A stretch of 64,000 nt of DNA from Archangium gephyra (GTDB taxonomy: Bacteria; Myxococcota; Myxococcia; Myxococcales; Myxococcaceae). The position numbers and the translations under genes were made by a program. Of this stretch, positions 1 to 64,000 are shown piece after piece; position 1 is the stretch's first letter; each line of letters starts with the position of its first letter. The stretch lies in the NCBI RefSeq assembly GCF_001027285.1, contig NZ_CP011509.1, positions 11,432,501 through 11,496,500 on the forward strand, written 5' to 3'. Below the pieces are notes generated by a model that did no database searches, was not told the origin of the DNA, and worked only from the letters and a program-made list of their open reading frames with translations.

Positions 1-290
1 CCCAACCGCTCCGAGAGAGCCTGGCCCCCGATGTCCTCCAGCAGCAGCACCGGCCGCTCCCGGAGCACCTCGCAGCCCTGGGCGGCGAGCACTCCGGGCG
101 TCCCGCTCAGCCGCTGCAACACGTCGTACTCGCGCTGGTAGCGCGCGCGCTCGCGGGGGCCGAGGTGCTCGTTGCGCGGAGTCTTGACGATGACGGGTAC
201 CGAGTCAGCCTCGCGCAACGCCTGGAACAGCAGGCTGCTGCTCGTCATCTGGAAGAGGCCGAGGAGTTTGTACCCGGGGATGTCCATCAT
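1..290 (-). CDS. N-terminal fragment of an ATP-binding sensor kinase (Ser/Thr kinase-like/AAA/histidine kinase type)
   Basis: The gene runs off the left edge; only about 96 N-terminal residues are present. Two adjacent ATGs read out of 288-290 and 285-287 on the minus strand. The peptide starts MMDIPGYKLLGLF and continues with a protein-kinase-like N-lobe: VIVKTPR resembles the ATP-binding lysine strand and RPVLLLEDI the hinge strand. This start is typical of the very large trifunctional receptors (kinase domain, AAA ATPase, GAF, histidine kinase) that are abundant in myxobacteria. The downstream domains are outside the window, so the full architecture is inferred. Confidence 0.6.
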   Translation of the reverse strand, partial: MMDIPGYKLLGLFQMTSSSLLFQALREADSVPVIVKTPRNEHLGPRERARYQREYDVLQRLSGTPGVLAAQGCEVLRERPVLLLEDIGGQALSERL

Positions 291-432
291 GGTGGTACAG
301 CGGGTTTCTAACACCTCGCCGGAGCTGCCCCCAAGGCGGGCAGGCGGCCGTCGCCCTCTCGAAGCCACACACCCCACTCAGGGTGAGGGTCATGGCCGCA
401 CACCGTATGGCCTTCCCCTGACGGGGTAACCT

Positions 433-1593
433 CTAGCGGGCGCGCTCGCGGGCTTCCTGCTCGCGATCGAAGTCCACGAGGGCCTGGACGATGCGCTCGC
501 GGGAGTCGGTGAGCAGCAGATAGCGCGCGTAGTCCTGGCCCCGGGCGAGGTGCTCCAGGAGCGGATAGACGGGCCGCGTGCGCGTCCAGAAGTCCTGGCC
601 GAGGAAGATCATCGGGCTGATCACGCCCACGGTGTTGTAGTGATTCTGGCAGGCGTCCTGGAAGATCTCCTGGATGGTGCCGGCGCTGCCCGGGGAGTAG
701 ATGACGCCGCCCCGGGCGATGGTGAGCAGGCCATCCTCGCGCACGCTGTTGGCGAAATACTTGGCGATGTGCGTGGCGAAGGGATTGGGCGGCTCGTGGC
801 CGTAGTGCCAGGTGGGGATGCCCAGGCTCTCGCTGACGACACGGTCCGCGTCACGCAGGGGCCAGGTGGCGCGCACCTCGAAGGCACGCGAGAGCCACTC
901 GCGGTCCTTGTAGCTGGGGGCCTTGGCGAGGAGCTCGAGGGCGGCGGACAGCTCGGCATCGGTGCGTCCGGCGAACCAGGCCCCCACGTGCGTGGCCTCC
1001 ATGGCGCCCGGCCCACCTCCGCTCACCAGGAAGAAGCCGAGGCGCGCCAGCTCCCGGGCCAACTCCACCACCGTGCGGTACTCGGGCTGGCCCCGGAGCA
1101 TGGAGTGGCCGCCCATGATGGCCACCACCCTACGCGGCCGGCCCTGGCTCTGCTGCGCGAGCACCTCCTCCATGGCGTCGGTGATGGAATGGTCGTGGAG
1201 CCGCTGCGCCAGCGTCTCCAGCAGCGAGGGCGAGTTGGCTCCGCCGCGCGAGTTCCAATGGGCGTAGATGCGGGCATCGGGCGTGTCGGCGTAGCTGTCG
1301 GGGTGCGCGGGGTCGAAGCCCGCGTACAGCTCCTCGGGAGAGTAGAGGCCGCCCCGGTAGGGCGAGTAGGGCAGCCCCGAGAAGGGCGGGAAGACCATGG
1401 CCCCGTGAGCAATCACGGCCTGCAGCGCCTGCGTCTCGAGCTGGCAGCCCAGGAAGACGGTGCCGGTGAGGTCCGCGCCCAGCAGCACCCGCGTCCGCCC
1501 CGTCAGGTCGAGCCCCTGGAGGATGACGTTGGCGAGGCTCTTGCCGCCCGCCAAGTGCTGCTCGAATACCACGAGGGTTTCAATCTCGACCAA
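433..1593 (-). CDS. LOG-family-like Rossmann nucleotide-binding protein
   Basis: The protein has 386 residues from a TTG start at 1593. I chose TTG because GGGAG (complement of 1600-1604) lies 6 nt upstream and homology-like sequence (VEIETLVVFEQHL) begins there. The open frame extends to 1767 but that extra N-terminus looks non-coding. The C-terminal half shows the lysine-decarboxylase-like/LOG fold: SGGGPGAMEA at about residues 191-200 and PGSAGTIQE at about 301-309. The second replaces the usual PGGxGTxxE. LOG enzymes release free cytokinin or nucleobases from nucleoside monophosphates, but this longer bacterial branch has no firmly assigned substrate. The N-terminal ~150 residues, with QGLDLTG, are conserved in such long forms as far as I recall. 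It stands alone between unrelated genes. Confidence 0.75.
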   Translation of the reverse strand: MVEIETLVVFEQHLAGGKSLANVILQGLDLTGRTRVLLGADLTGTVFLGCQLETQALQAVIAHGAMVFPPFSGLPYSPYRGGLYSPEELYAGFDPAHPDSYADTPDARIYAHWNSRGGANSPSLLETLAQRLHDHSITDAMEEVLAQQSQGRPRRVVAIMGGHSMLRGQPEYRTVVELARELARLGFFLVSGGGPGAMEATHVGAWFAGRTDAELSAALELLAKAPSYKDREWLSRAFEVRATWPLRDADRVVSESLGIPTWHYGHEPPNPFATHIAKYFANSVREDGLLTIARGGVIYSPGSAGTIQEIFQDACQNHYNTVGVISPMIFLGQDFWTRTRPVYPLLEHLARGQDYARYLLLTDSRERIVQALVDFDREQEARERAR

Positions 1594-1773
1594 GAGGAAC
1601 TCCCGAAGATGGAGGGGACTCGAAGGTAGCAGGACAGGGCCCCGCCAGTACGCTACTTCTCGGACGAGAGCCGCAGGAAATCTCCTGCAAGGCGATGACG
1701 GCCGCTTGCGACAAGCTCCAGTGCGCGCCTTCCACGACAGAACAACCTCAAGGTGCTGCGCGTCCATCGATCT

Positions 1774-4284
1774 CTAGGATTTCTGCGCCTGCATCTCGGC
1801 CCACACCTTTTCCACAAGCACTCTGAACTCGGCATCTTCCGGAACGGTATTTTTTTCGCTGTCTTTGATTGTCTCCTTGTAGAGTTCCTCTCCACCCAAT
1901 TCAAACGCACGCTGCAGCATTTCACTCACGAGTTCCCGACGTCCGCTCAAGAAGTTCACATACGCCAGATTTCCAAGGACAAAATAATCATTTGGGTCTT
2001 GCTCACGCGCGCGCGAGAATCTTGCTTCAGCCGCTACCAGCCCCCGTGTGCGCAAGTCTTCATCGGACCAAGCTCGCTTGGACTCCAGCAACAGGTCAAA
2101 ACCGATGCTATTGAGCGCCATCGCCACCTGCTCACGCAGGGAGACTTCCTTGGCATCGCCGAAGCGGCTGAGGACTTGCTCGTAGCAGTCGATGGCCTCC
2201 TGCCTGCGCTCCATCTCACCGAGTGTGTTGCCCTTGTTGACCAGCGCCTTCGCCACCTGCTCACGCAGGGAGACTTCCTTGGCATCGCCGAAGCGGCTGA
2301 GGACTTGCTCGTAGCAGTCGATGGCCTCCTGCCTGCGCTCCATCTCACCGAGTGTGCTGCCCTTGTTGAACAGCGCCATCGCCACCTGCTCACGCAGGGA
2401 GACTTCCTTGGCATCACCGAGGCGGCTGAGGACTTCCTCGTAGCAGTCGATGGCCTCTTGCCTGCGCTCCATCTCACCGAGCCTGTTGCCCTTGTTGAAC
2501 AGCGCCATCGCCACCGTCTCACGCAGGGAGACTTCCTTGGCGTCGCCGAAGCGGCCGAGGACTTCCTCGTAGCAATCGATGGCCTCCTGCCTGCGCTCCA
2601 TCTCACCGAGCCTGACGCCCTTGTTGACCAGCGCCTTCGCCACCCACTCACGCAGGGAGACTTCCTTGGCATCACCGAGGCGGCTGAGGACTTCCTCGTA
2701 GCAGTCGATGGCCTCTTGCCTGCGCTCCATCTCACCGAGCCTGTTGCCCTTGTTGAACAGCGCCATCGCCACCTGCTCACGCAGGGAGACTTCCTTGGCA
2801 TCGCCGAAGCGGCTGAGGACTTGCTCGTAGCAGTCGATGGCCTCCTGCCTGCGCTCCATCTCACCGAGTGTGTTGCCCTTGTTGACCAGCGCTATCGCCA
2901 CCGTCTCACGCAGGGAGACTTCCTTGGCATCGCCGAAGCGGCTGAGGGCTTGCTCGTAGCAGTCGATGGCCTCTTGCCTGCGCTCCATCTCACCGAGCCT
3001 GTTGCCCTTGTTGACCAGCGCCTTCGCCACCGGCTCACGCAGGGAGACTTCCTTGGCATCGCCGAAGCGGCTGAGGACTTCCTCGTAGCAGTCGATGGCC
3101 TCTTGCCTGCGCTCCATCTCACCGAGCCTGTTGCCCTTGTTGAACAGCGCCATCGCCACCGTCTCACGCAGGGAAACTTCCTTGGCGTCGCCGAAGCGGC
3201 CGAGGACTTCCTCGTAGCAATCGATGGCCTCTTGCCTGCGCTCCATCTCACCGAGCCTGACGCCCTTGTTGACCAGCGCCTTCGCCACCCACTCACGCAG
3301 GGAGACTTCCTTGGCGTCACCGAGGCGGCTGAGGACTTCCTCGTAGCAGTCGATGGCCTCTTGCCTGTGACCTCTATTGTCAAGCATCAGCGCACGGTTA
3401 AATAGCGAACGTGCCACTTCCTCTCGGGTGGCGGAGTCGGCTTTCGCAGCCCTTTGAAAGAAGCTTGCCGCAAGGTCCAACTCCTCGTTCGCATAAGCAG
3501 CAAATGCGCGAGACTCCCAGTCCTTGAAGGTGTAGTCGCTTTCGGGTTTCTGTGTGAGTCGTCTCTCTTCAGCCTCTATGGCATTCTTCTGGATTGCAGT
3601 TGGTGCGGGAGGCGTGGAGAGGGCCAAATTCGTTTGCATTTGCGCTTTTGCAGCTTCAGCAGCCTGCGTGACGGTTTTCTCCTGCATCTGGAAGTGCTGG
3701 CTTGCTTGCGCCGCCCTCACATCAACGGCAGCAACCTTGTCCTCAACGGCAGCAATTTGCTCCTGAATGTGATGGCTCGCCTGAGTCGCCCTTGACTCAA
3801 CAGTAGCAACCTTGGCTTCAACAGCAGCAACTGCACGCTTCACTTCGCTAATCAGCTCTGACTCATGCTGCTTGATCCATTCTTGCGCGGCTTCTCTTGC
3901 TTTCGCGCCAGCGCTGTACCAAGCGGCCGTCCCAGCTGCTGCCACCAGAACCGTTATGATGAGGCCGAACACAGACAGCGCTATTGAGAACCGGTTCGTC
4001 GCGGCATTGATGTCTTCTATTCGCACCCCCTGCGCCTCAATTTTCGACTGTAGGATTTGCAGATCCTTTTGCAGACTCTCCTTTTGCGCCTGCAAACTCA
4101 CTTGCTGCGCTTCCAGCCGCAGAGGGGTGGTTTCCTTGATGACGGCGAGCTCCTGCAAGATCTCGGCATGGGTGTCCGCGTCCTTGGATTTGGAAGAGGA
4201 GGCAGGCGCAGCCATCGCCGCTTGTGCGCAGGAGAAGCAGATGCATGCCGACAATATGAGCCGGACGAGCCTTGAGACGAGCAT
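1774..4284 (-). CDS. Membrane-anchored TPR protein with ten near-identical 43-residue repeats
   Basis: The protein has 836 residues if started at the ATG ending at 4284, which gives a signal-like N-terminus (MLVSRLVRLILSACICFSC). An ATG 15 codons upstream is also open. After a coiled-coil stretch (about residues 40-95) comes one transmembrane helix at about 99-123 (FSIALSVFGLIITVLVAA). A second coiled coil follows at about 130-215, then ten tandem TPR-like units at about 308-737 with the core RRQEAIDCYEEVLSR. The C-terminal 100 residues resemble a further TPR pair (PNDYFVLGNLAYVNFLSG). Such repeats bind peptides or partner proteins; the partner is unknown. Outside the repeats the DNA looks less GC-rich than the surroundings, which hints at separate origin. 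Nothing nearby suggests a pathway. Confidence 0.8.
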   Translation of the reverse strand: MLVSRLVRLILSACICFSCAQAAMAAPASSSKSKDADTHAEILQELAVIKETTPLRLEAQQVSLQAQKESLQKDLQILQSKIEAQGVRIEDINAATNRFSIALSVFGLIITVLVAAAGTAAWYSAGAKAREAAQEWIKQHESELISEVKRAVAAVEAKVATVESRATQASHHIQEQIAAVEDKVAAVDVRAAQASQHFQMQEKTVTQAAEAAKAQMQTNLALSTPPAPTAIQKNAIEAEERRLTQKPESDYTFKDWESRAFAAYANEELDLAASFFQRAAKADSATREEVARSLFNRALMLDNRGHRQEAIDCYEEVLSRLGDAKEVSLREWVAKALVNKGVRLGEMERRQEAIDCYEEVLGRFGDAKEVSLRETVAMALFNKGNRLGEMERRQEAIDCYEEVLSRFGDAKEVSLREPVAKALVNKGNRLGEMERRQEAIDCYEQALSRFGDAKEVSLRETVAIALVNKGNTLGEMERRQEAIDCYEQVLSRFGDAKEVSLREQVAMALFNKGNRLGEMERRQEAIDCYEEVLSRLGDAKEVSLREWVAKALVNKGVRLGEMERRQEAIDCYEEVLGRFGDAKEVSLRETVAMALFNKGNRLGEMERRQEAIDCYEEVLSRLGDAKEVSLREQVAMALFNKGSTLGEMERRQEAIDCYEQVLSRFGDAKEVSLREQVAKALVNKGNTLGEMERRQEAIDCYEQVLSRFGDAKEVSLREQVAMALNSIGFDLLLESKRAWSDEDLRTRGLVAAEARFSRAREQDPNDYFVLGNLAYVNFLSGRRELVSEMLQRAFELGGEELYKETIKDSEKNTVPEDAEFRVLVEKVWAEMQAQKS
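2074..3363 (-). repeat. Ten 129-bp tandem repeats encoding TPR units
   Basis: Exactly ten units of 129 bp (43 codons) are in perfect register. The marker ctcacgcagg starts at 2131, 2260, 2389, 2518, 2647, 2776, 2905, 3034, 3163 and 3292. The last (C-terminal) unit diverges at its 3' end. Units 1-2 (3106-3363) and 6-7 (2461-2718) encode identical peptides and differ at only three bases by my reading, so a block of about five units appears to have been duplicated. The repeats are coding; they are not a CRISPR array. Confidence 0.97.
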
Positions 4285-4646
4285 GAGGATCTTCGCTGAG
4301 GCTGTTGCTGGGTGTGCTGGTCGCGTCACAGGGGCTGCCCGAGATGCTGTTGAATGTCGAGCCCCTCGCGGAGCTGGGCTTCAGGGATGGCTCCGCCCAA
4401 GGTACGCGGGGGAACGGCGGGGGAGCAAGGCGATGCACTGGCCTCCTCCGACCTCCATCTGGGCAACCCCACGGCCCAGGCTGGGGCCGAAGGACCCGGA
4501 TCCACTGCTGGGCTTCTGAAGCCCGATGGAGTATGAGCGGTGTGACTTACCCGAAGAGTTGGCAGCGGGTTCCTACTGCATGCGTAGTCCGATACAGGCT
4601 CGATTCCCGCTCCGTGCCAAGGACCTCGGGCTGGAGGTTTCACCCC
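4285..4646. other. Intergenic region between divergent genes
   Basis: About 360 bp lie between the start of the TPR gene (minus) and the DUF2381-like gene (plus), so both promoters should be here. I see no tRNA, no strong hairpin with a T-tract and no convincing coding frame. The only clear signal is the Shine-Dalgarno sequence GGAGGT at 4633-4638 for the plus-strand gene. Confidence 0.5.
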
Positions 4647-5531
4647 ATGCTTTCAAGCGCGTTGTCGCTCACCTTGACGCTCCTCTCCGCAACTCCGGCG
4701 GCGGCAGTGGTGAGCGTTCCGGAGCAGCAGGTCCGGTCCGTCTTGATGCCTCCTGACGGAGGCGCCATCGATGTGTTCGTCCGGGTATTCGTCGAGCATG
4801 ACGCCTACACCACTACGGCCGTGGCCTTGCCGGCTCCGGTCCAGGATGTCGAAGCGGATGCTGACGCGCTGGTGGAGTCGGAGACGAGGACGCGGGAGGA
4901 AGGCGGATGGGGGAATCGTCTGCGGGTGGCCGCCCGCCGCCCGGTGGTGACGGGCCCCGGATTGGAGGTACGCCTCACGTTGGCGGACGAGACCCGCGTC
5001 ACCTTGCGTCTCGTCACGCGGCCCAGCACCATGGACATACTCCTGAACCTCCGGGAGCGCCCGGCCATCAACCCCAAGGAAGGTGCTCGCCTGGCTCAGG
5101 AACGGCTGATGCGCCCCCAGTCCTTGGGAGAGATTGTTTCCGACAAGACCCGGCTCATCGCCGAACGAGGCGCGGAAGCGGTCATCCACCGGCTCCCGGG
5201 CAATGGTTATTCGTTCAAGCAGACCAACCGGCTCGCGCTTTCCTTCGTCGATGTCGTTCACGACGCGGGAATCTCGTACGCCACCCTGCTCATCCTGAAT
5301 CGCTCGGACTCCGAATGGCCGATCGATCTGGAGCGGCTCGGCCTGGTGGGTTCAGCCATCGGACAGGTGCGGATCATCTCCCGTGCGTCAGAACTGATTG
5401 TCATTCCCCCGGGAAAAATGTCCCGCATTGTCCTGGCCTATGAGACCCCTGCTTCTGATTCCGAGCTCCTGGCAACGGTAGGCGAGCCCGGTTCGGACCT
5501 GCCCAGTTTGCTGGTGACGGTGATTCCGTGA
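4647..5531 (+). CDS. Secreted DUF2381-like protein
   Basis: The protein has 294 residues from the ATG at 4647, 8 nt after GGAGGT. The N-terminus MLSSALSLTLTLLSATPAAA is a clear signal peptide. The pattern TRVTLRLVTRPSTMD in the middle and an IPPGKMSRIVLAYE stretch near the end resemble the DUF2381 paralogous family of Myxococcus, but the N-terminal third does not match what I remember of it. Function is unknown; these proteins are exported and commonly lie beside a lipoprotein and a Ser/Thr kinase. The next gene is a lipoprotein whose possible upstream GTG (5528) overlaps this stop codon (GTGA), so the two are probably co-transcribed. Confidence 0.55.
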   Translation: MLSSALSLTLTLLSATPAAAVVSVPEQQVRSVLMPPDGGAIDVFVRVFVEHDAYTTTAVALPAPVQDVEADADALVESETRTREEGGWGNRLRVAARRPVVTGPGLEVRLTLADETRVTLRLVTRPSTMDILLNLRERPAINPKEGARLAQERLMRPQSLGEIVSDKTRLIAERGAEAVIHRLPGNGYSFKQTNRLALSFVDVVHDAGISYATLLILNRSDSEWPIDLERLGLVGSAIGQVRIISRASELIVIPPGKMSRIVLAYETPASDSELLATVGEPGSDLPSLLVTVIP

Positions 5532-5683
5532 TCTCACGGCTCGCCCAGGTGGTGATCGCGCTCGTCATGGTGGCGGGCACCGAGGAGCATGGGAAGACCG
5601 ATCCGCCAGGGGCTCGCGCCCGAGCAAGCAATGCCCGTGTGTTGGACTCAGCGAAGTCCTTGGAGAACCAGAAGGGAAGCGTC

Positions 5684-6340
5684 ATGAATGAATCGGTGAA
5701 GCCCCAATCGCGCCGCACTCCTGGAAGGGATGGCTGCTCGAGAGTCCTGACGGCCATGACGGGAGCCTGCCTGATCGCCGGTTGCTCGGGCGTTCGCGTG
5801 CTCCCAGATGGGACAGCCGCATGTTCTCCAGAGGCCCTCGCTGAAACGAGGCGTCTGAGTATCCCGCCACACTCCTATTTCACCGTGGAGGTCCTGGGAT
5901 TGCCCGGAAGCGTCGGCGACGTGGCCCTCATCCAGGAGGGTCCCATCGAGGTCCGTGTCATGAGTCCTGTCTATACCTACGTTCCGGATGAGATCGCCAA
6001 ATCCCCGCTCTGCACCGATCATCCATCCAGTTGGGTCGTTCCACCTGAATGCAAGGGGAGGACGATCGTTACCGATACGGCGCTGCTCTACGGGGAGGCC
6101 CGCTTCAAGGACGAGCGCGTCCAGATCCGTCTCCACCAACTGCGAGACCTGGGAATGATCGGCCCATTCTGCGGGGTCATCGCGCAGCGGCGCTCGCTCT
6201 CGATGGTGGGCTTGGAGAAGAATCCGCCCGAGGCCTTGAGGATGCTGGGCATGAAGCAACCGCCCCCGGGGACCGTGGCCGTCTGGTCTCTCGCCGAAGT
6301 GATGGTCGTCGAGGATGAATCCCAGAAACCCAGGCGCTGA
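5684..6340 (+). CDS. Putative lipoprotein paired with the DUF2381-like protein
   Basis: The protein has 218 residues from the ATG at 5684, preceded by the SD-like gaaggga. The N-terminus has basic residues followed by LTAMTGACLIAGC, a lipobox placing the acylated Cys near residue 30. The mature part contains LLYGEARFKDERVQIRLHQL followed by CGVIAQRRSL, reminiscent of the small lipoproteins that accompany DUF2381 genes in myxobacteria. The frame stays open back to a GTG at 5528 that overlaps the stop of the previous gene. That longer start would place a second hydrophobic segment (ISRLAQVVIALVMVAG) before the lipoprotein signal, which seems less likely. Function is unknown. Confidence 0.6.
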   Translation: MNESVKPQSRRTPGRDGCSRVLTAMTGACLIAGCSGVRVLPDGTAACSPEALAETRRLSIPPHSYFTVEVLGLPGSVGDVALIQEGPIEVRVMSPVYTYVPDEIAKSPLCTDHPSSWVVPPECKGRTIVTDTALLYGEARFKDERVQIRLHQLRDLGMIGPFCGVIAQRRSLSMVGLEKNPPEALRMLGMKQPPPGTVAVWSLAEVMVVEDESQKPRR

Positions 6341-6355
6341 GCCCACTTCCAGCGG

Positions 6356-7090
6356 CTACTGCTCAGCCAGCGTCAGTGGATAGAGGGCCCGATGATTCAC
6401 GTTCTCCTGGCACACCGCCAGGTGATGCTTGCCGCCAATGGTGATGAAGGCGTGCCTGGTGGCGAGAGGAGTGTTCGCGAGCCATGACTCCGCATCTTCC
6501 TTCGTATTGAATGCGGCCACGGCTGGGGGCAGGCCCTCCTCCAGGTGACGTCCGATGAACTCCTCGATGGTTGGAATCGGAAGAAAGCCAGGCTCCCTCC
6601 GCTCGCGGCTCCGTTTGACGGAATGGTACTGACTCCCGATCAGCACCCTTGCCCCATAGGGTGGGACAGGTTGCTGGTCCAGCCATGTCTCCGCTTCGGA
6701 GTCCGTTTTGAATGCAGCGATGACGGGCGGGAGCGTGTCGGTCTCCCAGTAACGAAGATAATCTTCGAGGCCCTTTTTCTGGCCGGAGGCATCGATGAAC
6801 GAGAGTGCGTCCATCACCGCGAGGAGGAGCTCCTTTTCCTCGGCGGAGGATGCCTTCCTTCGGATGAGCTCGAGGAGCTCGGTGACCTGAACGAAGGAAG
6901 AAGCGGGAGGATGGCCGGAGGGTCTGCTCGTGCGGAATTCGTCGAAGCGATAGAGTTGGCCGGTGAAGTAGATGAAGGCAACCGCGCCATTCGCGATATC
7001 GAGAAGCTCGCGCTCCTCCTCCGACAGACGGTCCTCCTGATACCCGCCGAGCAGCGGCATGGCATCACCGGGGAAGTGTTCGATGAGCAT
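6356..7090 (-). CDS. Hypothetical protein with two internal repeats (myxobacterial paralogous family)
   Basis: The protein has 244 residues from the ATG at 7090 (MLIEHFPGDAMPLLGG); ATGs at 7114 and 7060 are alternatives. It has no signal peptide or membrane segment. Two related blocks are visible: PPVIAAFKTDSEAETWL followed by GSQYHSV, and PPAVAAFNTKEDAESWL followed by GGKHHLAV. The first part (EERELLDIANGAVAFIYFTG) is helical. This layout recurs in myxobacterial paralogues of unknown function. It converges on the preceding lipoprotein gene, with only 15 bp between the two stops. Confidence 0.65.
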   Translation of the reverse strand: MLIEHFPGDAMPLLGGYQEDRLSEEERELLDIANGAVAFIYFTGQLYRFDEFRTSRPSGHPPASSFVQVTELLELIRRKASSAEEKELLLAVMDALSFIDASGQKKGLEDYLRYWETDTLPPVIAAFKTDSEAETWLDQQPVPPYGARVLIGSQYHSVKRSRERREPGFLPIPTIEEFIGRHLEEGLPPAVAAFNTKEDAESWLANTPLATRHAFITIGGKHHLAVCQENVNHRALYPLTLAEQ

Positions 7091-7228
7091 GGGATGGACT
7101 GTGGAGGCTACCACGGCCAGGCAGCACCGGCCGCTGGGACCGGTGAGTGCCAGGGTCTTCGATGATGCCGCACGGTTGCTCGACGAGTCGGAAAGTACCG
7201 GCCGCCTCCGGCTTCCTTCCGGATGGCC

Positions 7229-9085
7229 TCACGGCCCGGTTTGCGGACCGAAGGACTCGGCGCCGCGAGGCTGCCGTCCGTAGGCCTCGCCCGGCTTCAG
7301 CGGCGCCAGCCAGAGCAGGTCCATGGCCGACTTCCCATCCGCCGCGTAGAGCGACACCTCGGGCCGCTGCGGGTCGAGCGTCGCGCCCAGGTGCGCCGTC
7401 CCGGCGGCTCCCTGACGGAAGGTGATGGTCTGTCCGGGCCCGACACTGAGCGCCGGCAGCGTCCACTGCCCGGGCACCCGGGTGAAGCCCGAGAGGTGCA
7501 GGCCGCCCACCGACACCGGCGTGGCGCCCCGGTTGTAGAGCTGCACCCAGAACGCCCCCGACGCATCCCGGCCCACCCGATCGATGACCAGCGCCCCACT
7601 CCCGAGCGACTCGATGTCCTGGATGTGCTGGAGCAGCCACTTGCGGCGCTCGCGCACGAAGCGGTGGAGGTACTCGGAGCTGCCCGCGGCGTGCGCGGGG
7701 CTGATGTACGGATCCACCGTCTTGCCATCCGGCCCGGGCATGATGAACGGGGCGAGCAGCTTGTGCATGGCGTCCACGCGCGGGCCGATGTTCTCCTCGG
7801 TGAACCACGTGTCGAGCAGCTTGCGCAGCCGCTCCACGTACCGGGCACGCAGGCCCGGATCATCGTAGATGCGCGTGGAGAGCGTGCTCCAGGCGGGCTT
7901 CATGTCCTGCATGTCCGGGAAGGTCCGGCGGAACTCGGCCAGCTCGTACACGTGCGGATCGTAGGCGGTGAAGCTGAAGAGGGGATGATTCTCCTTCACG
8001 CCCTGGCGCTCGGGGTTGGTGCGGTTGTAGAGCGACAACGCGTTGTTCAGGTCCCACGGCACGTACGTCCACTTCGCCGTCTCGCGGTCGTAGACGAGAT
8101 AGCTGCGCGAGTCGCCCTGCAGGTCGTTGTCGATGAACGTCTCCAGCGCCAGCCACGTGAGGTAGTCCTCCAGCTCCAGCCGCTCCTGGGCGAAGGCGGG
8201 GAACTGGTGCGGCGCCGTGCGGTTGATGGCCTCGAGGAAGCTCCACAGCCGGTCCCACGGCTCCTTCTCGTTCGTCTTCTTGTCCCAGCGCTCCTGGTAC
8301 TGCTCCTGCGGCGGCTGGCGCAGCTCACAGTCGTGCATGCCGCAGCGGTACAGGTCCCCGTCCTCATCGAAGTCGTGGGCCTCGAGGAAGTCCTTGTTGA
8401 GGGACTCCAGCTCGGTGAAGACGCCCTCGTACTTCGTGATGACGCGCCCATCCTCCTGGACGAGGTGCAGCTTCACGTGGACGTAGCGGGCCTGAGGCAC
8501 GCGCAGGCCCACGCTCGCCGCCAGGTCGTACCAGAGCTTCTCCGTGAGGTAGCCGCCGTCCTTCCACGTCGCCAGCAGCTCGATATTCTTCTTCCCCTCG
8601 AAGCGCTCCTCCTTCTTCTCGAAGCGCACGTCCCAGGACTTCTTCACGACGCGCGGGTCCGTCTTCGTGGAGCGCCCGCGGAAGCTCAGCACCGCCGGGT
8701 ACGTGCGGCCCTCGTGGGTGAAGCGGCCCTCCACCTGGAACTTCTGCGAGGGAGGATCCGGAATGTGCGCGTAGAGGGCCTGGTAGTCCTTCTGCGACAG
8801 CGTCAGCTCATAGGTGGAGATGGACGTCTGCAGCGCCGGCCACCGGGGCCTGGCGGGCGAGGGCCTCGAGCCCGTCTGGCTTCCACCGTCCGGCGTTCCC
8901 GCGTCCGGTGGTGTCCCGGCATCCGGCGTGCCCGCGTCCGGTGGAGTGCCCGCATCGGGGCGGCCCGCGTCCGGCGTCCCGGCGTCGGTGAGGTCCGTGG
9001 GATCCCTGCGCGCGTCAGGTGAGGGCTCGGTCGAGCCACAGGCGCCCAGAAGAAGGAGAAACCCGGTGAGCAGCGCGATTCTCAT
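7229..9085 (-). CDS. CotH-kinase-family lipoprotein with C-terminal lamin-tail-like domain
   Basis: The protein has 618 residues from the ATG ending at 9085 (MRIALLTGFLLLLGACG), a textbook lipoprotein signal with lipobox LGAC. A linker of about 60 residues built from PDAGTP repeats follows, typical of myxobacterial surface lipoproteins. The central ~370 residues match the CotH family: FRGRSTKTDPRVVKKSW, then NIELLATWKDGGYLTEKLWY, and later YVPWDLNNALSLYN. CotH proteins are atypical kinases that phosphorylate spore-coat proteins in Bacillus. The last ~110 residues (GAFWVQLYNRGATPVSVGG) look like a lamin-tail beta-sandwich domain. Catalysis is inferred from the family. A GTG three codons upstream is an alternative start. 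Confidence 0.85.
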   Translation of the reverse strand: MRIALLTGFLLLLGACGSTEPSPDARRDPTDLTDAGTPDAGRPDAGTPPDAGTPDAGTPPDAGTPDGGSQTGSRPSPARPRWPALQTSISTYELTLSQKDYQALYAHIPDPPSQKFQVEGRFTHEGRTYPAVLSFRGRSTKTDPRVVKKSWDVRFEKKEERFEGKKNIELLATWKDGGYLTEKLWYDLAASVGLRVPQARYVHVKLHLVQEDGRVITKYEGVFTELESLNKDFLEAHDFDEDGDLYRCGMHDCELRQPPQEQYQERWDKKTNEKEPWDRLWSFLEAINRTAPHQFPAFAQERLELEDYLTWLALETFIDNDLQGDSRSYLVYDRETAKWTYVPWDLNNALSLYNRTNPERQGVKENHPLFSFTAYDPHVYELAEFRRTFPDMQDMKPAWSTLSTRIYDDPGLRARYVERLRKLLDTWFTEENIGPRVDAMHKLLAPFIMPGPDGKTVDPYISPAHAAGSSEYLHRFVRERRKWLLQHIQDIESLGSGALVIDRVGRDASGAFWVQLYNRGATPVSVGGLHLSGFTRVPGQWTLPALSVGPGQTITFRQGAAGTAHLGATLDPQRPEVSLYAADGKSAMDLLWLAPLKPGEAYGRQPRGAESFGPQTGP

Positions 9086-9124
9086 GCGCTCCACCGGGGA
9101 GCAAGGGATGCGCCAGGGCTGGAG

Positions 9125-9141
9125 TCCTGTCCATGACAGGA
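9125..9141. other. 17-bp perfect palindrome between the CotH and kinase genes
   Basis: TCCTGTC-CAT-GACAGGA is a perfect 7-bp inverted repeat with a 3-nt centre. It lies upstream of the CotH gene and downstream of the kinase stop (both minus). A second hairpin (agcccgc at 9150-9156, gcgggct at 9173-9179) lies beside it. This could be an operator or a weak terminator; there is no T-tract. Confidence 0.35.
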
Positions 9142-9215
9142 ATCAGGGCAGCCCGCGGGTGAGACGTGAGAAGCGGGCTACCCAGGGCGGGTGGAACGCG
9201 GGCCCTGGAGAGCAC

Positions 9216-11030
9216 TCACGGAGACGCGGAGGGGCGCGCCGGTTCCCTCGCCTCCACGCGCATGCGCTGGATGAGCGATTGGTAGTACCGGTGCAGCGAG
9301 ACGTTGAGCGGATCCACCCGGAGCGCCTCGGCGTAGCGCGCCAGTGCGCCATCGAGCACGTTCTGGGCCTCCAGGAGGATGCCCTCGTCGAAGATCGCAC
9401 GCGCGCGGGACTCGGCGTCCGGACGGGCGGCGAGGAAGGCCTGGCGCAGGCGCTCCACGGCGTTCAGCTGCACCCCGGCGGCCAGGCAGCGGGCCACGCC
9501 GCGGAAGTTGCCCCGCGAGGCATCGAAGCGTGCGCGGGCCAGGGGCTCGCTGAGCGTCTTCCGGGCGGTGTCCACCTTCTCCCGGAGGGCCTCGAGGGCC
9601 TGACGCTGCTCGGCCGGCAGCGACCGCTGCCAGAAGGGCTCCAACCGGCGCTCGGCCTGGACCACACGCCGCATCACCTCGGCGAAGTCCGCGTGCGGGT
9701 GGACGGCCAGCAGGGTGTACGGGTCCTGGCTGCACGCGGCGGCGCGCGACAGCAGCTGCGCGAGCTCCGCGTCCGGCGAGGGCTCCGCGGGAGGCGGGGC
9801 CAGCGCCTGGGCGATCAGCCGGCGCACGTCGTCCGAGGGCCCGGAGAAGTGGAGGATGTAGCCCTGGCGGCCGCCCCAGGTGCGCGCCTCCTCCGCGGGA
9901 AGCAGGCGCACCACGTCGCAGGTGCAGGCGAGCACCCAGCCATTGAGCGAGAGCTCCACCTCGATGCGGGCCCCGAGCCGTGGCAGCGGCCCGTCACAGG
10001 CGATGCGCAGCCCTTCCTGGCTCACGTCGTTCACGAACACCGGCAGCAACCCCTTGCCCTCGGGATCCTCGACGCGCACGTGGAAGGCGGGCGGGGCCAG
10101 ACAACCGAAGGCGGGCCGCCGCATGGCCTCGTGCAGGGCGGAGCGGAAGGCGCGGGCGGTGGCGAAGCGCTCGTCCGGACGCAGCGACATGGCCTGCATC
10201 AGCACCGCGGACAGCGCCGGCGGCACACGCGACTCGAGAATGTGCGGCGGCAGCGGCTTGGAGGGCTTGTGGACGAGGAGCATCTCGCCCATGCGCCCGC
10301 CGCCGCCGAAGGGCAGCCGTCCGGTGAGCAGCCGGTAGCCCAGCACCGCGAGCGCGTACAGGTCCGCGCGGCCATCCGGCTCGGCGCGCACCCACAGCTC
10401 GGGCGCGAGGTAGCCCGGGCTGCCCACGACCATGCCCGCGGCGAGCTCCTCCTCGGAGAAGCCCGCGGCCAGCGTGGCGGACATGCCGAAGTCGAGCAGC
10501 TTCACGCGCCGCTCGCCATCGCGGCCGGTGGTGAGGATGAGGTTCTCCGGCTTGATGTCGCGGTGGACGGCACCGCACGCGTGCGCGGCCTCCAGGCCCT
10601 CGAGCACCTGCGAGAGGAGGAACACGACCTCGGCGGAGGGCAGCGGCAGCGGCAGGTGCGACAGGGCCGTGCCGTTGACGTACTCCATGAGGAGGCAGTG
10701 GTGGCCGTTGGGCGCCTGGCGCACGTCGAGCACCCGGGCCACGTTCGGGTGGATGATGTGCTGGGCGGAGCGGGCCTCCGCGTAGAAGCGGCCGAGCACC
10801 GCGCGATTGCTGGCCAGGTGCGGGTGGAGCACCTTCACCGCGAAGTGCGCACCGCTGGACGGGTGCTCGGCGAGGTACACGGTCCCCAGCGCCCCGGCGC
10901 CCAGCTTGCGCACGAGGACGAGGGGCCCATAGCCCATCCCGGCCAGCGCCTCGCCGTCCTCCGGAGGACTCTCGGGCCGGATGCATGGAACCGTCGTCGG
11001 ATGATCATTGAAGCAGTGGTTGCAACCCAT
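9216..11030 (-). CDS. Serine/threonine protein kinase with PilZ and J-like/TPR C-terminus
   Basis: The protein has 604 residues from the ATG ending at 11030 (MGCNHCFNDH); the open frame extends 18 codons further. The kinase domain occupies roughly residues 30-305: glycine loop LGAGALGTVY, lysine strand FAVKVL, catalytic loop HRDIKPEN, DFG as LLDFGMS, and APE as YLAPELW. All catalytic residues appear present. The next ~100 residues (from PPAFHVRVEDPEGKG to YILHFSG) have the size and pattern of a PilZ domain, which often binds cyclic di-GMP. Then come a J-domain-like segment (DPYTLLAVHPHADFAEV, without HPD) and a TPR-like tail. There is no transmembrane helix, so it is probably cytoplasmic. A paralogue of identical layout lies at 18151-20100. 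Confidence 0.88.
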   Translation of the reverse strand: MGCNHCFNDHPTTVPCIRPESPPEDGEALAGMGYGPLVLVRKLGAGALGTVYLAEHPSSGAHFAVKVLHPHLASNRAVLGRFYAEARSAQHIIHPNVARVLDVRQAPNGHHCLLMEYVNGTALSHLPLPLPSAEVVFLLSQVLEGLEAAHACGAVHRDIKPENLILTTGRDGERRVKLLDFGMSATLAAGFSEEELAAGMVVGSPGYLAPELWVRAEPDGRADLYALAVLGYRLLTGRLPFGGGGRMGEMLLVHKPSKPLPPHILESRVPPALSAVLMQAMSLRPDERFATARAFRSALHEAMRRPAFGCLAPPAFHVRVEDPEGKGLLPVFVNDVSQEGLRIACDGPLPRLGARIEVELSLNGWVLACTCDVVRLLPAEEARTWGGRQGYILHFSGPSDDVRRLIAQALAPPPAEPSPDAELAQLLSRAAACSQDPYTLLAVHPHADFAEVMRRVVQAERRLEPFWQRSLPAEQRQALEALREKVDTARKTLSEPLARARFDASRGNFRGVARCLAAGVQLNAVERLRQAFLAARPDAESRARAIFDEGILLEAQNVLDGALARYAEALRVDPLNVSLHRYYQSLIQRMRVEAREPARPSASP

Positions 11031-11262
11031 CGCCGCCCCCCAGCGGCGCTCGCCTGAACGGCAGCGCCCCCTGGAGTGTTGCAACCTGCATGCACCCTTG
11101 CTTCGTCACGCAATCAACGAGACAAGCACTGGAAGCACCGTGGCAAGCCGTCGGAAAGACGGAGTCGTCCGGTAATTCCTGCAAACGCAGCCCTGAAAGA
11201 ACAGGAGTCCCTCTCTTCTCTCAAGAGAGAAGAACGAGGCGTGGGGCCCACCGGAACGGGTT

Positions 11263-12057
11263 TCAATGGATGACTTTGGAGAGGTCCTCGAGAGCCGGTA
11301 GTCGGGTGGGAGGTGTGTGGTGCACGTGGTCGTAGAAGCACCCGGGCCCGAGCTGTTCGATCAGCGCGCGCTCCCGCGCATCCCCCTGCTCGGTGCCCGC
11401 CTCGGTGGGCAGCTCGTAGGGCTGGACGAGGACGAGCCCCTCACCGAGCGGCTTGCGGCAATCCTCGGGCAGTGAAGCGAGGCGTTCGCCGAACATGCGC
11501 ACGAACGGAGGGCCGAAGAAGCTACGCCAGAAGAGGCCGGAGAGCCCCGCGCTGTAGTTGCGCACCGTGAAGGTTCCGATGGAGCCGTGACCATCCTCGG
11601 CGGGGACCAGACGCCGGGTCTTGCGCTCGATGTCCTCGCCCAAGGAGGCCTCCGCCAGAGGGGAGTTCACGATGCGCATGAGCTCGGCCACCTGCTCGAC
11701 ATGCGCGGCACGCCAGGCGGGCTTGGACGCCCATTTCGCGGAGGCCCGCCACGCGATGTCTCCGTTGTAGCAATAGGGCTGGTCATCAAAGCGGGCGGGA
11801 GAAATGCAGAGGTAATCACTGTCCGTCTGCGCCGCGATGCAGAGGGAGTGATGTTCCTCGTAGGTGGCGATGAGCGCACCATGGTCGATGGGGCCAGGAG
11901 CCAGCTGTCGTCCGAACGAGGGGACGTGCTCATATCGCCTGGGCACAAACCACCGGTACTCCTCGAAAACGAGCCGAAGTAGCTCCCGAACGCTCGTACT
12001 GGATGGCCTGCCCGGCGGAAGAGCGATGTTCGACTTGAGATAGCGAAAGCGAGGCAT
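11263..12057 (-). CDS. Imm52-like putative immunity protein
   Basis: The protein has 264 residues starting MPRFRYLKSN. Its sequence features (SVRELLRLVFEEYRWFVP, HVPSFGRQLAPGPI, then SGLFWRSFFGPPFVRMFGER and GPGCFYDH) match my memory of immunity protein family 52, found beside polymorphic nuclease toxins in myxobacteria. It has no signal peptide and is expected to act in the cytoplasm by binding a cognate toxin. The upstream gene on the same strand (a short lipoprotein) is not a recognisable toxin. If the proposed frameshift in that gene is accepted, its stop lies 9 nt before this ATG. The family assignment is from recall and needs a profile search. Confidence 0.55.
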   Translation of the reverse strand: MPRFRYLKSNIALPPGRPSSTSVRELLRLVFEEYRWFVPRRYEHVPSFGRQLAPGPIDHGALIATYEEHHSLCIAAQTDSDYLCISPARFDDQPYCYNGDIAWRASAKWASKPAWRAAHVEQVAELMRIVNSPLAEASLGEDIERKTRRLVPAEDGHGSIGTFTVRNYSAGLSGLFWRSFFGPPFVRMFGERLASLPEDCRKPLGEGLVLVQPYELPTEAGTEQGDARERALIEQLGPGCFYDHVHHTPPTRLPALEDLSKVIH

Positions 12058-12066
12058 GCGTGGGTC

Positions 12067-12650
12067 TCAGGATGAATACCGCACGCTCGCCATCCCGCCG
12101 TGTACGCGTCCCCGGGCGGCGGCGTGTAGTCGAGGTGGGGAGGAGCCTTCCTGCCCAGCTCGATGGCGGTGGCCAGGGATGAGCGGCTGGCCAGCAGATA
12201 GAGCGCGACTTCAGAGGGGCTTCGCCGCAAGAAGTCCGGGTCCTGGGTATGGCTGTAGGCCCAGGCGAGCGTGGCGCGGACGAGCGCATCCAGGGACTTC
12301 TCGCGCAGCGGATGCTCTGTGAGGAGGTGACCGGGAGCGATGCGCCGCAGGTGCGCGGCATGCGTCTCCATCAGACGCATCCCCCACTGCAGGTACTCCT
12401 CCAGCTTCTCCTCCACCGCCTTCCAGCGAGCCTCCTCCTCGGCGCTCATGACGCCAGGGGAGGAGGCTCGAGACGCGGGAAGCGGCTCCGGGTGTCCCCA
12501 GTCGCCGCCAACAGCAAGCCCCGGAGGAGAGGACAGGGCCCACGCCCGGATACGCGAGGCCCGCCCCGGCTGTGGCCCCGCGCAGGCCAGCAGCAGGAGC
12601 AGCAGGACGCTCCCCATTCTCCACCCGGGTGCGTCCCGTCTCCCGCGCAT
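12067..12650 (-). CDS. Small putative lipoprotein with apparent 1-nt frameshift near its C-terminus
   Basis: The gene starts at the ATG ending at 12650 (a GTG is one codon earlier), 7-10 nt after the manC stop. The N-terminus has an Arg-rich n-region then MGSVLLLLLLACAG, a lipobox. The body is mostly helical (SAEEEARWKAVEEKLEEYL, then LDALVRATLAWAYSHT). Function is unknown. The frame stays open to 11667, but that would overlap the next gene by 390 bp and the extra peptide looks non-coding. Adding one G near 12095-12100 gives the ending DAYTGGMASVRYSS and a TGA at 12067-12069, 9 nt before the next ATG. I therefore treat it as a gene ending at 12067 with a missing base or a genuine frameshift. 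Confidence 0.5.
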
Positions 12651-12659
12651 CACGGCGTC

Positions 12660-13724
12660 CTACAGGTACTTCTCGCGCTTGCGGGCCTTGAGGGCCTCGA
12701 CCACCTTGCGCACGTCCTGGCTCTTGTCCTTGGGCACCACCAGCACCGCGTCGCCCGAGTCCACCACCACCATGTCGGTGAGGCCCACCACGGTCAGCGG
12801 ACGCTTCTCGGCCAGCACCACGCAGCCCTTGCAGTCCACCACCACCGCCTCGGCGCCAGAGATCACGTTGCCGTGCTCGTCCGCGGGCCGCACCTCGGGA
12901 ATCGCCGCGAAGGAGCCCACGTCGCTCCAGCCGAAGTCTCCCGGCAGCACCGCGATGTTGCTCGCCTTCTCCATCACCCCGTAGTCGATGGAGATGGAGG
13001 GCAGCTTCGGGAACACGCGCTTGAGCACCGACGCGAAGGTGCGCTTGCCGGCCGCCTTGCGCAGCGCGTCCAGCCCCTTCTGCATCTCCGGCATGTGCCT
13101 GGCGAAGGCCTCCAGGATGACGTCCGCCCGGAAGACGAAGATGCCCGCGTTCCACAGGTACTCGCCCGACTCCACGTAGCGCTTCGCCGTCTCCGTGTCC
13201 GGCTTCTCGCGGAAGGCCTTCACCTGCCGGCCTCCGCCCTCCAGGCCATCACCCACCTGGATGTAGCCGTAGCCCGTCTCCGGACGGTGCGGCTTGATGC
13301 CCAGCGTCACGAGGTGGCCCTTCGCCGCCACCTGCGCCGCCTCGGCGATGGTTTTCTTGAAGCCGGCCACGTCCGCCACATGGTGGTCCGAGGGCAACAC
13401 CACCAGGATGCCCTGCGGGTCCTTCGCCGCCACCTGCACCGCCGCCAGGGCGATGGCCGGCGCCGTGTTGCGCGCCACCGGCTCCACCAGGAGGTTCTTC
13501 TTGGGCAGGCCCTTCACCAGCTTCGCCGCCTGCTTCGCGTGCAGGGGACCACAGACGATGAGGGTGTCCTTCACCGACGCCAGGCCCTTGAGCCGGATGG
13601 CGGTGTCGGTGATGAGGGGGTTCTTCGAGGCCAGCGGGAGGAACTGCTTGGGACGCGCCTTGCGTGACAGGGGCCAGAAGCGGGTACCAGAGCCGCCGGC
13701 CATGATGACGGGATGGAGGGTCAT
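12660..13724 (-). CDS. manC: Mannose-1-phosphate guanylyltransferase
   Basis: The protein has 354 residues. The N-terminus HPVIMAGGSGTRFWPLSR is the nucleotidyltransferase signature (G-x-G-T-R) and PKQFLPL follows as in GDP-mannose pyrophosphorylases. FREKP and LWNAGIFVFRAD are the other family hallmarks. The enzyme makes GDP-mannose from GTP and mannose-1-phosphate for polysaccharides and lipopolysaccharide. It is a single-domain form without the C-terminal isomerase half of bifunctional ManC/AlgA proteins. It is divergent from the SGNH/MBOAT pair that probably acylates a polysaccharide, which fits a surface-glycan locus. The short 5' region has TAGGGT 9 nt before the ATG and no obvious SD. 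Confidence 0.93.
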   Translation of the reverse strand: MTLHPVIMAGGSGTRFWPLSRKARPKQFLPLASKNPLITDTAIRLKGLASVKDTLIVCGPLHAKQAAKLVKGLPKKNLLVEPVARNTAPAIALAAVQVAAKDPQGILVVLPSDHHVADVAGFKKTIAEAAQVAAKGHLVTLGIKPHRPETGYGYIQVGDGLEGGGRQVKAFREKPDTETAKRYVESGEYLWNAGIFVFRADVILEAFARHMPEMQKGLDALRKAAGKRTFASVLKRVFPKLPSISIDYGVMEKASNIAVLPGDFGWSDVGSFAAIPEVRPADEHGNVISGAEAVVVDCKGCVVLAEKRPLTVVGLTDMVVVDSGDAVLVVPKDKSQDVRKVVEALKARKREKYL

Positions 13725-13733
13725 GGGCGGCGC

Positions 13734-13739
13734 ACCCTA
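13734..13739 (-). promoter_or_regulatory. Candidate -10 element (TAGGGT) for manC
   Basis: TAGGGT on the minus strand lies 9 nt before the manC ATG, so any leader would be only a few nucleotides long. The same hexamer recurs before other starts in this window (23510, 39937, 47094). No clear -35 hexamer is seen. Confidence 0.35.
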
Positions 13740-13831
13740 GCGTATTGCCCGCCGCTCGCCAGGGGCTCGCTCGCCCGGCTACCCCACGAACGTGAGCAGG
13801 AGTTTTGACCCCGCCCCGAAAAGCCAGTCTC

Positions 13832-16588
13832 ATGCCGGGCGCGTTGGAGTCCAAGCACACATCGGCAGGTTTGACGCTCGCCCTCACCCTGGCGCTCGCG
13901 GTGGGGCTGTCGCTCGCCCCGCTCCCCGAGGCGTGGCGGCCCATCCCCAGCCTCGCCCAGGGGCCGGTGGTGCCGCAGCTCATCGCGCTCGTCACCACCT
14001 CGAGCGCCGCCGCCAAGCGCAAGGCCATCGGCGTCGAGCCCGACACCGGCCACGCCCCCGAGGTGCCCGTCCTCCCCGAGGAGGAAGAGGAGACCGAGGT
14101 CGTCGAGGCCGACCCCGCCGCCAACTCCGACGGTGGCACCGTGCCCCCGCCGCCCGCCGTCGCCGACTCCTCCGACACGCTGGGACTGGCGAACCTCGGC
14201 CCCGCCACGCTCACCAAGGCCCTGCGCATGGAGGCCCTGCGCGAGAAGATGGGCTCCAAGCACGTGGACCTCGATCCGGGCTGCCGCCGCATGGGCGCCT
14301 CCGGGTGCGAGGAGGGCGGGCTCGAGCCCTTCTTCAAGGCCCTGCGCGCGCTGCACAACGGCAGCCGCACCCTGCCCGTGCGCGTGGAGCACCTGGGTGA
14401 CTCGCTCATCGCCTCGGACCACATCAACGACGTGGTGCGCGAGCGGTTGCAGGAGCGCCATGGCTCGGCGGGCAAGGGCTTCCTCTACATCGACCGCCCC
14501 ACCCGCTCCGGCCGCGGCGTGCGCGCCGGCCAGGCCTCCGAGGGCTGGGAGTTCATCCGCATCATCGACCGCGCCCCGCCCAGGGACCGGCTGCCCTTCA
14601 CCGGCGTGGCCTTCACGGCGGGCGGACCCAAGGGCTCCCAGGACGTGCGCTTCGACATCGGTGATGCGCGCACGGCCGAAATCTTCTTCCTCGCCCAGCC
14701 CACGGGCGGCTCCGTGCAGGTGCTCGCCGATGGCAAGCCGTTGCAGCGCCTGCAGACGCGCTGGACTCCGGCCGAGGTGGCCAATGCCCGGGTGAAGCTG
14801 CCCGAGGGCGCCAAGACGCTGACGCTCAAGACGCGCGGCAAGGTGGAGCTGCACGGCGTCTCGCTGGAGAACGGCGCGCCGGGCGTGGTGTACGACACCC
14901 TGGGCCTGCCGGGCGCCTACGCGGGCGTGTTCCTGCGCACCCACCCGCCCTACTTCCGCGCGCAGATGCGCCAGCGCAAGCCCTCGCTGGTGGTGCTCAT
15001 GTTCGGCGGCAACGAGGCCTTCCGCCTCTCGCGCGACTGGACGAAGCCCGAGGAGATCAAACAGGAGGCCGAGCAGCTGGTGAAGCTGGTGCGCGAGTCC
15101 GTGCCGGACGCCGCGTGCCTCGTTTGGTCTCCCATCGACGCGGCCGTGCGCACCATGGGCGGGGACCTGATTCCGCGCCGGGGCTCGCGCATGGTGGCGG
15201 ACATCTTCCGCGACGTGGCCAGGGAGGGCGGCTGCGCCTACTGGGACGCGCTCGAGGCCATGGGTGGCGAGGGCTCCGCCATCCGCTGGCTGTCCGCGGG
15301 CCTGCTCAACGAGGACCTCATCCACCCGCGCGCCCGGGGCTCGGACCTGCTGGGCCACCTCTTCGACCTGTCCATCCAGCGCGCCTACGCCGCGAGCAGC
15401 CCGCCCCGGATCGCCGCCGAGCCCTCGGGCCTGCAGAACACCGGGAAGTCCCTCACCGCCACCTTCCGGCGCCTGGGCAAGCTGGAGAAGGGCGAGGACG
15501 CGCGGCTGGGCATCCTCCAGATTGGCGCCTCGCACACGGCCTCGCACTACTTCACGGACGCGATGCGCAACGCGCTGGCGAAGCGCTTCGGCGACGCCGG
15601 CCGCGGCTTCATCTCCGCGGGCAAGCCGTCGGACCGGCTCAAGCCCGCGGGCGTCTCGCGCGAGCTGACGGGGGAGTGGACGGTGGAGGACGCGCTGCAG
15701 GCCACCGTGCCCGGACAGGCCTGGGGCCTCGGCGGCACCCGCGCGGTGGGAGCCCCGGGCGCCTCGCTGCGCATCCGCTTCTGCGAGGGCTGCACCGCCG
15801 CCCCCACGCCTCCCGCGCGGCTGTCCCTCTACTGGCTGGACGGTCCCGGCAGCGGACGCATGGAGGTGAAGGTGGATGGCAACGCCATGCCGCCCGAGCC
15901 CGCGCCGCCCGAGCCCTTCACCGCGCCCACGGTGCGCATCCGCTCCTTCCCCGTCACCGGCCCGGCCCATGAGCTCGAGGTGCTCAACCAGGGCGGGGGT
16001 TCGCTCACCGTGCTCGGCGCGGCACTGGACCTGGAGCAGAAGGGCATCGCCTATGACGCGGTGGGCCTGCCGGGCTCCACCGCCGCCACGCTGGCCAGCG
16101 TGGAGCCGCAGGCGCTCTCCGCGCAGCTGTCCTCGCGCAAGCCCCAGCTGCTCGTCTTCTGGTACGGCACCAACGAGAGCGGCCAGCCGGACCTGGACGC
16201 GGAGAAGCTGCGCACCGAGTACGGCGCCCTCATCTCCCGGCTGCGCAAGGACGCGGGCGGCGCCGAGTGCCTCGTCATCGGCACCACCGACCGGCTGCAG
16301 CAGGGCAAGGACGGCAGCTGGGAGGAAGCGCCCGCCCTGGCCCGCGTGGTGACGGCCCTCCCCGAGATGGCGCGTGCCCAGGGCTGCGCCTACTGGTCCC
16401 CCCGGGCGGCCATGGGTGGGGACTGGAGCATGCTGCGCTGGCAGCGCGAGGGCCTGGGCCACTCCGACGGCATCCACCTGACTCCCGAGGGCTACGAGAA
16501 GCTCGCGGGCTCGTTCCTCTCCGACCTGCTCGCGGCCTACGAGGTCTTCAAGACCCAGCCGCCAGCACTCGCCGCGGAGGGCGGCTGA
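13832..16588 (+). CDS. Membrane-anchored protein with two tandem SGNH/GDSL-like esterase domains
   Basis: The protein has 918 residues from the ATG at 13832; TTG at 13805 is an alternative. One N-terminal hydrophobic anchor (LTLALTLALAVGLSLAPL) and a Pro/Glu-rich linker precede two SGNH hydrolase-like domains. The first has VEHLGDSLIASD (Ser191), MFGGNEAF and NEDLIHP, covering the GDS, GxN and DxxH blocks. The second has QIGASHTASH (Ser567), FWYGTNES and SDGIHLTPEGYE, with Ala where Asp usually precedes the Ser. The next gene is an MBOAT acyltransferase, starting 1 nt after this stop. Such pairs (compare AlgI with AlgJ/AlgX, PatA with PatB) O-acetylate extracytoplasmic polysaccharides. Domain calls rest on motifs; the glycan substrate is inferred only as a surface polysaccharide. 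Confidence 0.82.
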   Translation: MPGALESKHTSAGLTLALTLALAVGLSLAPLPEAWRPIPSLAQGPVVPQLIALVTTSSAAAKRKAIGVEPDTGHAPEVPVLPEEEEETEVVEADPAANSDGGTVPPPPAVADSSDTLGLANLGPATLTKALRMEALREKMGSKHVDLDPGCRRMGASGCEEGGLEPFFKALRALHNGSRTLPVRVEHLGDSLIASDHINDVVRERLQERHGSAGKGFLYIDRPTRSGRGVRAGQASEGWEFIRIIDRAPPRDRLPFTGVAFTAGGPKGSQDVRFDIGDARTAEIFFLAQPTGGSVQVLADGKPLQRLQTRWTPAEVANARVKLPEGAKTLTLKTRGKVELHGVSLENGAPGVVYDTLGLPGAYAGVFLRTHPPYFRAQMRQRKPSLVVLMFGGNEAFRLSRDWTKPEEIKQEAEQLVKLVRESVPDAACLVWSPIDAAVRTMGGDLIPRRGSRMVADIFRDVAREGGCAYWDALEAMGGEGSAIRWLSAGLLNEDLIHPRARGSDLLGHLFDLSIQRAYAASSPPRIAAEPSGLQNTGKSLTATFRRLGKLEKGEDARLGILQIGASHTASHYFTDAMRNALAKRFGDAGRGFISAGKPSDRLKPAGVSRELTGEWTVEDALQATVPGQAWGLGGTRAVGAPGASLRIRFCEGCTAAPTPPARLSLYWLDGPGSGRMEVKVDGNAMPPEPAPPEPFTAPTVRIRSFPVTGPAHELEVLNQGGGSLTVLGAALDLEQKGIAYDAVGLPGSTAATLASVEPQALSAQLSSRKPQLLVFWYGTNESGQPDLDAEKLRTEYGALISRLRKDAGGAECLVIGTTDRLQQGKDGSWEEAPALARVVTALPEMARAQGCAYWSPRAAMGGDWSMLRWQREGLGHSDGIHLTPEGYEKLAGSFLSDLLAAYEVFKTQPPALAAEGG

Positions 16589-16589
16589 C

Positions 16590-18014
16590 GTGTATTTCCA
16601 CAGCCTCCAGTTCCTCTTCTTCCTCACCCTCACCTTCAGCCTCTACTGGGCGCTGCACCGCCACAAGTGGCCGCGCCTCGGCGTGCTGATGGTGGCGAGC
16701 GTCTTCTTCTATTCGATGTGGACGCCGTGGCCCCTGGTGCTCTTCCTCGGGGCCACCGGCATCAACCACCTGTGCATCAAGGGCTTCCGCCGCTCGCAGA
16801 AGCCCGGCGTGCGCAAGGCGCTGTTGACGCTGTCCATCGTCAGCACGCTCGGGGTGCTGTGCACCTTCAAGTACGCGGACCTGTTCCGCGAGACGGCGGT
16901 GGCGCTGCTCGGCCCGCTGGGTCTCCACGTGCGCACCCAGCCCTTCGGGCTGCTGCTGCCGGTGGGCCTCTCCTTCTTCACCTTCCAGGCCCTCAGCTAC
17001 GTCATCGACCAGTACCGGGGTGAAATCGAGAAGGAGCACTCGTTCTTCGAGCACCTGCTCTACCTGCTCTTCTTCCCGCACCTGGTGGCCGGCCCCATCG
17101 TGCGCGCCTCGCACCTCATCGAGCGCTTCGATGACACGCCGTCGCTCACGGCCGACGAGGGAGGCCGCGGCCTGTACCGCATCGCGGTGGGCCTGGCCAA
17201 GAAGCTCATCATCGCGGACGTGCTGGGCAGTGGCCTGGTGGACCCCGTCTTCGGCTCGCCCGAGGCCTACACCTCCGCCGAGTGCTTCGTCGCGGCGGTG
17301 GCCTACAGCTTCGAGCTCTACTTCGACTTCTCGGCGTACTCGGACATCGCCATCGGCACGGCGGCGCTCTTCGGCTTCAAGTTCGCGGAGAACTTCAACC
17401 GCCCCTACCTGGCGACGAACCTCTTCGACTTCTGGGCCCGCTGGCACATCAGCCTCTCCAACTGGCTGCGCGACTACCTCTACCGGCCGCTGGGCGGCAA
17501 CCGCGTCTCCAAGCCGCGCGCGCTGCTCAACCTGATGATCACCATGGGCCTGGGCGGCCTGTGGCACGGAGCGGACTGGCGCTTCGCCATCTGGGGCCTC
17601 GCGCACGGCGCCATGGAGTGCGTCATCCGCGTGTGGTGGTGGGTGACGGGCAAGCCGCCGAAGGAAGGCAAGATGGCGGTGGTGCGCGCGGGGCTCGGCT
17701 GGGTGGCCACCTTCACCGTGGTGGTGCTCACCCGCATCGTCTTCCGCTCGCCGAGCCTGGCGCACGCGGGCGAGATGTACCTGCGCCTCTTCGAGGGCAG
17801 CCTGGGCCTGGCCAACGTGAGCACCCTGGTGTGGACGATGCTGGCGGTGGCGGCGGTGAGCCACGTGACGCCGCTGAGCCTCTTCCACAAGGCAGGAGAT
17901 CTGTTCGTGCGGATGCCGGTGCCCGTGCGCGCGGTGGTCCTGGTGCTCGTGGGCCTGGGTGTGCGGCACCTGACGTCCGTCGAGACGCGGCCGTACGTCT
18001 ACTTCCAGTTCTGA
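16590..18014 (+). CDS. MBOAT-family O-acyltransferase (AlgI-like)
   Basis: The protein has 474 residues from a GTG at 16590, 9 nt after GGAGG (16576-16580) and 1 nt after the SGNH stop, so the two are translationally coupled. It is polytopic with about 10-12 membrane segments. AlgI/DltB hallmarks are present: PVGLSFFTFQALSYVID, FFPHLVAGPIVR, FDFSAYSDIAIG, FWARWHISLSNWLRDYLY and GGLWHGADW, with the likely catalytic His326. The enzyme would pass an acyl (probably acetyl) group across the inner membrane to the partner esterase. The divergently transcribed manC suggests a mannose-containing glycan, which is inference. Confidence 0.93.
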   Translation: MYFHSLQFLFFLTLTFSLYWALHRHKWPRLGVLMVASVFFYSMWTPWPLVLFLGATGINHLCIKGFRRSQKPGVRKALLTLSIVSTLGVLCTFKYADLFRETAVALLGPLGLHVRTQPFGLLLPVGLSFFTFQALSYVIDQYRGEIEKEHSFFEHLLYLLFFPHLVAGPIVRASHLIERFDDTPSLTADEGGRGLYRIAVGLAKKLIIADVLGSGLVDPVFGSPEAYTSAECFVAAVAYSFELYFDFSAYSDIAIGTAALFGFKFAENFNRPYLATNLFDFWARWHISLSNWLRDYLYRPLGGNRVSKPRALLNLMITMGLGGLWHGADWRFAIWGLAHGAMECVIRVWWWVTGKPPKEGKMAVVRAGLGWVATFTVVVLTRIVFRSPSLAHAGEMYLRLFEGSLGLANVSTLVWTMLAVAAVSHVTPLSLFHKAGDLFVRMPVPVRAVVLVLVGLGVRHLTSVETRPYVYFQF

Positions 18015-18150
18015 GCCCTCGGCGGAGCCAAAGGCTGTAGTTTTTTCAATCCGCCCACCCACTTTTTTACAGTCTCTCCGACCGCGGGACAGGTCCGGGG
18101 GGCTGGAGTGGTGGCCAGGCAACATCGAGATCGTCAGGGAGATCAACCCC

Positions 18151-20100
18151 TTGCACTCCGCCTTGGAGTGCATAGGGAAGAGCCAGCTGCGTGGCACGAT
18201 GCTCGCAGTCCCTGCTCGACCCGATGATCTCCTCTCTTGCGTTGGCTTGCCCCTGTCAGCCCCCCACCGCGAACCGGGGGAGTGCCCCACCCTGGTACGC
18301 AACCGGGGCTCGACGAGCGGAACCCTGCCCTCGGCCTGGGCCGCCCCGCGCGAGGACGGCCTCATCGGCCAGCGGCTCGGCACCTTCCGGGTGGTGCGCC
18401 AGCTGGGCCGGGGCGGAATGGGGTGCGTCTACCTCGCCGAGCACGCCCTCATCCAGAAGCGGGTGGCCGTGAAGGTGCTGCACGCCCACCTCGCGCAGGA
18501 CGCGAAGCTGGTGTCGCGCTTCCTCGCCGAGGCGCGCGCGGCCAGCCGCATCCAGCACGAGAACGTGGTGCTCGTCTTCGATCTCGACACGCTCGAGGGC
18601 CGGCCCTACCTCGTCATGGAGTACCTGGAGGGCGTGACGCTGGCCTCCTTCGCCCGCGAGCGGCTGGAGCCCGAGGTGGCCGTGGACGTGCTCGCGCAGG
18701 TGTGTGACGCGCTCGGCGCCGCGCACGCGCAGGGCGTCATCCACCGGGATCTCAAGCCGGCCAACATCTTCGTCCTTCCCCGCGAGGAAGGCGGCTACCG
18801 GGTGAAGCTGCTGGACTTCGGCATCGCCAAGCACCTCTACGCCCAGGCGGAAGACACGCCCACCCAGGCCGGCGTGCTGCTGGGCACTCCCGAGTACATG
18901 GCCCCCGAGCAGTGCGGAGAGGGCCCGGTGGACGCGCGCACGGACCTCTACGCGGCCGGGGTGCTCGGCTATCACCTGCTCACCGGCCAGCTCCCCTTCA
19001 GCGGGCGCACCACGGCGGAGGTGCTGCTCGCCCACCTGCGCGTCACGCCCCGGCCGGCGCACGAGCTCGCGCCCCGGGTGCCCGCGGCGCTCTCGCGGGT
19101 GCTGCAACGTGCCATGGCCCGGCAGCCGGAGGAGCGCTACGCCAGCGCCGCCGAGCTCAAGACCGCGCTCCTCGCCGCCATCAGCCCGGGCAGGAGCGCC
19201 GCCCCTCCCGCCTTCCACGCCCGGCTCTCCGTGAAGGACGGCGAGGCCCCGCGGCGGCTCGGGTGTGATCAGGTGGGCCGCACCGGGCTCTTCCTGCGCA
19301 CCGACGCACCGCCGCCGCTGCTCACCCCGGTGCGGCTGCTGCTGGAGCTGCCCGGCGGCGAGCTGCCCTGCACCGGCCAGGTGGTGCGGCACGTGACGCC
19401 GGCCCAGGCCGAGGCGTGGGGAATGGAGCCCGGCTTCGGGGTGGAGCTGCAGCACATCCCCGCCGACTTCCACGAGACCCTCACCCGCCTGCTCTCCGGC
19501 ACGCGCGCCCCGGCCACCGCGCCCGTGCGCGACAACCCCGAGGCGGAGCACGTCCTGCGCGACTTCCGCAACCGGGCCCAGGGCGACCACTACGCCCTGC
19601 TCGGCCTGGCGCCCGATGCGACCCGGGAGCGGGTGCGCGAGGCGGCGCGGCTCGCGCGGCAGACCCTCGAGTCGCTGCTCTCCGGCGCGCTGTCGGCGGA
19701 GCAGCGGACCCAGGTGGAGCGGCAGCTCGAGCGCGTCTCGCAGGCACTGCTCGTCCTCGGCAACCTGGAGCGGCGCGTGGAGTATGACGGCGCCCGGCGC
19801 AACGCGGCCGGCATCATCCGCTGCCTCGCCGAGGGGCTCACCGTCTCCCAGTTGGAGGAGGCCCGGCAGCGCTTCCTCGCCCGGGAGCGCGGAGCGGATT
19901 CACGCTCGCTGGTGCACCTGCTGTCGGCGCGGCTGCACGAGAAGTCGGGGCAGAACGCCCAGGCGCTCGCCGCCTACGAGCAGGCCGTGCAGGCTGATCC
20001 GCTCCACCTCGAGACCCTCAACGGCTACCGCACCCTCCAGCTCAAGCTGCGGGGTGAGCCGCGCAGGCCCTCGGGCTCCTGGCCCACGCGGCCCCTCTAA
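18151..20100 (+). CDS. Serine/threonine protein kinase with PilZ and J-like/TPR C-terminus
   Basis: The protein has 649 residues from a TTG at 18151 with AGGGAG 9 nt upstream; ATG at 18199 is an alternative without a clear SD. The kinase domain (about residues 72-335) has LGRGGMGCVYLAEH, VAVKVL, HRDLKPANIF, LLDFGIAKH and GTPEYMAPEQ, all catalytic elements intact. A PilZ-like domain follows (PPAFHARLSVKDGE to FGVELQHIP), then a J-like segment (DHYALLGLAPDATRERV, no HPD) and a TPR-like tail. The layout is the same as the kinase at 9216-11030, so the two are paralogues, on opposite sides of the polysaccharide genes. It has no membrane helix. Confidence 0.88.
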   Translation: MHSALECIGKSQLRGTMLAVPARPDDLLSCVGLPLSAPHREPGECPTLVRNRGSTSGTLPSAWAAPREDGLIGQRLGTFRVVRQLGRGGMGCVYLAEHALIQKRVAVKVLHAHLAQDAKLVSRFLAEARAASRIQHENVVLVFDLDTLEGRPYLVMEYLEGVTLASFARERLEPEVAVDVLAQVCDALGAAHAQGVIHRDLKPANIFVLPREEGGYRVKLLDFGIAKHLYAQAEDTPTQAGVLLGTPEYMAPEQCGEGPVDARTDLYAAGVLGYHLLTGQLPFSGRTTAEVLLAHLRVTPRPAHELAPRVPAALSRVLQRAMARQPEERYASAAELKTALLAAISPGRSAAPPAFHARLSVKDGEAPRRLGCDQVGRTGLFLRTDAPPPLLTPVRLLLELPGGELPCTGQVVRHVTPAQAEAWGMEPGFGVELQHIPADFHETLTRLLSGTRAPATAPVRDNPEAEHVLRDFRNRAQGDHYALLGLAPDATRERVREAARLARQTLESLLSGALSAEQRTQVERQLERVSQALLVLGNLERRVEYDGARRNAAGIIRCLAEGLTVSQLEEARQRFLARERGADSRSLVHLLSARLHEKSGQNAQALAAYEQAVQADPLHLETLNGYRTLQLKLRGEPRRPSGSWPTRPL

Positions 20101-20176
20101 GCCAGCGGAAGTAGGTTCTTTCAGGGGTGCTCTTTGCAGCAGCGCAGGGGGCGCCTTCCGGGCGCGCGGCGTGCCG

Positions 20177-20199
20177 ACTGGTCCGACAGTCGGACCAGT
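20177..20199. other. 23-bp perfect palindrome in a convergent intergenic region
   Basis: ACTGGTCCGAC-A-GTCGGACCAGT has perfect 11-bp arms around one base. It lies between the 3' ends of the kinase (20100, plus) and the next gene (20270, minus). The position suits a bidirectional terminator, although no T-tract follows in either direction. Confidence 0.5.
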
Positions 20200-20269
20200 T
20201 GCGCCTCGTCGCCGCCGGAACCTCCCCCCTGACAGGAGTGACTCCTCCTGGCTCAGGGAAGCGCGCCCG

Positions 20270-21517
20270 CTACGCCGCCCAGCGGCGCACGATGCGATCC
20301 GTGGCCTCGGCCTGGGCCGCATCCGCCAGCAGCTCCATGCCCACGCCTCGCGCGCCCAGCCGCACGCGTCCACTGTCGGCGGCGGGCCCCGGGCGCACCT
20401 CGTCCGCGTGCCACAGCTCTCCCCCGCTGGCGAGCACCACCTGCCGCATGCGCACGTCGAATTCCGGCTCCGACAGCAGCCGCATGTGCTCCACCAGCAG
20501 CTCCACCGTCACGTCCGCCTCGGGCTTCCGGCCTCCCGGGCCGGTGAGGCCGCGGAAGACGTCGGCGGAGCGCCCGGCCGGGAGGAAGGCGGCATACCCG
20601 GGCCGGAGCACCGCCACGCCGGGCTCCGCCTGCTTCGCGGACCGCGCGCTCTCCAGGGCGCGCCAGGCCGGCAGCACCGACACCTCGTGCACTCGCGGCG
20701 TGCCATCCACCTCGCCCGCGAAGGGCGACTGGCGGTGCAGGTCCAACAGCGAGGCGAGCAGGCCCGCCCGGCCCGCGTGGCGCACGGTGAAGGCACGCTC
20801 GCCCTCGACACGCACCTCGCCCCAGGCCGGCAGCGCGGAGATGCCCTGAGCTCCGAGGGACGCCAGCGACACCTGCACCGGCTCGCCGAAGCGCGGCTGC
20901 CACATCAACCGCTTCGCGGTGAGCCAGAAGCGCCCCGTGCACCGCAGGTAGTAGTAGAGGACGAGCGCCCCGCCCGCGAAGAGCATGGGCGCGGGCCTGC
21001 CGAAGCGCTCCAGTCCGTAGCGGTTGGTGAGGGCCAGCAGCGCGAACACCCACGTGCCGGGCCAGGAGAGCAGGTTCCTCAGCCCCTGCCGGCCCTCGAG
21101 CAGCACCGGCTCGTCACCCCGGGGCGGCTGGGGCCGGGGCTCGCTCAGCAGCGTCTCCAGGCGTCCGAGCACCTCGCCCAGCGACGCCTCGCCCCGCCGG
21201 GTGAAGTGGGAGAGCCGCTTGCGGGCGAGCACCTCCAGCCGCTTCCGCTGTCGCAGCAGCCTCGAGGTGCCGCCGTCGCCCTGGGCCAGCCGCTCGCGCA
21301 CGGGCGTCTCCAGCAGCTGGGCCTCGCGCAGCGGCTCCGTGTTCGCGCGCAGCAGCCGCTTCCAGCGCGGCGAGCGCATCATCCGCAGCAGTCCCGTGTA
21401 GCAGGCAGCGGACTGGGCCATGACATCCAGGGCCTGACGGACGCCGGATCCGGAACCGTCCTCGGAGGAAGTGCCGGTACCAGACGGGGGGGCGACGCGG
21501 GGGGAAGTCTGGAGCAT
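20270..21517 (-). CDS. Hypothetical membrane protein
   Basis: The protein has 415 residues from the ATG ending at 21517, with GAGGA about 8 nt upstream. It has an Arg-rich N-terminal third with a coiled-coil-like region (SRLLRQRKRLEVLARKRLSH). A likely double-spanning hairpin follows (LLSWPGTWVFALLALTNRYG and PMLFAGGALVLYYYLRC), then a soluble C-terminal ~210 residues. I do not recognise a family. The piece FWLTAKRLMWQPRFGEPVQV after the hairpin is reminiscent of bacterial PH-like domains, but this is weak. It converges on the kinase gene. Function is unknown. Confidence 0.6.
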   Translation of the reverse strand: MLQTSPRVAPPSGTGTSSEDGSGSGVRQALDVMAQSAACYTGLLRMMRSPRWKRLLRANTEPLREAQLLETPVRERLAQGDGGTSRLLRQRKRLEVLARKRLSHFTRRGEASLGEVLGRLETLLSEPRPQPPRGDEPVLLEGRQGLRNLLSWPGTWVFALLALTNRYGLERFGRPAPMLFAGGALVLYYYLRCTGRFWLTAKRLMWQPRFGEPVQVSLASLGAQGISALPAWGEVRVEGERAFTVRHAGRAGLLASLLDLHRQSPFAGEVDGTPRVHEVSVLPAWRALESARSAKQAEPGVAVLRPGYAAFLPAGRSADVFRGLTGPGGRKPEADVTVELLVEHMRLLSEPEFDVRMRQVVLASGGELWHADEVRPGPAADSGRVRLGARGVGMELLADAAQAEATDRIVRRWAA

Positions 21518-21706
21518 GCCGTGAGTCCTCTCGACGGTTCCCCCACCAAACTGCCTGGCCTGGGGTTTCAATCCAGGTCACAAACCACTGGCACCGGGAC
21601 GACGATGCCTGGGGGGCGAACAGCCAAGCATAACGTCCCCTCCTGACTCCCCGCCAACCCGGGTTGAAGTCCAGCAGCAGGGGCCCCTGACGCACGGCGT
21701 CAACCG

Positions 21707-23074
21707 TCAGCCCTTGCGACGGCGCATGCCCCCGTCCGTGGACGGCTCGTACTGAAGGAGCGGCGGCACGAGCGGCAGGCGGAGCTTGAAGCAGGTGCCC
21801 TTGCCCTCCTCGCTCTCCACCTCGATGTGGCCCCCGTGGGACTTCACGATGCCGTGCACCACCGACAGCCCCAGCCCCGTGCCCTCGCCGGAGGGCTTGG
21901 TGGTGAAGAAGGGCTCGAAGAGGTGGCGCTTCGTCTCCTCGGACATGCCCGTGCCGGTGTCGCTCACCTCCACGTGGATGGACTCCGCGTCGCGGCGCGT
22001 GCGGATGCGCACCAGCCCGCCGGACGCGGTGGCCTGCCCGGCGTTCACCAGCAGGTTCACCAGCACCTGGACGAGCTGCCGCGGCCGGCCCACCGAGCGC
22101 CCCACCCCGCCCAGCTCCTTCTCCACCCGCACGTGGCTCAGCTGGCCGTGCACGATGCGCAGCGCCGTCTCCACCTCGGCGTCGAGCTCGTACGAGGTGT
22201 GGGCCTCCGGGTCCCCCCGCGCGAAGCGGCGCAGGTCCCCGACGATGGTGTTCACCCGTTTGATGCCGTCCAGCGTGGCCGGGAGCACGTCGTCCACGTA
22301 CTCCTTCATCACCTCGGACAGGTTCGGCTCGTCGCGCAGGTCCCGGAGCATCGAGTTGACGTTGCTCGTCACGAAGCTCATCGGGTTGTTGATTTCATGC
22401 GCCACGCCCGCCGCCAACATGCCCAGGCTGGACAACCGCTCCTGCTCGAGCGCCCGCTGATGCAGCTGCTGCAATTCCTGATGGGCGGCCTCCAGCTCGC
22501 CGTGGGTCTGAGCCAGAGCCTGGTGGGCCTTCTCCAATTCCCCGCGCTGCCGCAGCACCTGCTCCAGCACCCCGCGCAGCGCGGTGATCCGCTTCTCCGA
22601 CACCAGGAAGCCAAAAACACCCAGCAGGAGGAAGGCCAGGGTCATGCCCGGCTCGGCGCCCGACCCCAGCGCGGCCACGGCCACCACTCCCAGGTACACG
22701 GCCGTGCGATGGCGGACCCACCGGTCCACCCCGGAGAACAGCAGCAGGCTGTAGGGCACGAACACCCACGCCAGCGGATGCCAGTGCGTCGCGGTGCCCC
22801 CCACCACGCTCCCCACCAGATTGGCGAGCAGCCGCACCGTCTCCGCCACCCCCCGGCCGCTCCGCCGGGTCACCCACTCGACGAGCAGCACGTTGACGAA
22901 GCCGAGCACCACCCACACGCCCGCCAGCGCGAGGAGCACGGACCACTGGCCCCAGAACCAGAAGAACAACGCCGCGTTGAACACAACTGGGCCCAGGCCC
23001 GCCACGAGCTGGAGGCCCGGGTGGAACTGCTCCGGATCCGCTTCCAGCACGGGCTGCTTCGCGTGGGCATCCAT
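21707..23074 (-). CDS. Membrane-bound sensor histidine kinase
   Basis: The protein has 455 residues from the ATG ending at 23074. The N-terminal half has about five or six transmembrane segments (for example NAALFFWFWGQWSVLLALAG) with no large periplasmic loop, so it may sense something in the membrane. A coiled coil (about 160-215) leads to the dimerisation/H-box AAGVAHEINNP (His226). The ATPase part carries NLLVNAGQA (N-box), DTGTGMS (G1), FEPFFTTKP (F-box) and GTGLGLSVVHGIV (G2). All catalytic boxes are intact. The gene for a single-domain receiver lies 16 nt upstream on the same strand, so the two likely form a phosphorelay. The output is not evident. Confidence 0.93.
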   Translation of the reverse strand: MDAHAKQPVLEADPEQFHPGLQLVAGLGPVVFNAALFFWFWGQWSVLLALAGVWVVLGFVNVLLVEWVTRRSGRGVAETVRLLANLVGSVVGGTATHWHPLAWVFVPYSLLLFSGVDRWVRHRTAVYLGVVAVAALGSGAEPGMTLAFLLLGVFGFLVSEKRITALRGVLEQVLRQRGELEKAHQALAQTHGELEAAHQELQQLHQRALEQERLSSLGMLAAGVAHEINNPMSFVTSNVNSMLRDLRDEPNLSEVMKEYVDDVLPATLDGIKRVNTIVGDLRRFARGDPEAHTSYELDAEVETALRIVHGQLSHVRVEKELGGVGRSVGRPRQLVQVLVNLLVNAGQATASGGLVRIRTRRDAESIHVEVSDTGTGMSEETKRHLFEPFFTTKPSGEGTGLGLSVVHGIVKSHGGHIEVESEEGKGTCFKLRLPLVPPLLQYEPSTDGGMRRRKG

Positions 23075-23090
23075 GGGTGCCGCGGACTGC

Positions 23091-23477
23091 TCAGGGGCCC
23101 GAGGTGGCCGGACCCTGCTGGCCCTGTCCGCCCAGGAGGGCGCGCACATCGGCCACCAGGCGATCATCGTCCCAGGGCTTGCTGATGAAGTGGGAGATGA
23201 CCCCGGACTCGGACCCCCCCGACAGGTCCGCGTGCCCGGAGATGAGGATGCGCGCGGCCCGGGGCGCGATGCGCAGCACCTGCCCGAGCAGCTCCAACCC
23301 GTTCATCCCCCGCATGCGGAAGTCGGAGATGACGACGTCCGCCTCGAAGGTGGCCAGCTTCTCGATGGCCTCCTGGCCATTGAGCGCCACCTCGATGGAG
23401 AAGCCCTCGCGCCGCAGCAGGCGGCGAAGGGCTCCAACGACATGTACTTCATCATCGACGATGAGAATCCTGGCCAT
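23091..23477 (-). CDS. Single-domain response regulator (receiver only)
   Basis: The protein has 128 residues from the ATG ending at 23477, with GGAG 5 nt upstream. It is a CheY-like receiver: acidic pair DDE at 8-10, phosphoacceptor Asp52 in VVISDFRMRGMNG, SGHAD with the switch residue, and ISKPWDD with the conserved Lys. There is no output domain. The closest resemblance is to the receivers of RpfG-type regulators (FISKPWDDDRL). It is the first gene of a two-gene operon with the histidine kinase. A TAGGGT candidate -10 at 23510-23515 (minus) precedes it. Confidence 0.93.
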   Translation of the reverse strand: MARILIVDDEVHVVGALRRLLRREGFSIEVALNGQEAIEKLATFEADVVISDFRMRGMNGLELLGQVLRIAPRAARILISGHADLSGGSESGVISHFISKPWDDDRLVADVRALLGGQGQQGPATSGP

Positions 23478-23788
23478 GGGGGCTCCGAGCCACACCGGCA
23501 CGTGCATCCACCCTACACCAGATGCGGAAGCTGCTCGTGCCGGGACACTGCGTGGACAGGACGGCGGACGCTCGAGTGCCGGCACGCCGCACGAGCGGCC
23601 CGCCGGAGGGCTTCAGGAAGACACGGGAGACGGCGTGGGGCGTGAGAAGGGCAGGCATGGGACAGCGGCGGCGAAGACAGGGAAATCCCGACGTCAGGAA
23701 CTCCTCCGGGTCCCGATGATTCCTGGCCCGGCCGTCAAAGACGGAGACTCCCGAAAGAATAACAGAGACCGTTCCGCGCGGCGCGAGC
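23478..23788. other. Intergenic region upstream of the receiver gene
   Basis: About 310 bp lie between the receiver start and the stop of the Nudix gene (both minus). Apart from TAGGGT at 23510-23515 on the minus strand I see no RNA gene, coding frame or strong terminator. Confidence 0.45.
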
Positions 23789-24388
23789 TCAGAGTGATTT
23801 CGGAGCGGGGAGGCCGGACAGCTGGGAGGCCATCCGCAGCAGATCCCTCAGGATGCGGCCGGTGGCCCCCCAGATGACGTGGGTGCCGTAGGTATAGAAG
23901 TCCACGTCGTACTCCACCCCACGTACATGGCGGCGCTCGGTACGGCGGATGGCCGGGTCCAGGAGGGCCTCCAGGGGCACCTCGAGGATGTACTCCACCT
24001 CGTCCGGGTTGGGCTGGTACTCCAGGCCGTGGGGGATGACACCCACGAAGGGCTGGATGCGGAAGTCGGTGAGGGTGGGCACCTCGTCCAGGGCGCCGAG
24101 CACGCGCACCCCGGACACGTCGATGCCCAGCTCCTCGCGCGTCTCGCGCAGGGCGGTGTGCAGGGGGGTGGCGTCCTCGGCGTCCCGGGAGCCGCCGGGG
24201 AAGGAGTACTGGCCGGCGTGGTGGCGCAGCGTGGTGGGGCGCTTGGTGAAGAGGACGTGGGGGGCGCCGTCACGCACGAGCAGGGGCACCAGCACCGCGG
24301 CCTCGCGCAGCACGACGCCGGGCAGGTGGAGGGCCCGGGGGGACCGGGTGGCCAGGTGGTTCTCCAGCGCGTCGAAGAGTGCGTCCAC
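23789..24388 (-). CDS. Nudix hydrolase, CoA-pyrophosphatase type
   Basis: The protein has 199 residues from a GTG ending at 24388. HVLFTKRPTTLRHHAGQ followed by YSFPGGSRD is the UPF0035 signature of CoA pyrophosphatases (compare NudL). The Nudix box is GGSRDAEDATPLHTALRETR continuing into EELGI, with the metal-binding REXXEE core. It should hydrolyse CoA or other nucleoside-diphosphate derivatives in the cytoplasm. The start lies 3 nt after the uppP stop, so it is the second gene of that operon. Confidence 0.9.
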   Translation of the reverse strand: MDALFDALENHLATRSPRALHLPGVVLREAAVLVPLLVRDGAPHVLFTKRPTTLRHHAGQYSFPGGSRDAEDATPLHTALRETREELGIDVSGVRVLGALDEVPTLTDFRIQPFVGVIPHGLEYQPNPDEVEYILEVPLEALLDPAIRRTERRHVRGVEYDVDFYTYGTHVIWGATGRILRDLLRMASQLSGLPAPKSL

Positions 24389-24391
24389 GGC

Positions 24392-25285
24392 TCAGTCCGT
24401 TCCCTGCCTCTCCACGGGCACCTTCAGAGGCTTGTTGGAGGTATCCACGTTCTCCACCCCGGACATGGGGCGGAGGAAGCCCTGGTTGAGCAGCACCAGC
24501 AGCACCACGCCCAGCACCACCCGGTAGACGATGAAGATGAGGGTGGAGCGCTTGCGCAGGTAGCTCAACAGCCAGGCGATGGCGGCCCATCCCGAGGCGA
24601 AGGCCACCAGCGTGCCCGTCACCAGGGCCATGGTGGAGGGGCGCTCGGTGGCCTCCAGCAGGTGCTTGAGCTCGAAGATGCCGGCCAGGGAGGTGGCGGG
24701 GATGGAGAGCAGGAAGGAGTAGCGCGCCGCGTCCTCGCGCCGCAGCCCCAGGGACAGGGCGCCGGTGATGGTGGTGCCCGAGCGCGAGGAGCCGGGGATG
24801 AGGGCGAGTGCCTGCCACAGCCCGACGATGAGGCCATCGCGCCAGCGCATGTCGTCCAGGGTGCGCTTGTGGGAGGCCATCCGCTCCACGACGAAGAGGA
24901 TGAGGGCGAGGACGATGAGGCTGCCGGAGATGACGTAGAGGGAGCGGAGGGAGCCCTCGATGGTCTTCTTGAAGGCCAGGCCGCAGATGCCGATGGGCAG
25001 GGTGCCGATGAGGACGAACCAGGCCAGGCGCGACTCGGTGGTGGCGAAGGGCTGGCGCCGAACGAGGCCCTGGAAGAAGGCGCGCAGGAGGGTGACGATG
25101 TCGTGGCGGAAGTAGATGAGGACGGCGGCCACGGTGCCGAGCTGGATGACGGCGGAGTAGGCGGCGCCGGGGTCGGGCCAGCCGAACAGCTCCGGGACGA
25201 TGCGCAGGTGCGCGGTGGAGCTGATGGGGAGGAACTCGGTCAGCCCCTGGACCAGCCCGAGGACGATGGCTTGAAGGAGACTCAT
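24392..25285 (-). CDS. uppP: Undecaprenyl-diphosphate phosphatase
   Basis: The protein has 297 residues from the ATG ending at 25285 (MSLLQAIVLGLVQGLTEFLP). The two active-site blocks of the BacA/UppP family are present: GLTEFLPISSTAHL near the N-terminus and LIPGSSRSGTTITGALSLG in the middle. About eight membrane helices are seen. The enzyme recycles undecaprenyl pyrophosphate to the monophosphate carrier for peptidoglycan and surface glycans and contributes to bacitracin tolerance. It is followed by the Nudix gene and diverges from the YchJ-like gene. Confidence 0.96.
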   Translation of the reverse strand: MSLLQAIVLGLVQGLTEFLPISSTAHLRIVPELFGWPDPGAAYSAVIQLGTVAAVLIYFRHDIVTLLRAFFQGLVRRQPFATTESRLAWFVLIGTLPIGICGLAFKKTIEGSLRSLYVISGSLIVLALILFVVERMASHKRTLDDMRWRDGLIVGLWQALALIPGSSRSGTTITGALSLGLRREDAARYSFLLSIPATSLAGIFELKHLLEATERPSTMALVTGTLVAFASGWAAIAWLLSYLRKRSTLIFIVYRVVLGVVLLVLLNQGFLRPMSGVENVDTSNKPLKVPVERQGTD

Positions 25286-25364
25286 ACGTGTGGGGCAGTG
25301 GATGTATGCGCTACCCTGCGGGGCAGCAAGCGCCTTCGTCGCGTGCTGTCGTCCGGGAACGTCC

Positions 25365-25856
25365 ATGCCCCCTGCCCCGCCCTGTCCCTGCACCTCTGGC
25401 CTGCGCTACCGCGAGTGTTGTGCCCGCTACCACCGGGGCGAGGCGGAGGCGCCGGACGCCGAGGCATTGATGCGCTCGCGCTACAGCGCCTTCGCCTTGA
25501 AGGAGGTGGAGTACCTGTGGCGCACGCTGCACCCGGAGCACCCGGACCGGGCGAAGCCGAAGGAGGAGGTGCTGCGCGAGCTGCGGGCGGTGGCGAGCGG
25601 GCACAAGTACCCGAGGTTGCACGTGCTGGACCGCCAGCCGCCGGACGAGACGGGAAAGGCGGTGGTGCTCTTCTACGCGCGCATCTTCGAGAAGGGAAAA
25701 GACCGCTCGTTCGTGGAGCGGTCGGAGTTCCGTCACGATGGAACGGGGTGGCGCTACCTGTCGGGAGACGGTTTCCCCGCGAGCGAGAGCCCCCGTCCAC
25801 CCGAGACCCTCACCCTGGCCAATTTCCCCTCGCCCACCGGGAGAGGGACGGGGTGA
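25365..25856 (+). CDS. YchJ-like (UPF0225) protein with SEC-C-type metal-binding N-terminus
   Basis: The protein has 163 residues from the ATG at 25365. The N-terminus PPCPCTSGLRYRECCARYH is the Cys-rich zinc-binding motif shared by YchJ and SEC-C proteins. The sequence MRSRYSAFALKEVEYLWRTL and the FVERSEFRHDGTGWRYLSG ending match the NTF2-like UPF0225 fold. Function is unknown for the family. Odd point: homologues usually end just after the WRY strand. Here about 20 extra residues are encoded by a small inverted-repeat element (25807-25859) that also supplies the stop codon. Confidence 0.85.
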   Translation: MPPAPPCPCTSGLRYRECCARYHRGEAEAPDAEALMRSRYSAFALKEVEYLWRTLHPEHPDRAKPKEEVLRELRAVASGHKYPRLHVLDRQPPDETGKAVVLFYARIFEKGKDRSFVERSEFRHDGTGWRYLSGDGFPASESPRPPETLTLANFPSPTGRGTG

Positions 25857-25859
25857 GGG
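25807..25859. repeat. REP/MITE-like palindromic element at the ychJ-like 3' end
   Basis: The ends are inverted: CCCTCACCCT at 25807-25816 against GGGGTGAGGG at 25850-25859. An inner pair, cccctcgccc/gggagaggg, flanks a short loop. The same core (ccctctccc-aga-gggagaggg) is at 59100-59120 after the MgtC-like gene. It belongs to the widespread class of short GC-rich intergenic palindromes; here it forms the end of a coding frame. Confidence 0.55.
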
Positions 25860-25907
25860 TGCCATGCCCCCCGGGTTGCCCCCGTGCGCCCACCGTGCCC
25901 CCCTGCC

Positions 25908-27476
25908 CTACTCCGCGGGAATCGTGAGGGCCCGCAGCACGCGGTTCTCGCCCACCTGGATGCGCAGCAGGAGCACCGCCCCAGGCTTCTGGGCCTTGAC
26001 GACCTGGGCGAACTCGCGCGGGTTGCGCACCTGCTTCCCCCCGGCCTCGACGACGACCATGCCGGGCATGAGGCCCGCGCGGTCTGCGGGAGAGCCGGGG
26101 TCCACGGCGACAATCATGGCGCCCTGCCGGACACCCGGGGCCATGCGCGGATCCACGTCCTGGAGACGCAGGCCCAGCTTGCGGCCGGTGTCCTCCTCGC
26201 GGCCCTCTTCGGGGGCCGTGCCGTTGCCCTCGAGGTCCGGACGCTCGCCGAGCTTCACCTGCATCTCCTGCTGCTTGCCGTTGCGGAAGACGGTGAGCTT
26301 CACGGTCTCATCGGGCGGGCGGAAGCCGATGTCGCGGGTGAGGCCGCGCGAGGACTCGACGGGCGTGCCGTTGATGGCGGTGATGACGTCATCCTGCTTG
26401 AGGCCGGCCTTGGCGGAGGGGGTGCCCTCCTGCACGTCGGTGACGATGGCGCCCTTGCGAGCCGTCACGTTGAGCGCCTGGGCGAGCTCCGGCGTCAAAT
26501 CCTGCACCGACACGCCCAGCCAGCCGCGGCGGATCTTCCCCTTCTGCAGCTGGGGCAGGAGCGCCTTGGCCATGTTGGAGGGGACGGCGAAGCCGATGCC
26601 CGTGCCGCCGCCGACGATGGCGGTGTTGATGCCGATGACCTCGCCCCGCATGTTGAAGAGCGGCCCGCCCGAGTTGCCCGGGTTGATGGCGGCATCCGTC
26701 TGCAGGAAGTTGTCATAGGGACCGGCCTGGATGTCGCGCGCGCGGGCCGAGAGGATGCCGGCGCTGACGCTGGAGGTGAGGCCGAACGGGTTGCCGATGG
26801 CCACCACACCATCGCCCACGCGGATGTCGTCCGAGTTGCCGAGCCGGGCCACCGGGAGGTTGTGGACGTTGCCCTGGAGTTGGAGGAGGGCCAGGTCGGT
26901 GAGCGGATCCCTCCCGAGCACCTTGGCGTCGAACTCGCGGCCGTCGTTGAGACGGATGCGGATGTCGATGGCGTTCTCCACCACGTGGTTGTTGGTGAGG
27001 ATGAGCCCGTTGGGGTCGATGATGAAGCCGGAGCCCTCGCCCTGCTGGACGCGCTCCTCGGGCATGGCACCGGGAGGCATGCCCGGACCTCCGGGTCCGC
27101 CAGGCTGCCCACCGAAGAAACGCTCGAAGAGATCACCCGGCATGCCCTCCATGGCGGGGGCGCGCGCCTGGACCTGCACGTTGACGACGGTGTCATTCAC
27201 CGCCTCGACGAGGTCCGCGATGGACTGCATGGGCCCCGAGCCGCCCACCGCCGCGGGCTGCTTGGGAGCCGGCTGAGCCTGCTGGGCCTGTCCGGCGCCG
27301 CCCGTGCCCGGTGCCTTCTCCTCGGAAGGAGCCGCCGGAGCGCGGGCCTCGGGTTGCGGAGCGGCGGGGGCGGGTGCCGGCTCCCGGGTACGGGCCTCAC
27401 ACCCGGTGGCGACCGCCAGCATGAGGGCATTGAACACGATGAACTGCTGCCAGAAGGCCGAGCGGGCGTACTTCAT
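25908..27476 (-). CDS. HtrA/DegP-type periplasmic serine protease, lipoprotein
   Basis: The protein has 522 residues from the ATG ending at 27476, with GGAGG 10 nt upstream. The N-terminal AVATGC lipobox puts the lipid on Cys26; a Pro/Ala-rich linker follows. The trypsin-like domain has the full triad: His164 in TNNHVV, Asp194 in DLALLQL and Ser269 in NPGNSGGPL. Two PDZ domains follow (GWLGVSVQDLTPELA and LGLRLQDVDPRMAPG). It should degrade or refold misfolded envelope proteins. The lipid anchor is less common than a cleaved signal in this family. It lies downstream of the two MuiA-family genes, all on the minus strand. Confidence 0.95.
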   Translation of the reverse strand: MKYARSAFWQQFIVFNALMLAVATGCEARTREPAPAPAAPQPEARAPAAPSEEKAPGTGGAGQAQQAQPAPKQPAAVGGSGPMQSIADLVEAVNDTVVNVQVQARAPAMEGMPGDLFERFFGGQPGGPGGPGMPPGAMPEERVQQGEGSGFIIDPNGLILTNNHVVENAIDIRIRLNDGREFDAKVLGRDPLTDLALLQLQGNVHNLPVARLGNSDDIRVGDGVVAIGNPFGLTSSVSAGILSARARDIQAGPYDNFLQTDAAINPGNSGGPLFNMRGEVIGINTAIVGGGTGIGFAVPSNMAKALLPQLQKGKIRRGWLGVSVQDLTPELAQALNVTARKGAIVTDVQEGTPSAKAGLKQDDVITAINGTPVESSRGLTRDIGFRPPDETVKLTVFRNGKQQEMQVKLGERPDLEGNGTAPEEGREEDTGRKLGLRLQDVDPRMAPGVRQGAMIVAVDPGSPADRAGLMPGMVVVEAGGKQVRNPREFAQVVKAQKPGAVLLLRIQVGENRVLRALTIPAE

Positions 27477-27594
27477 CGAGGGGCATCCTCCCTTCGTGGG
27501 AAGATGCGGACCCCCCGCCGACTGACAACCACACGGCACGAAGGAGCGGACGGGGCGGAGAACCCTCGGCCGCCTCCTCCCCCACCCTGGGAAC

Positions 27595-29163
27595 CTACAG
27601 CCCCTGCATGTCGTAGCTGGAGGGCACGTCCACGTGGAAGGCGAGGTCCACGGAGCGCTGCTCGGAGGGGTCGAGCGTCAGCTTCCAGGTGACGATGCCA
27701 TCCATCGCCTCGACCGTGTGGCCGGAGCTCGTCTTCTTGGCGTCCAGCTCCACCGTCACGTCATCGAGCTCGGAGACGGGGATGTGCTCGGCCACCTCCA
27801 CCACCTCGGGGCGCTGGCGGTAGTTGGCCAGCTTGAAGCGGTAGGCGTAGTGGAAGCGGCGCCGGCCGCCGAAGAGGCCCTCGTCGCGGGCGATCTCCTG
27901 CACCACCACGCGCTCCACGCGCAGCGACTCCTCGAGGCCGAAGGTGAGCTGGAAGGCACCGCCCTGGGGCACCTGCTCCAGGTGCTGGCGGCCGATGAAG
28001 CCCGAGGCGCGGAACATGTCCACGGGGCCCGGCAGCAGCGGGAAGGGCGCGCCGTTGACGAGGCGGGCCACGCGGAACACCACCGGGTGCAGCTTGGGCA
28101 CGGTGCGCCAGACGAAGGAGGACTTGAGCTTCGTGCGCGCCACGCGAAGCCGCACGGCCGAGCCCTCTCCGGGCACCTGGGCCAGCTCGGGCACCAGCAG
28201 CTGCACGGAGATGCCCTGCGAGGCCGCCTGCAGCGCGCCGTCCGTCTCCCCTGGCGTCTGCCCTCCGGCCTGGGCGTGCTGCTGCACCTCGTCGCGGCGG
28301 ACCAGCACCTTCTTCTCGGGGCGGCGCTCCCAGGCCTTCAGCGTGAGGGGCCTGAGCTCCGGCGGCGTCGCGTTGTCGCGGGGCCGGGCGGTGGAGAGCG
28401 CCAGCCGCACCCCGCTCCAATCCTCGCCGGTGGACTGGCTCACGGTGGCGAAGGAGGAGAGCTCCACCTGGCCCGCGGCCTCGTCGGCGCGCGCCTCGTA
28501 GGAGGGCGTCCACCCCGCGCCCCCCACCACGTATTGCAGCTCCACGCGGGCGCGGCCCTCGGAGGGGCAGGCCAGCCGCACCTCCACCCGGCGCTCCATG
28601 CGCGCGGCCGAGGCGGAGAGAAAGGACTCCCGGCTGCGCAGCGAGTCCAATTCCCGCTGCACCTCGCGCATGCGAGCGACCCGGGAGGACAACTCGGAGG
28701 CGGCGCGCAGCCGGGCGTCCAGCGCGGTGTCGAAGGCCTGGGTCCACGCGCGGGCATCCGGCTTGGGCTCGGTGAGCTCGCGCGCCACCCGCTTCACCGT
28801 CACCTCGGTGAGGCTCTCACCGAGCTGCTGCAGCGACTGGGCACGGGCGCGGGCGTCCCCCAGCTCCACCATCTCGCGCTCCAGCGTCTCGCGCTTCTTG
28901 CGCAGCGCCTCCAGCTCCGGGCTGAACTCCGCCTGGCGCGTGCGCTCCTCGGCCACGAGGCTCTCCACGGTGGCGTCCTCGGAGCGGGCGCGGAAGCTGG
29001 CGGGGTCGGCCGCGGGCGGCACGGACTCGAAGACGGCGAGCGGGCGGCCGGTGCAGGCCACCGTCTCCACGCGCGTCACCAGGGCGCGGTCCGGGTAGAC
29101 GACGACGGAGGACACCTTCGCGGGGGCGGCGAGCGCCAGCATCATCAAGGGCAGGGTGTGCAT
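27595..29163 (-). CDS. MuiA-family (DUF4140/DUF4139) secreted protein
   Basis: The protein has 522 residues from the ATG ending at 29163, with GAGGAG 5 nt upstream. The signal peptide MHTLPLMMLALAAPA precedes VSSVVVYPDRALVTRVETV, the DUF4140 N-terminal domain. A long coiled coil follows (about 80-190), then the DUF4139 beta-rich domain (GGAGWTPSYEARAD, TGEDWSGVRLALSTARP). The family is named after an E. coli gene said to inhibit mucoidy; biochemical function is unknown. It starts 12 nt after the stop of a longer paralogue (29176-31410), so the two form an operon. Confidence 0.9.
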   Translation of the reverse strand: MHTLPLMMLALAAPAKVSSVVVYPDRALVTRVETVACTGRPLAVFESVPPAADPASFRARSEDATVESLVAEERTRQAEFSPELEALRKKRETLEREMVELGDARARAQSLQQLGESLTEVTVKRVARELTEPKPDARAWTQAFDTALDARLRAASELSSRVARMREVQRELDSLRSRESFLSASAARMERRVEVRLACPSEGRARVELQYVVGGAGWTPSYEARADEAAGQVELSSFATVSQSTGEDWSGVRLALSTARPRDNATPPELRPLTLKAWERRPEKKVLVRRDEVQQHAQAGGQTPGETDGALQAASQGISVQLLVPELAQVPGEGSAVRLRVARTKLKSSFVWRTVPKLHPVVFRVARLVNGAPFPLLPGPVDMFRASGFIGRQHLEQVPQGGAFQLTFGLEESLRVERVVVQEIARDEGLFGGRRRFHYAYRFKLANYRQRPEVVEVAEHIPVSELDDVTVELDAKKTSSGHTVEAMDGIVTWKLTLDPSEQRSVDLAFHVDVPSSYDMQGL

Positions 29164-29175
29164 GGTGGCTCCTCG

Positions 29176-31410
29176 CTACTGCGACTGCTCCAGGCGCCAG
29201 CCCTTGGGGTGGCGGACGGTGTAAAGGAAGGACACCACCTTCTTCTCCGAGGGTGGCACCGTCAGGCGCCACACGAGCGTGCCCCGGGCCGGGTCCTGTT
29301 CGGCGTAGGGCTCGGTGCGCACCAGCTTCACCTCCACGTCCTCGCCGCGCGACAGCGGCCACTGGTCGTGCAGCTGCACCGGGAGGGGGAAGGGGTACGG
29401 ATTGGCCACCTCGAGGGTGACGAGGTACTCGGTGACGTCGTCCTTGCCGATGAGGCCCTTCTCGCCCGTCACGAGCTTCACGTTGCGCACCGGGCGCACC
29501 GCGGAGTCGATGCCCAGCGGCAGGGTGAAGGGCTCGCCGGGAGACACCAGGGTGAGCCGGGCCTGGCCGGCGGGGTCCGCGCCGACGAAGAGCTGCGCGT
29601 CTCCACCGGGCAGCACCTGGCGCGAGGGGCTGCGCAGCTCCGCCACCAGGAAGGCATTGGGCGTGAGCGCGGGGTACAGCTTGCGCTCCACCTGCACGGG
29701 CCACGTCTCGGTGAAGAGGGGCACGCGCCGCTCGCCCTTGCCGCTGAGCACCGTCTCGCGGCGCTGCGAGGGGAAGGCCAGCGCGTAGCCGCCCGCGAGC
29801 GAGGCGGGCAGACGCGGATCCACCACGGGCCGCCGCCAGCCCTCCGGCGGCGCGAGGCCCACGGGGGCCTCCACCACCTGGCTCGGCACGCTGCCGGGGG
29901 CGCTCTCGAAGGACCTCGCCGCACCGGCCTTGCCCCCGGGCCGGCTCGCCGGGATGCGCCGGACGAAGTCCTGATCGACGTTGACGCCGGTGCTGGTGGA
30001 GCCGATGTCGACCGTCGGCGGCGCGGAGACGACCGCGAGCTCATCCACGAAGCTCTCGGGAAGCAGCTCCACGTTCACCCGGAGGGTGCGATCCTGCCGC
30101 ACCTGGATCTCCGAGCGCATGAGCGGCTTGAACGACTCCTTGTCGAACCGCAACGCATAGACGCCCGGCGGGAGCTGGGGGATGCGGTACTGGCCCTGGG
30201 CATCCGTCACCACGATCTGCTCGCCCAGGAGGTTGGGCGAGGTGGCCGTGACGACCACGTCCGCCACGGGACTCTTCGTGTCCGCGGTCACGACGGTGCC
30301 GGTGATGGTGCTTTTGCCCGCCGAAGCCTGGGCCCGCGACCGGTCGTCCGCGTAGGACGGCACCGGAGCGGGGCCCGGCTGCGCGGGCGGGGTGGTCGCG
30401 GAACCGGCCTTGCCGATGAGCGAGAGCAGCCGGGCGCGCATCCGCAGATCCTCGTTGGGCGCCTCGGGGGGCTTGGGAGGAGCGGGCGGCGGGGCGCGCC
30501 AGGAGTCGGAGACGGAAGCGGGCGTGGGGATGAAGCGCTCGCGCTGGCCGATCTTCCAGGTGGCGAGCTCCGGCGCGAGGGTGGCGGTGGCGGGCAGGGC
30601 CGTGCTGAGCGTGAGCGCCGCGTCCTCCCAGTCCTCGCCGGACTCCTGGCTGACACGTCCGGAGAAGGCTACCTGCACGCGGTTGGACTCCGGCTCGAGC
30701 CTCAGCTCGTAGGCGGGGTACCAGCGCGCGTTGCTGGTGACATAGGTGAGGGTGAGCGTCGCGGAGCCCTGGCCCGAGAGGGTGGGAGCGACCTCCAGAC
30801 CCCGGCGCCGGGGCTCGCCACCGAGCCGGCGCGCTTCCTGGACGTTGCGGGACAGCTCCCTGTCCAACGCCTCCTCGCGTTGGGACACCTCGCGCAGCTT
30901 CGCCTGGAGGCGGGCGGTGGTCTCCACCACGAAGTCGGTGGCGGCGCGCCAGCCGGAGGCATCGAGCCGCGAGGGGCCCTGCGGTGTGCCCTTGGCGTTG
31001 GGAGGAGGAACGGAGGAGAGCTCCTCGTCCGTGACGGAGGGACGCACCTGGCCGAGCGCGGTGAGCTGGGCGGTGTAGGCCTCGCGCTCGGCGCGGACCT
31101 GGGCGAGCTGATCATCGAGCCGCTCCAGCTCGGTGACGAGCTTGCTGGCCACGGTGGCGGGGAGGGCCTCGGACTCGGCGGGGCGGATGTCCACCCGCGT
31201 CACCTCGGCGCCCTGGGCCTCCACGCGGATGGAGGCCGGGTCCACCGAGCCATACAGCAGGGGCAACTCCACGCGCTGGGTGCCGGAGAGGGCCACCCGG
31301 GCCGTACGCACCACCCGGGCCCGATCGCTATAGACGGTGACCGAGGTGACGGGCGCATCCACCGCCGTGAGCCACAGCGAGCTCAGGACGGACAGTCCAA
31401 TAACGGGCAT
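29176..31410 (-). CDS. MuiA-family protein with inserted carboxypeptidase-regulatory/TonB-receptor-like segment
   Basis: The protein has 744 residues, starting MPVIGLSVLSSLWLTAVDAP. It shares the layout of the downstream paralogue: DUF4140 (VTVYSDRARVVRTARVALSG), coiled coil, DUF4139 (NARWYPAYELRLEP, SGEDWEDAALTLSTALP). About 140 residues longer, it carries an insert at roughly 367-505. The insert begins with a CarboxypepD_reg-like repeat (STITGTVVTADTKSPVADVV, ITDAQGQ-type strand, LPPGVYALRFDK). It continues with VDIGSTSTGVNVDQDFVRR and ASRPGGKAGAARSFE, which resembles the N-terminal extension of myxobacterial TonB-dependent receptors. It ends with DUF4139 strands (EVANPYPFPLPVQLHDQWP). The chimera suggests interaction with the outer-membrane transport machinery, which is inference. 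Confidence 0.85.
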   Translation of the reverse strand: MPVIGLSVLSSLWLTAVDAPVTSVTVYSDRARVVRTARVALSGTQRVELPLLYGSVDPASIRVEAQGAEVTRVDIRPAESEALPATVASKLVTELERLDDQLAQVRAEREAYTAQLTALGQVRPSVTDEELSSVPPPNAKGTPQGPSRLDASGWRAATDFVVETTARLQAKLREVSQREEALDRELSRNVQEARRLGGEPRRRGLEVAPTLSGQGSATLTLTYVTSNARWYPAYELRLEPESNRVQVAFSGRVSQESGEDWEDAALTLSTALPATATLAPELATWKIGQRERFIPTPASVSDSWRAPPPAPPKPPEAPNEDLRMRARLLSLIGKAGSATTPPAQPGPAPVPSYADDRSRAQASAGKSTITGTVVTADTKSPVADVVVTATSPNLLGEQIVVTDAQGQYRIPQLPPGVYALRFDKESFKPLMRSEIQVRQDRTLRVNVELLPESFVDELAVVSAPPTVDIGSTSTGVNVDQDFVRRIPASRPGGKAGAARSFESAPGSVPSQVVEAPVGLAPPEGWRRPVVDPRLPASLAGGYALAFPSQRRETVLSGKGERRVPLFTETWPVQVERKLYPALTPNAFLVAELRSPSRQVLPGGDAQLFVGADPAGQARLTLVSPGEPFTLPLGIDSAVRPVRNVKLVTGEKGLIGKDDVTEYLVTLEVANPYPFPLPVQLHDQWPLSRGEDVEVKLVRTEPYAEQDPARGTLVWRLTVPPSEKKVVSFLYTVRHPKGWRLEQSQ

Positions 31411-31488
31411 TCACCCGTTGTAGCGCCCTCGCCTCGGTGCCGTCACCTGCTGGCGGCCCGCCTCACGCGCAGTGCGAGTGCCCTCTTC

Positions 31489-32838
31489 TCAGAAGGCAGC
31501 GGAGGAAGGAGCCACGGCCGCCATGGGCTGCGCGGACTTCGCGGTCTCGAGCACGCGCCCCGGCTCCACGAGCACGCCGCTCTGGGCGACGCGGCGGAAG
31601 TAGTGGCACGCGGGCGTGGGCCGGCGCTCGAGCGTCTCGAAGTCCACCGAGTAGAGGCCGAAGCGGGGCCCCCAGCCCTCGAGCCACTCGAAGTTGTCCA
31701 TGAGGGACCAGTAGAGGTAGCCGCGCACGTCGGCGCCCTGGCGCACGGCGCTGAGCATCTGGCTCCAGTGGTTGTAGAGGTACTGGGGCCGCCGGTCGCC
31801 CTTGCGGTCGTCGATGCCGTTCTCGGTGACCCAGATGGGCTTGCCGTACTTGTGGTGCAGCTCGACGAGCAGGTGGGAGAAGCCCTCGGAGTAGTCCTCC
31901 CAGCCGATGTCGGTCAGGCCGCGGCCGTGGATGTCGCGGTACTGGAACTGGAGGAAGGGAGGCTTGGGAATGAAGCGCAGGTGGGCACGCGTGTAGTAGT
32001 TGATGCCCATGAAGTCCACGCTGTCGCGGCCGCCCTCGATGCGCTGGCGGGTGGAGGCGAGGCCGGGCATCTGGATGCGCAGCTCGCCATCGGTCAGGGC
32101 GCGGTGGAAGGCGTGGTTGTAGTTGTCGAAGGCCAGCCGGGAGAGGGCGCGGTCCAGCGGGTGCCACCAGCGGTCCGGGCGGAAGGCGAGCATGTTCTGC
32201 GAGATGCCGATCTCACACCGGCCGCACTCGCGGAGGATTTCTTCCCGGGCGGCGACGTGCGAGCGCGCGATGTTGCCGATCGCGAGCATGGCCTTGGAGC
32301 CATCCGCGATGCCGGGGGGGATGACGCCCTGGAGGTAGCCGCCGAGCAGCAGCACCATGGGCTCATTGAAGGTGATGACGAGGGCGTCGAGGCCCTTGAG
32401 GATGCTCGCGCAGATGCGGGCGTAGCGGCGGAACTCGACGACGGAGGAGGGCTCGTGCCAGGGGGTTTCCCGGTGGAACCACTGGGGATGGGTGAAGTGG
32501 TGGAGGGTGACGACGGGCCGGATGCCGGCGGCCTTCATGCGCAGCAGACGCTGGCGGTACTGATCGACGGCGGCCTCATCCACCTGGCCACGGACGGGCT
32601 CGATGCGGGCCCATTCCAGCGAGATACGGAACGCCCCGCTGCCCACCTCCTTGGCGAGCTGGACGTCATGGTCGAAGAGGTTCCAGTGGTCCACACCGCG
32701 GCCGCAGCGGTGGTTGGGGTCCTTGCACTTCCCCTGGCGCTCCCACTCGGACCAGTCGTTCTCGATGTGCCCTTCGACCTGATAAGCGGCGGTGGCCACC
32801 CCGAAGGTGAAGCCGCGAGGAAATTCATTGGTACCCAT
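31489..32838 (-). CDS. Glycoside hydrolase family 1 beta-glucosidase
   Basis: The protein has 449 residues from the ATG ending at 32838 (MGTNEFPRGFTFGVATAAYQVEG trimmed: the GH1 N-terminal signature FTFGVATAAYQVEG). The acid/base Glu159 is in TFNEP and the nucleophile Glu339 in WVTENG; WSLMDNFEW near the C-terminus binds the sugar. It has no signal peptide, so it is probably cytoplasmic. It should hydrolyse beta-glucosides or similar beta-glycosides; substrate range cannot be read from sequence. No transporter or regulator gene is adjacent. Confidence 0.94.
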   Translation of the reverse strand: MGTNEFPRGFTFGVATAAYQVEGHIENDWSEWERQGKCKDPNHRCGRGVDHWNLFDHDVQLAKEVGSGAFRISLEWARIEPVRGQVDEAAVDQYRQRLLRMKAAGIRPVVTLHHFTHPQWFHRETPWHEPSSVVEFRRYARICASILKGLDALVITFNEPMVLLLGGYLQGVIPPGIADGSKAMLAIGNIARSHVAAREEILRECGRCEIGISQNMLAFRPDRWWHPLDRALSRLAFDNYNHAFHRALTDGELRIQMPGLASTRQRIEGGRDSVDFMGINYYTRAHLRFIPKPPFLQFQYRDIHGRGLTDIGWEDYSEGFSHLLVELHHKYGKPIWVTENGIDDRKGDRRPQYLYNHWSQMLSAVRQGADVRGYLYWSLMDNFEWLEGWGPRFGLYSVDFETLERRPTPACHYFRRVAQSGVLVEPGRVLETAKSAQPMAAVAPSSAAF

Positions 32839-33104
32839 GAAACAGAAACTAGGGGCCCCCCTGACGAGCGGGAAGTGATGGCCCCGTCGAGGAGCCACGA
32901 CAAGGCCCGGGTCCCTACGGCTATCCAACAATTCCAGACCCTGAGAAACGACGCGGGCGGGAGCTCCCCGCGCCATGGCAGTGAAGCCGGGCCCGTGAGC
33001 CCGGCTCCCATGTCCGCGAGAACGACCTTGGCCCACACCCTGGCCTCAGAGGCTCGGCCGCCTGGAGGGCTGGAGGTTCCCTCAAGTGTGCGGAGGGTTG
33101 GAGC

Positions 33105-34577
33105 TCAGGGGCGGACCACGTACACCTCGTAGAGCTTCTCGAGGGGGTAGGTCGGGTTGGTGCCCGAGGCCTGCCACGCCGTGGCCCGGATGCCTCCCAC
33201 GATGTAGCCCACGAGCACGCGGTTCCCCGTGAGCTTCGTGTAGTCCACGATGGCGTGCGAGCCCTGGACGAGCGGCAGCCCCGGAGCCAGCACGAGCTCG
33301 GCGTTGGCGCCAATCAACGCCGGCAGGCCCTGGTTCATCGGCTGGATGTACTCACGCGTGCCATTGGAGGCCCTGCCCAGCGTGGAGATGATGTTGGTGA
33401 AGGGCAGGCTGTTCGTGGTGCCGCCGGGCACCAGCTCTCCCGTCTGGGTGTAGTAGTAGTTGCTGATGCCCCCGAAGAGCGTCGTGTACATCGACCCTGT
33501 CGTGGCGTCGTACATCAACAGGTTGGCGCACTCGTAATAGTTCGTCTTCTGCTCGAAGTTCGCGTCCACCGTGAGCGTCGGGGCCTCCGAGCCCCGCGGT
33601 TCGATGTAGATGGGATGCGACCAGCCCCCGTCATCCGCCGTGAACACGCCGCCCCACACGTTCAGCCCCGGGTTGCCGCTCGGAGTAATGGCCTCCGTGA
33701 CGTTCAGGTCCCGGCGGTGGAACTGGGACTCCGTCCCCTGGGCCCCCTTGGGGTCTCCGAACGCCTGATAGTCCGACACCGTCAGCGTCTGGCCATCGAA
33801 CCCCAGCTTGAAGCGCCGCACCTGCTCCGTGTACGCGCCGGACACCCCCGCGCTGTAGATGCGTGAGTAGTTCTGCCCCATCACCAGGTAGAAGTAGTCC
33901 CCCACCTTGCGCAGCACCCCGCCGGCGACCTGGAAGCGCGTGTCCTCGATGGACACGATGCTCGAGGCGAGCTTCGCGTCATTCCCCGCCACCACCGCGT
34001 CGATGACGTCCTTCACCTTGAGGGCCGTCAGATTCGGGTACGTGCCGTAGCAGCTCGCGGTGTCCTTGCCGCAGTTGGAGCCATAACCGCCCACCACGTA
34101 CAGCGTGTCCCCGTCCTGGTGGCTCTCGGTGTTGGTCGCGCTCAGCCGCGAGAGGTACGCCGCTGGCAGGTCCCTCGACCAGGACCGACCCGAGACCGGA
34201 TCGAACACGAGCAGCTGCGTGTTGGCGTACGCCACCGGGAAGGTGCGCATGCTCGTCGCGGTGAGGTGGAACCCATTCGTCCGCCCGCCCACGAACAGCC
34301 ACTTGCCTCCGGACGTGGCGAAGGCGAACGACTGCACCCCCTTGGGCAGGCTCTTGGAGCTCTCACTCACCTCCAGGTGGAAGGGCAGCGTGGCGGGCAA
34401 TCCCGCGAGGCCCGCCTGCGAAGAGAGAGGCTCGGGCTTCGGCCCGGAGTCGGGGGCCGGAGTGGGCGTGACCTCCGCGGGAGAAGGCCTGACCGGCTCC
34501 GGCGGCGTGTTCACCGTCTTGCAGGCAAGGCTCAGACACAACAGGCTGAATGCCAGGGTTTTCCAGGCTGGGTTCAT
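33105..34577 (-). CDS. Beta-propeller (kelch-like) lipoprotein
   Basis: The protein has 490 residues starting MNPAWKTLAFSLLCLSLACK, with lipobox LSLAC, followed by a Pro-rich linker (PSPAEVTPTPAPDSG). The rest shows repeated beta-strand blocks of kelch character: GGKWLFVGGRTNGFH, DTLYVVGGYGSNCG, FYLVMGQNYSRIYS, TTLFGGISNYYYTQ. Similar lipoproteins occur elsewhere but I cannot assign a function. It starts about 57 nt after the stop of the 771-residue protein, on the same strand, and is probably in its operon. It is expected at the outer or inner membrane facing the periplasm or surface. Confidence 0.75.
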   Translation of the reverse strand: MNPAWKTLAFSLLCLSLACKTVNTPPEPVRPSPAEVTPTPAPDSGPKPEPLSSQAGLAGLPATLPFHLEVSESSKSLPKGVQSFAFATSGGKWLFVGGRTNGFHLTATSMRTFPVAYANTQLLVFDPVSGRSWSRDLPAAYLSRLSATNTESHQDGDTLYVVGGYGSNCGKDTASCYGTYPNLTALKVKDVIDAVVAGNDAKLASSIVSIEDTRFQVAGGVLRKVGDYFYLVMGQNYSRIYSAGVSGAYTEQVRRFKLGFDGQTLTVSDYQAFGDPKGAQGTESQFHRRDLNVTEAITPSGNPGLNVWGGVFTADDGGWSHPIYIEPRGSEAPTLTVDANFEQKTNYYECANLLMYDATTGSMYTTLFGGISNYYYTQTGELVPGGTTNSLPFTNIISTLGRASNGTREYIQPMNQGLPALIGANAELVLAPGLPLVQGSHAIVDYTKLTGNRVLVGYIVGGIRATAWQASGTNPTYPLEKLYEVYVVRP

Positions 34578-34633
34578 GGTTGGGCTCGTTCAGCGAAGAG
34601 GGAGGAAGGCAGCGGGGCCATGCGGGCGGCGGC

Positions 34634-36949
34634 TCAGCGGGGGACGTACAGGCGCCGGCCGATGGGCGACGGGTTCGGGTTCGCCTTGGCGGCCTCGGCC
34701 GCGCCGAGGGCGAGGATCCTCCGTGCCCAGGCCTCCAGCAGGACACGGCGGCTCCGCGACAAGTCCCGCGTGCGCGGCATGTACTCGTAGTTGGGCCACT
34801 GCTGGGGGCTGATGCGGGTGAGAATCCGCCGCGCCATGTCCCCGGTCAACCAATCCTGCGGATTGTTGAGCGGTACCACCTGGGACATGGCCGGGTAGAG
34901 CAGGAAGTAGTTGCGGAAGATGTGCTCGTAGATGACGCCGAAGGTCAGCGTCGAGTTGCCCACCGGCTCGGCCGCCGAGGGCTCCTCGTAGTACTGGCTG
35001 AAGTCCTGGTTGGGCAGGATGCGCACGTACAGGACGGGGCTCACCATCATGTTGATGTCATCCTGCTCCTGGATGACGCCACCCATCTCCGCGGAGACGC
35101 CCTTCTGCGTCACCACGAAGATCTTCGTCGAGGCCTTGTCCACGGGCGTGCTCAGCTGGAAGTCCAGCGTCGCCACGTCGTAGTTGGCCAACGGGTACTT
35201 GTTCGTCGAGCCCTGCAGCTCGATGGGGTTGAGCAGGAACTCCTGCACCACCAGCCCCTTCCCCGCGGCCACCAGCTTCCGGTACTCCTCATCCGTCATC
35301 GGCTTGCCCTTGCGCCAGACGGTGAGCGGGGCGGGCACCAGTGGGCCATTGAAGTTGAACTGCGTGGCCACCGCGCCCGGCTCCTGCTCGGTGTAGAGCG
35401 TGGACCGGCGCCCCAGGATCATCAGCTCGTTCTCCACCAGGTAGGCCTGGCCCTGGCTGTTCAGCAGCGACAACGAGCCCTCCGCCAGATCATCCACCGA
35501 GTAGCCCTGGAAGGAGAGCGGCAGATCGATCATCCCGCCACGCAGGTAGTACGCCTGGGTGCCGTAGGAGGCCGCACCCGCCGGGGCCTGCTCGAAGGTG
35601 AGCGTGCCCAGCGTCACCGGCGGAGGCGTGATGTCCCCCTTCGCGGGCGGCGTGAGCGTGAGCGTGAGCGTCTGCAGGTTGTACTTCGGGTTGTAGGTGT
35701 CGTCCGGGTTCGTGTCGTCGTGGTACGCGTCGGTGGCGTACTGCTTCGCCGTGGGGTCCTTCGTGTACTGCTCCGGGAAGGTATTGACGGCATCCAGCGA
35801 CAGCACCTTCAGGTTCGTGTTCACGCGCGCCACCAGCGGCGCCAGGCTGAAGGTGGGGTTTTCCGGGTTGGCGTTGCCGTGTCCGCCCGAGGGCATGAGG
35901 AACGTCGCCGGGCCCGGGATGAGCAACCGGCCCATGCTGTAGGTCTCGTCGTCGTCCCCGTCGTACCAGGGCGCCAGCGTGCCCACGAACTGGCCGATGC
36001 CCGGGTTGAGCCCGCCCTGCGCGAACACCTCCATCGTCTTGTCCAGGTCGTACCGGTAGGGCGCCTGGACGCGGAACATGTTGTAGCGGAAGACCACTCC
36101 GCGGATGGCGCGCGTCTCACCGGCGGGGCGGTAGCGCTCGAACAGCGCCAGCAGCGCGCTGGCCTCCACGCCGTCGTCGAACGGCATCACGGTCTGGAAG
36201 CTGCCCGAGGCTCCACCCGGCCCGCCGAAGTTCAGGTTGCGCTGGAAGTTCAGCCACAGCGTCGAGGCCTTGTCCGGCATCGCCTGGCTCATGTACTGGC
36301 CGCTCATCATGTCCAGCTTGCGGCCGAGCAACACCTTGCCGCCGTTCTGCAGCATGAGGTTCTCGCAGAAGATCTGCGAGCTCTGCGAGGAGCCCTCCTG
36401 CGAGCAGTCGATGATCATCGCCGTGCTGCTGTCGGGATCGTCCTGCCGCTTCTTGAAGGAGAAGGTGGCACCAAGGAAGGGCTCGACCACGCCCTGGTCC
36501 GGCGTGCTCAGCGAGCCCAGGTCCGCCGCCGAGCCGATGAACTGCGAGGGCGCCGTCTGCACCGTGGCCACCACCACCTTGCAGCTCCCAGGGCCCTGGC
36601 CCGTGGGGTTGGCGAACTCCAGCTTGATCCCCATGTCCCCGAAGTAGTTCCACTCCGCGGGCAGCACCTCGCTCTGGGAGCCATTGGACGAGAGGACCGG
36701 GACCTTCTGGCTCGCCCACGTCTGGAATTCGTTGTCGCTGCGGCCAAAGGTGGTGGGCTGGACCTGATCCGTGTCCGCCAGCCGCAGGGGCAACTTCGAG
36801 TAGGAGGCCATGTCCGGCGGGTTGTCCGGGTTGCCTCCCTCATACGTGGGCGCGACGACTTTCGTCGCGTAGTCGTCGTTATTGGCGGTTCCCACGTTGA
36901 TGTTGATCAGGCCTCGGACATGGATGCGAGGAAAGTCGAACTGGCTCAT
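34634..36949 (-). CDS. Large orphan protein of unknown family
   Basis: The protein has 771 residues from the ATG ending at 36949, with GGGAG 6 nt upstream. The start MSQFDFPRIHVRGLININVG and then TANNDDYATK is distinctive. I recall similar openings in uncharacterised bacterial proteins but no described function. There is no signal peptide, membrane helix or known catalytic motif. Composition is rich in Asp, Asn, Pro and aromatic residues and predicted beta structure, with an internal region (TLTLTLTPPAKGDITPPPVT) like a beta-sandwich. The C-terminus is helical and basic (RRVLLEAWARRILALGAA). It sits between an M28 peptidase (44 nt upstream) and a kelch-like lipoprotein, all on the minus strand. 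Confidence 0.7.
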   Translation of the reverse strand: MSQFDFPRIHVRGLININVGTANNDDYATKVVAPTYEGGNPDNPPDMASYSKLPLRLADTDQVQPTTFGRSDNEFQTWASQKVPVLSSNGSQSEVLPAEWNYFGDMGIKLEFANPTGQGPGSCKVVVATVQTAPSQFIGSAADLGSLSTPDQGVVEPFLGATFSFKKRQDDPDSSTAMIIDCSQEGSSQSSQIFCENLMLQNGGKVLLGRKLDMMSGQYMSQAMPDKASTLWLNFQRNLNFGGPGGASGSFQTVMPFDDGVEASALLALFERYRPAGETRAIRGVVFRYNMFRVQAPYRYDLDKTMEVFAQGGLNPGIGQFVGTLAPWYDGDDDETYSMGRLLIPGPATFLMPSGGHGNANPENPTFSLAPLVARVNTNLKVLSLDAVNTFPEQYTKDPTAKQYATDAYHDDTNPDDTYNPKYNLQTLTLTLTPPAKGDITPPPVTLGTLTFEQAPAGAASYGTQAYYLRGGMIDLPLSFQGYSVDDLAEGSLSLLNSQGQAYLVENELMILGRRSTLYTEQEPGAVATQFNFNGPLVPAPLTVWRKGKPMTDEEYRKLVAAGKGLVVQEFLLNPIELQGSTNKYPLANYDVATLDFQLSTPVDKASTKIFVVTQKGVSAEMGGVIQEQDDINMMVSPVLYVRILPNQDFSQYYEEPSAAEPVGNSTLTFGVIYEHIFRNYFLLYPAMSQVVPLNNPQDWLTGDMARRILTRISPQQWPNYEYMPRTRDLSRSRRVLLEAWARRILALGAAEAAKANPNPSPIGRRLYVPR

Positions 36950-36993
36950 CAGCAGCTCCCGGCGGACACTCGATGAAGGTTGGCCATTCGACT

Positions 36994-38823
36994 CTACTTG
37001 CGCCCCCGGCTCTCTTGGAAGATGACCTCCACGCGAAGCTCCTGCCCGTCACGCAGGACGACGGCGCTCACGCTCTCGCCTGGCTTCGAGGCATTGAGCG
37101 CGTACATCAAATCCTCCACACCGCCGATTTCGAAGCGGCCCAGCCGGACGAGCAGATCGCCGCGCCGCAGGCCAGCGCTCTCGGCCGCCCCGCCCGCGCG
37201 CACCCCGGCGAGGAGGACACCTTTGCGGCCGTCCGGCGCTCCCGTGTAGTCCGGGATGGTCCCCAGGGAGGCATTGAAGCTGCGCAGGTCACCGCGCGGC
37301 AATGGAGCGGGTACCTTCTTGTACGTGAGCGGGGCCTCGCGTCCGGCCACGGTCTCCGCGACGAGGGCGGCGACCCGCGCGACCCGAGCCATTCCGGCCG
37401 CATCGAGGCGGTCGGGAGTGTCCGAGGGCTTGTGGTAGTCCGGGTGCGCGCCCGTGAAGAAATGGAGCACGGGAACACCCGCGGCGTAGAAGGGCGTCTG
37501 ATCGCTCGGGCCGTAGCCATCGCCGCTCAGGGCGCACTCCAGACGGAGCTGCTCGCAGAGGGGCTGGACCAGGCTGGGCCACTCGGAGGCGGACTCGGCG
37601 CCCAGCACGCTCAACCGGTTGGCTTGCATGCGCCCGACCATGTCCAGGTTGAGCATGGCCGACATGTCCGCCACCCTCAGCCCCGCGGGCGGCGCACGGG
37701 TGAAGACGGTCGAGCCGATGACTCCCGCCTCCTCGCCCGAGAAGGCCACCACCACCACGTCGCGGCGCAGGTGCTCGCGACGGGCCCGCAGGGCGTGGGC
37801 GAGCTCCAACAACGAGGCGGTGCCGGAAGCATTGTCATCCGCGCCCAGGTGCGGCTCGTGCCGATCCGGCGCGAGCGAGTGCGCGCCTCCCAGACCCAGA
37901 TGATCGTAGTGCGCCCCGATGACCACGACCCCGGGGAGCCGCTGTCCCGCGGGCACACCCGCCGGGATGCGCCCCACGACATTGAAGGCATCACCGCGCC
38001 GCACCTCGAGCCGGACCTTCAACGCGGCTTCCACCTTCTCGCCGGCCAACAGCTTCGGCAGGAGCGCCTCCACCGCCGAGCGCTTCACAGCCAACACGGG
38101 CAGGCCCGCGTCTCCCGTGCCCTCGGGTTGAGCCGTGGGCAGGCGGGCCTCGGTGGAGGGAGACTCGGGCCAGTCCACCACCAACAGCGCGCGTGCGCCC
38201 TGCTGCCGTGCCGTCCAGGCCTTGTGCCGGAGGTCACCGTGGCGCCGCTGGACCGCGGTGTCGAGGAAGGGCTCGCGCTCGGGCACGAAGCGGCGGACCA
38301 GGACCACCTTGCCCCTCACGTCCACCCCCGCGTAATCGTCCACGCCGAGCGAGGTGTCCCGGATGCCGTAGCCGGCGAACACGAGGGGAGCCTTCAGCTC
38401 GTCCTCGGAGGAGAAGCCCAGGACGGAGAGCGCCTCGGCGGGCACGGCCACACCGCCGAGCATGAGCGCCGTCTCCGGGGCCGCCTGGAGCGAGGTGATC
38501 ACCTGGAAGCCCTGGCGGTAGCCGCCGCCCTCTCCCGCGGGCGCGAGCCCCAGCTCCTGGAAGCGCTTCTCCAGATACTCACCCGCGGCCCGGAGTCCGG
38601 CGGTGCCGATGCCGCGGCCCTCGCGCGCCGGATCCGCGAGCCAGGAGACGTCGCGCAGGATGCGCTCAGCCTCCGTCTCCGCGGAGAGCGCCGGGGACAC
38701 GGGCGGTACGGCGGATGCCGCTGGCGCGGGGAGATGGGAAGCACAAGCACCGAGGGCGAGTGCCGGGAGGGCCAGGGCCCACTTCCAGCCAGACCTGTTT
38801 CGATTCAGGAGCGAGCTCATCAT
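36994..38823 (-). CDS. M28-family metallopeptidase lipoprotein with PA and PDZ domains
   Basis: The protein has 609 residues from the double ATG at 38818-38823. LPALALGAC is the lipobox (Cys27). A protease-associated region (APLVFAGYGIRDTSLGVDDY, VRGKVVLVRRFVPE) is inserted before and around the catalytic core. All five zinc-ligand blocks of M28 are visible: GAHYDHLG, GADDNASG, SGEEAGVIGS, LNLDMVGR and HPDYHKPSDT. The C-terminal ~100 residues (VLLAGVRAGGAAESAGLRRG) form a PDZ domain. It is probably an envelope aminopeptidase. The stop lies 44 nt before the 771-residue gene, suggesting one operon; it diverges from the beta-lactamase gene. Confidence 0.92.
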   Translation of the reverse strand: MMSSLLNRNRSGWKWALALPALALGACASHLPAPAASAVPPVSPALSAETEAERILRDVSWLADPAREGRGIGTAGLRAAGEYLEKRFQELGLAPAGEGGGYRQGFQVITSLQAAPETALMLGGVAVPAEALSVLGFSSEDELKAPLVFAGYGIRDTSLGVDDYAGVDVRGKVVLVRRFVPEREPFLDTAVQRRHGDLRHKAWTARQQGARALLVVDWPESPSTEARLPTAQPEGTGDAGLPVLAVKRSAVEALLPKLLAGEKVEAALKVRLEVRRGDAFNVVGRIPAGVPAGQRLPGVVVIGAHYDHLGLGGAHSLAPDRHEPHLGADDNASGTASLLELAHALRARREHLRRDVVVVAFSGEEAGVIGSTVFTRAPPAGLRVADMSAMLNLDMVGRMQANRLSVLGAESASEWPSLVQPLCEQLRLECALSGDGYGPSDQTPFYAAGVPVLHFFTGAHPDYHKPSDTPDRLDAAGMARVARVAALVAETVAGREAPLTYKKVPAPLPRGDLRSFNASLGTIPDYTGAPDGRKGVLLAGVRAGGAAESAGLRRGDLLVRLGRFEIGGVEDLMYALNASKPGESVSAVVLRDGQELRVEVIFQESRGRK

Positions 38824-39023
38824 ACGGAGAACCATGAGTGAGCCTGAACGGGCGCACAAGCCAGGAGCGCGCCCGAACCTGGAGGGCACGCGGGTGGGAA
38901 GCCACTGCTCCGTGGCCGGACAACCACGCCCCCAAGCCCCGCGGCTCCCCGTGCCCCAAGCAGCGCCCCTGGCCCACACCTTGCTCCAGGGCCACGCACC
39001 CAACCCTCCACCGTGGAGCACCC

Positions 39024-39818
39024 ATGATCCGAGCCCTCCTCCCCGCCCTGCTGCTGCTGGCCACCCCTGCCCTGGCGGAACCCGCGCCCACGCCGAAACA
39101 CCCGGGCTGCTTCGTGCTGATGGACCTGAAGACGGGGGAGCTGAAGCGCAATGACGCGAAGCGCTGCGAGAAGCGCATGCCGCCAGCGTCGACCTTCAAG
39201 GTGCCGCACGCCCTGATCGCGCTGGAGACGGGCGTGGTGAAGGACCCATCCGCGGTGCGCAAGTGGGACGGCCAGAAACGCTCCATCGCCGACTGGAACC
39301 GGGACCATTCGCTGGAGTCGGCCATCCGCTACTCGGTGGTGTGGTTCTTCCAGGGGACGGCGAAGGAGATCGGCCGCGAGCGGATGAAGGACTGGCTGCA
39401 CCGCTTCGACTACGGCAACGAGGACATCTCCGGTGAGCTCACGACCTTCTGGCTGGGAGCCCCGCTGCGCATCTCCCCCGAGGAGCAGGTGCGTTTCCTC
39501 GCGCGGCTGTACCGGAACGAGCTGCCGGTGAGCGAGCGGACGCGGGACACCGTGAAGCGGATGCTGGAGTACACGCCGGAGACGGTGACGGAGAGGACGA
39601 AGCGGATGGCGGGCCCTTGGAGCACGGGGACGGTGGTGAGCGGGAAGACAGGCAGCACGCACACGAAGGAGGACGGGGACGTGAGCTGGCTGGTGGGGCA
39701 CGTGCGCTCGCCGGGGGGCGAGTACGTCTTCGCGAGCCTCGTCACGGGAGAGCGCCTCGAGGGCCCGGTGGCGCTGCACGCGGCCGCGGACGAGCTGAAA
39801 CGGCTCGGCGTCCTCTGA
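39024..39818 (+). CDS. Class D (OXA-type) beta-lactamase
   Basis: The protein has 264 residues from the ATG at 39024, with TGGAG 6 nt upstream. The signal peptide MIRALLPALLLLATPALA directs it to the periplasm. All class D motifs are in order and spacing: PASTFK with Ser56/Lys59, SVV at 104-106 followed by Trp107, YGN at 130-132, and SGKTGS with KTG at 208-210. The Trp that stabilises the carboxylated lysine seems present (AGPWSTGTVV region). It should hydrolyse penicillins. No mobile element is nearby and codon use matches the neighbours, so it looks like a resident chromosomal gene. No regulator gene is adjacent. Confidence 0.92.
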   Translation: MIRALLPALLLLATPALAEPAPTPKHPGCFVLMDLKTGELKRNDAKRCEKRMPPASTFKVPHALIALETGVVKDPSAVRKWDGQKRSIADWNRDHSLESAIRYSVVWFFQGTAKEIGRERMKDWLHRFDYGNEDISGELTTFWLGAPLRISPEEQVRFLARLYRNELPVSERTRDTVKRMLEYTPETVTERTKRMAGPWSTGTVVSGKTGSTHTKEDGDVSWLVGHVRSPGGEYVFASLVTGERLEGPVALHAAADELKRLGVL

Positions 39819-39867
39819 AGAACAGGTGAAGAACACGGCGAGTCACCCGGACCCGAAGCACGGCGGC

Positions 39868-39895
39868 GGGCCATCTCCTGAACGGGAGGTGGCCC
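39868..39895 (+). terminator. Hairpin after the beta-lactamase gene
   Basis: The 11-bp arms gggccatctcc (39868-39878) and ggaggtggccc (39885-39895) pair with one G-T and a 6-nt loop, 50 bp after the stop. No U-tract follows, so termination efficiency is uncertain. Confidence 0.4.
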
Positions 39896-39936
39896 GTCCG
39901 CGTTCAGAGCCCTTCCGCCCCACCGGACGGCTCGCG

Positions 39937-39942
39937 TAGGGT
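39937..39942 (+). promoter_or_regulatory. Candidate -10 (TAGGGT) giving a leaderless sthA-like mRNA
   Basis: TAGGGT is followed by exactly 7 nt (ccgggcc) and then ATG, so a normal start site would fall on the A of the start codon. There is no SD. The -35 is not obvious. Confidence 0.4.
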
Positions 39943-39949
39943 CCGGGCC

Positions 39950-42722
<2,773 letters not shown>

Positions 42723-42733
42723 TCAGCGTTGAC

Positions 42734-43915
42734 TCAGACAGCCTTCAGCCGGGAGGTACCGGCCGGGCCGGCCACCGCCTCACGCAGGGCGTCCTTCTTG
42801 TCGGTGCGCTCCCAGGAGAACTCCTTCTCGGAGCGGCCGAAGTGACCGTACGCGGCGGTCTTCTGGTAGATGGGCCGCAGCAGATCCAGGTACTCGGTGA
42901 TCTCCCGGGGCTTGAGGCCGAACGTGTGACGGATGGCCTGCTGGATCTTCTCCTCGGGCACGGTGGACGTGCCGAAGGTGTCCACCAGCACGCTCACGGG
43001 CTCGGCCACGCCGATGGCGTAGGAGACCTGCACCTCGCAGCGGCGAGCCAGGCCCGCGGCCACCACCGTCTTGGCGATGTGACGGCCCATGTACGCCGCC
43101 GAGCGGTCCACCTTGGACGGATCCTTGCCCGAGAAGGCGCCGCCACCGTGACGGCCCATGCCGCCGTAGGTGTCGACGATGATCTTCCGGCCCGTCACGC
43201 CCGAGTCACCCATGGGGCCGCCGATGACGAAGCGCCCGGTGGGGTTGATGTAGATCTTCGTCTTGGCGTCGATGAGCTTCTTGGGCAGCGCCTTGGCGAT
43301 GACGTCCTCGCGGATGGCCTCGTGGATGCGCTTGTTGGAGACGTCATCCGAGTGCTGCGTGGACACCACCACCGCGTCGATGCGGACCGGGCGGCCGTTG
43401 CGGTACTCGACGGTGACCTGGCTCTTGCCGTCCGGGCGCAGCCAGTCGTGCGTCTTGCGGCGCACGTCGGACAGGCGCCGGGTGAGCGCGTGGGCGTAGT
43501 GGATGGGGGCCGGCATCAGCTCCGGCGTCTCGTCGCAGGCGAAGCCGAACATCATGCCCTGGTCGCCGGCGCCCTGCTCCTTCTTGTTGTCCACGCCCCG
43601 GGCGATGTCCTGGCTCTGGCCCTCGATGGCCACCATGACGCCGCAGGTGTTGCCGTCATAGCCCATGGAGCTATCGGTGTAGCCGATGCGGCAGATCGTG
43701 CTGCGGACGATCTTCGGGATGTCGACGTAACAGTTGGTGGTCACCTCGCCGGCGACGATGGCCAGGCCCGTCTTCACCAGGGTCTCCACTGCCACGCGGC
43801 CCTGGGGATCCTTGGAGAGGATGGCGTCCAGCACGCCGTCGGAGATCTGATCGGCGATCTTGTCCGGGTGCCCTTCAGTGACGGATTCGGAGGTGAACAG
43901 GTAGTCGGTCGGCAT
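42734..43915 (-). CDS. metK: S-adenosylmethionine synthetase
   Basis: The protein has 393 residues from the ATG ending at 43915 ([20 protein letters not shown]); an upstream in-frame start at 43948 is less likely. Hallmarks: [31 protein letters not shown] and [16 protein letters not shown]. The enzyme makes SAM from methionine and ATP, the methyl donor whose by-product is recycled by the next gene, ahcY. A sigma-70-like promoter is seen at 43973-44000. I do not see a SAM riboswitch in the roughly 60-nt leader. Confidence 0.97.
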
Positions 43916-43972
43916 GTCGTCTTCGGCTTCGGAGGGGGTACGGCTCACGTCAACGGCGTGAAGAGCGGGGAC

Positions 43973-44000
43973 ACTAAACGTTGGGCTCCAGGAGAGTCAA
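43973..44000 (-). promoter_or_regulatory. Sigma-70-like promoter of metK
   Basis: On the minus strand TTGACT (44000-43995), a 16-nt spacer and TTTAGT (43978-43973) match the -35 and -10 consensus in 5 and 4 positions. The start would lie about 50 nt before the metK ATG. Confidence 0.55.
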
Positions 44001-44158
44001 ACCCGGAGACAATCAGAAAATTCGCCCGGCAGGGGCATTTCGAGCACACCGGGCAGGCGGCCCACCCCCCGGGCCCCACGCCGGGGGCCGCGTGAATTTC
44101 GCGCGCTCCCAGCCGTTCCATTGCGCTACAGAGGCAGCCCTCTGATGGAAGGACTTGA

Positions 44159-44734
44159 ATGAACGCCCGTCTCCGCTCCCTGACCCTGTTGGCCACCCTC
44201 GCTTTCGCCCTCCCCGCGCTCGCCGCGCCCAATGAGCCCGTGGCCAAGCCGGTGAAGACCGTCGTGCAGTCCGTGCGCTACAGCAAGGACGACATCGCCC
44301 TCAAGCAGCTCGCCAACGAGGAGCAGGGCCGCTTCCTGCTCGGCGAGGCGTGGGAGAAGGGCACCGAGGCCCAGCGCAAGGAGTTCACCAGGCTCTTCCA
44401 CAGCCTCTTCGCGAAGATCGCCTTCCCCAAGGTGCGCGAGAACTTCAAGAACCTGGCCTCCATCACCTATGACGACCCGGCCGTGGAGGGCGACAAGGCG
44501 AGCGTGAAGTCCACCATCGTCATCGAGCACCCGCTGAAGAAGCAGGAGATGAAGCTCCAGTACACCGTGGTGAAGAGCCAGGGCGGCTGGAAGGTGCTGG
44601 ACGTGGCGGTGCTCGGCGACTCGATGCTTACCGGCATCCGCGACGACCAGGTCCAGCCCATCCTGAAGCAGGGTGGCTGGGACAAGCTGCTGGAGCTGAT
44701 GCGCGCGAAGGAAGCCGAGCTGAGCAAGAAGTAG
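44159..44734 (+). CDS. MlaC/Ttg2D-like periplasmic phospholipid-binding protein
   Basis: The protein has 191 residues from the ATG at 44159, preceded by ggaagga. Signal peptide MNARLRSLTLLATLAFALPALAA (trimmed: cleavage after ALAA). The pattern WEKGTEAQRKEFTRLFHSLF, then VKSTIVIEH, KLQYTVVKSQGGWKVLDVAV and SMLTGIRDDQ matches the MlaC/Ttg2D family. MlaC carries phospholipids between outer and inner membrane complexes to keep outer-membrane asymmetry. The other mla genes are not in the window, so it is a solitary copy. A 6-bp hairpin (cagagg/cctctg, 44129-44144) lies just upstream of the SD. Confidence 0.9.
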   Translation: MNARLRSLTLLATLAFALPALAAPNEPVAKPVKTVVQSVRYSKDDIALKQLANEEQGRFLLGEAWEKGTEAQRKEFTRLFHSLFAKIAFPKVRENFKNLASITYDDPAVEGDKASVKSTIVIEHPLKKQEMKLQYTVVKSQGGWKVLDVAVLGDSMLTGIRDDQVQPILKQGGWDKLLELMRAKEAELSKK

Positions 44735-44825
44735 CCGTATTCCCACCTCCGGCAGCCGGGCAACCGGGCGCCCGGAGGTGAAGCCGGTTGTACTCGGGGA
44801 CAGGTGAAGTAGAGAGGACGGGCCG

Positions 44826-46921
44826 ATGTCCCGTCCCCTGCCCCAGCCCGTGCCCATGCGTGAAGGGCGCTCCTCCCGCGAGGTGGACGCCTTCTGCGTG
44901 CAGTTCGCCCCTCGCGCCCCGGGCCACCCCGCCGTGAGGGACTTGCAGCACCTGCTGGCCGATGTACCCACGGAGGGCCTGGAGGCCCGCCTGGAGTGGG
45001 TGGAGCGCTGCGTCGCCTGGTTGAGGGACCCCCAGCCCGCGCTCGGCTTGATGGAGCCCGCCGAGCCCGAGGCCCCCGCGGCGGTGACGCGCCTGGCCCT
45101 GTTGCTGCGTGTGCTGGAGGCGAGAGCTTCCGCGCGGGAGCCCGTGGCCGCCCTGGTGCGCGAGGTGATGGCCGCGACGAGCGGACTGAAGCTCTTCTCC
45201 CAGGTGGGCCTGCCCGCCGGACTGGGTTTCTTCGGCGAGGTGTCGGACCGGCTCGCCCGCCGCCTGTTGCCCTCCCCGCCCGAGGATCATCAGCTCTCGG
45301 AGCTGCTGCTGCGGCTGTTTCCCGTCCCCGAGGACGCCGACTGGCTGGAGGGCCTGCCGCCGGAGCCACTGGCGCGGCTGTCCGCGTTGTTGCAGGGCGG
45401 CACCCAGCCTCCCGTGAGGGCACCCGCGCAGGTGGTGCGTGCCTCGCTGGTGGATGCGCTGGGCCTGCTCGCCGTGCAGACGGCGGCCCTCGGACTGACC
45501 GAGGACGTACGGGAGCGCTGTCCGGAGGTGTCCTTCCGCGCCTCGCCCTTCCTGAAGCTTCGCCGCGTGTGCGAGGGCGTGCTGGCCCGCGACGCCGCGC
45601 CGGACTCGCTGCGGGAGCTCGGGGACGTGGTGGAGGAGTGCCGGCAGGTGGTGGCCATCGTCTCCAGCCACCTCGAGCAGTACGGGGTGAGCGTGGACCT
45701 GGTGTACCGGCTGGAGCGCATCCGCCGGAGCCTGGAGCGGATGGAGGCCATCGCCCGGGTGCTGGGCGTGGCGCCGGGCGAGGCGCGCTGGCGCGAGGGG
45801 CTCGTGCTGGTGGCGGACCTGCTGCGCCGGGCCCACACGGACCGCTCGGTGCGGGCGGTGGTGGCGAGCAACGCGCGGCTGCTGGCTCGCAAGGTCATCG
45901 AGCGCGCGGGCCACTCGGGCGAGCACTACATCACCACCACGCGGGCCGAGTACCACCACATGGTGCACTCGGCGGCGGGGGGCGGGCTCATCACCGCCGT
46001 CACCGCCATCCTCAAGCTGTACGCGGCCACGCTCGCGCTGGCGCCCTTCTTCTACGGGCTGGCGCTGGCGGGCACCTACGTGGGCAGCTTCCTGATGATG
46101 CAGGTGACGGGCTCCACGCTGGCCACCAAACAGCCGTCCATGACGGCGGCCGCGTTGGGGAGCGCCATCGGCCAGGGGGGACGGGCGGACGGCTGTCGCA
46201 CCTGATGGAGCTCATCCCCCGCATCACGCGCTCGCAGATCGCCACGGCGCTGGCCAACATGGGCACCGTGCTGCCGGCGGCGGTGGGCCTGTCGATGCTC
46301 TTCGCCTGGTGGAAGGGGCACCCGCTGCTCAACCCGGCCCAGGCGCACTACGTGGTGGACGCGCTCCACCCGTGGCGCAGTGGCACCATCGTCTACGCGG
46401 CGCTGACGGGGGTGCTGCTGTGGCTGTCCAGCCTCGCGGCCGGGTGGCTGGAGAACTGGGCGGTGTACCGGCGCATCCCCGAGGCGCTCGCGCACCACCG
46501 GGTGCTGCGGCGGGCGCTGGGCGACACGGGGGCGAAGAAGCTGGCGGGCCTCTTCTCCCGGAACATCGCCGGGCTGGGGGGCAACGTGAGCATCGGCATC
46601 CTGCTGGCGCTGCCCCCCGTGGTGGGGAACTTCTTCGGGCTGCCGCTGGACGTGCGGCACGTGACGCTGTCCTTCGGGCAGCTGTGCCTGGCCGGCTACG
46701 CGCTGGGGCCCACGGCGGTGTTGCGGCCGGACTTCCTCGCGGCCCTGGGAGGCATCGGAGTCACCCTGGCCATCAACTTCGGGGTGTCCTTCTCGCTCGC
46801 GCTCGGCGTGGCCCTGCGGGCGCGGGACGTGCCGGTGAGGGACGTGGTGCGGCTGGTGCGGCTCATGAGTGGGCGCTTCCTGCGGGAGCCCCGCGCCTTC
46901 CTCCTGCCCCCTCGCGTTTGA
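44826..46921 (+). pseudogene. Gcr-family (site-specific recombinase-like) membrane protein, frameshifted at a G6 run
   Basis: The first frame (44826-46205) encodes 459 residues and ends soon after QPSMTAAALGSAIGQ. The -1 frame continues without a break to 46921 with GGRLSHLMELIPRITRSQIA and several membrane helices, ending RAFLLPPRV. Joined at the G6 run (46175-46180) by adding one G, the product is one ~698-residue protein of the COG4389 'Gcr recombinase' family. N-terminal part: soluble and helical, with YGVSVDLVYRLERIRRSLE. C-terminal half: six or more membrane segments, so the recombinase label is doubtful. It may be a sequencing deletion rather than a true pseudogene. SD gagga precedes the ATG. 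Confidence 0.8.
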
Positions 46922-47093
46922 CCCTTTGCCGGTGGGGCAGGGGTCTTCCAGGTCCACCCTGGTTGAAATTCCGGCCCCTGAAAACGGGGGAATATTTCGC
47001 CCCTCCGAGCAAGCCCCTCTCAGAGGGAGAAAGAAGGCAGCGGCCGGGCAGCCGAGGGATCTCGCCGTGCTTCTGAACAGGGCGGTTCTCCGG

Positions 47094-47099
47094 TAGGGT
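47094..47099 (+). promoter_or_regulatory. Candidate -10 (TAGGGT) for the MMPL exporter gene
   Basis: TAGGGT lies 10 nt before the ATG at 47110, which would give a leader of only a few nucleotides. The start codon has no SD. Confidence 0.35.
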
Positions 47100-47109
47100 C
47101 CGCGACCGC

Positions 47110-49767
47110 ATGAGTGACTCGACCCACAAGACGCCCCGCTTTGCTCTCGCCTACGCCAGGATGCTGGTGCGCAGGCCCGGGCTCGTCATCCTCGCGATCC
47201 TCGCCCTGACCGGCGTGTCATTGTGGGGAACCTCCAAGCTGACCATCAACTCCAACCAGCTCGACCTCATCTCGCAGGATCTGCCCGAGGTGAAGGACGT
47301 CAAGCGCGTCATCGACATGGTCGGTGGCAGCGGCTACCTGATGCTGGCCCTGCGCGGCGAGGACGAGCCCACGCTCAAGAAGGCCGCCGACGACATCGCG
47401 GCCGGCCTGCTGGCGGACAAGGAGAACGTCCGCTTCATCACCTACAAGGTGCCCGTCGAGTTCGTGCAGCAGCAGATGGGCCTCTTCGTCAAGACGGAGG
47501 ACCTGGCCGAGGGCAAGCGCCGCATCATGGCGTACCTCAAGGACCAGCTGCGCCGCAACAACCCCTTCTTCATCGAGATCCAGAAGACCGAGCCGGTGAA
47601 GCTCGAGATGCAGGACCTCGTCGACAAGTACAGCAGCGTCGGCAAGAAGAGCATCCGGGATGACTACTACATCTCCAAGGACCGGAAGATGTTGCTCATC
47701 CTCATCAAGCCGATGTGGGACTCCAACCAGCTCGCCAAGACGAAGGTCTACGTCGAGAAGCTGCGCAAGGATCTCGCGGCCTACTCCAAGAGCGAGAAGG
47801 CCAATGGCGTGGAGGTCGTCGAGGACTACGCCAAGATGGGCGACAAGAAGCTGGTGGCCTACGGCTTCACCGGTTCCTACAAGACGGCGGTGGACGACTC
47901 GTACGCCATCGAGGAGTCGCTCGAGCCGGTGTCGCTGCTGGCCTTCGCGGCCATCTTCCTCATCACCATCCTGGCCTTCCGCAAGATCGTGCCCACGCTC
48001 ATCGTGTCCATCGGCACGGTGCTCGGCACCATCATCACCATGGGCTTCACCTACATCACCGTGGGCGAGCTCAACATGATCACCAGCATCCTCGGCGCGC
48101 TGCTGCTGGGGTTCGGCATCGACTACGGCCTGCACTTCATCTTCCGCACGCGGCTGGAGCTGGGCCAGGGCAAGCCCTATGACCAGGCCATCCAGGACGC
48201 GGTGGTGAACGCGGGCCGGCCGGCGCTGGTGTCCGCGGTGGTGACGTCCGGCTCGTTCTTCGTGCTGCTGGTCAGCGAGTTCCGCGGCTTCAGCCAGTTC
48301 GGCTTCCTGGCAGGCTGCGGCACCTTCATCATCGGCGTGCTGCTCTTCGCCTGGAGCCCGGCGCTGCTGGCGCTGGCGGGCCGCATCAACCCCGAGCTGC
48401 CCAAGAAGCTCATCGGCGAGATGAAGCCGCCGGCCACGCAGAGCGCCACCACGGGCAAGGAGCTGCGCATTCCCAAGCCCGGCCTGACGCTCGCCATCAG
48501 CACCGTCGTCGTGGGCATCCTGTGCTTCTTCGCCGTGCCGTGGAGCGACGTGGACGTGCCCACGGACAAGCCCGCCTCCTTCGCGGACCGCATCAAGGCC
48601 GGCATCCGCTTCAACTACAACAGCCGCGCCCTCATCCCCGAGGGCCAGACGTCGGTGCGCCTGCAGGATGAGATCAGCGAGCGCTTCGACATGTCCGCCG
48701 ATCCCATCGCCGTCTACAGCCGCACGCTGGAAGAGGCGAAGGCCATCTACGACGAGCTCGAGAATCCGGAGAAGCGCAAGACGAAGTACTCCGCCATCGA
48801 CCAGGTGGTGAGCATCTACACCTTCGTGCCTCCCCCGGAGACGGCCGCGGCCAACGCGAAGATCCTCCAGGAGTGGCAGGAGGAGCTGAAGGACATCGAC
48901 GTGGCGGCGCTGCCTCCGGAGGTGCAGGACAAGGCGGCCCTCTTCATGAAGATGCTGGAGGCCCGGCCCTACGACGTGCACGGGGTGCCGGAGATCTACG
49001 CCTCGCAGTTCCGCCACCTGCCGGAGACGAAGCCGGAGAACCACGGCTACCTCACGTTCATCTACCCGAGCGTGGACCTGTGGGACGGCAAGAAGATGCT
49101 CACGTTCGTGGACCAGACGAACAACATCCCCACCCCCGAGGTGAAGGATGCGCAGGGCCACGTCATCGCCGAGGCGCAGGTGCGCCGGGCCGCGGGCGCC
49201 GCCCAGCTGTTCGCGCGGCTGGCGCGCATCGTGCTCGGCGACGGCCAGCTCACCGTGATGCTGGTGACGCTGTGGATCCTCGTCATGCACTTCCTGGACT
49301 TCCGCAACGTGAAGCTGGCGCTGGCCTCCGTCATCCCGCTCACGGTGGGTCTGGCGATGATGCTGGGCCTGATGACGATGTTCGACCTGCACCTGAACTT
49401 CATGAACATCATCATCCTGCCCATCCTGCTGGGCTTCGGCGTGAGTCACGGCCTCTACCTGCTGCACCGCTTCCTGGAGGGCACCTCGCCCGTGGTGGCG
49501 CTGCGCAGCGTGGGCGCCGCGGTGGCCTCGTCCACGCTGACGACGGCCGCGGGCTTCGCCGCGCTGATGGTGGCCAGCCACAACGGCCTGAAGTCCATGG
49601 GCATCGTGGCCTGCATCGGCCTCATCACCACGCTGGTGGTGTCCTTCACGGTGCTCGCCGCCGTGATGCAGGTGATGTGGGACCGGTTGCCGCGCAAGGT
49701 GCAGGACGGCGTGGCGCATACGCCCTCCCCGTCGCCTTCCAAGAAGGACGAGTCCGAGGCGGCCTGA
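47110..49767 (+). CDS. MMPL/RND-superfamily exporter (HAE3/HpnN-like)
   Basis: The protein has 885 residues. The layout is that of a duplicated RND unit: TM1 (LVILAILALTGVSLWG), a periplasmic loop of ~230 residues, five TMs (about 280-415, including LGALLLGFGIDYGLHFIFR), then TM7, a second loop and five more TMs (ILLGFGVSHGLYLLHRF). GFGIDYGLH carries the family's proton-relay Asp; the second copy has GFGVSHG instead. HAE3/HpnN proteins move hydrophobic lipids such as hopanoids to the outer membrane. The neighbouring MlaC-like and S1P-lyase genes support a lipid role, but cargo is inferred. Confidence 0.9.
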   Translation: MSDSTHKTPRFALAYARMLVRRPGLVILAILALTGVSLWGTSKLTINSNQLDLISQDLPEVKDVKRVIDMVGGSGYLMLALRGEDEPTLKKAADDIAAGLLADKENVRFITYKVPVEFVQQQMGLFVKTEDLAEGKRRIMAYLKDQLRRNNPFFIEIQKTEPVKLEMQDLVDKYSSVGKKSIRDDYYISKDRKMLLILIKPMWDSNQLAKTKVYVEKLRKDLAAYSKSEKANGVEVVEDYAKMGDKKLVAYGFTGSYKTAVDDSYAIEESLEPVSLLAFAAIFLITILAFRKIVPTLIVSIGTVLGTIITMGFTYITVGELNMITSILGALLLGFGIDYGLHFIFRTRLELGQGKPYDQAIQDAVVNAGRPALVSAVVTSGSFFVLLVSEFRGFSQFGFLAGCGTFIIGVLLFAWSPALLALAGRINPELPKKLIGEMKPPATQSATTGKELRIPKPGLTLAISTVVVGILCFFAVPWSDVDVPTDKPASFADRIKAGIRFNYNSRALIPEGQTSVRLQDEISERFDMSADPIAVYSRTLEEAKAIYDELENPEKRKTKYSAIDQVVSIYTFVPPPETAAANAKILQEWQEELKDIDVAALPPEVQDKAALFMKMLEARPYDVHGVPEIYASQFRHLPETKPENHGYLTFIYPSVDLWDGKKMLTFVDQTNNIPTPEVKDAQGHVIAEAQVRRAAGAAQLFARLARIVLGDGQLTVMLVTLWILVMHFLDFRNVKLALASVIPLTVGLAMMLGLMTMFDLHLNFMNIIILPILLGFGVSHGLYLLHRFLEGTSPVVALRSVGAAVASSTLTTAAGFAALMVASHNGLKSMGIVACIGLITTLVVSFTVLAAVMQVMWDRLPRKVQDGVAHTPSPSPSKKDESEAA

Positions 49768-49822
49768 AGCACTCCCGCTGAGACAGGGATCCGGAAACTA
49801 CCGGGTCTCGTGAAGTGAGAAA

Positions 49823-49875
49823 GAGCCCGGGCTCCGGGGAAGGCGACACGAATCGTCCCTTCCCGGCCCGGGCTC
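49823..49875. terminator. Long imperfect hairpin between the exporter and the FGGY kinase
   Basis: gagcccggg (49823-49831) pairs perfectly with cccgggctc (49867-49875); the inner parts add five and four more pairs with small bulges. It lies 55 bp after the exporter stop and ends 14 bp before the kinase start. No clear T-tract, so it could be a terminator or a leader structure. Confidence 0.45.
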
Positions 49876-49889
49876 GTTACATTTGCGGG

Positions 49890-51503
49890 GTGTCCACTTC
49901 CGGTACCCCCTCCATCCTGGCCATCGACCTCGGGACCTCGGCCGTGAAGCTGGCGGCCATCACCCTGCGCGGCACCATCCTCGGCGGTGAGGTGGAGCCC
50001 CAGGAACTCCGCCTGCTGCCCGACGGAGGCGCCGAGCAGGACCCCGAGGACTGGTGGTCCGCCATCGTCCGCGCCACCCGCCGCCTGCTGGACAAGGGCG
50101 TCGTCTCAGCGGACGACATCGTCGGCATCAACATCAGCTCCCAGTGGTCCGGCACCGTCGCCGTGGACGAGCACGGCAAGCCCCTGCGTCCCGCCATCAT
50201 CTGGATGGACTCGCGCGGCGAGGCCTACGTGCGGCGCGCCGCCCATGGCTTCATGCCCGTCGAGGGTTTCGGCCTCGCCCGCCTGCTCACCTGGGTGCGG
50301 CTGACCGGTGGTGCGCCTACCCTCACGGGGAAGGACCCGCTCGGCCACATCCTCTACCTGAAGCACGAGCACCCCGCCGTCTACCGCGACACCTACAAGT
50401 TCCTGGAGCCCAAGGACTGGCTCAACCTGCGGCTGAGCGGCCGCTTCGCCTCCTCCTTCGACACCATCACCCTGCACTGGGTCACCGACAACCGGGACCT
50501 GCAGCGCATCCACTACGACGAGCGGCTGCTCCAACTCACCGGGCTGCCGCGCGAGAAGCTGCCCGACCTGGTGCCCGCCGCCAGCGTGCTCGGCCCCCTG
50601 CGGCCCGAGGCCGCCCGCGCCCTGGGACTGAGCGAGAAGGTCCAGATCATCACCGGGGCGCCGGACATCCTCGCCGCCGCCGTGGGCTCGGGCGCGGTGC
50701 GCGATTACGAAGCCCACCTGTGCGTCGGCACGTCCTCGTGGATCAGCTGCCACCTGCCCTTCAAGAAGACGGACGTCTTCCACCAGATGGGCACGCTGCC
50801 CTCGGCGCTCCCGGGCCGCTACCTCCTCACCAACGAGCAGGAGTCCGCCGGCATCTGTCTGTCCTTCCTCAAGGACAACATCCTCTTCGGCCACGAGGAG
50901 CTCGCCCGGGACGGCAACACCGACGACCAGGGCCAGGCCTCGGCGGACCTCTACAAGGTGCTCGAGAAGGAGGCGGACCGGATCCCCGCGGGCAGCGACA
51001 AGCTCATCTTCATGCCCTGGCTCAACGGCGAGCGCAGCCCCGTGGATGACCAGCGCCTGCGCGGTGGCTTCTTCAACCAGTCCCTCAAGACGACGCGCGG
51101 GCACATGGTGCGCGCCGTGCTCGAGGGCGTGGCCTACAACTCGCGCTGGCTCTTCACCTACGTGGAGAAGTTCGTCGGCCGCAGGCTGGACTCCCTCCGC
51201 CTCATCGGTGGCGGGGCGCGCTCTCCGCTGTGGTGTCAGATCATCGCCGACGTGCTGGACCGGCGCATCCAACAGGTGGACGAGCCCGTGCTGGCCAACG
51301 CGCGCGGCGCGGCCTTCCAGGCGGCCCTGGCGCTCGGGCACCTCACGGTGGACGAGATTCCCTCGCTCGTCCCCGTGGCGAGGACCTTCGAACCCAACCC
51401 CCAGAACCGCGGGCTCTATGACGAGCTCTTCAGCGAGTTCGTGAACCTCTACAAGTCCAACAAGGCCATCTTCGCGCGGCTCAACCGCGCCCGGAGCGCC
51501 TGA
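49890..51503 (+). CDS. FGGY-family carbohydrate kinase (xylulokinase-like)
   Basis: The protein has 537 residues from a GTG at 49890 ([20 protein letters not shown]). ATPase-fold blocks: phosphate-1 [39 protein letters not shown], phosphate-2 [12 protein letters not shown] and adenosine [16 protein letters not shown]. These point to a xylulokinase-like sugar kinase acting in the cytoplasm, but the substrate cannot be read from sequence. The next gene, an S1P-lyase homologue, starts 26 nt after its stop, so the two are probably co-transcribed. No sugar transporter or isomerase gene is next to it. Confidence 0.85.
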
Positions 51504-51529
51504 GTCGAACACGGGAGCACTGCAACCCC

Positions 51530-53056
51530 ATGGATCTACCCGAGCTCGGAGCGAACCTCCTCAACCGCGTCCCTCCCCGGCTGCTGTCGGCGGCGGAGCG
51601 CTACCTCAAGAACATCCCCCTGCTGCGAGACCGGCTGGAGAAGGAGACGGACTCGATGCTGGCCGACCTGGAGGGCGGACTGAAGCCCTACCGCGGCCAG
51701 ACGCCCACCTTCGACACGCTCCCCTCCAAGGGCCTCTCGCACGAGCAGGTGCTCAAGCAGATGGAGGACATGCGCCAGAAGGAGGAGGACCGCTGGAAGG
51801 ACGGCTACGTGTCGGGCGCCGTGTACCACGGTGACTCCGGCCACATCGACTTCCTCAACCGCGTGTACGCGATCAACTCGCAGGCCAACCCGCTGCACGC
51901 GGACCTCTGGCCGAGCGCCACCAAGTTCGAGGCCGAGGTGGTGGCCATGACGGCCCACATGCTCGGCGCCGCCGAGGCCAACGCGGGCCGGGCTCCGGAC
52001 GAGCACATCTGTGGCGCGCTCTCCTCGGGCGGCACCGAGAGCATCATGCTCGCGATGAAGACGTACCGGGATTGGGCTCGCGACACGAAGGGCATCACCC
52101 ATCCGGAGATGGTGGCCCCCTCGAGCGCGCACCCGGCCTTCGACAAGGCCGCGCACTACTTCGGCATCAAGATGGTGCGTGTGCCGGTGGGCCCGGACTA
52201 CCGCGCGGACGTGAAGGCCACGCGCAAGGCCATCACCCGCAACACCATCGTGCTCATCGGTTCGGCGCCGGGGTTCCCGCACGGAGTCATCGATCCCATC
52301 GAGGAGCTGTCGGAGCTGGCGCGCAAGCGGGGCATCGGCTTCCACACCGACGCGTGCCTGGGCGGCTTCGTGCTGCCCTGGGCGCGCAAGCTGGGCTACC
52401 CGGTGCCGGACTTCGACTTCCGGCTGCCCGGTGTCACCACCATGTCCGCGGACACGCACAAGTTCGGCTACGCGGCCAAGGGCACCTCCGTGGTGCTGTA
52501 CCGGGGCACGGCGCTGCGCTCCTACCAGTACTTCACCGCCACCGAGTGGCCCGGCGGCATCTACTTCTCCCCCACCTTCTCCGGCAGCCGGCCGGGGGCC
52601 CTCATCGCGGCCGCCTGGGCCTCGCTCGTGGCCACCGGGGAGGAGGGCTACCTGGACGCCACCCGCCGCATCCTCGAGACGGCGGACGTCCTCAAGCGCG
52701 GCATCCGCTCCATTCCGGGCATGCACGTGCTCGGCGAGCCGCTCTTCGTCATCGCCTTCGGCTCGGACGACGTGAACATCTACAAGGTGATGGAGCACAT
52801 GGGCGAGAAGGGCTGGAGCCTCAACGGGCTGCACAAGCCGGCCGCGGTGCACCTGTGCGTCACCCAGCGGCACACGCAGCCCGGGGTGGCCGAGCGCTTC
52901 CTCGAGGACCTGAAGGCCGCCATCGCGCACGTGCGTGCCCACCCGGAGGAGAAGGGCACCATGGCGCCCGTCTACGGCATGGCGGGCACCGTGCCCTTCC
53001 GCGGGCTCTTGAGCGACCTGCTCAAGAAGTACATGGACCTCATCTACAAGGTCTGA
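51530..53056 (+). CDS. Sphingosine-1-phosphate lyase homologue (PLP-dependent)
   Basis: The protein has 508 residues and is similar to eukaryotic S1P lyase over its whole length: [109 protein letters not shown], and [23 protein letters not shown] is expected on Lys311 in SADTHK. The human enzyme has a membrane anchor; here the N-terminus ([20 protein letters not shown]) is amphipathic without a clear TM helix. It should cleave phosphorylated sphingoid bases to fatty aldehyde and phosphoethanolamine. Myxobacteria make sphingolipids, so a native substrate is plausible. It follows the FGGY kinase gene. Confidence 0.92.
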
Positions 53057-53066
53057 GCGCGCGCGG

Positions 53067-53072
53067 TAGTGT
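53067..53072 (+). promoter_or_regulatory. Candidate -10 (TAGTGT) for the small lipoprotein gene
   Basis: TAGTGT, then 7 nt (cgcgccc), then ATG at 53080: the spacing expected for a leaderless transcript. There is no SD. It lies in the 23-bp gap after the S1P-lyase stop. Confidence 0.35.
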
Positions 53073-53079
53073 CGCGCCC

Positions 53080-53364
53080 ATGCGAAAGACACTCCTTCTC
53101 ATCGCCTTCGGGGCCACGGGTTGCATCTATCCCCACACGCAGTTCACCGACACGGACCTCGAGCGGCAGGCGCCGTTCGGGGTCATCAATATCGATTTCA
53201 CCCACCGGTACATCATCGACCCGCGCACGGAGAGCTGTTTCCTCCGGACCTCTATCGGTGAGGGCGGCGCGATGGTGGCCGTCCCGTGCGCGAAGCTGAA
53301 GAAGAACGTGCCCGAGGCGGCGGCCTTCATCACCTGGGAGCCGTCGGACGCGGCGGCGCAGTGA
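53080..53364 (+). CDS. Small putative lipoprotein
   Basis: The protein has 94 residues. MRKTLLLIAFGATGC is a lipoprotein signal with lipobox ATGC (Cys15). The mature ~80 residues (FTDTDLERQAPFGVINIDFT, then FLRTSIGEGGAMVAVPCAKL) show no known domain; two further Cys could form a disulfide. Function is unknown. Its start lies 23 bp after the S1P-lyase gene and may use its own leaderless promoter. Confidence 0.65.
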   Translation: MRKTLLLIAFGATGCIYPHTQFTDTDLERQAPFGVINIDFTHRYIIDPRTESCFLRTSIGEGGAMVAVPCAKLKKNVPEAAAFITWEPSDAAAQ

Positions 53365-53393
53365 CCCGGGCGGTGAGTGCGGCTCCGGCCCAG

Positions 53394-53411
53394 GTGTCAC
53401 AGAAGTGTCAC
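53394..53411 (+). promoter_or_regulatory. Candidate Pho box upstream of the phosphate genes
   Basis: GTGTCAC-AGAA-GTGTCAC has the 7-4-7 spacing of the PhoB box (consensus CTGTCAT-N4-CTGTCAT, 5 of 7 matches in each half). A candidate -10, TACAGT, lies at 53434-53439, followed by 6 nt and the ATG of the receiver gene. The spacing suits a PhoB-activated promoter without a -35. Confidence 0.55.
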
Positions 53412-53445
53412 GAGCACGTGAAGGGGAGGCCCCTACAGTCCGCGC

Positions 53446-53799
53446 ATGCCGCACATCCTGATCGTCGATGACGAACCGGACCTGGCGGGGCTGCTGGCGT
53501 ACAACCTCGGGCGGGCGGGCTTCACCACCACCCAGGCGCATACAGGAGCGGAAGCCCTGGCGCGGGTGCACGAGGCCCTGCCGGACCTGGTTCTGCTGGA
53601 CCTGATGTTGCCCGACATGGATGGAGCGGAGCTGTACCGCCAGCTCCGGGCCGACCCGGCCACGCACCACCTGCGCGTCCTGGTGCTCTCCGCCCGTCCG
53701 GATGCCCACGCCCGCGTCCAGGGGGTGGAGGTCATCCTCAAGCCTTTCAAGGTGCAGGAGGTGGTGGCGCGGGTGACAGCGCTGCTACGAACTCCTTGA
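53446..53799 (+). CDS. Single-domain response regulator (receiver only)
   Basis: The protein has 117 residues starting MPHILIVDDEPDLAGLL. It has acidic DDE, phosphoacceptor Asp52 in LVLLDLMLPDMDG, LVLSARPD and the conserved Lys in LKPFKVQEV. The sequence is closest in style to OmpR/PhoB receivers, but the DNA-binding domain is missing. No histidine kinase gene is adjacent. It lies between a candidate Pho box and a DUF47/PiT pair, so a role in phosphate control is likely but inferred. The start is probably leaderless (TACAGT 6 nt before). Confidence 0.9.
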   Translation: MPHILIVDDEPDLAGLLAYNLGRAGFTTTQAHTGAEALARVHEALPDLVLLDLMLPDMDGAELYRQLRADPATHHLRVLVLSARPDAHARVQGVEVILKPFKVQEVVARVTALLRTP

Positions 53800-53905
53800 A
53801 GCACCAACGCATCTTTCATGCTGGTAGTTATGCGCAGGTGTTGTAGTCACGCCCTCGCAACGGATGGGTGACTGGACGTATCGGGTCCGGCCCAGGAGAA
53901 GCGCG

Positions 53906-54532
53906 ATGCTCGAAAAGCTGATGCCCAAGTCGGACGAATTCTTCGACGACTTCGATGCCCAGTGTGCCGTCACGGTGGAAGGCGCCCGCATGCTGCATGC
54001 CCTGCTGAGCGACTTCCGGGACGTAGGCGCCCGGGTGCAAGCCCTGAAGGACATTGAGCACAAGGGCGACGAGGTGACGCACACCGCCTTCAACCGGCTG
54101 CACAAGCAGTTCATCACCCCGTTCGACCGGGCGCAGATCCACACCCTGCTGGGTCGCATCGACGACGTGTTGGACCTGACCAACGCCGCGGCGGCGCGCA
54201 TCCACTACTACGAGATCCAGTCGAGCCTGCCGGACGCCACGGAGCTGGCGCGGCTGCTAGTGATCAGCGCCGAGAAGGTCCAGGAGGTGGTGGCGGCGCT
54301 GCGGCTCATCAAGAAGCCCGAGCAGATCCTCGCCGGCTGCAAGGAGATCAAGCAGCTGGAGACGCAGGCGGACGAGGTGCTGCGCGCGGGGCTGGGCCGG
54401 CTCTTCAAGAGTGGGTCGGACCCGCTGACGATCATCAAGTGGAAGGAGATCTACGACCTCATCGAGACCGCCACGGACAAGTGCCAGGGCGTGGCGAACG
54501 TCATCGAAGGCGTGGTCCTGGAGCACTCGTAA
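53906..54532 (+). CDS. DUF47/PhoU-like regulator of phosphate transport
   Basis: The protein has 208 residues from the ATG at 53906, with AGGAG about 7 nt upstream. It is all-helical with two PhoU-like bundles (FFDDFDAQCAVTVEGARML, KDIEHKGDEVTHTAFNRLH, ETQADEVLRAGLGRLF, KWKEIYDLIETATDKC). The TIGR00153 (DUF47) family is usually encoded directly before a PiT transporter and modulates its activity, as here. Its TAA overlaps the permease ATG (TAATG), so translation is coupled. Confidence 0.93.
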   Translation: MLEKLMPKSDEFFDDFDAQCAVTVEGARMLHALLSDFRDVGARVQALKDIEHKGDEVTHTAFNRLHKQFITPFDRAQIHTLLGRIDDVLDLTNAAAARIHYYEIQSSLPDATELARLLVISAEKVQEVVAALRLIKKPEQILAGCKEIKQLETQADEVLRAGLGRLFKSGSDPLTIIKWKEIYDLIETATDKCQGVANVIEGVVLEHS

Positions 54533-55556
54533 TGCTTCTCGCCGCTGTCATCCTCATCGTCGCGGTCGCGCTCGTCTTCGATTTCATCAACGGCTTCCAC
54601 GACGCGGCCAACTCCATCGCCACGGTGGTGTCCACGCGAGTGCTGTCGCCGAACCTGGCGGTGGCGTGGGCGGCCTTCTTCAACTTCGTCGCGGCGTTCG
54701 GCGGCGGAGTGAAGGTGGCCAACACCATGGGCAAGGGCATCATCGACTTCGAGATGCTGCGGGCCTCGGGCTCTCAAGCGGTGCTGCTGGTCATCTTCTC
54801 GGCGCTGATGGGCGCCATCGCGTGGAACCTGCTGACGTGGTGGTGGGGCCTGCCCTCCTCGTCCTCGCACGCGCTGGCGGGGGGATGATTGGCGCCACGC
54901 TGCCGGTGCTCGGCTTCGCCGGGCTGGTGGGCTCGGGCATCGCGAAGATCGCCGCCTTCATCGTGCTCTCGCCGCTCATCGGCATGGTGCTGGGCACGGC
55001 GCTGATGGTGGCGAGCACGTGGGCGGTGCACAAGCAGACGCCGCTGAAGGTGGACACGTGGTTCCGGCGGCTGCAGCTCGTGTCGTCGGCCATCTTCTCC
55101 TACAGCCACGGCACCAATGACGCGCAGAAGGTGATGGGCATCATCGCGGTGGTGCTCTTCGGCACCATCTGGAAGGACCGGCCCTTCCACATCGACTGGT
55201 GGATGATCATCTCGTGCCACGCGGCCATCGCGCTGGGGACCTTCTTCGGAGGGTGGCGCATCGTGAAGACGATGGGACACAGCCTCACGAAGCTGGCGCC
55301 CATTGGAGGCTTCGCGGCGGAGACGGGTGGAGGCGTCACCATCATCGCGCTGGCGAAGCTGGGCATCCCGGTGTCCACCACGCACACCATCACGGGCGCC
55401 ATCACGGGCGTGGGCTCGACGAAGGGCTGGCGCGCGGTGAAGTGGGGCACGGCCGGCCGCATCATCTGGGCGTGGGTGTTCACCATCCCCGCCTCGGCGC
55501 TCATGGCCGTGCTCGTCTATGGACTGTCCCGGCTGGTGGTGATGGCGGTGGGGTGA
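54532..55556 (+). pseudogene. pit: PiT-family phosphate permease, frameshifted at a G6 run
   Basis: The first frame (54532-54888) reads MLLAAVILIVAVALVFDFIN, GFHDAANSIATVVSTRVLSP and continues to SSSSHALAGG, then stops at TGA 54886-54888. The +1-corrected frame runs on with MIGATLPVLGFAG, SYSHGTNDAQKVMGIIAVVL and PVSTTHTITGAITGVGSTKG. Together these are the two halves and signature motifs of a PiT transporter of ~341 residues, missing one G in the run 54879-54884. PiT carries phosphate with H+ or Na+ across the inner membrane. The strong conservation on both sides suggests a sequence error or very recent mutation. It is coupled to the DUF47 gene. Confidence 0.9.
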
Positions 55557-55611
55557 GCGCCACGCGAGGCGGGAGGCCAAGGCCTCCCGCTTCCCGGAAT
55601 GGCTCTCCAGC

Positions 55612-56844
55612 TCAGCTCGCCACAACCTCGTTCGACGGGTCGCCCCCTTCGGGCACCGGCGAGCTCTGACGCTTCACTTCATCCTCGTACGCGACGAGCA
55701 CGAGCGCCCGCAGCTTCTCGAGGTCGCTCGGTGCGTTGAAGTACACGCGGCTCTTGCCGATGCTTTCGGGGGTGGCCTCCACCTCGAAGCCCTTGGCCAG
55801 CATCAAGGCCTGCTCGATGGGGACGCGGGACACGAGGGACTTCTTCTTGCCGTTGGTGAAGGCCCGCAGGAACCAGGAAGTCACCTTGCCCAGGTTGATG
55901 CCGAAGTAGCTCGCCGAGTCCTTGTAGCTGACGGTTTGCTTGATGGGCGATTCCGCGCAGATCCGCTGGACGATCCGGAAGATCTCCAGCTCCACCTCGG
56001 TCGTTTCGATCTGGGCGTTGGAGGACGGCTCGACCGCGGCGGCGGCCGCCTGGAGCGACTCCGCGGCAGACGGAGGAGCGGGCGGAGCAGCGACAGGCGC
56101 GGGCGCCTGCACATTCGGCTGAGCAATCTCCTGCTGAATCGACTTCGTCATCATGTCGAGCAGGGTCGTCTGGATGGCCTTCTTGACGATGGGTACGAAC
56201 CGCTCCACCACGTTCTTCGTCACGCGGCCTGAAACGAGCTCCACCTCGGCGAGCAGGAACCGGACGAAGCTCTCGGAGGGATTGCGCAGCAGCTCGTTGA
56301 TGAGCGTCGTCACCTTGCCCACGAAGATGATCTCCTCCGCGTGGCCCTGGATGGACTCGGAGTTGAATGCTTCCTTCGTGAAAGGGCGGAGGAGCTCGAC
56401 CTCCCTCTCGGTGAACGAGAGGATGTTGAACTCCATGAACGGCGCGGAGTCCATCATGTTCTGCGCCTGGAGATCCGTGAAGAAACGGTAGCGGATGCCA
56501 TTCGTCACGACACCGATTCGCACCGACGGCGTGGCGTTGAAGTACCGCGAGAGCTGACCATCATGGTCCTCGGGTGCCGCATCCGCGGCCTTGCACTCGA
56601 TGAAGAGGGCAGGCTGTCCCTTGAGGTGAAGCGCGTAATCGACCTTCTCAAGGACTCCGCCCCGCTTCTTGGCGAAGTCGGCCACGTATTCCGGCTGGGT
56701 CTCCGTAGGATCGTAGACGTCGTAACCGAGCACCTGGAGGAAGGGCAGGATGAGTGCCTGTTTCGTGGCCTGTTCGCCCTTGATGAAGGCCTGCCGCTTC
56801 TTCACCTGCTCCGAGAGCTGCCTCAAATCCTCACTGAGTCCCAT
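55612..56844 (-). CDS. Orphan type I restriction HsdR-N-terminal-domain endonuclease
   Basis: The protein has 410 residues from the ATG ending at 56844, with AGGGGG upstream. The N-terminal ~150 residues match the HsdR N-terminal nuclease fold (COG4748): IKGEQATKQALILPFLQVLG, then KVDYALHLKG and FIECKAAD. Asp69, Glu83 and Lys85 make the PD-(D/E)xK site. The middle is helical, followed by a Pro/Ala linker (APAPVAAPPAPPSAA) and a C-terminal domain with YKDSASYFGINLGK. There is no helicase part and no hsdM or hsdS beside it. It could be a stand-alone defence nuclease; this is inference. It is next to a HepT/MntA module. Confidence 0.82.
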   Translation of the reverse strand: MGLSEDLRQLSEQVKKRQAFIKGEQATKQALILPFLQVLGYDVYDPTETQPEYVADFAKKRGGVLEKVDYALHLKGQPALFIECKAADAAPEDHDGQLSRYFNATPSVRIGVVTNGIRYRFFTDLQAQNMMDSAPFMEFNILSFTEREVELLRPFTKEAFNSESIQGHAEEIIFVGKVTTLINELLRNPSESFVRFLLAEVELVSGRVTKNVVERFVPIVKKAIQTTLLDMMTKSIQQEIAQPNVQAPAPVAAPPAPPSAAESLQAAAAAVEPSSNAQIETTEVELEIFRIVQRICAESPIKQTVSYKDSASYFGINLGKVTSWFLRAFTNGKKKSLVSRVPIEQALMLAKGFEVEATPESIGKSRVYFNAPSDLEKLRALVLVAYEDEVKRQSSPVPEGGDPSNEVVAS

Positions 56845-56961
56845 TCGTTCCCCCTCACGCCTTGGCGCAGGCGCAAACGTGTCACAGCGAACACTCGGGA
56901 CCTTACTGCACCGGGCTCCAGGCCCCAAATGACGCCAGCCGCAATGAGGACGATGAAGGGT

Positions 56962-57378
56962 CTAAGGTTGCAGCCCCGAGAATCGCAGCACCGCCGCGAG
57001 GAACTCGCTCAAGCGTGAGAGGTCATTGGCCGCCGAATGGACACGACTCCAGTCCACCTCGGCGTATTCGTGCACCAACAGATTGCGCAACCCGACCGCC
57101 TGGCGCATGCGGCGGACGAGTGCCGTGTCGATGACTCCCTTCTGTGCGAGGAGCTCGAACTCCTCGCCCGCCGATTCCGGTGCGCCCCAGGCGTTCTCGG
57201 CAATCAGGTGCTCCGCCAGGTCACGGCACTCCTCGACGGCGAGGATCAGGTAGAAGGCGCAGAGGTCGCGCCTCGGCCGCTCCGCCATGAACACCTCGGG
57301 GGCGACCGTGGCCAGTGGCGCGATGAGCGACAGGCGCTCGCGCAAACGCTCGGCCTTCTTCAGGACGACCGCCTTCAT
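56962..57378 (-). CDS. hepT: HepT-like toxin RNase (DUF86)
   Basis: The protein has 138 residues. It is a small helical HEPN protein with the motif R98-N-L-L-V-H103-E-Y105, a perfect Rx4HxY active site of HepT RNases. It overlaps the stop of the upstream nucleotidyltransferase gene by 4 nt (ATGA). In characterised HepT-MntA systems, the toxin is inactivated by AMPylation of the motif tyrosine, here Tyr105. It would cut RNA in the cytoplasm when freed. Confidence 0.9.
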   Translation of the reverse strand: MKAVVLKKAERLRERLSLIAPLATVAPEVFMAERPRRDLCAFYLILAVEECRDLAEHLIAENAWGAPESAGEEFELLAQKGVIDTALVRRMRQAVGLRNLLVHEYAEVDWSRVHSAANDLSRLSEFLAAVLRFSGLQP

Positions 57379-57794
57379 CGCCCCTGCCCCGAGTGTTCCC
57401 CCTGCTCCCTGAGGAACTTCCGGAGTCCCGCTTCCGTGTAACGGCGGAACCTCGGCTCGAAGTCACGCCACTCCCGCATGGCCTTCTGCCGGAATTCAAT
57501 CCACTCGCCCCTGTCTCCCAGGAGAAGCAGTCCCTTGGAGACCTCATGACGCAACAGGGCGGAGCGCACCTGGGGCAACAGCACCACGTCCACCCGGCGT
57601 CCCGTGGCCTTCATCAGGTCCGCCACGAGGCCGCCCAGTTCCCAGGCATCCGGCTCAGGCACCAGCCGTAGGGCCAGGTCCAGGTCACTCGACGGCTTCA
57701 ACTCCCCCCGGGCTCCCGAGCCGAAAAGGACGGCGAACGCAACATCCCCCCGGGCCGCGAGGCTTTCGCGAAGTTTCTGGAGCAGGGCGTCCAT
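57375..57794 (-). CDS. mntA: MntA-like antitoxin nucleotidyltransferase
   Basis: The protein has 139 residues from the ATG ending at 57794 (MDALLQKLRESLAARG). It has the minimal nucleotidyltransferase motif GS-x10-DxD: Gly25-Ser26, then Asp37 and Asp39 (FGSGARGELKPSSDLDLALR). VDVVLLPQ later supplies the third acidic residue. In the HepT-MntA family this enzyme adds AMPs to the toxin's tyrosine. It is the first gene of the pair and overlaps hepT by 4 nt. Confidence 0.9.
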   Translation of the reverse strand: MDALLQKLRESLAARGDVAFAVLFGSGARGELKPSSDLDLALRLVPEPDAWELGGLVADLMKATGRRVDVVLLPQVRSALLRHEVSKGLLLLGDRGEWIEFRQKAMREWRDFEPRFRRYTEAGLRKFLREQGEHSGQGR

Positions 57795-57951
57795 GATTCC
57801 CAAGGATAAGGACACCGTCTCCCATCTTCCACCTTCTCCTCCCGTCAGGCCCCCTCCCATTTTCATTCCGCACGCCCCATCTACGGCGTGGTGTAGAAAC
57901 GGGCGCTCCCCCCTCCCGTGCCGGGAGCGGGGCCGGAGAGGGAAATCGACG

Positions 57952-58545
57952 ATGAACCGACTCGCGCTCGTCCTGGGACTCGTGCTGCTCGCCGGCTGTG
58001 CCACCGTGAAGAGCAGCCGCGTCCGCCCCGACTACGAAACCGTGGACAAGACGCAGGTGAAGCGGCTGGCCGTGGTCACCCAGCCGCTCCCCGACGGCAA
58101 GCAGGAGGTCGGCGAGCTGTGGAGCCTCATCGCCCGCCGCTACGTCAACCAGAACCGCGACTTCATCGCCAAGGCCAACGTCGCCATCCCCGGCGACCCC
58201 GAGGACACCTCCCACAAGGGCCTGTGCGTCGAGGGCATCGAGGGCATCCTCTGGCTCGCCCCCAACGTGAAGCGCACCGGCACCGGCATGGAGGCCGCCG
58301 TGAGGGCCCAGCTGCTGCGCTGCCGTGACGGCCAGGAGGTCTGGGCCGCCGAGGCCGCCGGAAGCTGGCCCTCCGAGGACGAGCGCTACAAGGAGCTCAC
58401 CGTCCAGTACACCAACGAGCTCGGCGCCGAGATCGCTCCCTACGTCGGCCCCACCTTCCGCCTCCTCAGCGCCACCCTCGACACCCTCCCCCGCCCCACC
58501 CTCAATGACGTGGACGTCGAGGAGAAGATCGAGCTCGGGGAGTAA
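57952..58545 (+). CDS. Putative lipoprotein of unknown function
   Basis: The protein has 197 residues from the ATG at 57952. MNRLALVLGLVLLAGC is a lipoprotein signal with Cys16. The mature part (KTQVKRLAVVTQPLPDGKQ, LWSLIARRYVNQNRDFI, RCRDGQEVWAAEAAGSWPSE, TVQYTNELGAEIAPYVGPTF) resembles the TolB-like/GNA1162-like class of envelope lipoproteins in fold, but I cannot assign it. It precedes the MgtC-like gene by 6 nt and is likely co-transcribed. Confidence 0.7.
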   Translation: MNRLALVLGLVLLAGCATVKSSRVRPDYETVDKTQVKRLAVVTQPLPDGKQEVGELWSLIARRYVNQNRDFIAKANVAIPGDPEDTSHKGLCVEGIEGILWLAPNVKRTGTGMEAAVRAQLLRCRDGQEVWAAEAAGSWPSEDERYKELTVQYTNELGAEIAPYVGPTFRLLSATLDTLPRPTLNDVDVEEKIELGE

Positions 58546-58551
58546 CCGTCC

Positions 58552-59082
58552 ATGATGGACCAGAGCACCGCCCTCCTCCGGCTCGGCCTCTCCTTCGGGC
58601 TCGGCTTCGTGCTCGGCTTCGAGCGCGAGCTGCGCGGTCAGAGCGCGGGGCTGCGCACGCACATCCTCGTCTGCCTCGGCTCCTGTCTCTTCACCCTGGT
58701 CAGCCTCTTCGCCGAGCAGCCACTCGGCGCCGACACGCACCACGAGGTCCGGGCCGACATCACCCGCATCGCCAGCCAGGTCGTCGTCGGCATCGGCTTC
58801 CTCGGTGGCGGCGCCATCCTCCGCCATGGCGCCACCGTCCGCGGCCTCACCACCGCCGCCAACCTCTGGCTCACCGCCTCCGTGGGCCTCGCCGTCGGCA
58901 TGGGCGTCCCCCTGCTCGCCGTCGCCACCACGGGGCTGGCCCTGTTCTCTCTCGTCGGCCTGCGTTTCCTCGAGCGCGCCATCCGCCGCTTCCGGAAGAA
59001 GCACGGGCTCATCGCCGATCGCGACCTGTCCACCCGGGAGTCCGCGGAGGACGGTGCGGACACGGAGAAGCCCAAGAAGTAG
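58552..59082 (+). CDS. MgtC/SapB-family membrane protein
   Basis: The protein has 176 residues starting at tandem ATGs. The MgtC signature is clear: GFVLGFERELRGQSAGLRTH, LVCLGSCLFTLVS, then GFLGGGAILRHGATVRGLTT and AANLWLTASVGLAVGMG. Four or five TMs are followed by a short charged tail; the C-terminal ACT-like domain of longer MgtC proteins is absent. The family affects magnesium adaptation and ATP-synthase activity in pathogens; its role here is unknown. A 9-bp perfect hairpin (59100-59120) follows the stop. Confidence 0.9.
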   Translation: MMDQSTALLRLGLSFGLGFVLGFERELRGQSAGLRTHILVCLGSCLFTLVSLFAEQPLGADTHHEVRADITRIASQVVVGIGFLGGGAILRHGATVRGLTTAANLWLTASVGLAVGMGVPLLAVATTGLALFSLVGLRFLERAIRRFRKKHGLIADRDLSTRESAEDGADTEKPKK

Positions 59083-59099
59083 GCAGACCCTCCCCCCCG

Positions 59100-59120
59100 C
59101 CCTCTCCCAGAGGGAGAGGG
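59100..59120. terminator. Perfect 9-bp hairpin after the MgtC-like gene (REP-like core)
   Basis: ccctctccc-aga-gggagaggg lies 18 bp after the stop, within a C/G-rich stretch that shares its core with the element at 25807-25859. It is between convergent genes; it may end both transcripts. No T-tract. Confidence 0.45.
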
Positions 59121-59147
59121 GGGATGCGCGGCTTCAACCTGGGGTGC

Positions 59148-60911
59148 TCACTGCTGCTCGCCCAGGCGCCGCTCCATCTCCGTGCGGATGAAGCGCTCGA
59201 TCTCCTCTGCCGTCGTCAACTCCATCGCCGTCTCGAGCAACTGCTGCGCGTCGGCACGGTTGGACTCCCGGATGATGCCCTTCACCGTGGGAATCTGCCC
59301 CGCCGTCATCGACAGCTCGTCGAAGCCGAGCGCCAGCAGCACCAGCGCGTAGATGGGGTCGCCCGCCATCTCGCCGCACATGGCCACCGGGATGCCCGCT
59401 CCCTTCGCCGCCGACACGATGTTCTTCAGCGAGCGCAGCACCGACAGGTGCAAGGGCTTGTACAGGTACGCCACGTCCCGGTTCTGCCGGTCGATGGCCA
59501 GCGAGTATTGGATGAGGTCGTTCGTCCCCACCGAGAAGAAGTCCGCCTCCTGCGCCAGCCGGTCGGCGATCAACGCCGCGCTCGGCGTCTCCACCATGAT
59601 GCCCACCTGGAAGCGCTTGCCGAGCGGCACCCCCGCGCGTCCCAGCTCCGTGCGGCAGGCCTCCAGCTCGCTCCGGGCCTCGCGCAGCTCGCTCATCCCG
59701 CAGATGAGCGGGAACATCATCCGCATGTGCCCATGCACGCTCGCCCGCAGCAGCGCGCGCAGCTGCACCCGGAACAGCTCCCGGTTGGCCAGGCAGTAGC
59801 GGATGGCCCGCAGCCCCATGGCCGGGTTGGGCTCCTTCTCGTGCTTCGTCTTCCCCGGCACCTTGTCCCCGCCCAGGTCCAGCGTGCGGATGGTGACGGG
59901 CCGGCCGCCCATCGCCTCCAGCACCTGCCGGTAGGCCCGGTACTGCTCCTCCTCGGTGGGCGGGCTCTTGCGGTCCAGGAACATGAACTCGGTGCGGTAC
60001 AGGCCGATGCCCTCCGCCCCGTGCGCCAGCAGGGAGGGGATTTCCTCCGGGAACTCGATGTTCCCCACCAGCCGCATGCGGAAGCCGTCCGTGCTCTGCG
60101 CCGGAAGGTCCTTGGCCTCCAGCGCCCGGGCCTCGATCTCCTGGTGGCGGCGCATCGTCTCGTGGAAGAGCTTCAGCTGGTCTTCCGTGGGGTTGACCAG
60201 GACGAGGCCCCGCGTGCCATCCAGCGCCACCAGGTCTCCCGGGGAGATCTGCTCACTGGCCCGCCCCGCTCCCACCACCGCCGGGATGGAGCGGGCGCGC
60301 GCGACGATGGCCGTGTGGCTCGTCTGGCCGCCCAGGTCCGTGACGAAGCCCGCCACCCGCCCGCTGCGCGCCATCATCGCCGTGTCCGCCGGTGACAGGT
60401 CGTGCGCCACCACCACCGCGTGGTCCGGCAGCGACACCTCCTCGTCCACCACCTGCCCCATCAGGTTGCGCACCACCCGGTCCGCCACGTACTCCACGTC
60501 CGAGCGCCGCTCCCGGAAGTACTCGTCCGGGATGTTGTCGAAGAGGTGCTTGAGCTTGCGCGCCACCCGCCGCACCGCCCACTCCGCGTTGATGCGGTCC
60601 TCCACGATGAGCCGGTTCACCTCGTCCACGAACATGGGATCGTGGAGCATCAACCGGTGGGCCTCGAGGATGAGGCCATGTTCAGGGCCCTCGGAGCGGG
60701 TGATCTGCTCCTTGAGCTCGGAGAGCTGGCGGTCGGACAGGTCCAACGCCGTCTTCATCCGCATGCGCTCGGGGTCGACCTCGGCCTCGGCCAGCCGCAG
60801 CTTGGGGGTACGCACCCGCTTGCGGTCCAGGATGTAGGCGTGGCCCACCGCCACGCCCGGCGAGGCGCCGATGCCCTTCAGACTCAACGTGGGGGTGGCC
60901 TGGCTGCTCAC
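59148..60911 (-). CDS. ptsI: PTS enzyme I
   Basis: The protein has 587 residues from a GTG ending at 60911, preceded by AAGGGA. Phosphorylated His199 lies in GGQTSHTAIVARAR, the PEP-utilising swivel signature. The C-terminal PEP-binding barrel shows GIGLYRTEFMFLDR, RTLDLGGDKV, VGIMVETPSAAL, SVGTNDLIQYSLAIDR and MCGEMAGD with the catalytic Cys. It transfers phosphate from PEP to HPr. It has no N-terminal GAF domain, so it is of the classical PtsI type, not PtsP. Last gene of the IIA-IIB-IIC-IID-HPr-EI operon. Confidence 0.96.
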   Translation of the reverse strand: MSSQATPTLSLKGIGASPGVAVGHAYILDRKRVRTPKLRLAEAEVDPERMRMKTALDLSDRQLSELKEQITRSEGPEHGLILEAHRLMLHDPMFVDEVNRLIVEDRINAEWAVRRVARKLKHLFDNIPDEYFRERRSDVEYVADRVVRNLMGQVVDEEVSLPDHAVVVAHDLSPADTAMMARSGRVAGFVTDLGGQTSHTAIVARARSIPAVVGAGRASEQISPGDLVALDGTRGLVLVNPTEDQLKLFHETMRRHQEIEARALEAKDLPAQSTDGFRMRLVGNIEFPEEIPSLLAHGAEGIGLYRTEFMFLDRKSPPTEEEQYRAYRQVLEAMGGRPVTIRTLDLGGDKVPGKTKHEKEPNPAMGLRAIRYCLANRELFRVQLRALLRASVHGHMRMMFPLICGMSELREARSELEACRTELGRAGVPLGKRFQVGIMVETPSAALIADRLAQEADFFSVGTNDLIQYSLAIDRQNRDVAYLYKPLHLSVLRSLKNIVSAAKGAGIPVAMCGEMAGDPIYALVLLALGFDELSMTAGQIPTVKGIIRESNRADAQQLLETAMELTTAEEIERFIRTEMERRLGEQQ

Positions 60912-60952
60912 GGTCCCTTCTTCGTCTGCGGCGGCTCGCCGCGCGTGTGGCT

Positions 60953-61231
60953 TCACTGCGACTCGCCGAACCTGTTGGCGATGAGCTTCTGGATGTCCTG
61001 GAGACACGCCTGGGCGTCGTCCCCCTTGCACGTCACCGTCACTTCCATGCCCTGCGCCGCCGCCAGCATCAGCACGCCCATGATGGACTTGGCGTTGGCT
61101 CTCTGGCCCTCGCACAGGAGCGTCACCTCGCTCTTGTAGCGGTTGGCCACCTGGACCAGCTGCGCCGCCGCCCGGGCATGCAACCCGAGGGCGTTGATGA
61201 TCTCGAATGTCCCTTCGGCCACGCTCGACAT
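60953..61231 (-). CDS. ptsH: PTS phosphocarrier HPr
   Basis: The protein has 92 residues from the ATG ending at 61231. Active-site His18 lies in ALGLHARAAA and the regulatory Ser49 in NAKSIMGVLML, the site used by HPr kinase. It carries phosphate from enzyme I to the IIA protein. It lies between IID (25 bp upstream) and enzyme I (41 bp downstream). Confidence 0.96.
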   Translation of the reverse strand: MSSVAEGTFEIINALGLHARAAAQLVQVANRYKSEVTLLCEGQRANAKSIMGVLMLAAAQGMEVTVTCKGDDAQACLQDIQKLIANRFGESQ

Positions 61232-61256
61232 TGCCAGTCCCTGTTCTCCTCTTCTT

Positions 61257-62024
61257 CTACAAAAAGGCACCCGCCACACAGGCCAGTCCCGCGGCGAGAT
61301 AGAGCACCACGTAGTTCGGAACCCGCCGGGCGACCAGGAGATAGGACACCACCCCCAGGGCCAGGCAGCCCGCGGACAGCACGGGCGCGAAGCGGCCACC
61401 CGCGTTGGCTCCGAAGGTGACGGCCAACCAGGCCGCCAGCCCGCCCGCGCACGCCGCCGCCACCGCCCGCAGCTTCGCTCCCCGGGAGGGAAGATTGGCC
61501 CGGGCCACCGCCTCCACCAGCCTGTCCCCCAACGACAATCCCAGCAAGTACAACCGGGCCCGGAGCGTCAGGTGGACGAGGTTGTAGAGGAAGATGAAGA
61601 GCACCGCCGCCCACGCCGCCAGCAGCGGCACCAGCGCCGCGCACACCGCCCCGGTGGCCGGTTTGAGCGACAGCCAGAAGAAGCCATCCCCCAGTGCCGC
61701 CAGCGGGCCCATGAGGGCGGCCTTGAAGGCCACCACCCGGTCCGGCGGCTCCTCGCCCCGGGCGATGCGCTGCTCGTGGTAGAGCACGCCGCCCACGATG
61801 GCCGCCGCCACGTACGGGTGGGTGTTGAAGAAGACGAGGTGGCGGCGCACCGCCTCCTCGAGCGCCTGCTTGTCCGGGTAGAGCCGCTCCAGCGCCGGGT
61901 AGATGGCGTAGGCCAGCCCCAGGTTCTGCATGCCCTGCGGATTCCACGAGGCCTGCAGGAAGAGCGAGCGCAGGAAGACGCGCAGCAGCACTCCGCGGCT
62001 GAGGGGCGGGCTGACGAGGCTCAC
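61257..62024 (-). CDS. PTS IID component, mannose family
   Basis: The protein has 255 residues from a GTG (62022-62024) that overlaps the IIC stop as GTGA. FLQASWNPQGMQNLGLAYAI and RHLVFFNTHPYVAAAIVGG are typical of EIID-Man, with KAALMGPLAALGDGFFW. The C-terminal half is hydrophobic with three or four TMs. It forms the membrane channel with IIC. The usual ~280-residue length is slightly shortened. Confidence 0.9.
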   Translation of the reverse strand: MSLVSPPLSRGVLLRVFLRSLFLQASWNPQGMQNLGLAYAIYPALERLYPDKQALEEAVRRHLVFFNTHPYVAAAIVGGVLYHEQRIARGEEPPDRVVAFKAALMGPLAALGDGFFWLSLKPATGAVCAALVPLLAAWAAVLFIFLYNLVHLTLRARLYLLGLSLGDRLVEAVARANLPSRGAKLRAVAAACAGGLAAWLAVTFGANAGGRFAPVLSAGCLALGVVSYLLVARRVPNYVVLYLAAGLACVAGAFL

Positions 62025-62737
62025 CGGCACCCCCTCAGCATGACGAGGACCACGGCCAGGGTGACGAGGCCAGCGCCCAGGCCCGCGAAGAGGGGGGCGC
62101 GGCGGGCATGGCTGCCCCGCGCGGCGATGGAGGCCGCCACCGAGGCCATGGCCGGGTAGGCCCACGCCAGGCCCCGCAGCATCGGCAGCGGCAGCCGCTC
62201 CAGCAGCGGCCCGAGGAAGAAGCCCGCCAGCGCGCACGCGGCGGTGATCATCCCGAAGAGGACGAAGTGCGGCCACATGCCCCAGAGGTTCTGCTGCATG
62301 GCGCGGGTGAGCTGGCCCGCCTCGGCCGAGGCCATGGCCTTGCGTGCCAGACGCGACGAGTAGCGCTCCAGCACCCGGTCCACCCGCAGGCCCAACCGCG
62401 CCAGCCCGATGAAGAGGAGGATGGCGATGGACCAGAGGGCCGGCGTGGAGCCCGCGCCCGTGGCCGCCGCCATGGTGGCCGCGGCGGCGGAGGTGCCGGT
62501 GGCCGACAGCGTGTCGTTGTCCGGCAGCGAGGCGCCCAGGTTGGCCGTACCCAGGTGGAAGAGCTCCAGCAACATGCCGACGAAGAGCCCCGAGGGGACG
62601 TCGTTGAGCAGCAGGCCCATGGCGGTGGCCGCCACCAGCGGCCGGGAGAACATGGCCTGCAGGAAGGCCTTTCGCTCCACCGCGACGAGGCCGCCCCAGA
62701 CGCCAGCGAGCGCCACCTGGGTCCAGCCCACGCTCAC
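62021..62737 (-). CDS. PTS IIC component, mannose family
   Basis: The protein has 238 residues from a GTG ending at 62737. It is a polytopic protein with six or more TMs; ERKAFLQAMFSRPLVAATAMG, then LNDVPSGLFVGMLLELFHLG and LPDNDTLSATGTSAAAATMA match the EIIC-Man (PTS_EIIC sorbose-type) pattern. It binds and moves the sugar with IID. Stop and IID start overlap by 4 nt. The next-upstream IIB stop lies 5 nt before its start. Confidence 0.88.
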   Translation of the reverse strand: MSVGWTQVALAGVWGGLVAVERKAFLQAMFSRPLVAATAMGLLLNDVPSGLFVGMLLELFHLGTANLGASLPDNDTLSATGTSAAAATMAAATGAGSTPALWSIAILLFIGLARLGLRVDRVLERYSSRLARKAMASAEAGQLTRAMQQNLWGMWPHFVLFGMITAACALAGFFLGPLLERLPLPMLRGLAWAYPAMASVAASIAARGSHARRAPLFAGLGAGLVTLAVVLVMLRGCR

Positions 62738-62741
62738 GGAC

Positions 62742-63227
62742 TCACCCGCCCTTCCCCCAGCGCTCCTGCAGCTCCGACAGCTCCACCGGCTTCTCCGCCG
62801 GCACCGCGCGCGCCTCCACCTTCACGCCCTCCTCGGCCAGCCGCTGCAGCGCCTGCAGCTCCGACTCGGCCAGGAAGACGGACGGCGACACCTGCCGCCG
62901 GCCCGTCCCGAAGTGCACGTTGCCCAGGTTGAGCTGCTCCACCTTCAGCCCGTGCGCCTTGGCGAAGGGCGCCGCCGCCACGTCCCGCAGCAGCACCAGC
63001 GTCTTCACCGAGTCCTTGGAGATGCCGGCGAAGTCCACCTGCGCCAGCGGGAAGATCTGCACCTCGATGGCGCTCTGCACCGCCAGGGCCATGGCGGCGC
63101 GCACCAGCGGGCTGCTGGCCGCCTCGTCGTCAGCGACGACGACGCGCGAGACCTTCAAATGCGGGAGCCAGGCCTCGACGACCTGTCCATGAATGAGGCG
63201 GTTGTCGACGCGGACCAGGGAGATCAC
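62742..63227 (-). CDS. PTS IIB component, mannose family
   Basis: The protein has 161 residues from a GTG ending at 63227. The phosphorylated His13 lies in VDNRLIHGQVVEAWLP, the EIIB-Man signature. VVVADDEAASSPLVRAAM and LNLGNVHFGTGRRQVS are conserved. It accepts phosphate from IIA and passes it to sugar. Lies 33 bp after IIA. Confidence 0.93.
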   Translation of the reverse strand: MISLVRVDNRLIHGQVVEAWLPHLKVSRVVVADDEAASSPLVRAAMALAVQSAIEVQIFPLAQVDFAGISKDSVKTLVLLRDVAAAPFAKAHGLKVEQLNLGNVHFGTGRRQVSPSVFLAESELQALQRLAEEGVKVEARAVPAEKPVELSELQERWGKGG

Positions 63228-63260
63228 AGCAGTCTCGAATCGCCCACCCTCGGGGGCTCG

Positions 63261-63713
63261 TCAAGTTCGCGGCACGGCCGGCTGCGTCTGACGCTGCTGG
63301 GCCTCGCGCAACAGGGCTGAAGCACAGGTGATGTTGCGCTGACCGTAGGACGCCAGCTGGCTGGCCATCTCCGCCAGGGGCAGGTCCTCGGAGCGCAGGG
63401 AGTTGGCCTTGAGGAGCATGGGCAGGTTCACGCCCGCGAGCACCTCCAGCTTGCCCGACTGACAGCGCTCCGAGCACATCATCAGCGACTCCTTGCAGGG
63501 AGTGCCGCCAAAGAGGTCGGCCATGACGATGACGCCATCGCCCTGGTCCAATTCGGCCACCGCCTGCCGCATCTTCGCCCGGAGCTCCTCGACGGAGGTT
63601 CCAGGCTCGATGTTGCAGGTCGCCACCGCGGGCAGCTTGCCCACGATCTGCTCAGCGGTCGCTACCAGCTCGTCCGCCAGACGTCCGTGCGATGCCACTA
63701 CGAGGCCGACCAT
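63261..63713 (-). CDS. PTS IIA component, mannose family
   Basis: The protein has 150 residues from the ATG ending at 63713, with GAGG 5 nt upstream. The N-terminal MVGLVVASHGRLADEL carries the phosphorylated His9; VIVMADLFGGTPCKESL is the conserved EIIA-Man core. It takes phosphate from HPr. It is the first gene of the PTS operon in the window. Confidence 0.93.
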   Translation of the reverse strand: MVGLVVASHGRLADELVATAEQIVGKLPAVATCNIEPGTSVEELRAKMRQAVAELDQGDGVIVMADLFGGTPCKESLMMCSERCQSGKLEVLAGVNLPMLLKANSLRSEDLPLAEMASQLASYGQRNITCASALLREAQQRQTQPAVPRT

Positions 63714-64000
63714 GATCACCTCTCACCAGCCCCCCAGGGCTGGATCTGACTACGCCTGAATGGTGCGATGCGCAACCCCCACCGAAAGTTTCCGTTGGCA
63801 CCCAAGCCACCACCCCACTCCCACCCACCTGCCTTCCTGATGGAAGGTAAGTCAGCTTCCGGCCCTCCGCCCGCAATTTCACCGTCTTTCGGACGAGCCG
63901 CTGTCGGCTGCCAGACGAGGAGGCAGGGACAGCCGGGAGGAGCGCCGCTTCACTGCCGCATCTTGCCACTCCTCTGGAAGAGATGCGTGAGAGGGCATGT
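63714..64000. other. Upstream region of the PTS operon
   Basis: About 290 bp to the window edge. I see no coding frame of credible quality, RNA gene or strong promoter. A sigma-54 motif was sought and not found with the right spacing. Confidence 0.35.

Follow-up and report, generated by a model that had tools for sequence, protein, structure and literature searches.

How did the N-terminus of a TonB-dependent receptor come to lie inside an otherwise unrelated envelope-type protein, and does it do anything there? The question is raised by a MuiA-family protein of 744 aa encoded in the window analysed here, a stretch of 64,000 nucleotides from Archangium gephyra. We consider it almost certain that this long MuiA is one half of a conserved DUF4140-DUF4139 pair, that its variable loop received the N-terminus of an Oar-type receptor (extension, TonB box and plug start) about once, early in the core Myxococcaceae, and that the captured segment has since been partly overwritten by the oar gene of its hosts. 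Its most likely function, which we advance tentatively and at somewhat less than an even chance, would be to dock on the Oar-linked Ton machinery.

A split MuiA protein and its donor receptor

The long protein shows the MuiA domain order in Pfam, DUF4140 (E = 1.4e-14) followed by DUF4139 (E = 1.6e-45), and passes the MuiA family model TIGR02231 of NCBIfam with 269.2 bits against a curated cut-off of 112.6. The DUF4139 match stretches over residues 219-736, insert included, because a foreign stretch sits within the domain. The 522-aa neighbour carries both Pfam domains without the insert, which confirms the preliminary description of a DUF4140/DUF4139 protein with about 140 residues more than its neighbour; the receptor-derived module corresponds to residues 367-506 (window 29893-30312), so that the coordinates first proposed, 29877-30320, were right to about 16 bases. 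The long/short pairing is conserved across Myxococcota and was kept in 36 of the 38 loci fetched from named records. In its domains, its score and its pairing the protein is thus a regular family member, but its insert sets it apart: neither the neighbour, nor any of the genome's four other DUF4140 paralogues (the other two long ones included), nor the orthologues beyond the core Myxococcaceae have it.

Features of the long MuiA gene and its partner in the window
Feature	Residues	Coordinates	Strand	Basis
Long MuiA-family protein, 744 aa, Oar-derived module inside		29176..31410	(-)	ORF, Pfam, NCBIfam
Signal-peptide-like N-terminus	1-18	31357..31410	(-)	inferred from sequence
DUF4140	24-119	31054..31341	(-)	Pfam
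DUF4139, first part	about 203-296	30523..30804	(-)	Pfam, AF2
Oar-type N-terminal extension, CarboxypepD_reg transthyretin-like beta-sandwich	367-450	30061..30312	(-)	Pfam, AF2, fold match
TonB-box-like segment DELAVVSA	456-463	30022..30045	(-)	alignment to Oar
Truncated receptor plug start, PPTVDIGSTSTGVNVDQDFVRR...RSFES, predicted disordered	464-506	29893..30021	(-)	alignment, AF2
DUF4139, second part	about 520-736	29203..29853	(-)	Pfam, AF2
Short MuiA-family partner, 522 aa, 12 bp downstream of the long gene		27595..29163	(-)	Pfam

Export of the window pair, plausibly to the periplasm, is likely, because both proteins start with a hydrophobic, signal-peptide-like stretch, which the other two long/short pairs of the genome lack. 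Directly downstream of the pair lies a gene for an HtrA-like trypsin/PDZ protease with a lipoprotein-like N-terminus (25908-27539, minus strand); it was rejected as a conserved MuiA partner, the linkage being found in only 1 of the 38 loci. Literature searches returned nothing on the function of DUF4139, nothing on MuiA relevant to the 744-aa protein, and no report of binding by any MuiA protein. Among solved structures none is related by sequence to the short MuiA, and the fold matches of the MuiA core in the PDB were weak and were set aside.

The insert contains a CarboxypepD_reg extension, a TonB-box segment and a plug start in the same order as in Oar. The extension matches CarboxypepD_reg at residues 368-449 (Pfam, E = 1.3e-16), is predicted by AF2 to fold well over residues 367-450 (pLDDT about 87) and has a fold match in human carboxypeptidase D, to its transthyretin-like domain (2.0 Å, TM 0.88 by target). 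Residues 455-519 are predicted to be disordered, and the TonB box falls within this flexible stretch. The insert has no match to Pfam Plug, because it holds only the first ~40 plug residues. The receptor-like reading proposed initially is borne out for the extension in Pfam as well as in the predicted structure; the plug piece has neither a Pfam hit nor a predicted fold. An AF2 model of the extension plus plug fragment of Oar itself reached a pLDDT of 44 and was left unused.

A search of its 12.49-Mb genome with the module gave as best match elsewhere the N-terminus of a 1091-aa receptor, with 73% identity over 138 residues (E = 1.5e-65). This is far beyond chance and bears out the proposed capture of an Oar-type N-terminal module by a MuiA protein. 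A vWA/YfbK protein of the same genome matched at 67% over 111 residues, and three receptor paralogues at only 56-58%. The 1091-aa receptor has CarboxypepD_reg and barrel domains and adjoins, in divergent orientation, genes for ExbB, two ExbD and a TonB-like protein. In 14 further genomes the receptor that corresponds to it likewise has tonB/exbB/exbD as neighbours; the six other receptor loci that were checked, all of them paralogues, do not. The same neighbourhood is found in Myxococcus xanthus, where oar has adjacent tonB-exbB-exbD (PMC6434023), and by sequence and gene order we identify the donor as an Oar-type receptor with its own adjacent TonB system. In M. xanthus, Oar (MXAN_1450) is a TonB-dependent transporter for the secretion of PopC; its N-terminus binds TonB1 at the C-terminal domain, it loses function when E118 or I122 is changed, though not all of it, and its extension is not needed for PopC secretion (PMC6434023). 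D456 and V460 of the window copy align with these two Oar positions. Unlike Oar, the long MuiA lacks the complete plug, of which it has only about 40 residues, as well as the entire outer-membrane beta-barrel (22-stranded in Oar), having DUF4139 instead (Pfam, AF2), and its receptor piece lies midway in the protein.

Distribution and history of the fusion

A MuiA orthologue was found in 57 of the 96 genomes of the family. The extension is present, in frame and across several genera, in 24 of the 30 orthologues read, and the named carriers include Archangium, Hyalangium, Pyxidicoccus, Myxococcus and Citreicoccus. The search for the DUF4139-plus-insert fusion in other myxobacteria suggested by the preliminary description was thus successful, and the combination, of which that description knew no described example, is not unique: most core Myxococcaceae orthologues have the fusion, and vWA/YfbK proteins bear the same module. 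Two orthologues (L024 and L028) hold plug debris only, extension and box being deleted, and four (L026, L033, L036 and L043) have no module at all. The module is absent from those DUF4139 proteins of other Myxococcota families that were examined. A tree of the MuiA core, with the insert excluded, requires no more than three changes and fits one gain and two losses. These comparisons make the fusion a feature of the Myxococcaceae that arose about once and disappeared on at least two occasions. The comparison covered Myxococcota, and combinations of CarboxypepD_reg with DUF4139 in other phyla such as Bacteroidota would not surprise us.

In paralogues and outgroup orthologues the same loop is filled by unrelated disordered linkers, which outside the clade are plain and Pro/Ala-rich. 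These linkers, together with the two losses of the extension, lend weight to a serious rival of docking, somewhat unlikely in our estimate, according to which the DUF4139 loop is prone to accretion and an Oar fragment recombined into it drifts there as a tolerated passenger, only a harmless spacer. The in-frame persistence of the extension in most orthologues read, in several genera, speaks against such a passenger.

Other plug pieces, for example GYVVDGLS, are kept in L040, L092 and L126, for which reason the segment captured originally was probably longer than today's. In L115, a MuiA orthologue of a distant MAG, the same loop contains a plug fragment without extension that resembles the Oar of lineage g14 (L089), and an independent capture is possible. 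Since L115 has a plug piece without extension and other copies have extra plug pieces, Oar sequence may have entered the loop repeatedly. In L040 (G028, genus g5) the MuiA core nests inside the clade of genus g19 and the module still resembles the g19 Oar, which likely reflects horizontal transfer. This resemblance to the Oar of the donor genus argues against rapid co-evolution with the Ton system of the current host and indicates that a match to the host system is not tightly enforced.

The history of the module itself is different from simple descent. A single MuiA clade is rejected in the module tree (dlnL 145, AU p = 1.75e-7), from which L024 was excluded because its extension is lost, and is still rejected without the long or transferred rows (dlnL 137, p = 3.9e-5), ruling out one capture followed by purely vertical descent. 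By overall identity, 21 of the 24 MuiA modules have their nearest Oar within their own genus; the window copy is among the three exceptions (0.74 to own-genus against 0.76 to other-genus Oar). In genome G001, about 240 bp of MuiA and its own oar are 90-95% identical, a tract that is conversion-like; identity is 67-77% upstream of it and less than 50% past the module. Synonymous identity to the own Oar reaches 0.78 in this genome against a background of 0.63 and is mostly near background elsewhere, where a few further windows of high identity occur. Recent gene conversion everywhere is not supported on this ground, the excess being clear in G001 only, and the events in the other genomes are therefore old. 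Because the modules form no single clade, mostly track the Oar of their own genus and include the G001 tract, we conclude from the sequences that gene conversion or re-capture took place, either of which fits outside G001. Unrelated genes that repeatedly track the oar of the host lineage are a clear example of gene conversion or re-capture acting on a single domain across gene families. On these comparisons the capture is genuine, and we now know both its donor and its history.

Constraint on the module and its possible function

The captured parts are not conserved alike. At the position equivalent to E118, 23 of the 24 MuiA modules have E or D, and at that of I122 all 24 have V, I or L. The column majority of the box is 0.62 in MuiA versus 0.59 in Oar, and that of the plug start 0.49 versus 0.89, from which we conclude that the plug has been freed from constraint and the box pattern has not. 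The GVN..F.R.P stretch to which the preliminary description gave weight is indeed receptor-derived, but it belongs to a truncated plug start that is predicted to be disordered and is eroding in relatives, and is for these reasons unlikely to be a working part. The better candidate is the extension plus the TonB box, whose position, unnamed in that description, lies by alignment inside the captured segment.

The extension evolves with dN/dS below 1 in 5 of the 6 species pairs that were measurable. In genus g19, the MuiA box reaches an identity of 0.6-1.0 with an Oar of the same genus, and one pair gives a dN/dS of 0.21 for the extension and 0.07 for the box. In the window's genus the extension shows 0.5-0.8 versus 0.25-0.44 in the core parts, and the box 1.3-2.0, a noisy value from 12 codons only; the same species pair, G000 and G004, has an unchanged Oar box. 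The window box retains D456 and V460, yet its sequence diverges fast in this genus, and the window copy may be either drifting or adapting. The raised dN/dS in the window's genus and the eroding plug piece are what a passenger would be expected to display, but the values below 1 in most pairs, a box pattern without plug-like decay and the recurrence of the module on vWA proteins and alone are not.

Under the docking that we prefer, the exported MuiA pair would attach through the module to the Oar-linked Ton machinery. The extension would act as a folded spacer or binding domain, the flexible TonB box would add a beta-strand to the C-terminal domain of TonB1, and the plug fragment would be a leftover; MuiA would be a non-receptor client of TonB1-ExbB-ExbD or be positioned beside Oar at the cell envelope. 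We infer its export, its binding to TonB and any use of force. That extension and box are kept about as in Oar while the plug erodes supports docking but does not show it. Against it count the fast box of the window's genus, the deletions in L024 and L028, the dispensability of the Oar extension for PopC secretion, and the orthologues outside the clade, which presumably work with plain linkers. It seems very improbable that the MuiA box serves as a decoy, competing with Oar for TonB1 and so limiting Oar-dependent export: the donor is the same TonB-linked receptor and the box pattern is retained, but the box changes fast in the window's genus.

To our knowledge, TonB grips outer-membrane transporters and the bacteriocins that imitate them. 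Group B colicins are likewise soluble proteins with a TonB box, but they are toxins entering from outside, whereas MuiA is a putative resident envelope protein of the cell that owns the TonB. In the papers that our literature search found, no non-receptor protein with these domains is described as having a TonB box. We regard as unlikely the full proposition that an envelope protein that resides in the cell and is no receptor (and likewise the vWA/YfbK proteins with the same module) is truly a client of TonB1-ExbB-ExbD, held by a TonB box that was taken from Oar and that gene conversion keeps similar to the Oar of the host lineage. If true, a TonB box captured by a resident envelope protein and conserved in its pattern would mark out a new kind of TonB client. 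It would also provide a first partner to test for the MuiA/DUF4139 proteins, which have hardly been described, and would bear on Oar, the exporter of the PopC protease in myxobacterial development.

The same module on other proteins

The module recurs at the front of vWA/YfbK proteins and, on its own, in the form of small proteins that are probably secreted. An N-terminal extension followed by a TonB-box segment was seen in the vWA/YfbK proteins L019:5525-7564 (G000:C1, about 8568.5-8570.6 kb), L050-L054, L059 and L066-L068, some of which also hold plug residues. The module of these proteins (e.g. L019, L050 and L051) is as in MuiA, and several copies are closest to the Oar of their own host; unlike in MuiA, it is placed N-terminally, before the YfbK/vWA domains, and its TonB-box pattern is less well kept. 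The extension is maintained, several copies are without the box pattern, and E is found at the E118 position in 6 of 10.

This pattern recommends a further serious rival to docking, in our judgement a fairly improbable one, in which the extension would be a protein- or glycan-binding beta-sandwich common to Oar, MuiA and vWA proteins, acting as an adaptor without TonB, for example by pairing with Oar or a common partner, and the box merely came along. The extension is the sole confidently folded part of the insert (AF2), stand-alone extension proteins occur, and the vWA modules keep the extension though several lose the box pattern. The MuiA box, however, holds its pattern of acidic and alternating hydrophobic residues at the level of Oar, which would be needless for an unused tail. 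Membrane-tethered vWA proteins with a YfbK-like fold have been proposed as force transducers beside TonB and TolA (PMC12204202), and by analogy a link of the MuiA and vWA families to envelope force may be worth testing.

Some gene neighbourhoods of the module were also recorded. L051:4943-10102 contains an apparent operon of a vWA protein with the Oar module, a histidine kinase, a response regulator and a stand-alone extension protein of 121 aa, and in L056:4140-7179 (G001) three stand-alone CarboxypepD_reg proteins surround a beta-lactamase-fold/DUF3471 protein. Finally, in vWA genes such as L059, L067 and L055 the frame open before the start codon reads alike across genomes (RAEPRMRHDAGRIRMM-like), which suggests a conserved leader or promoter element.
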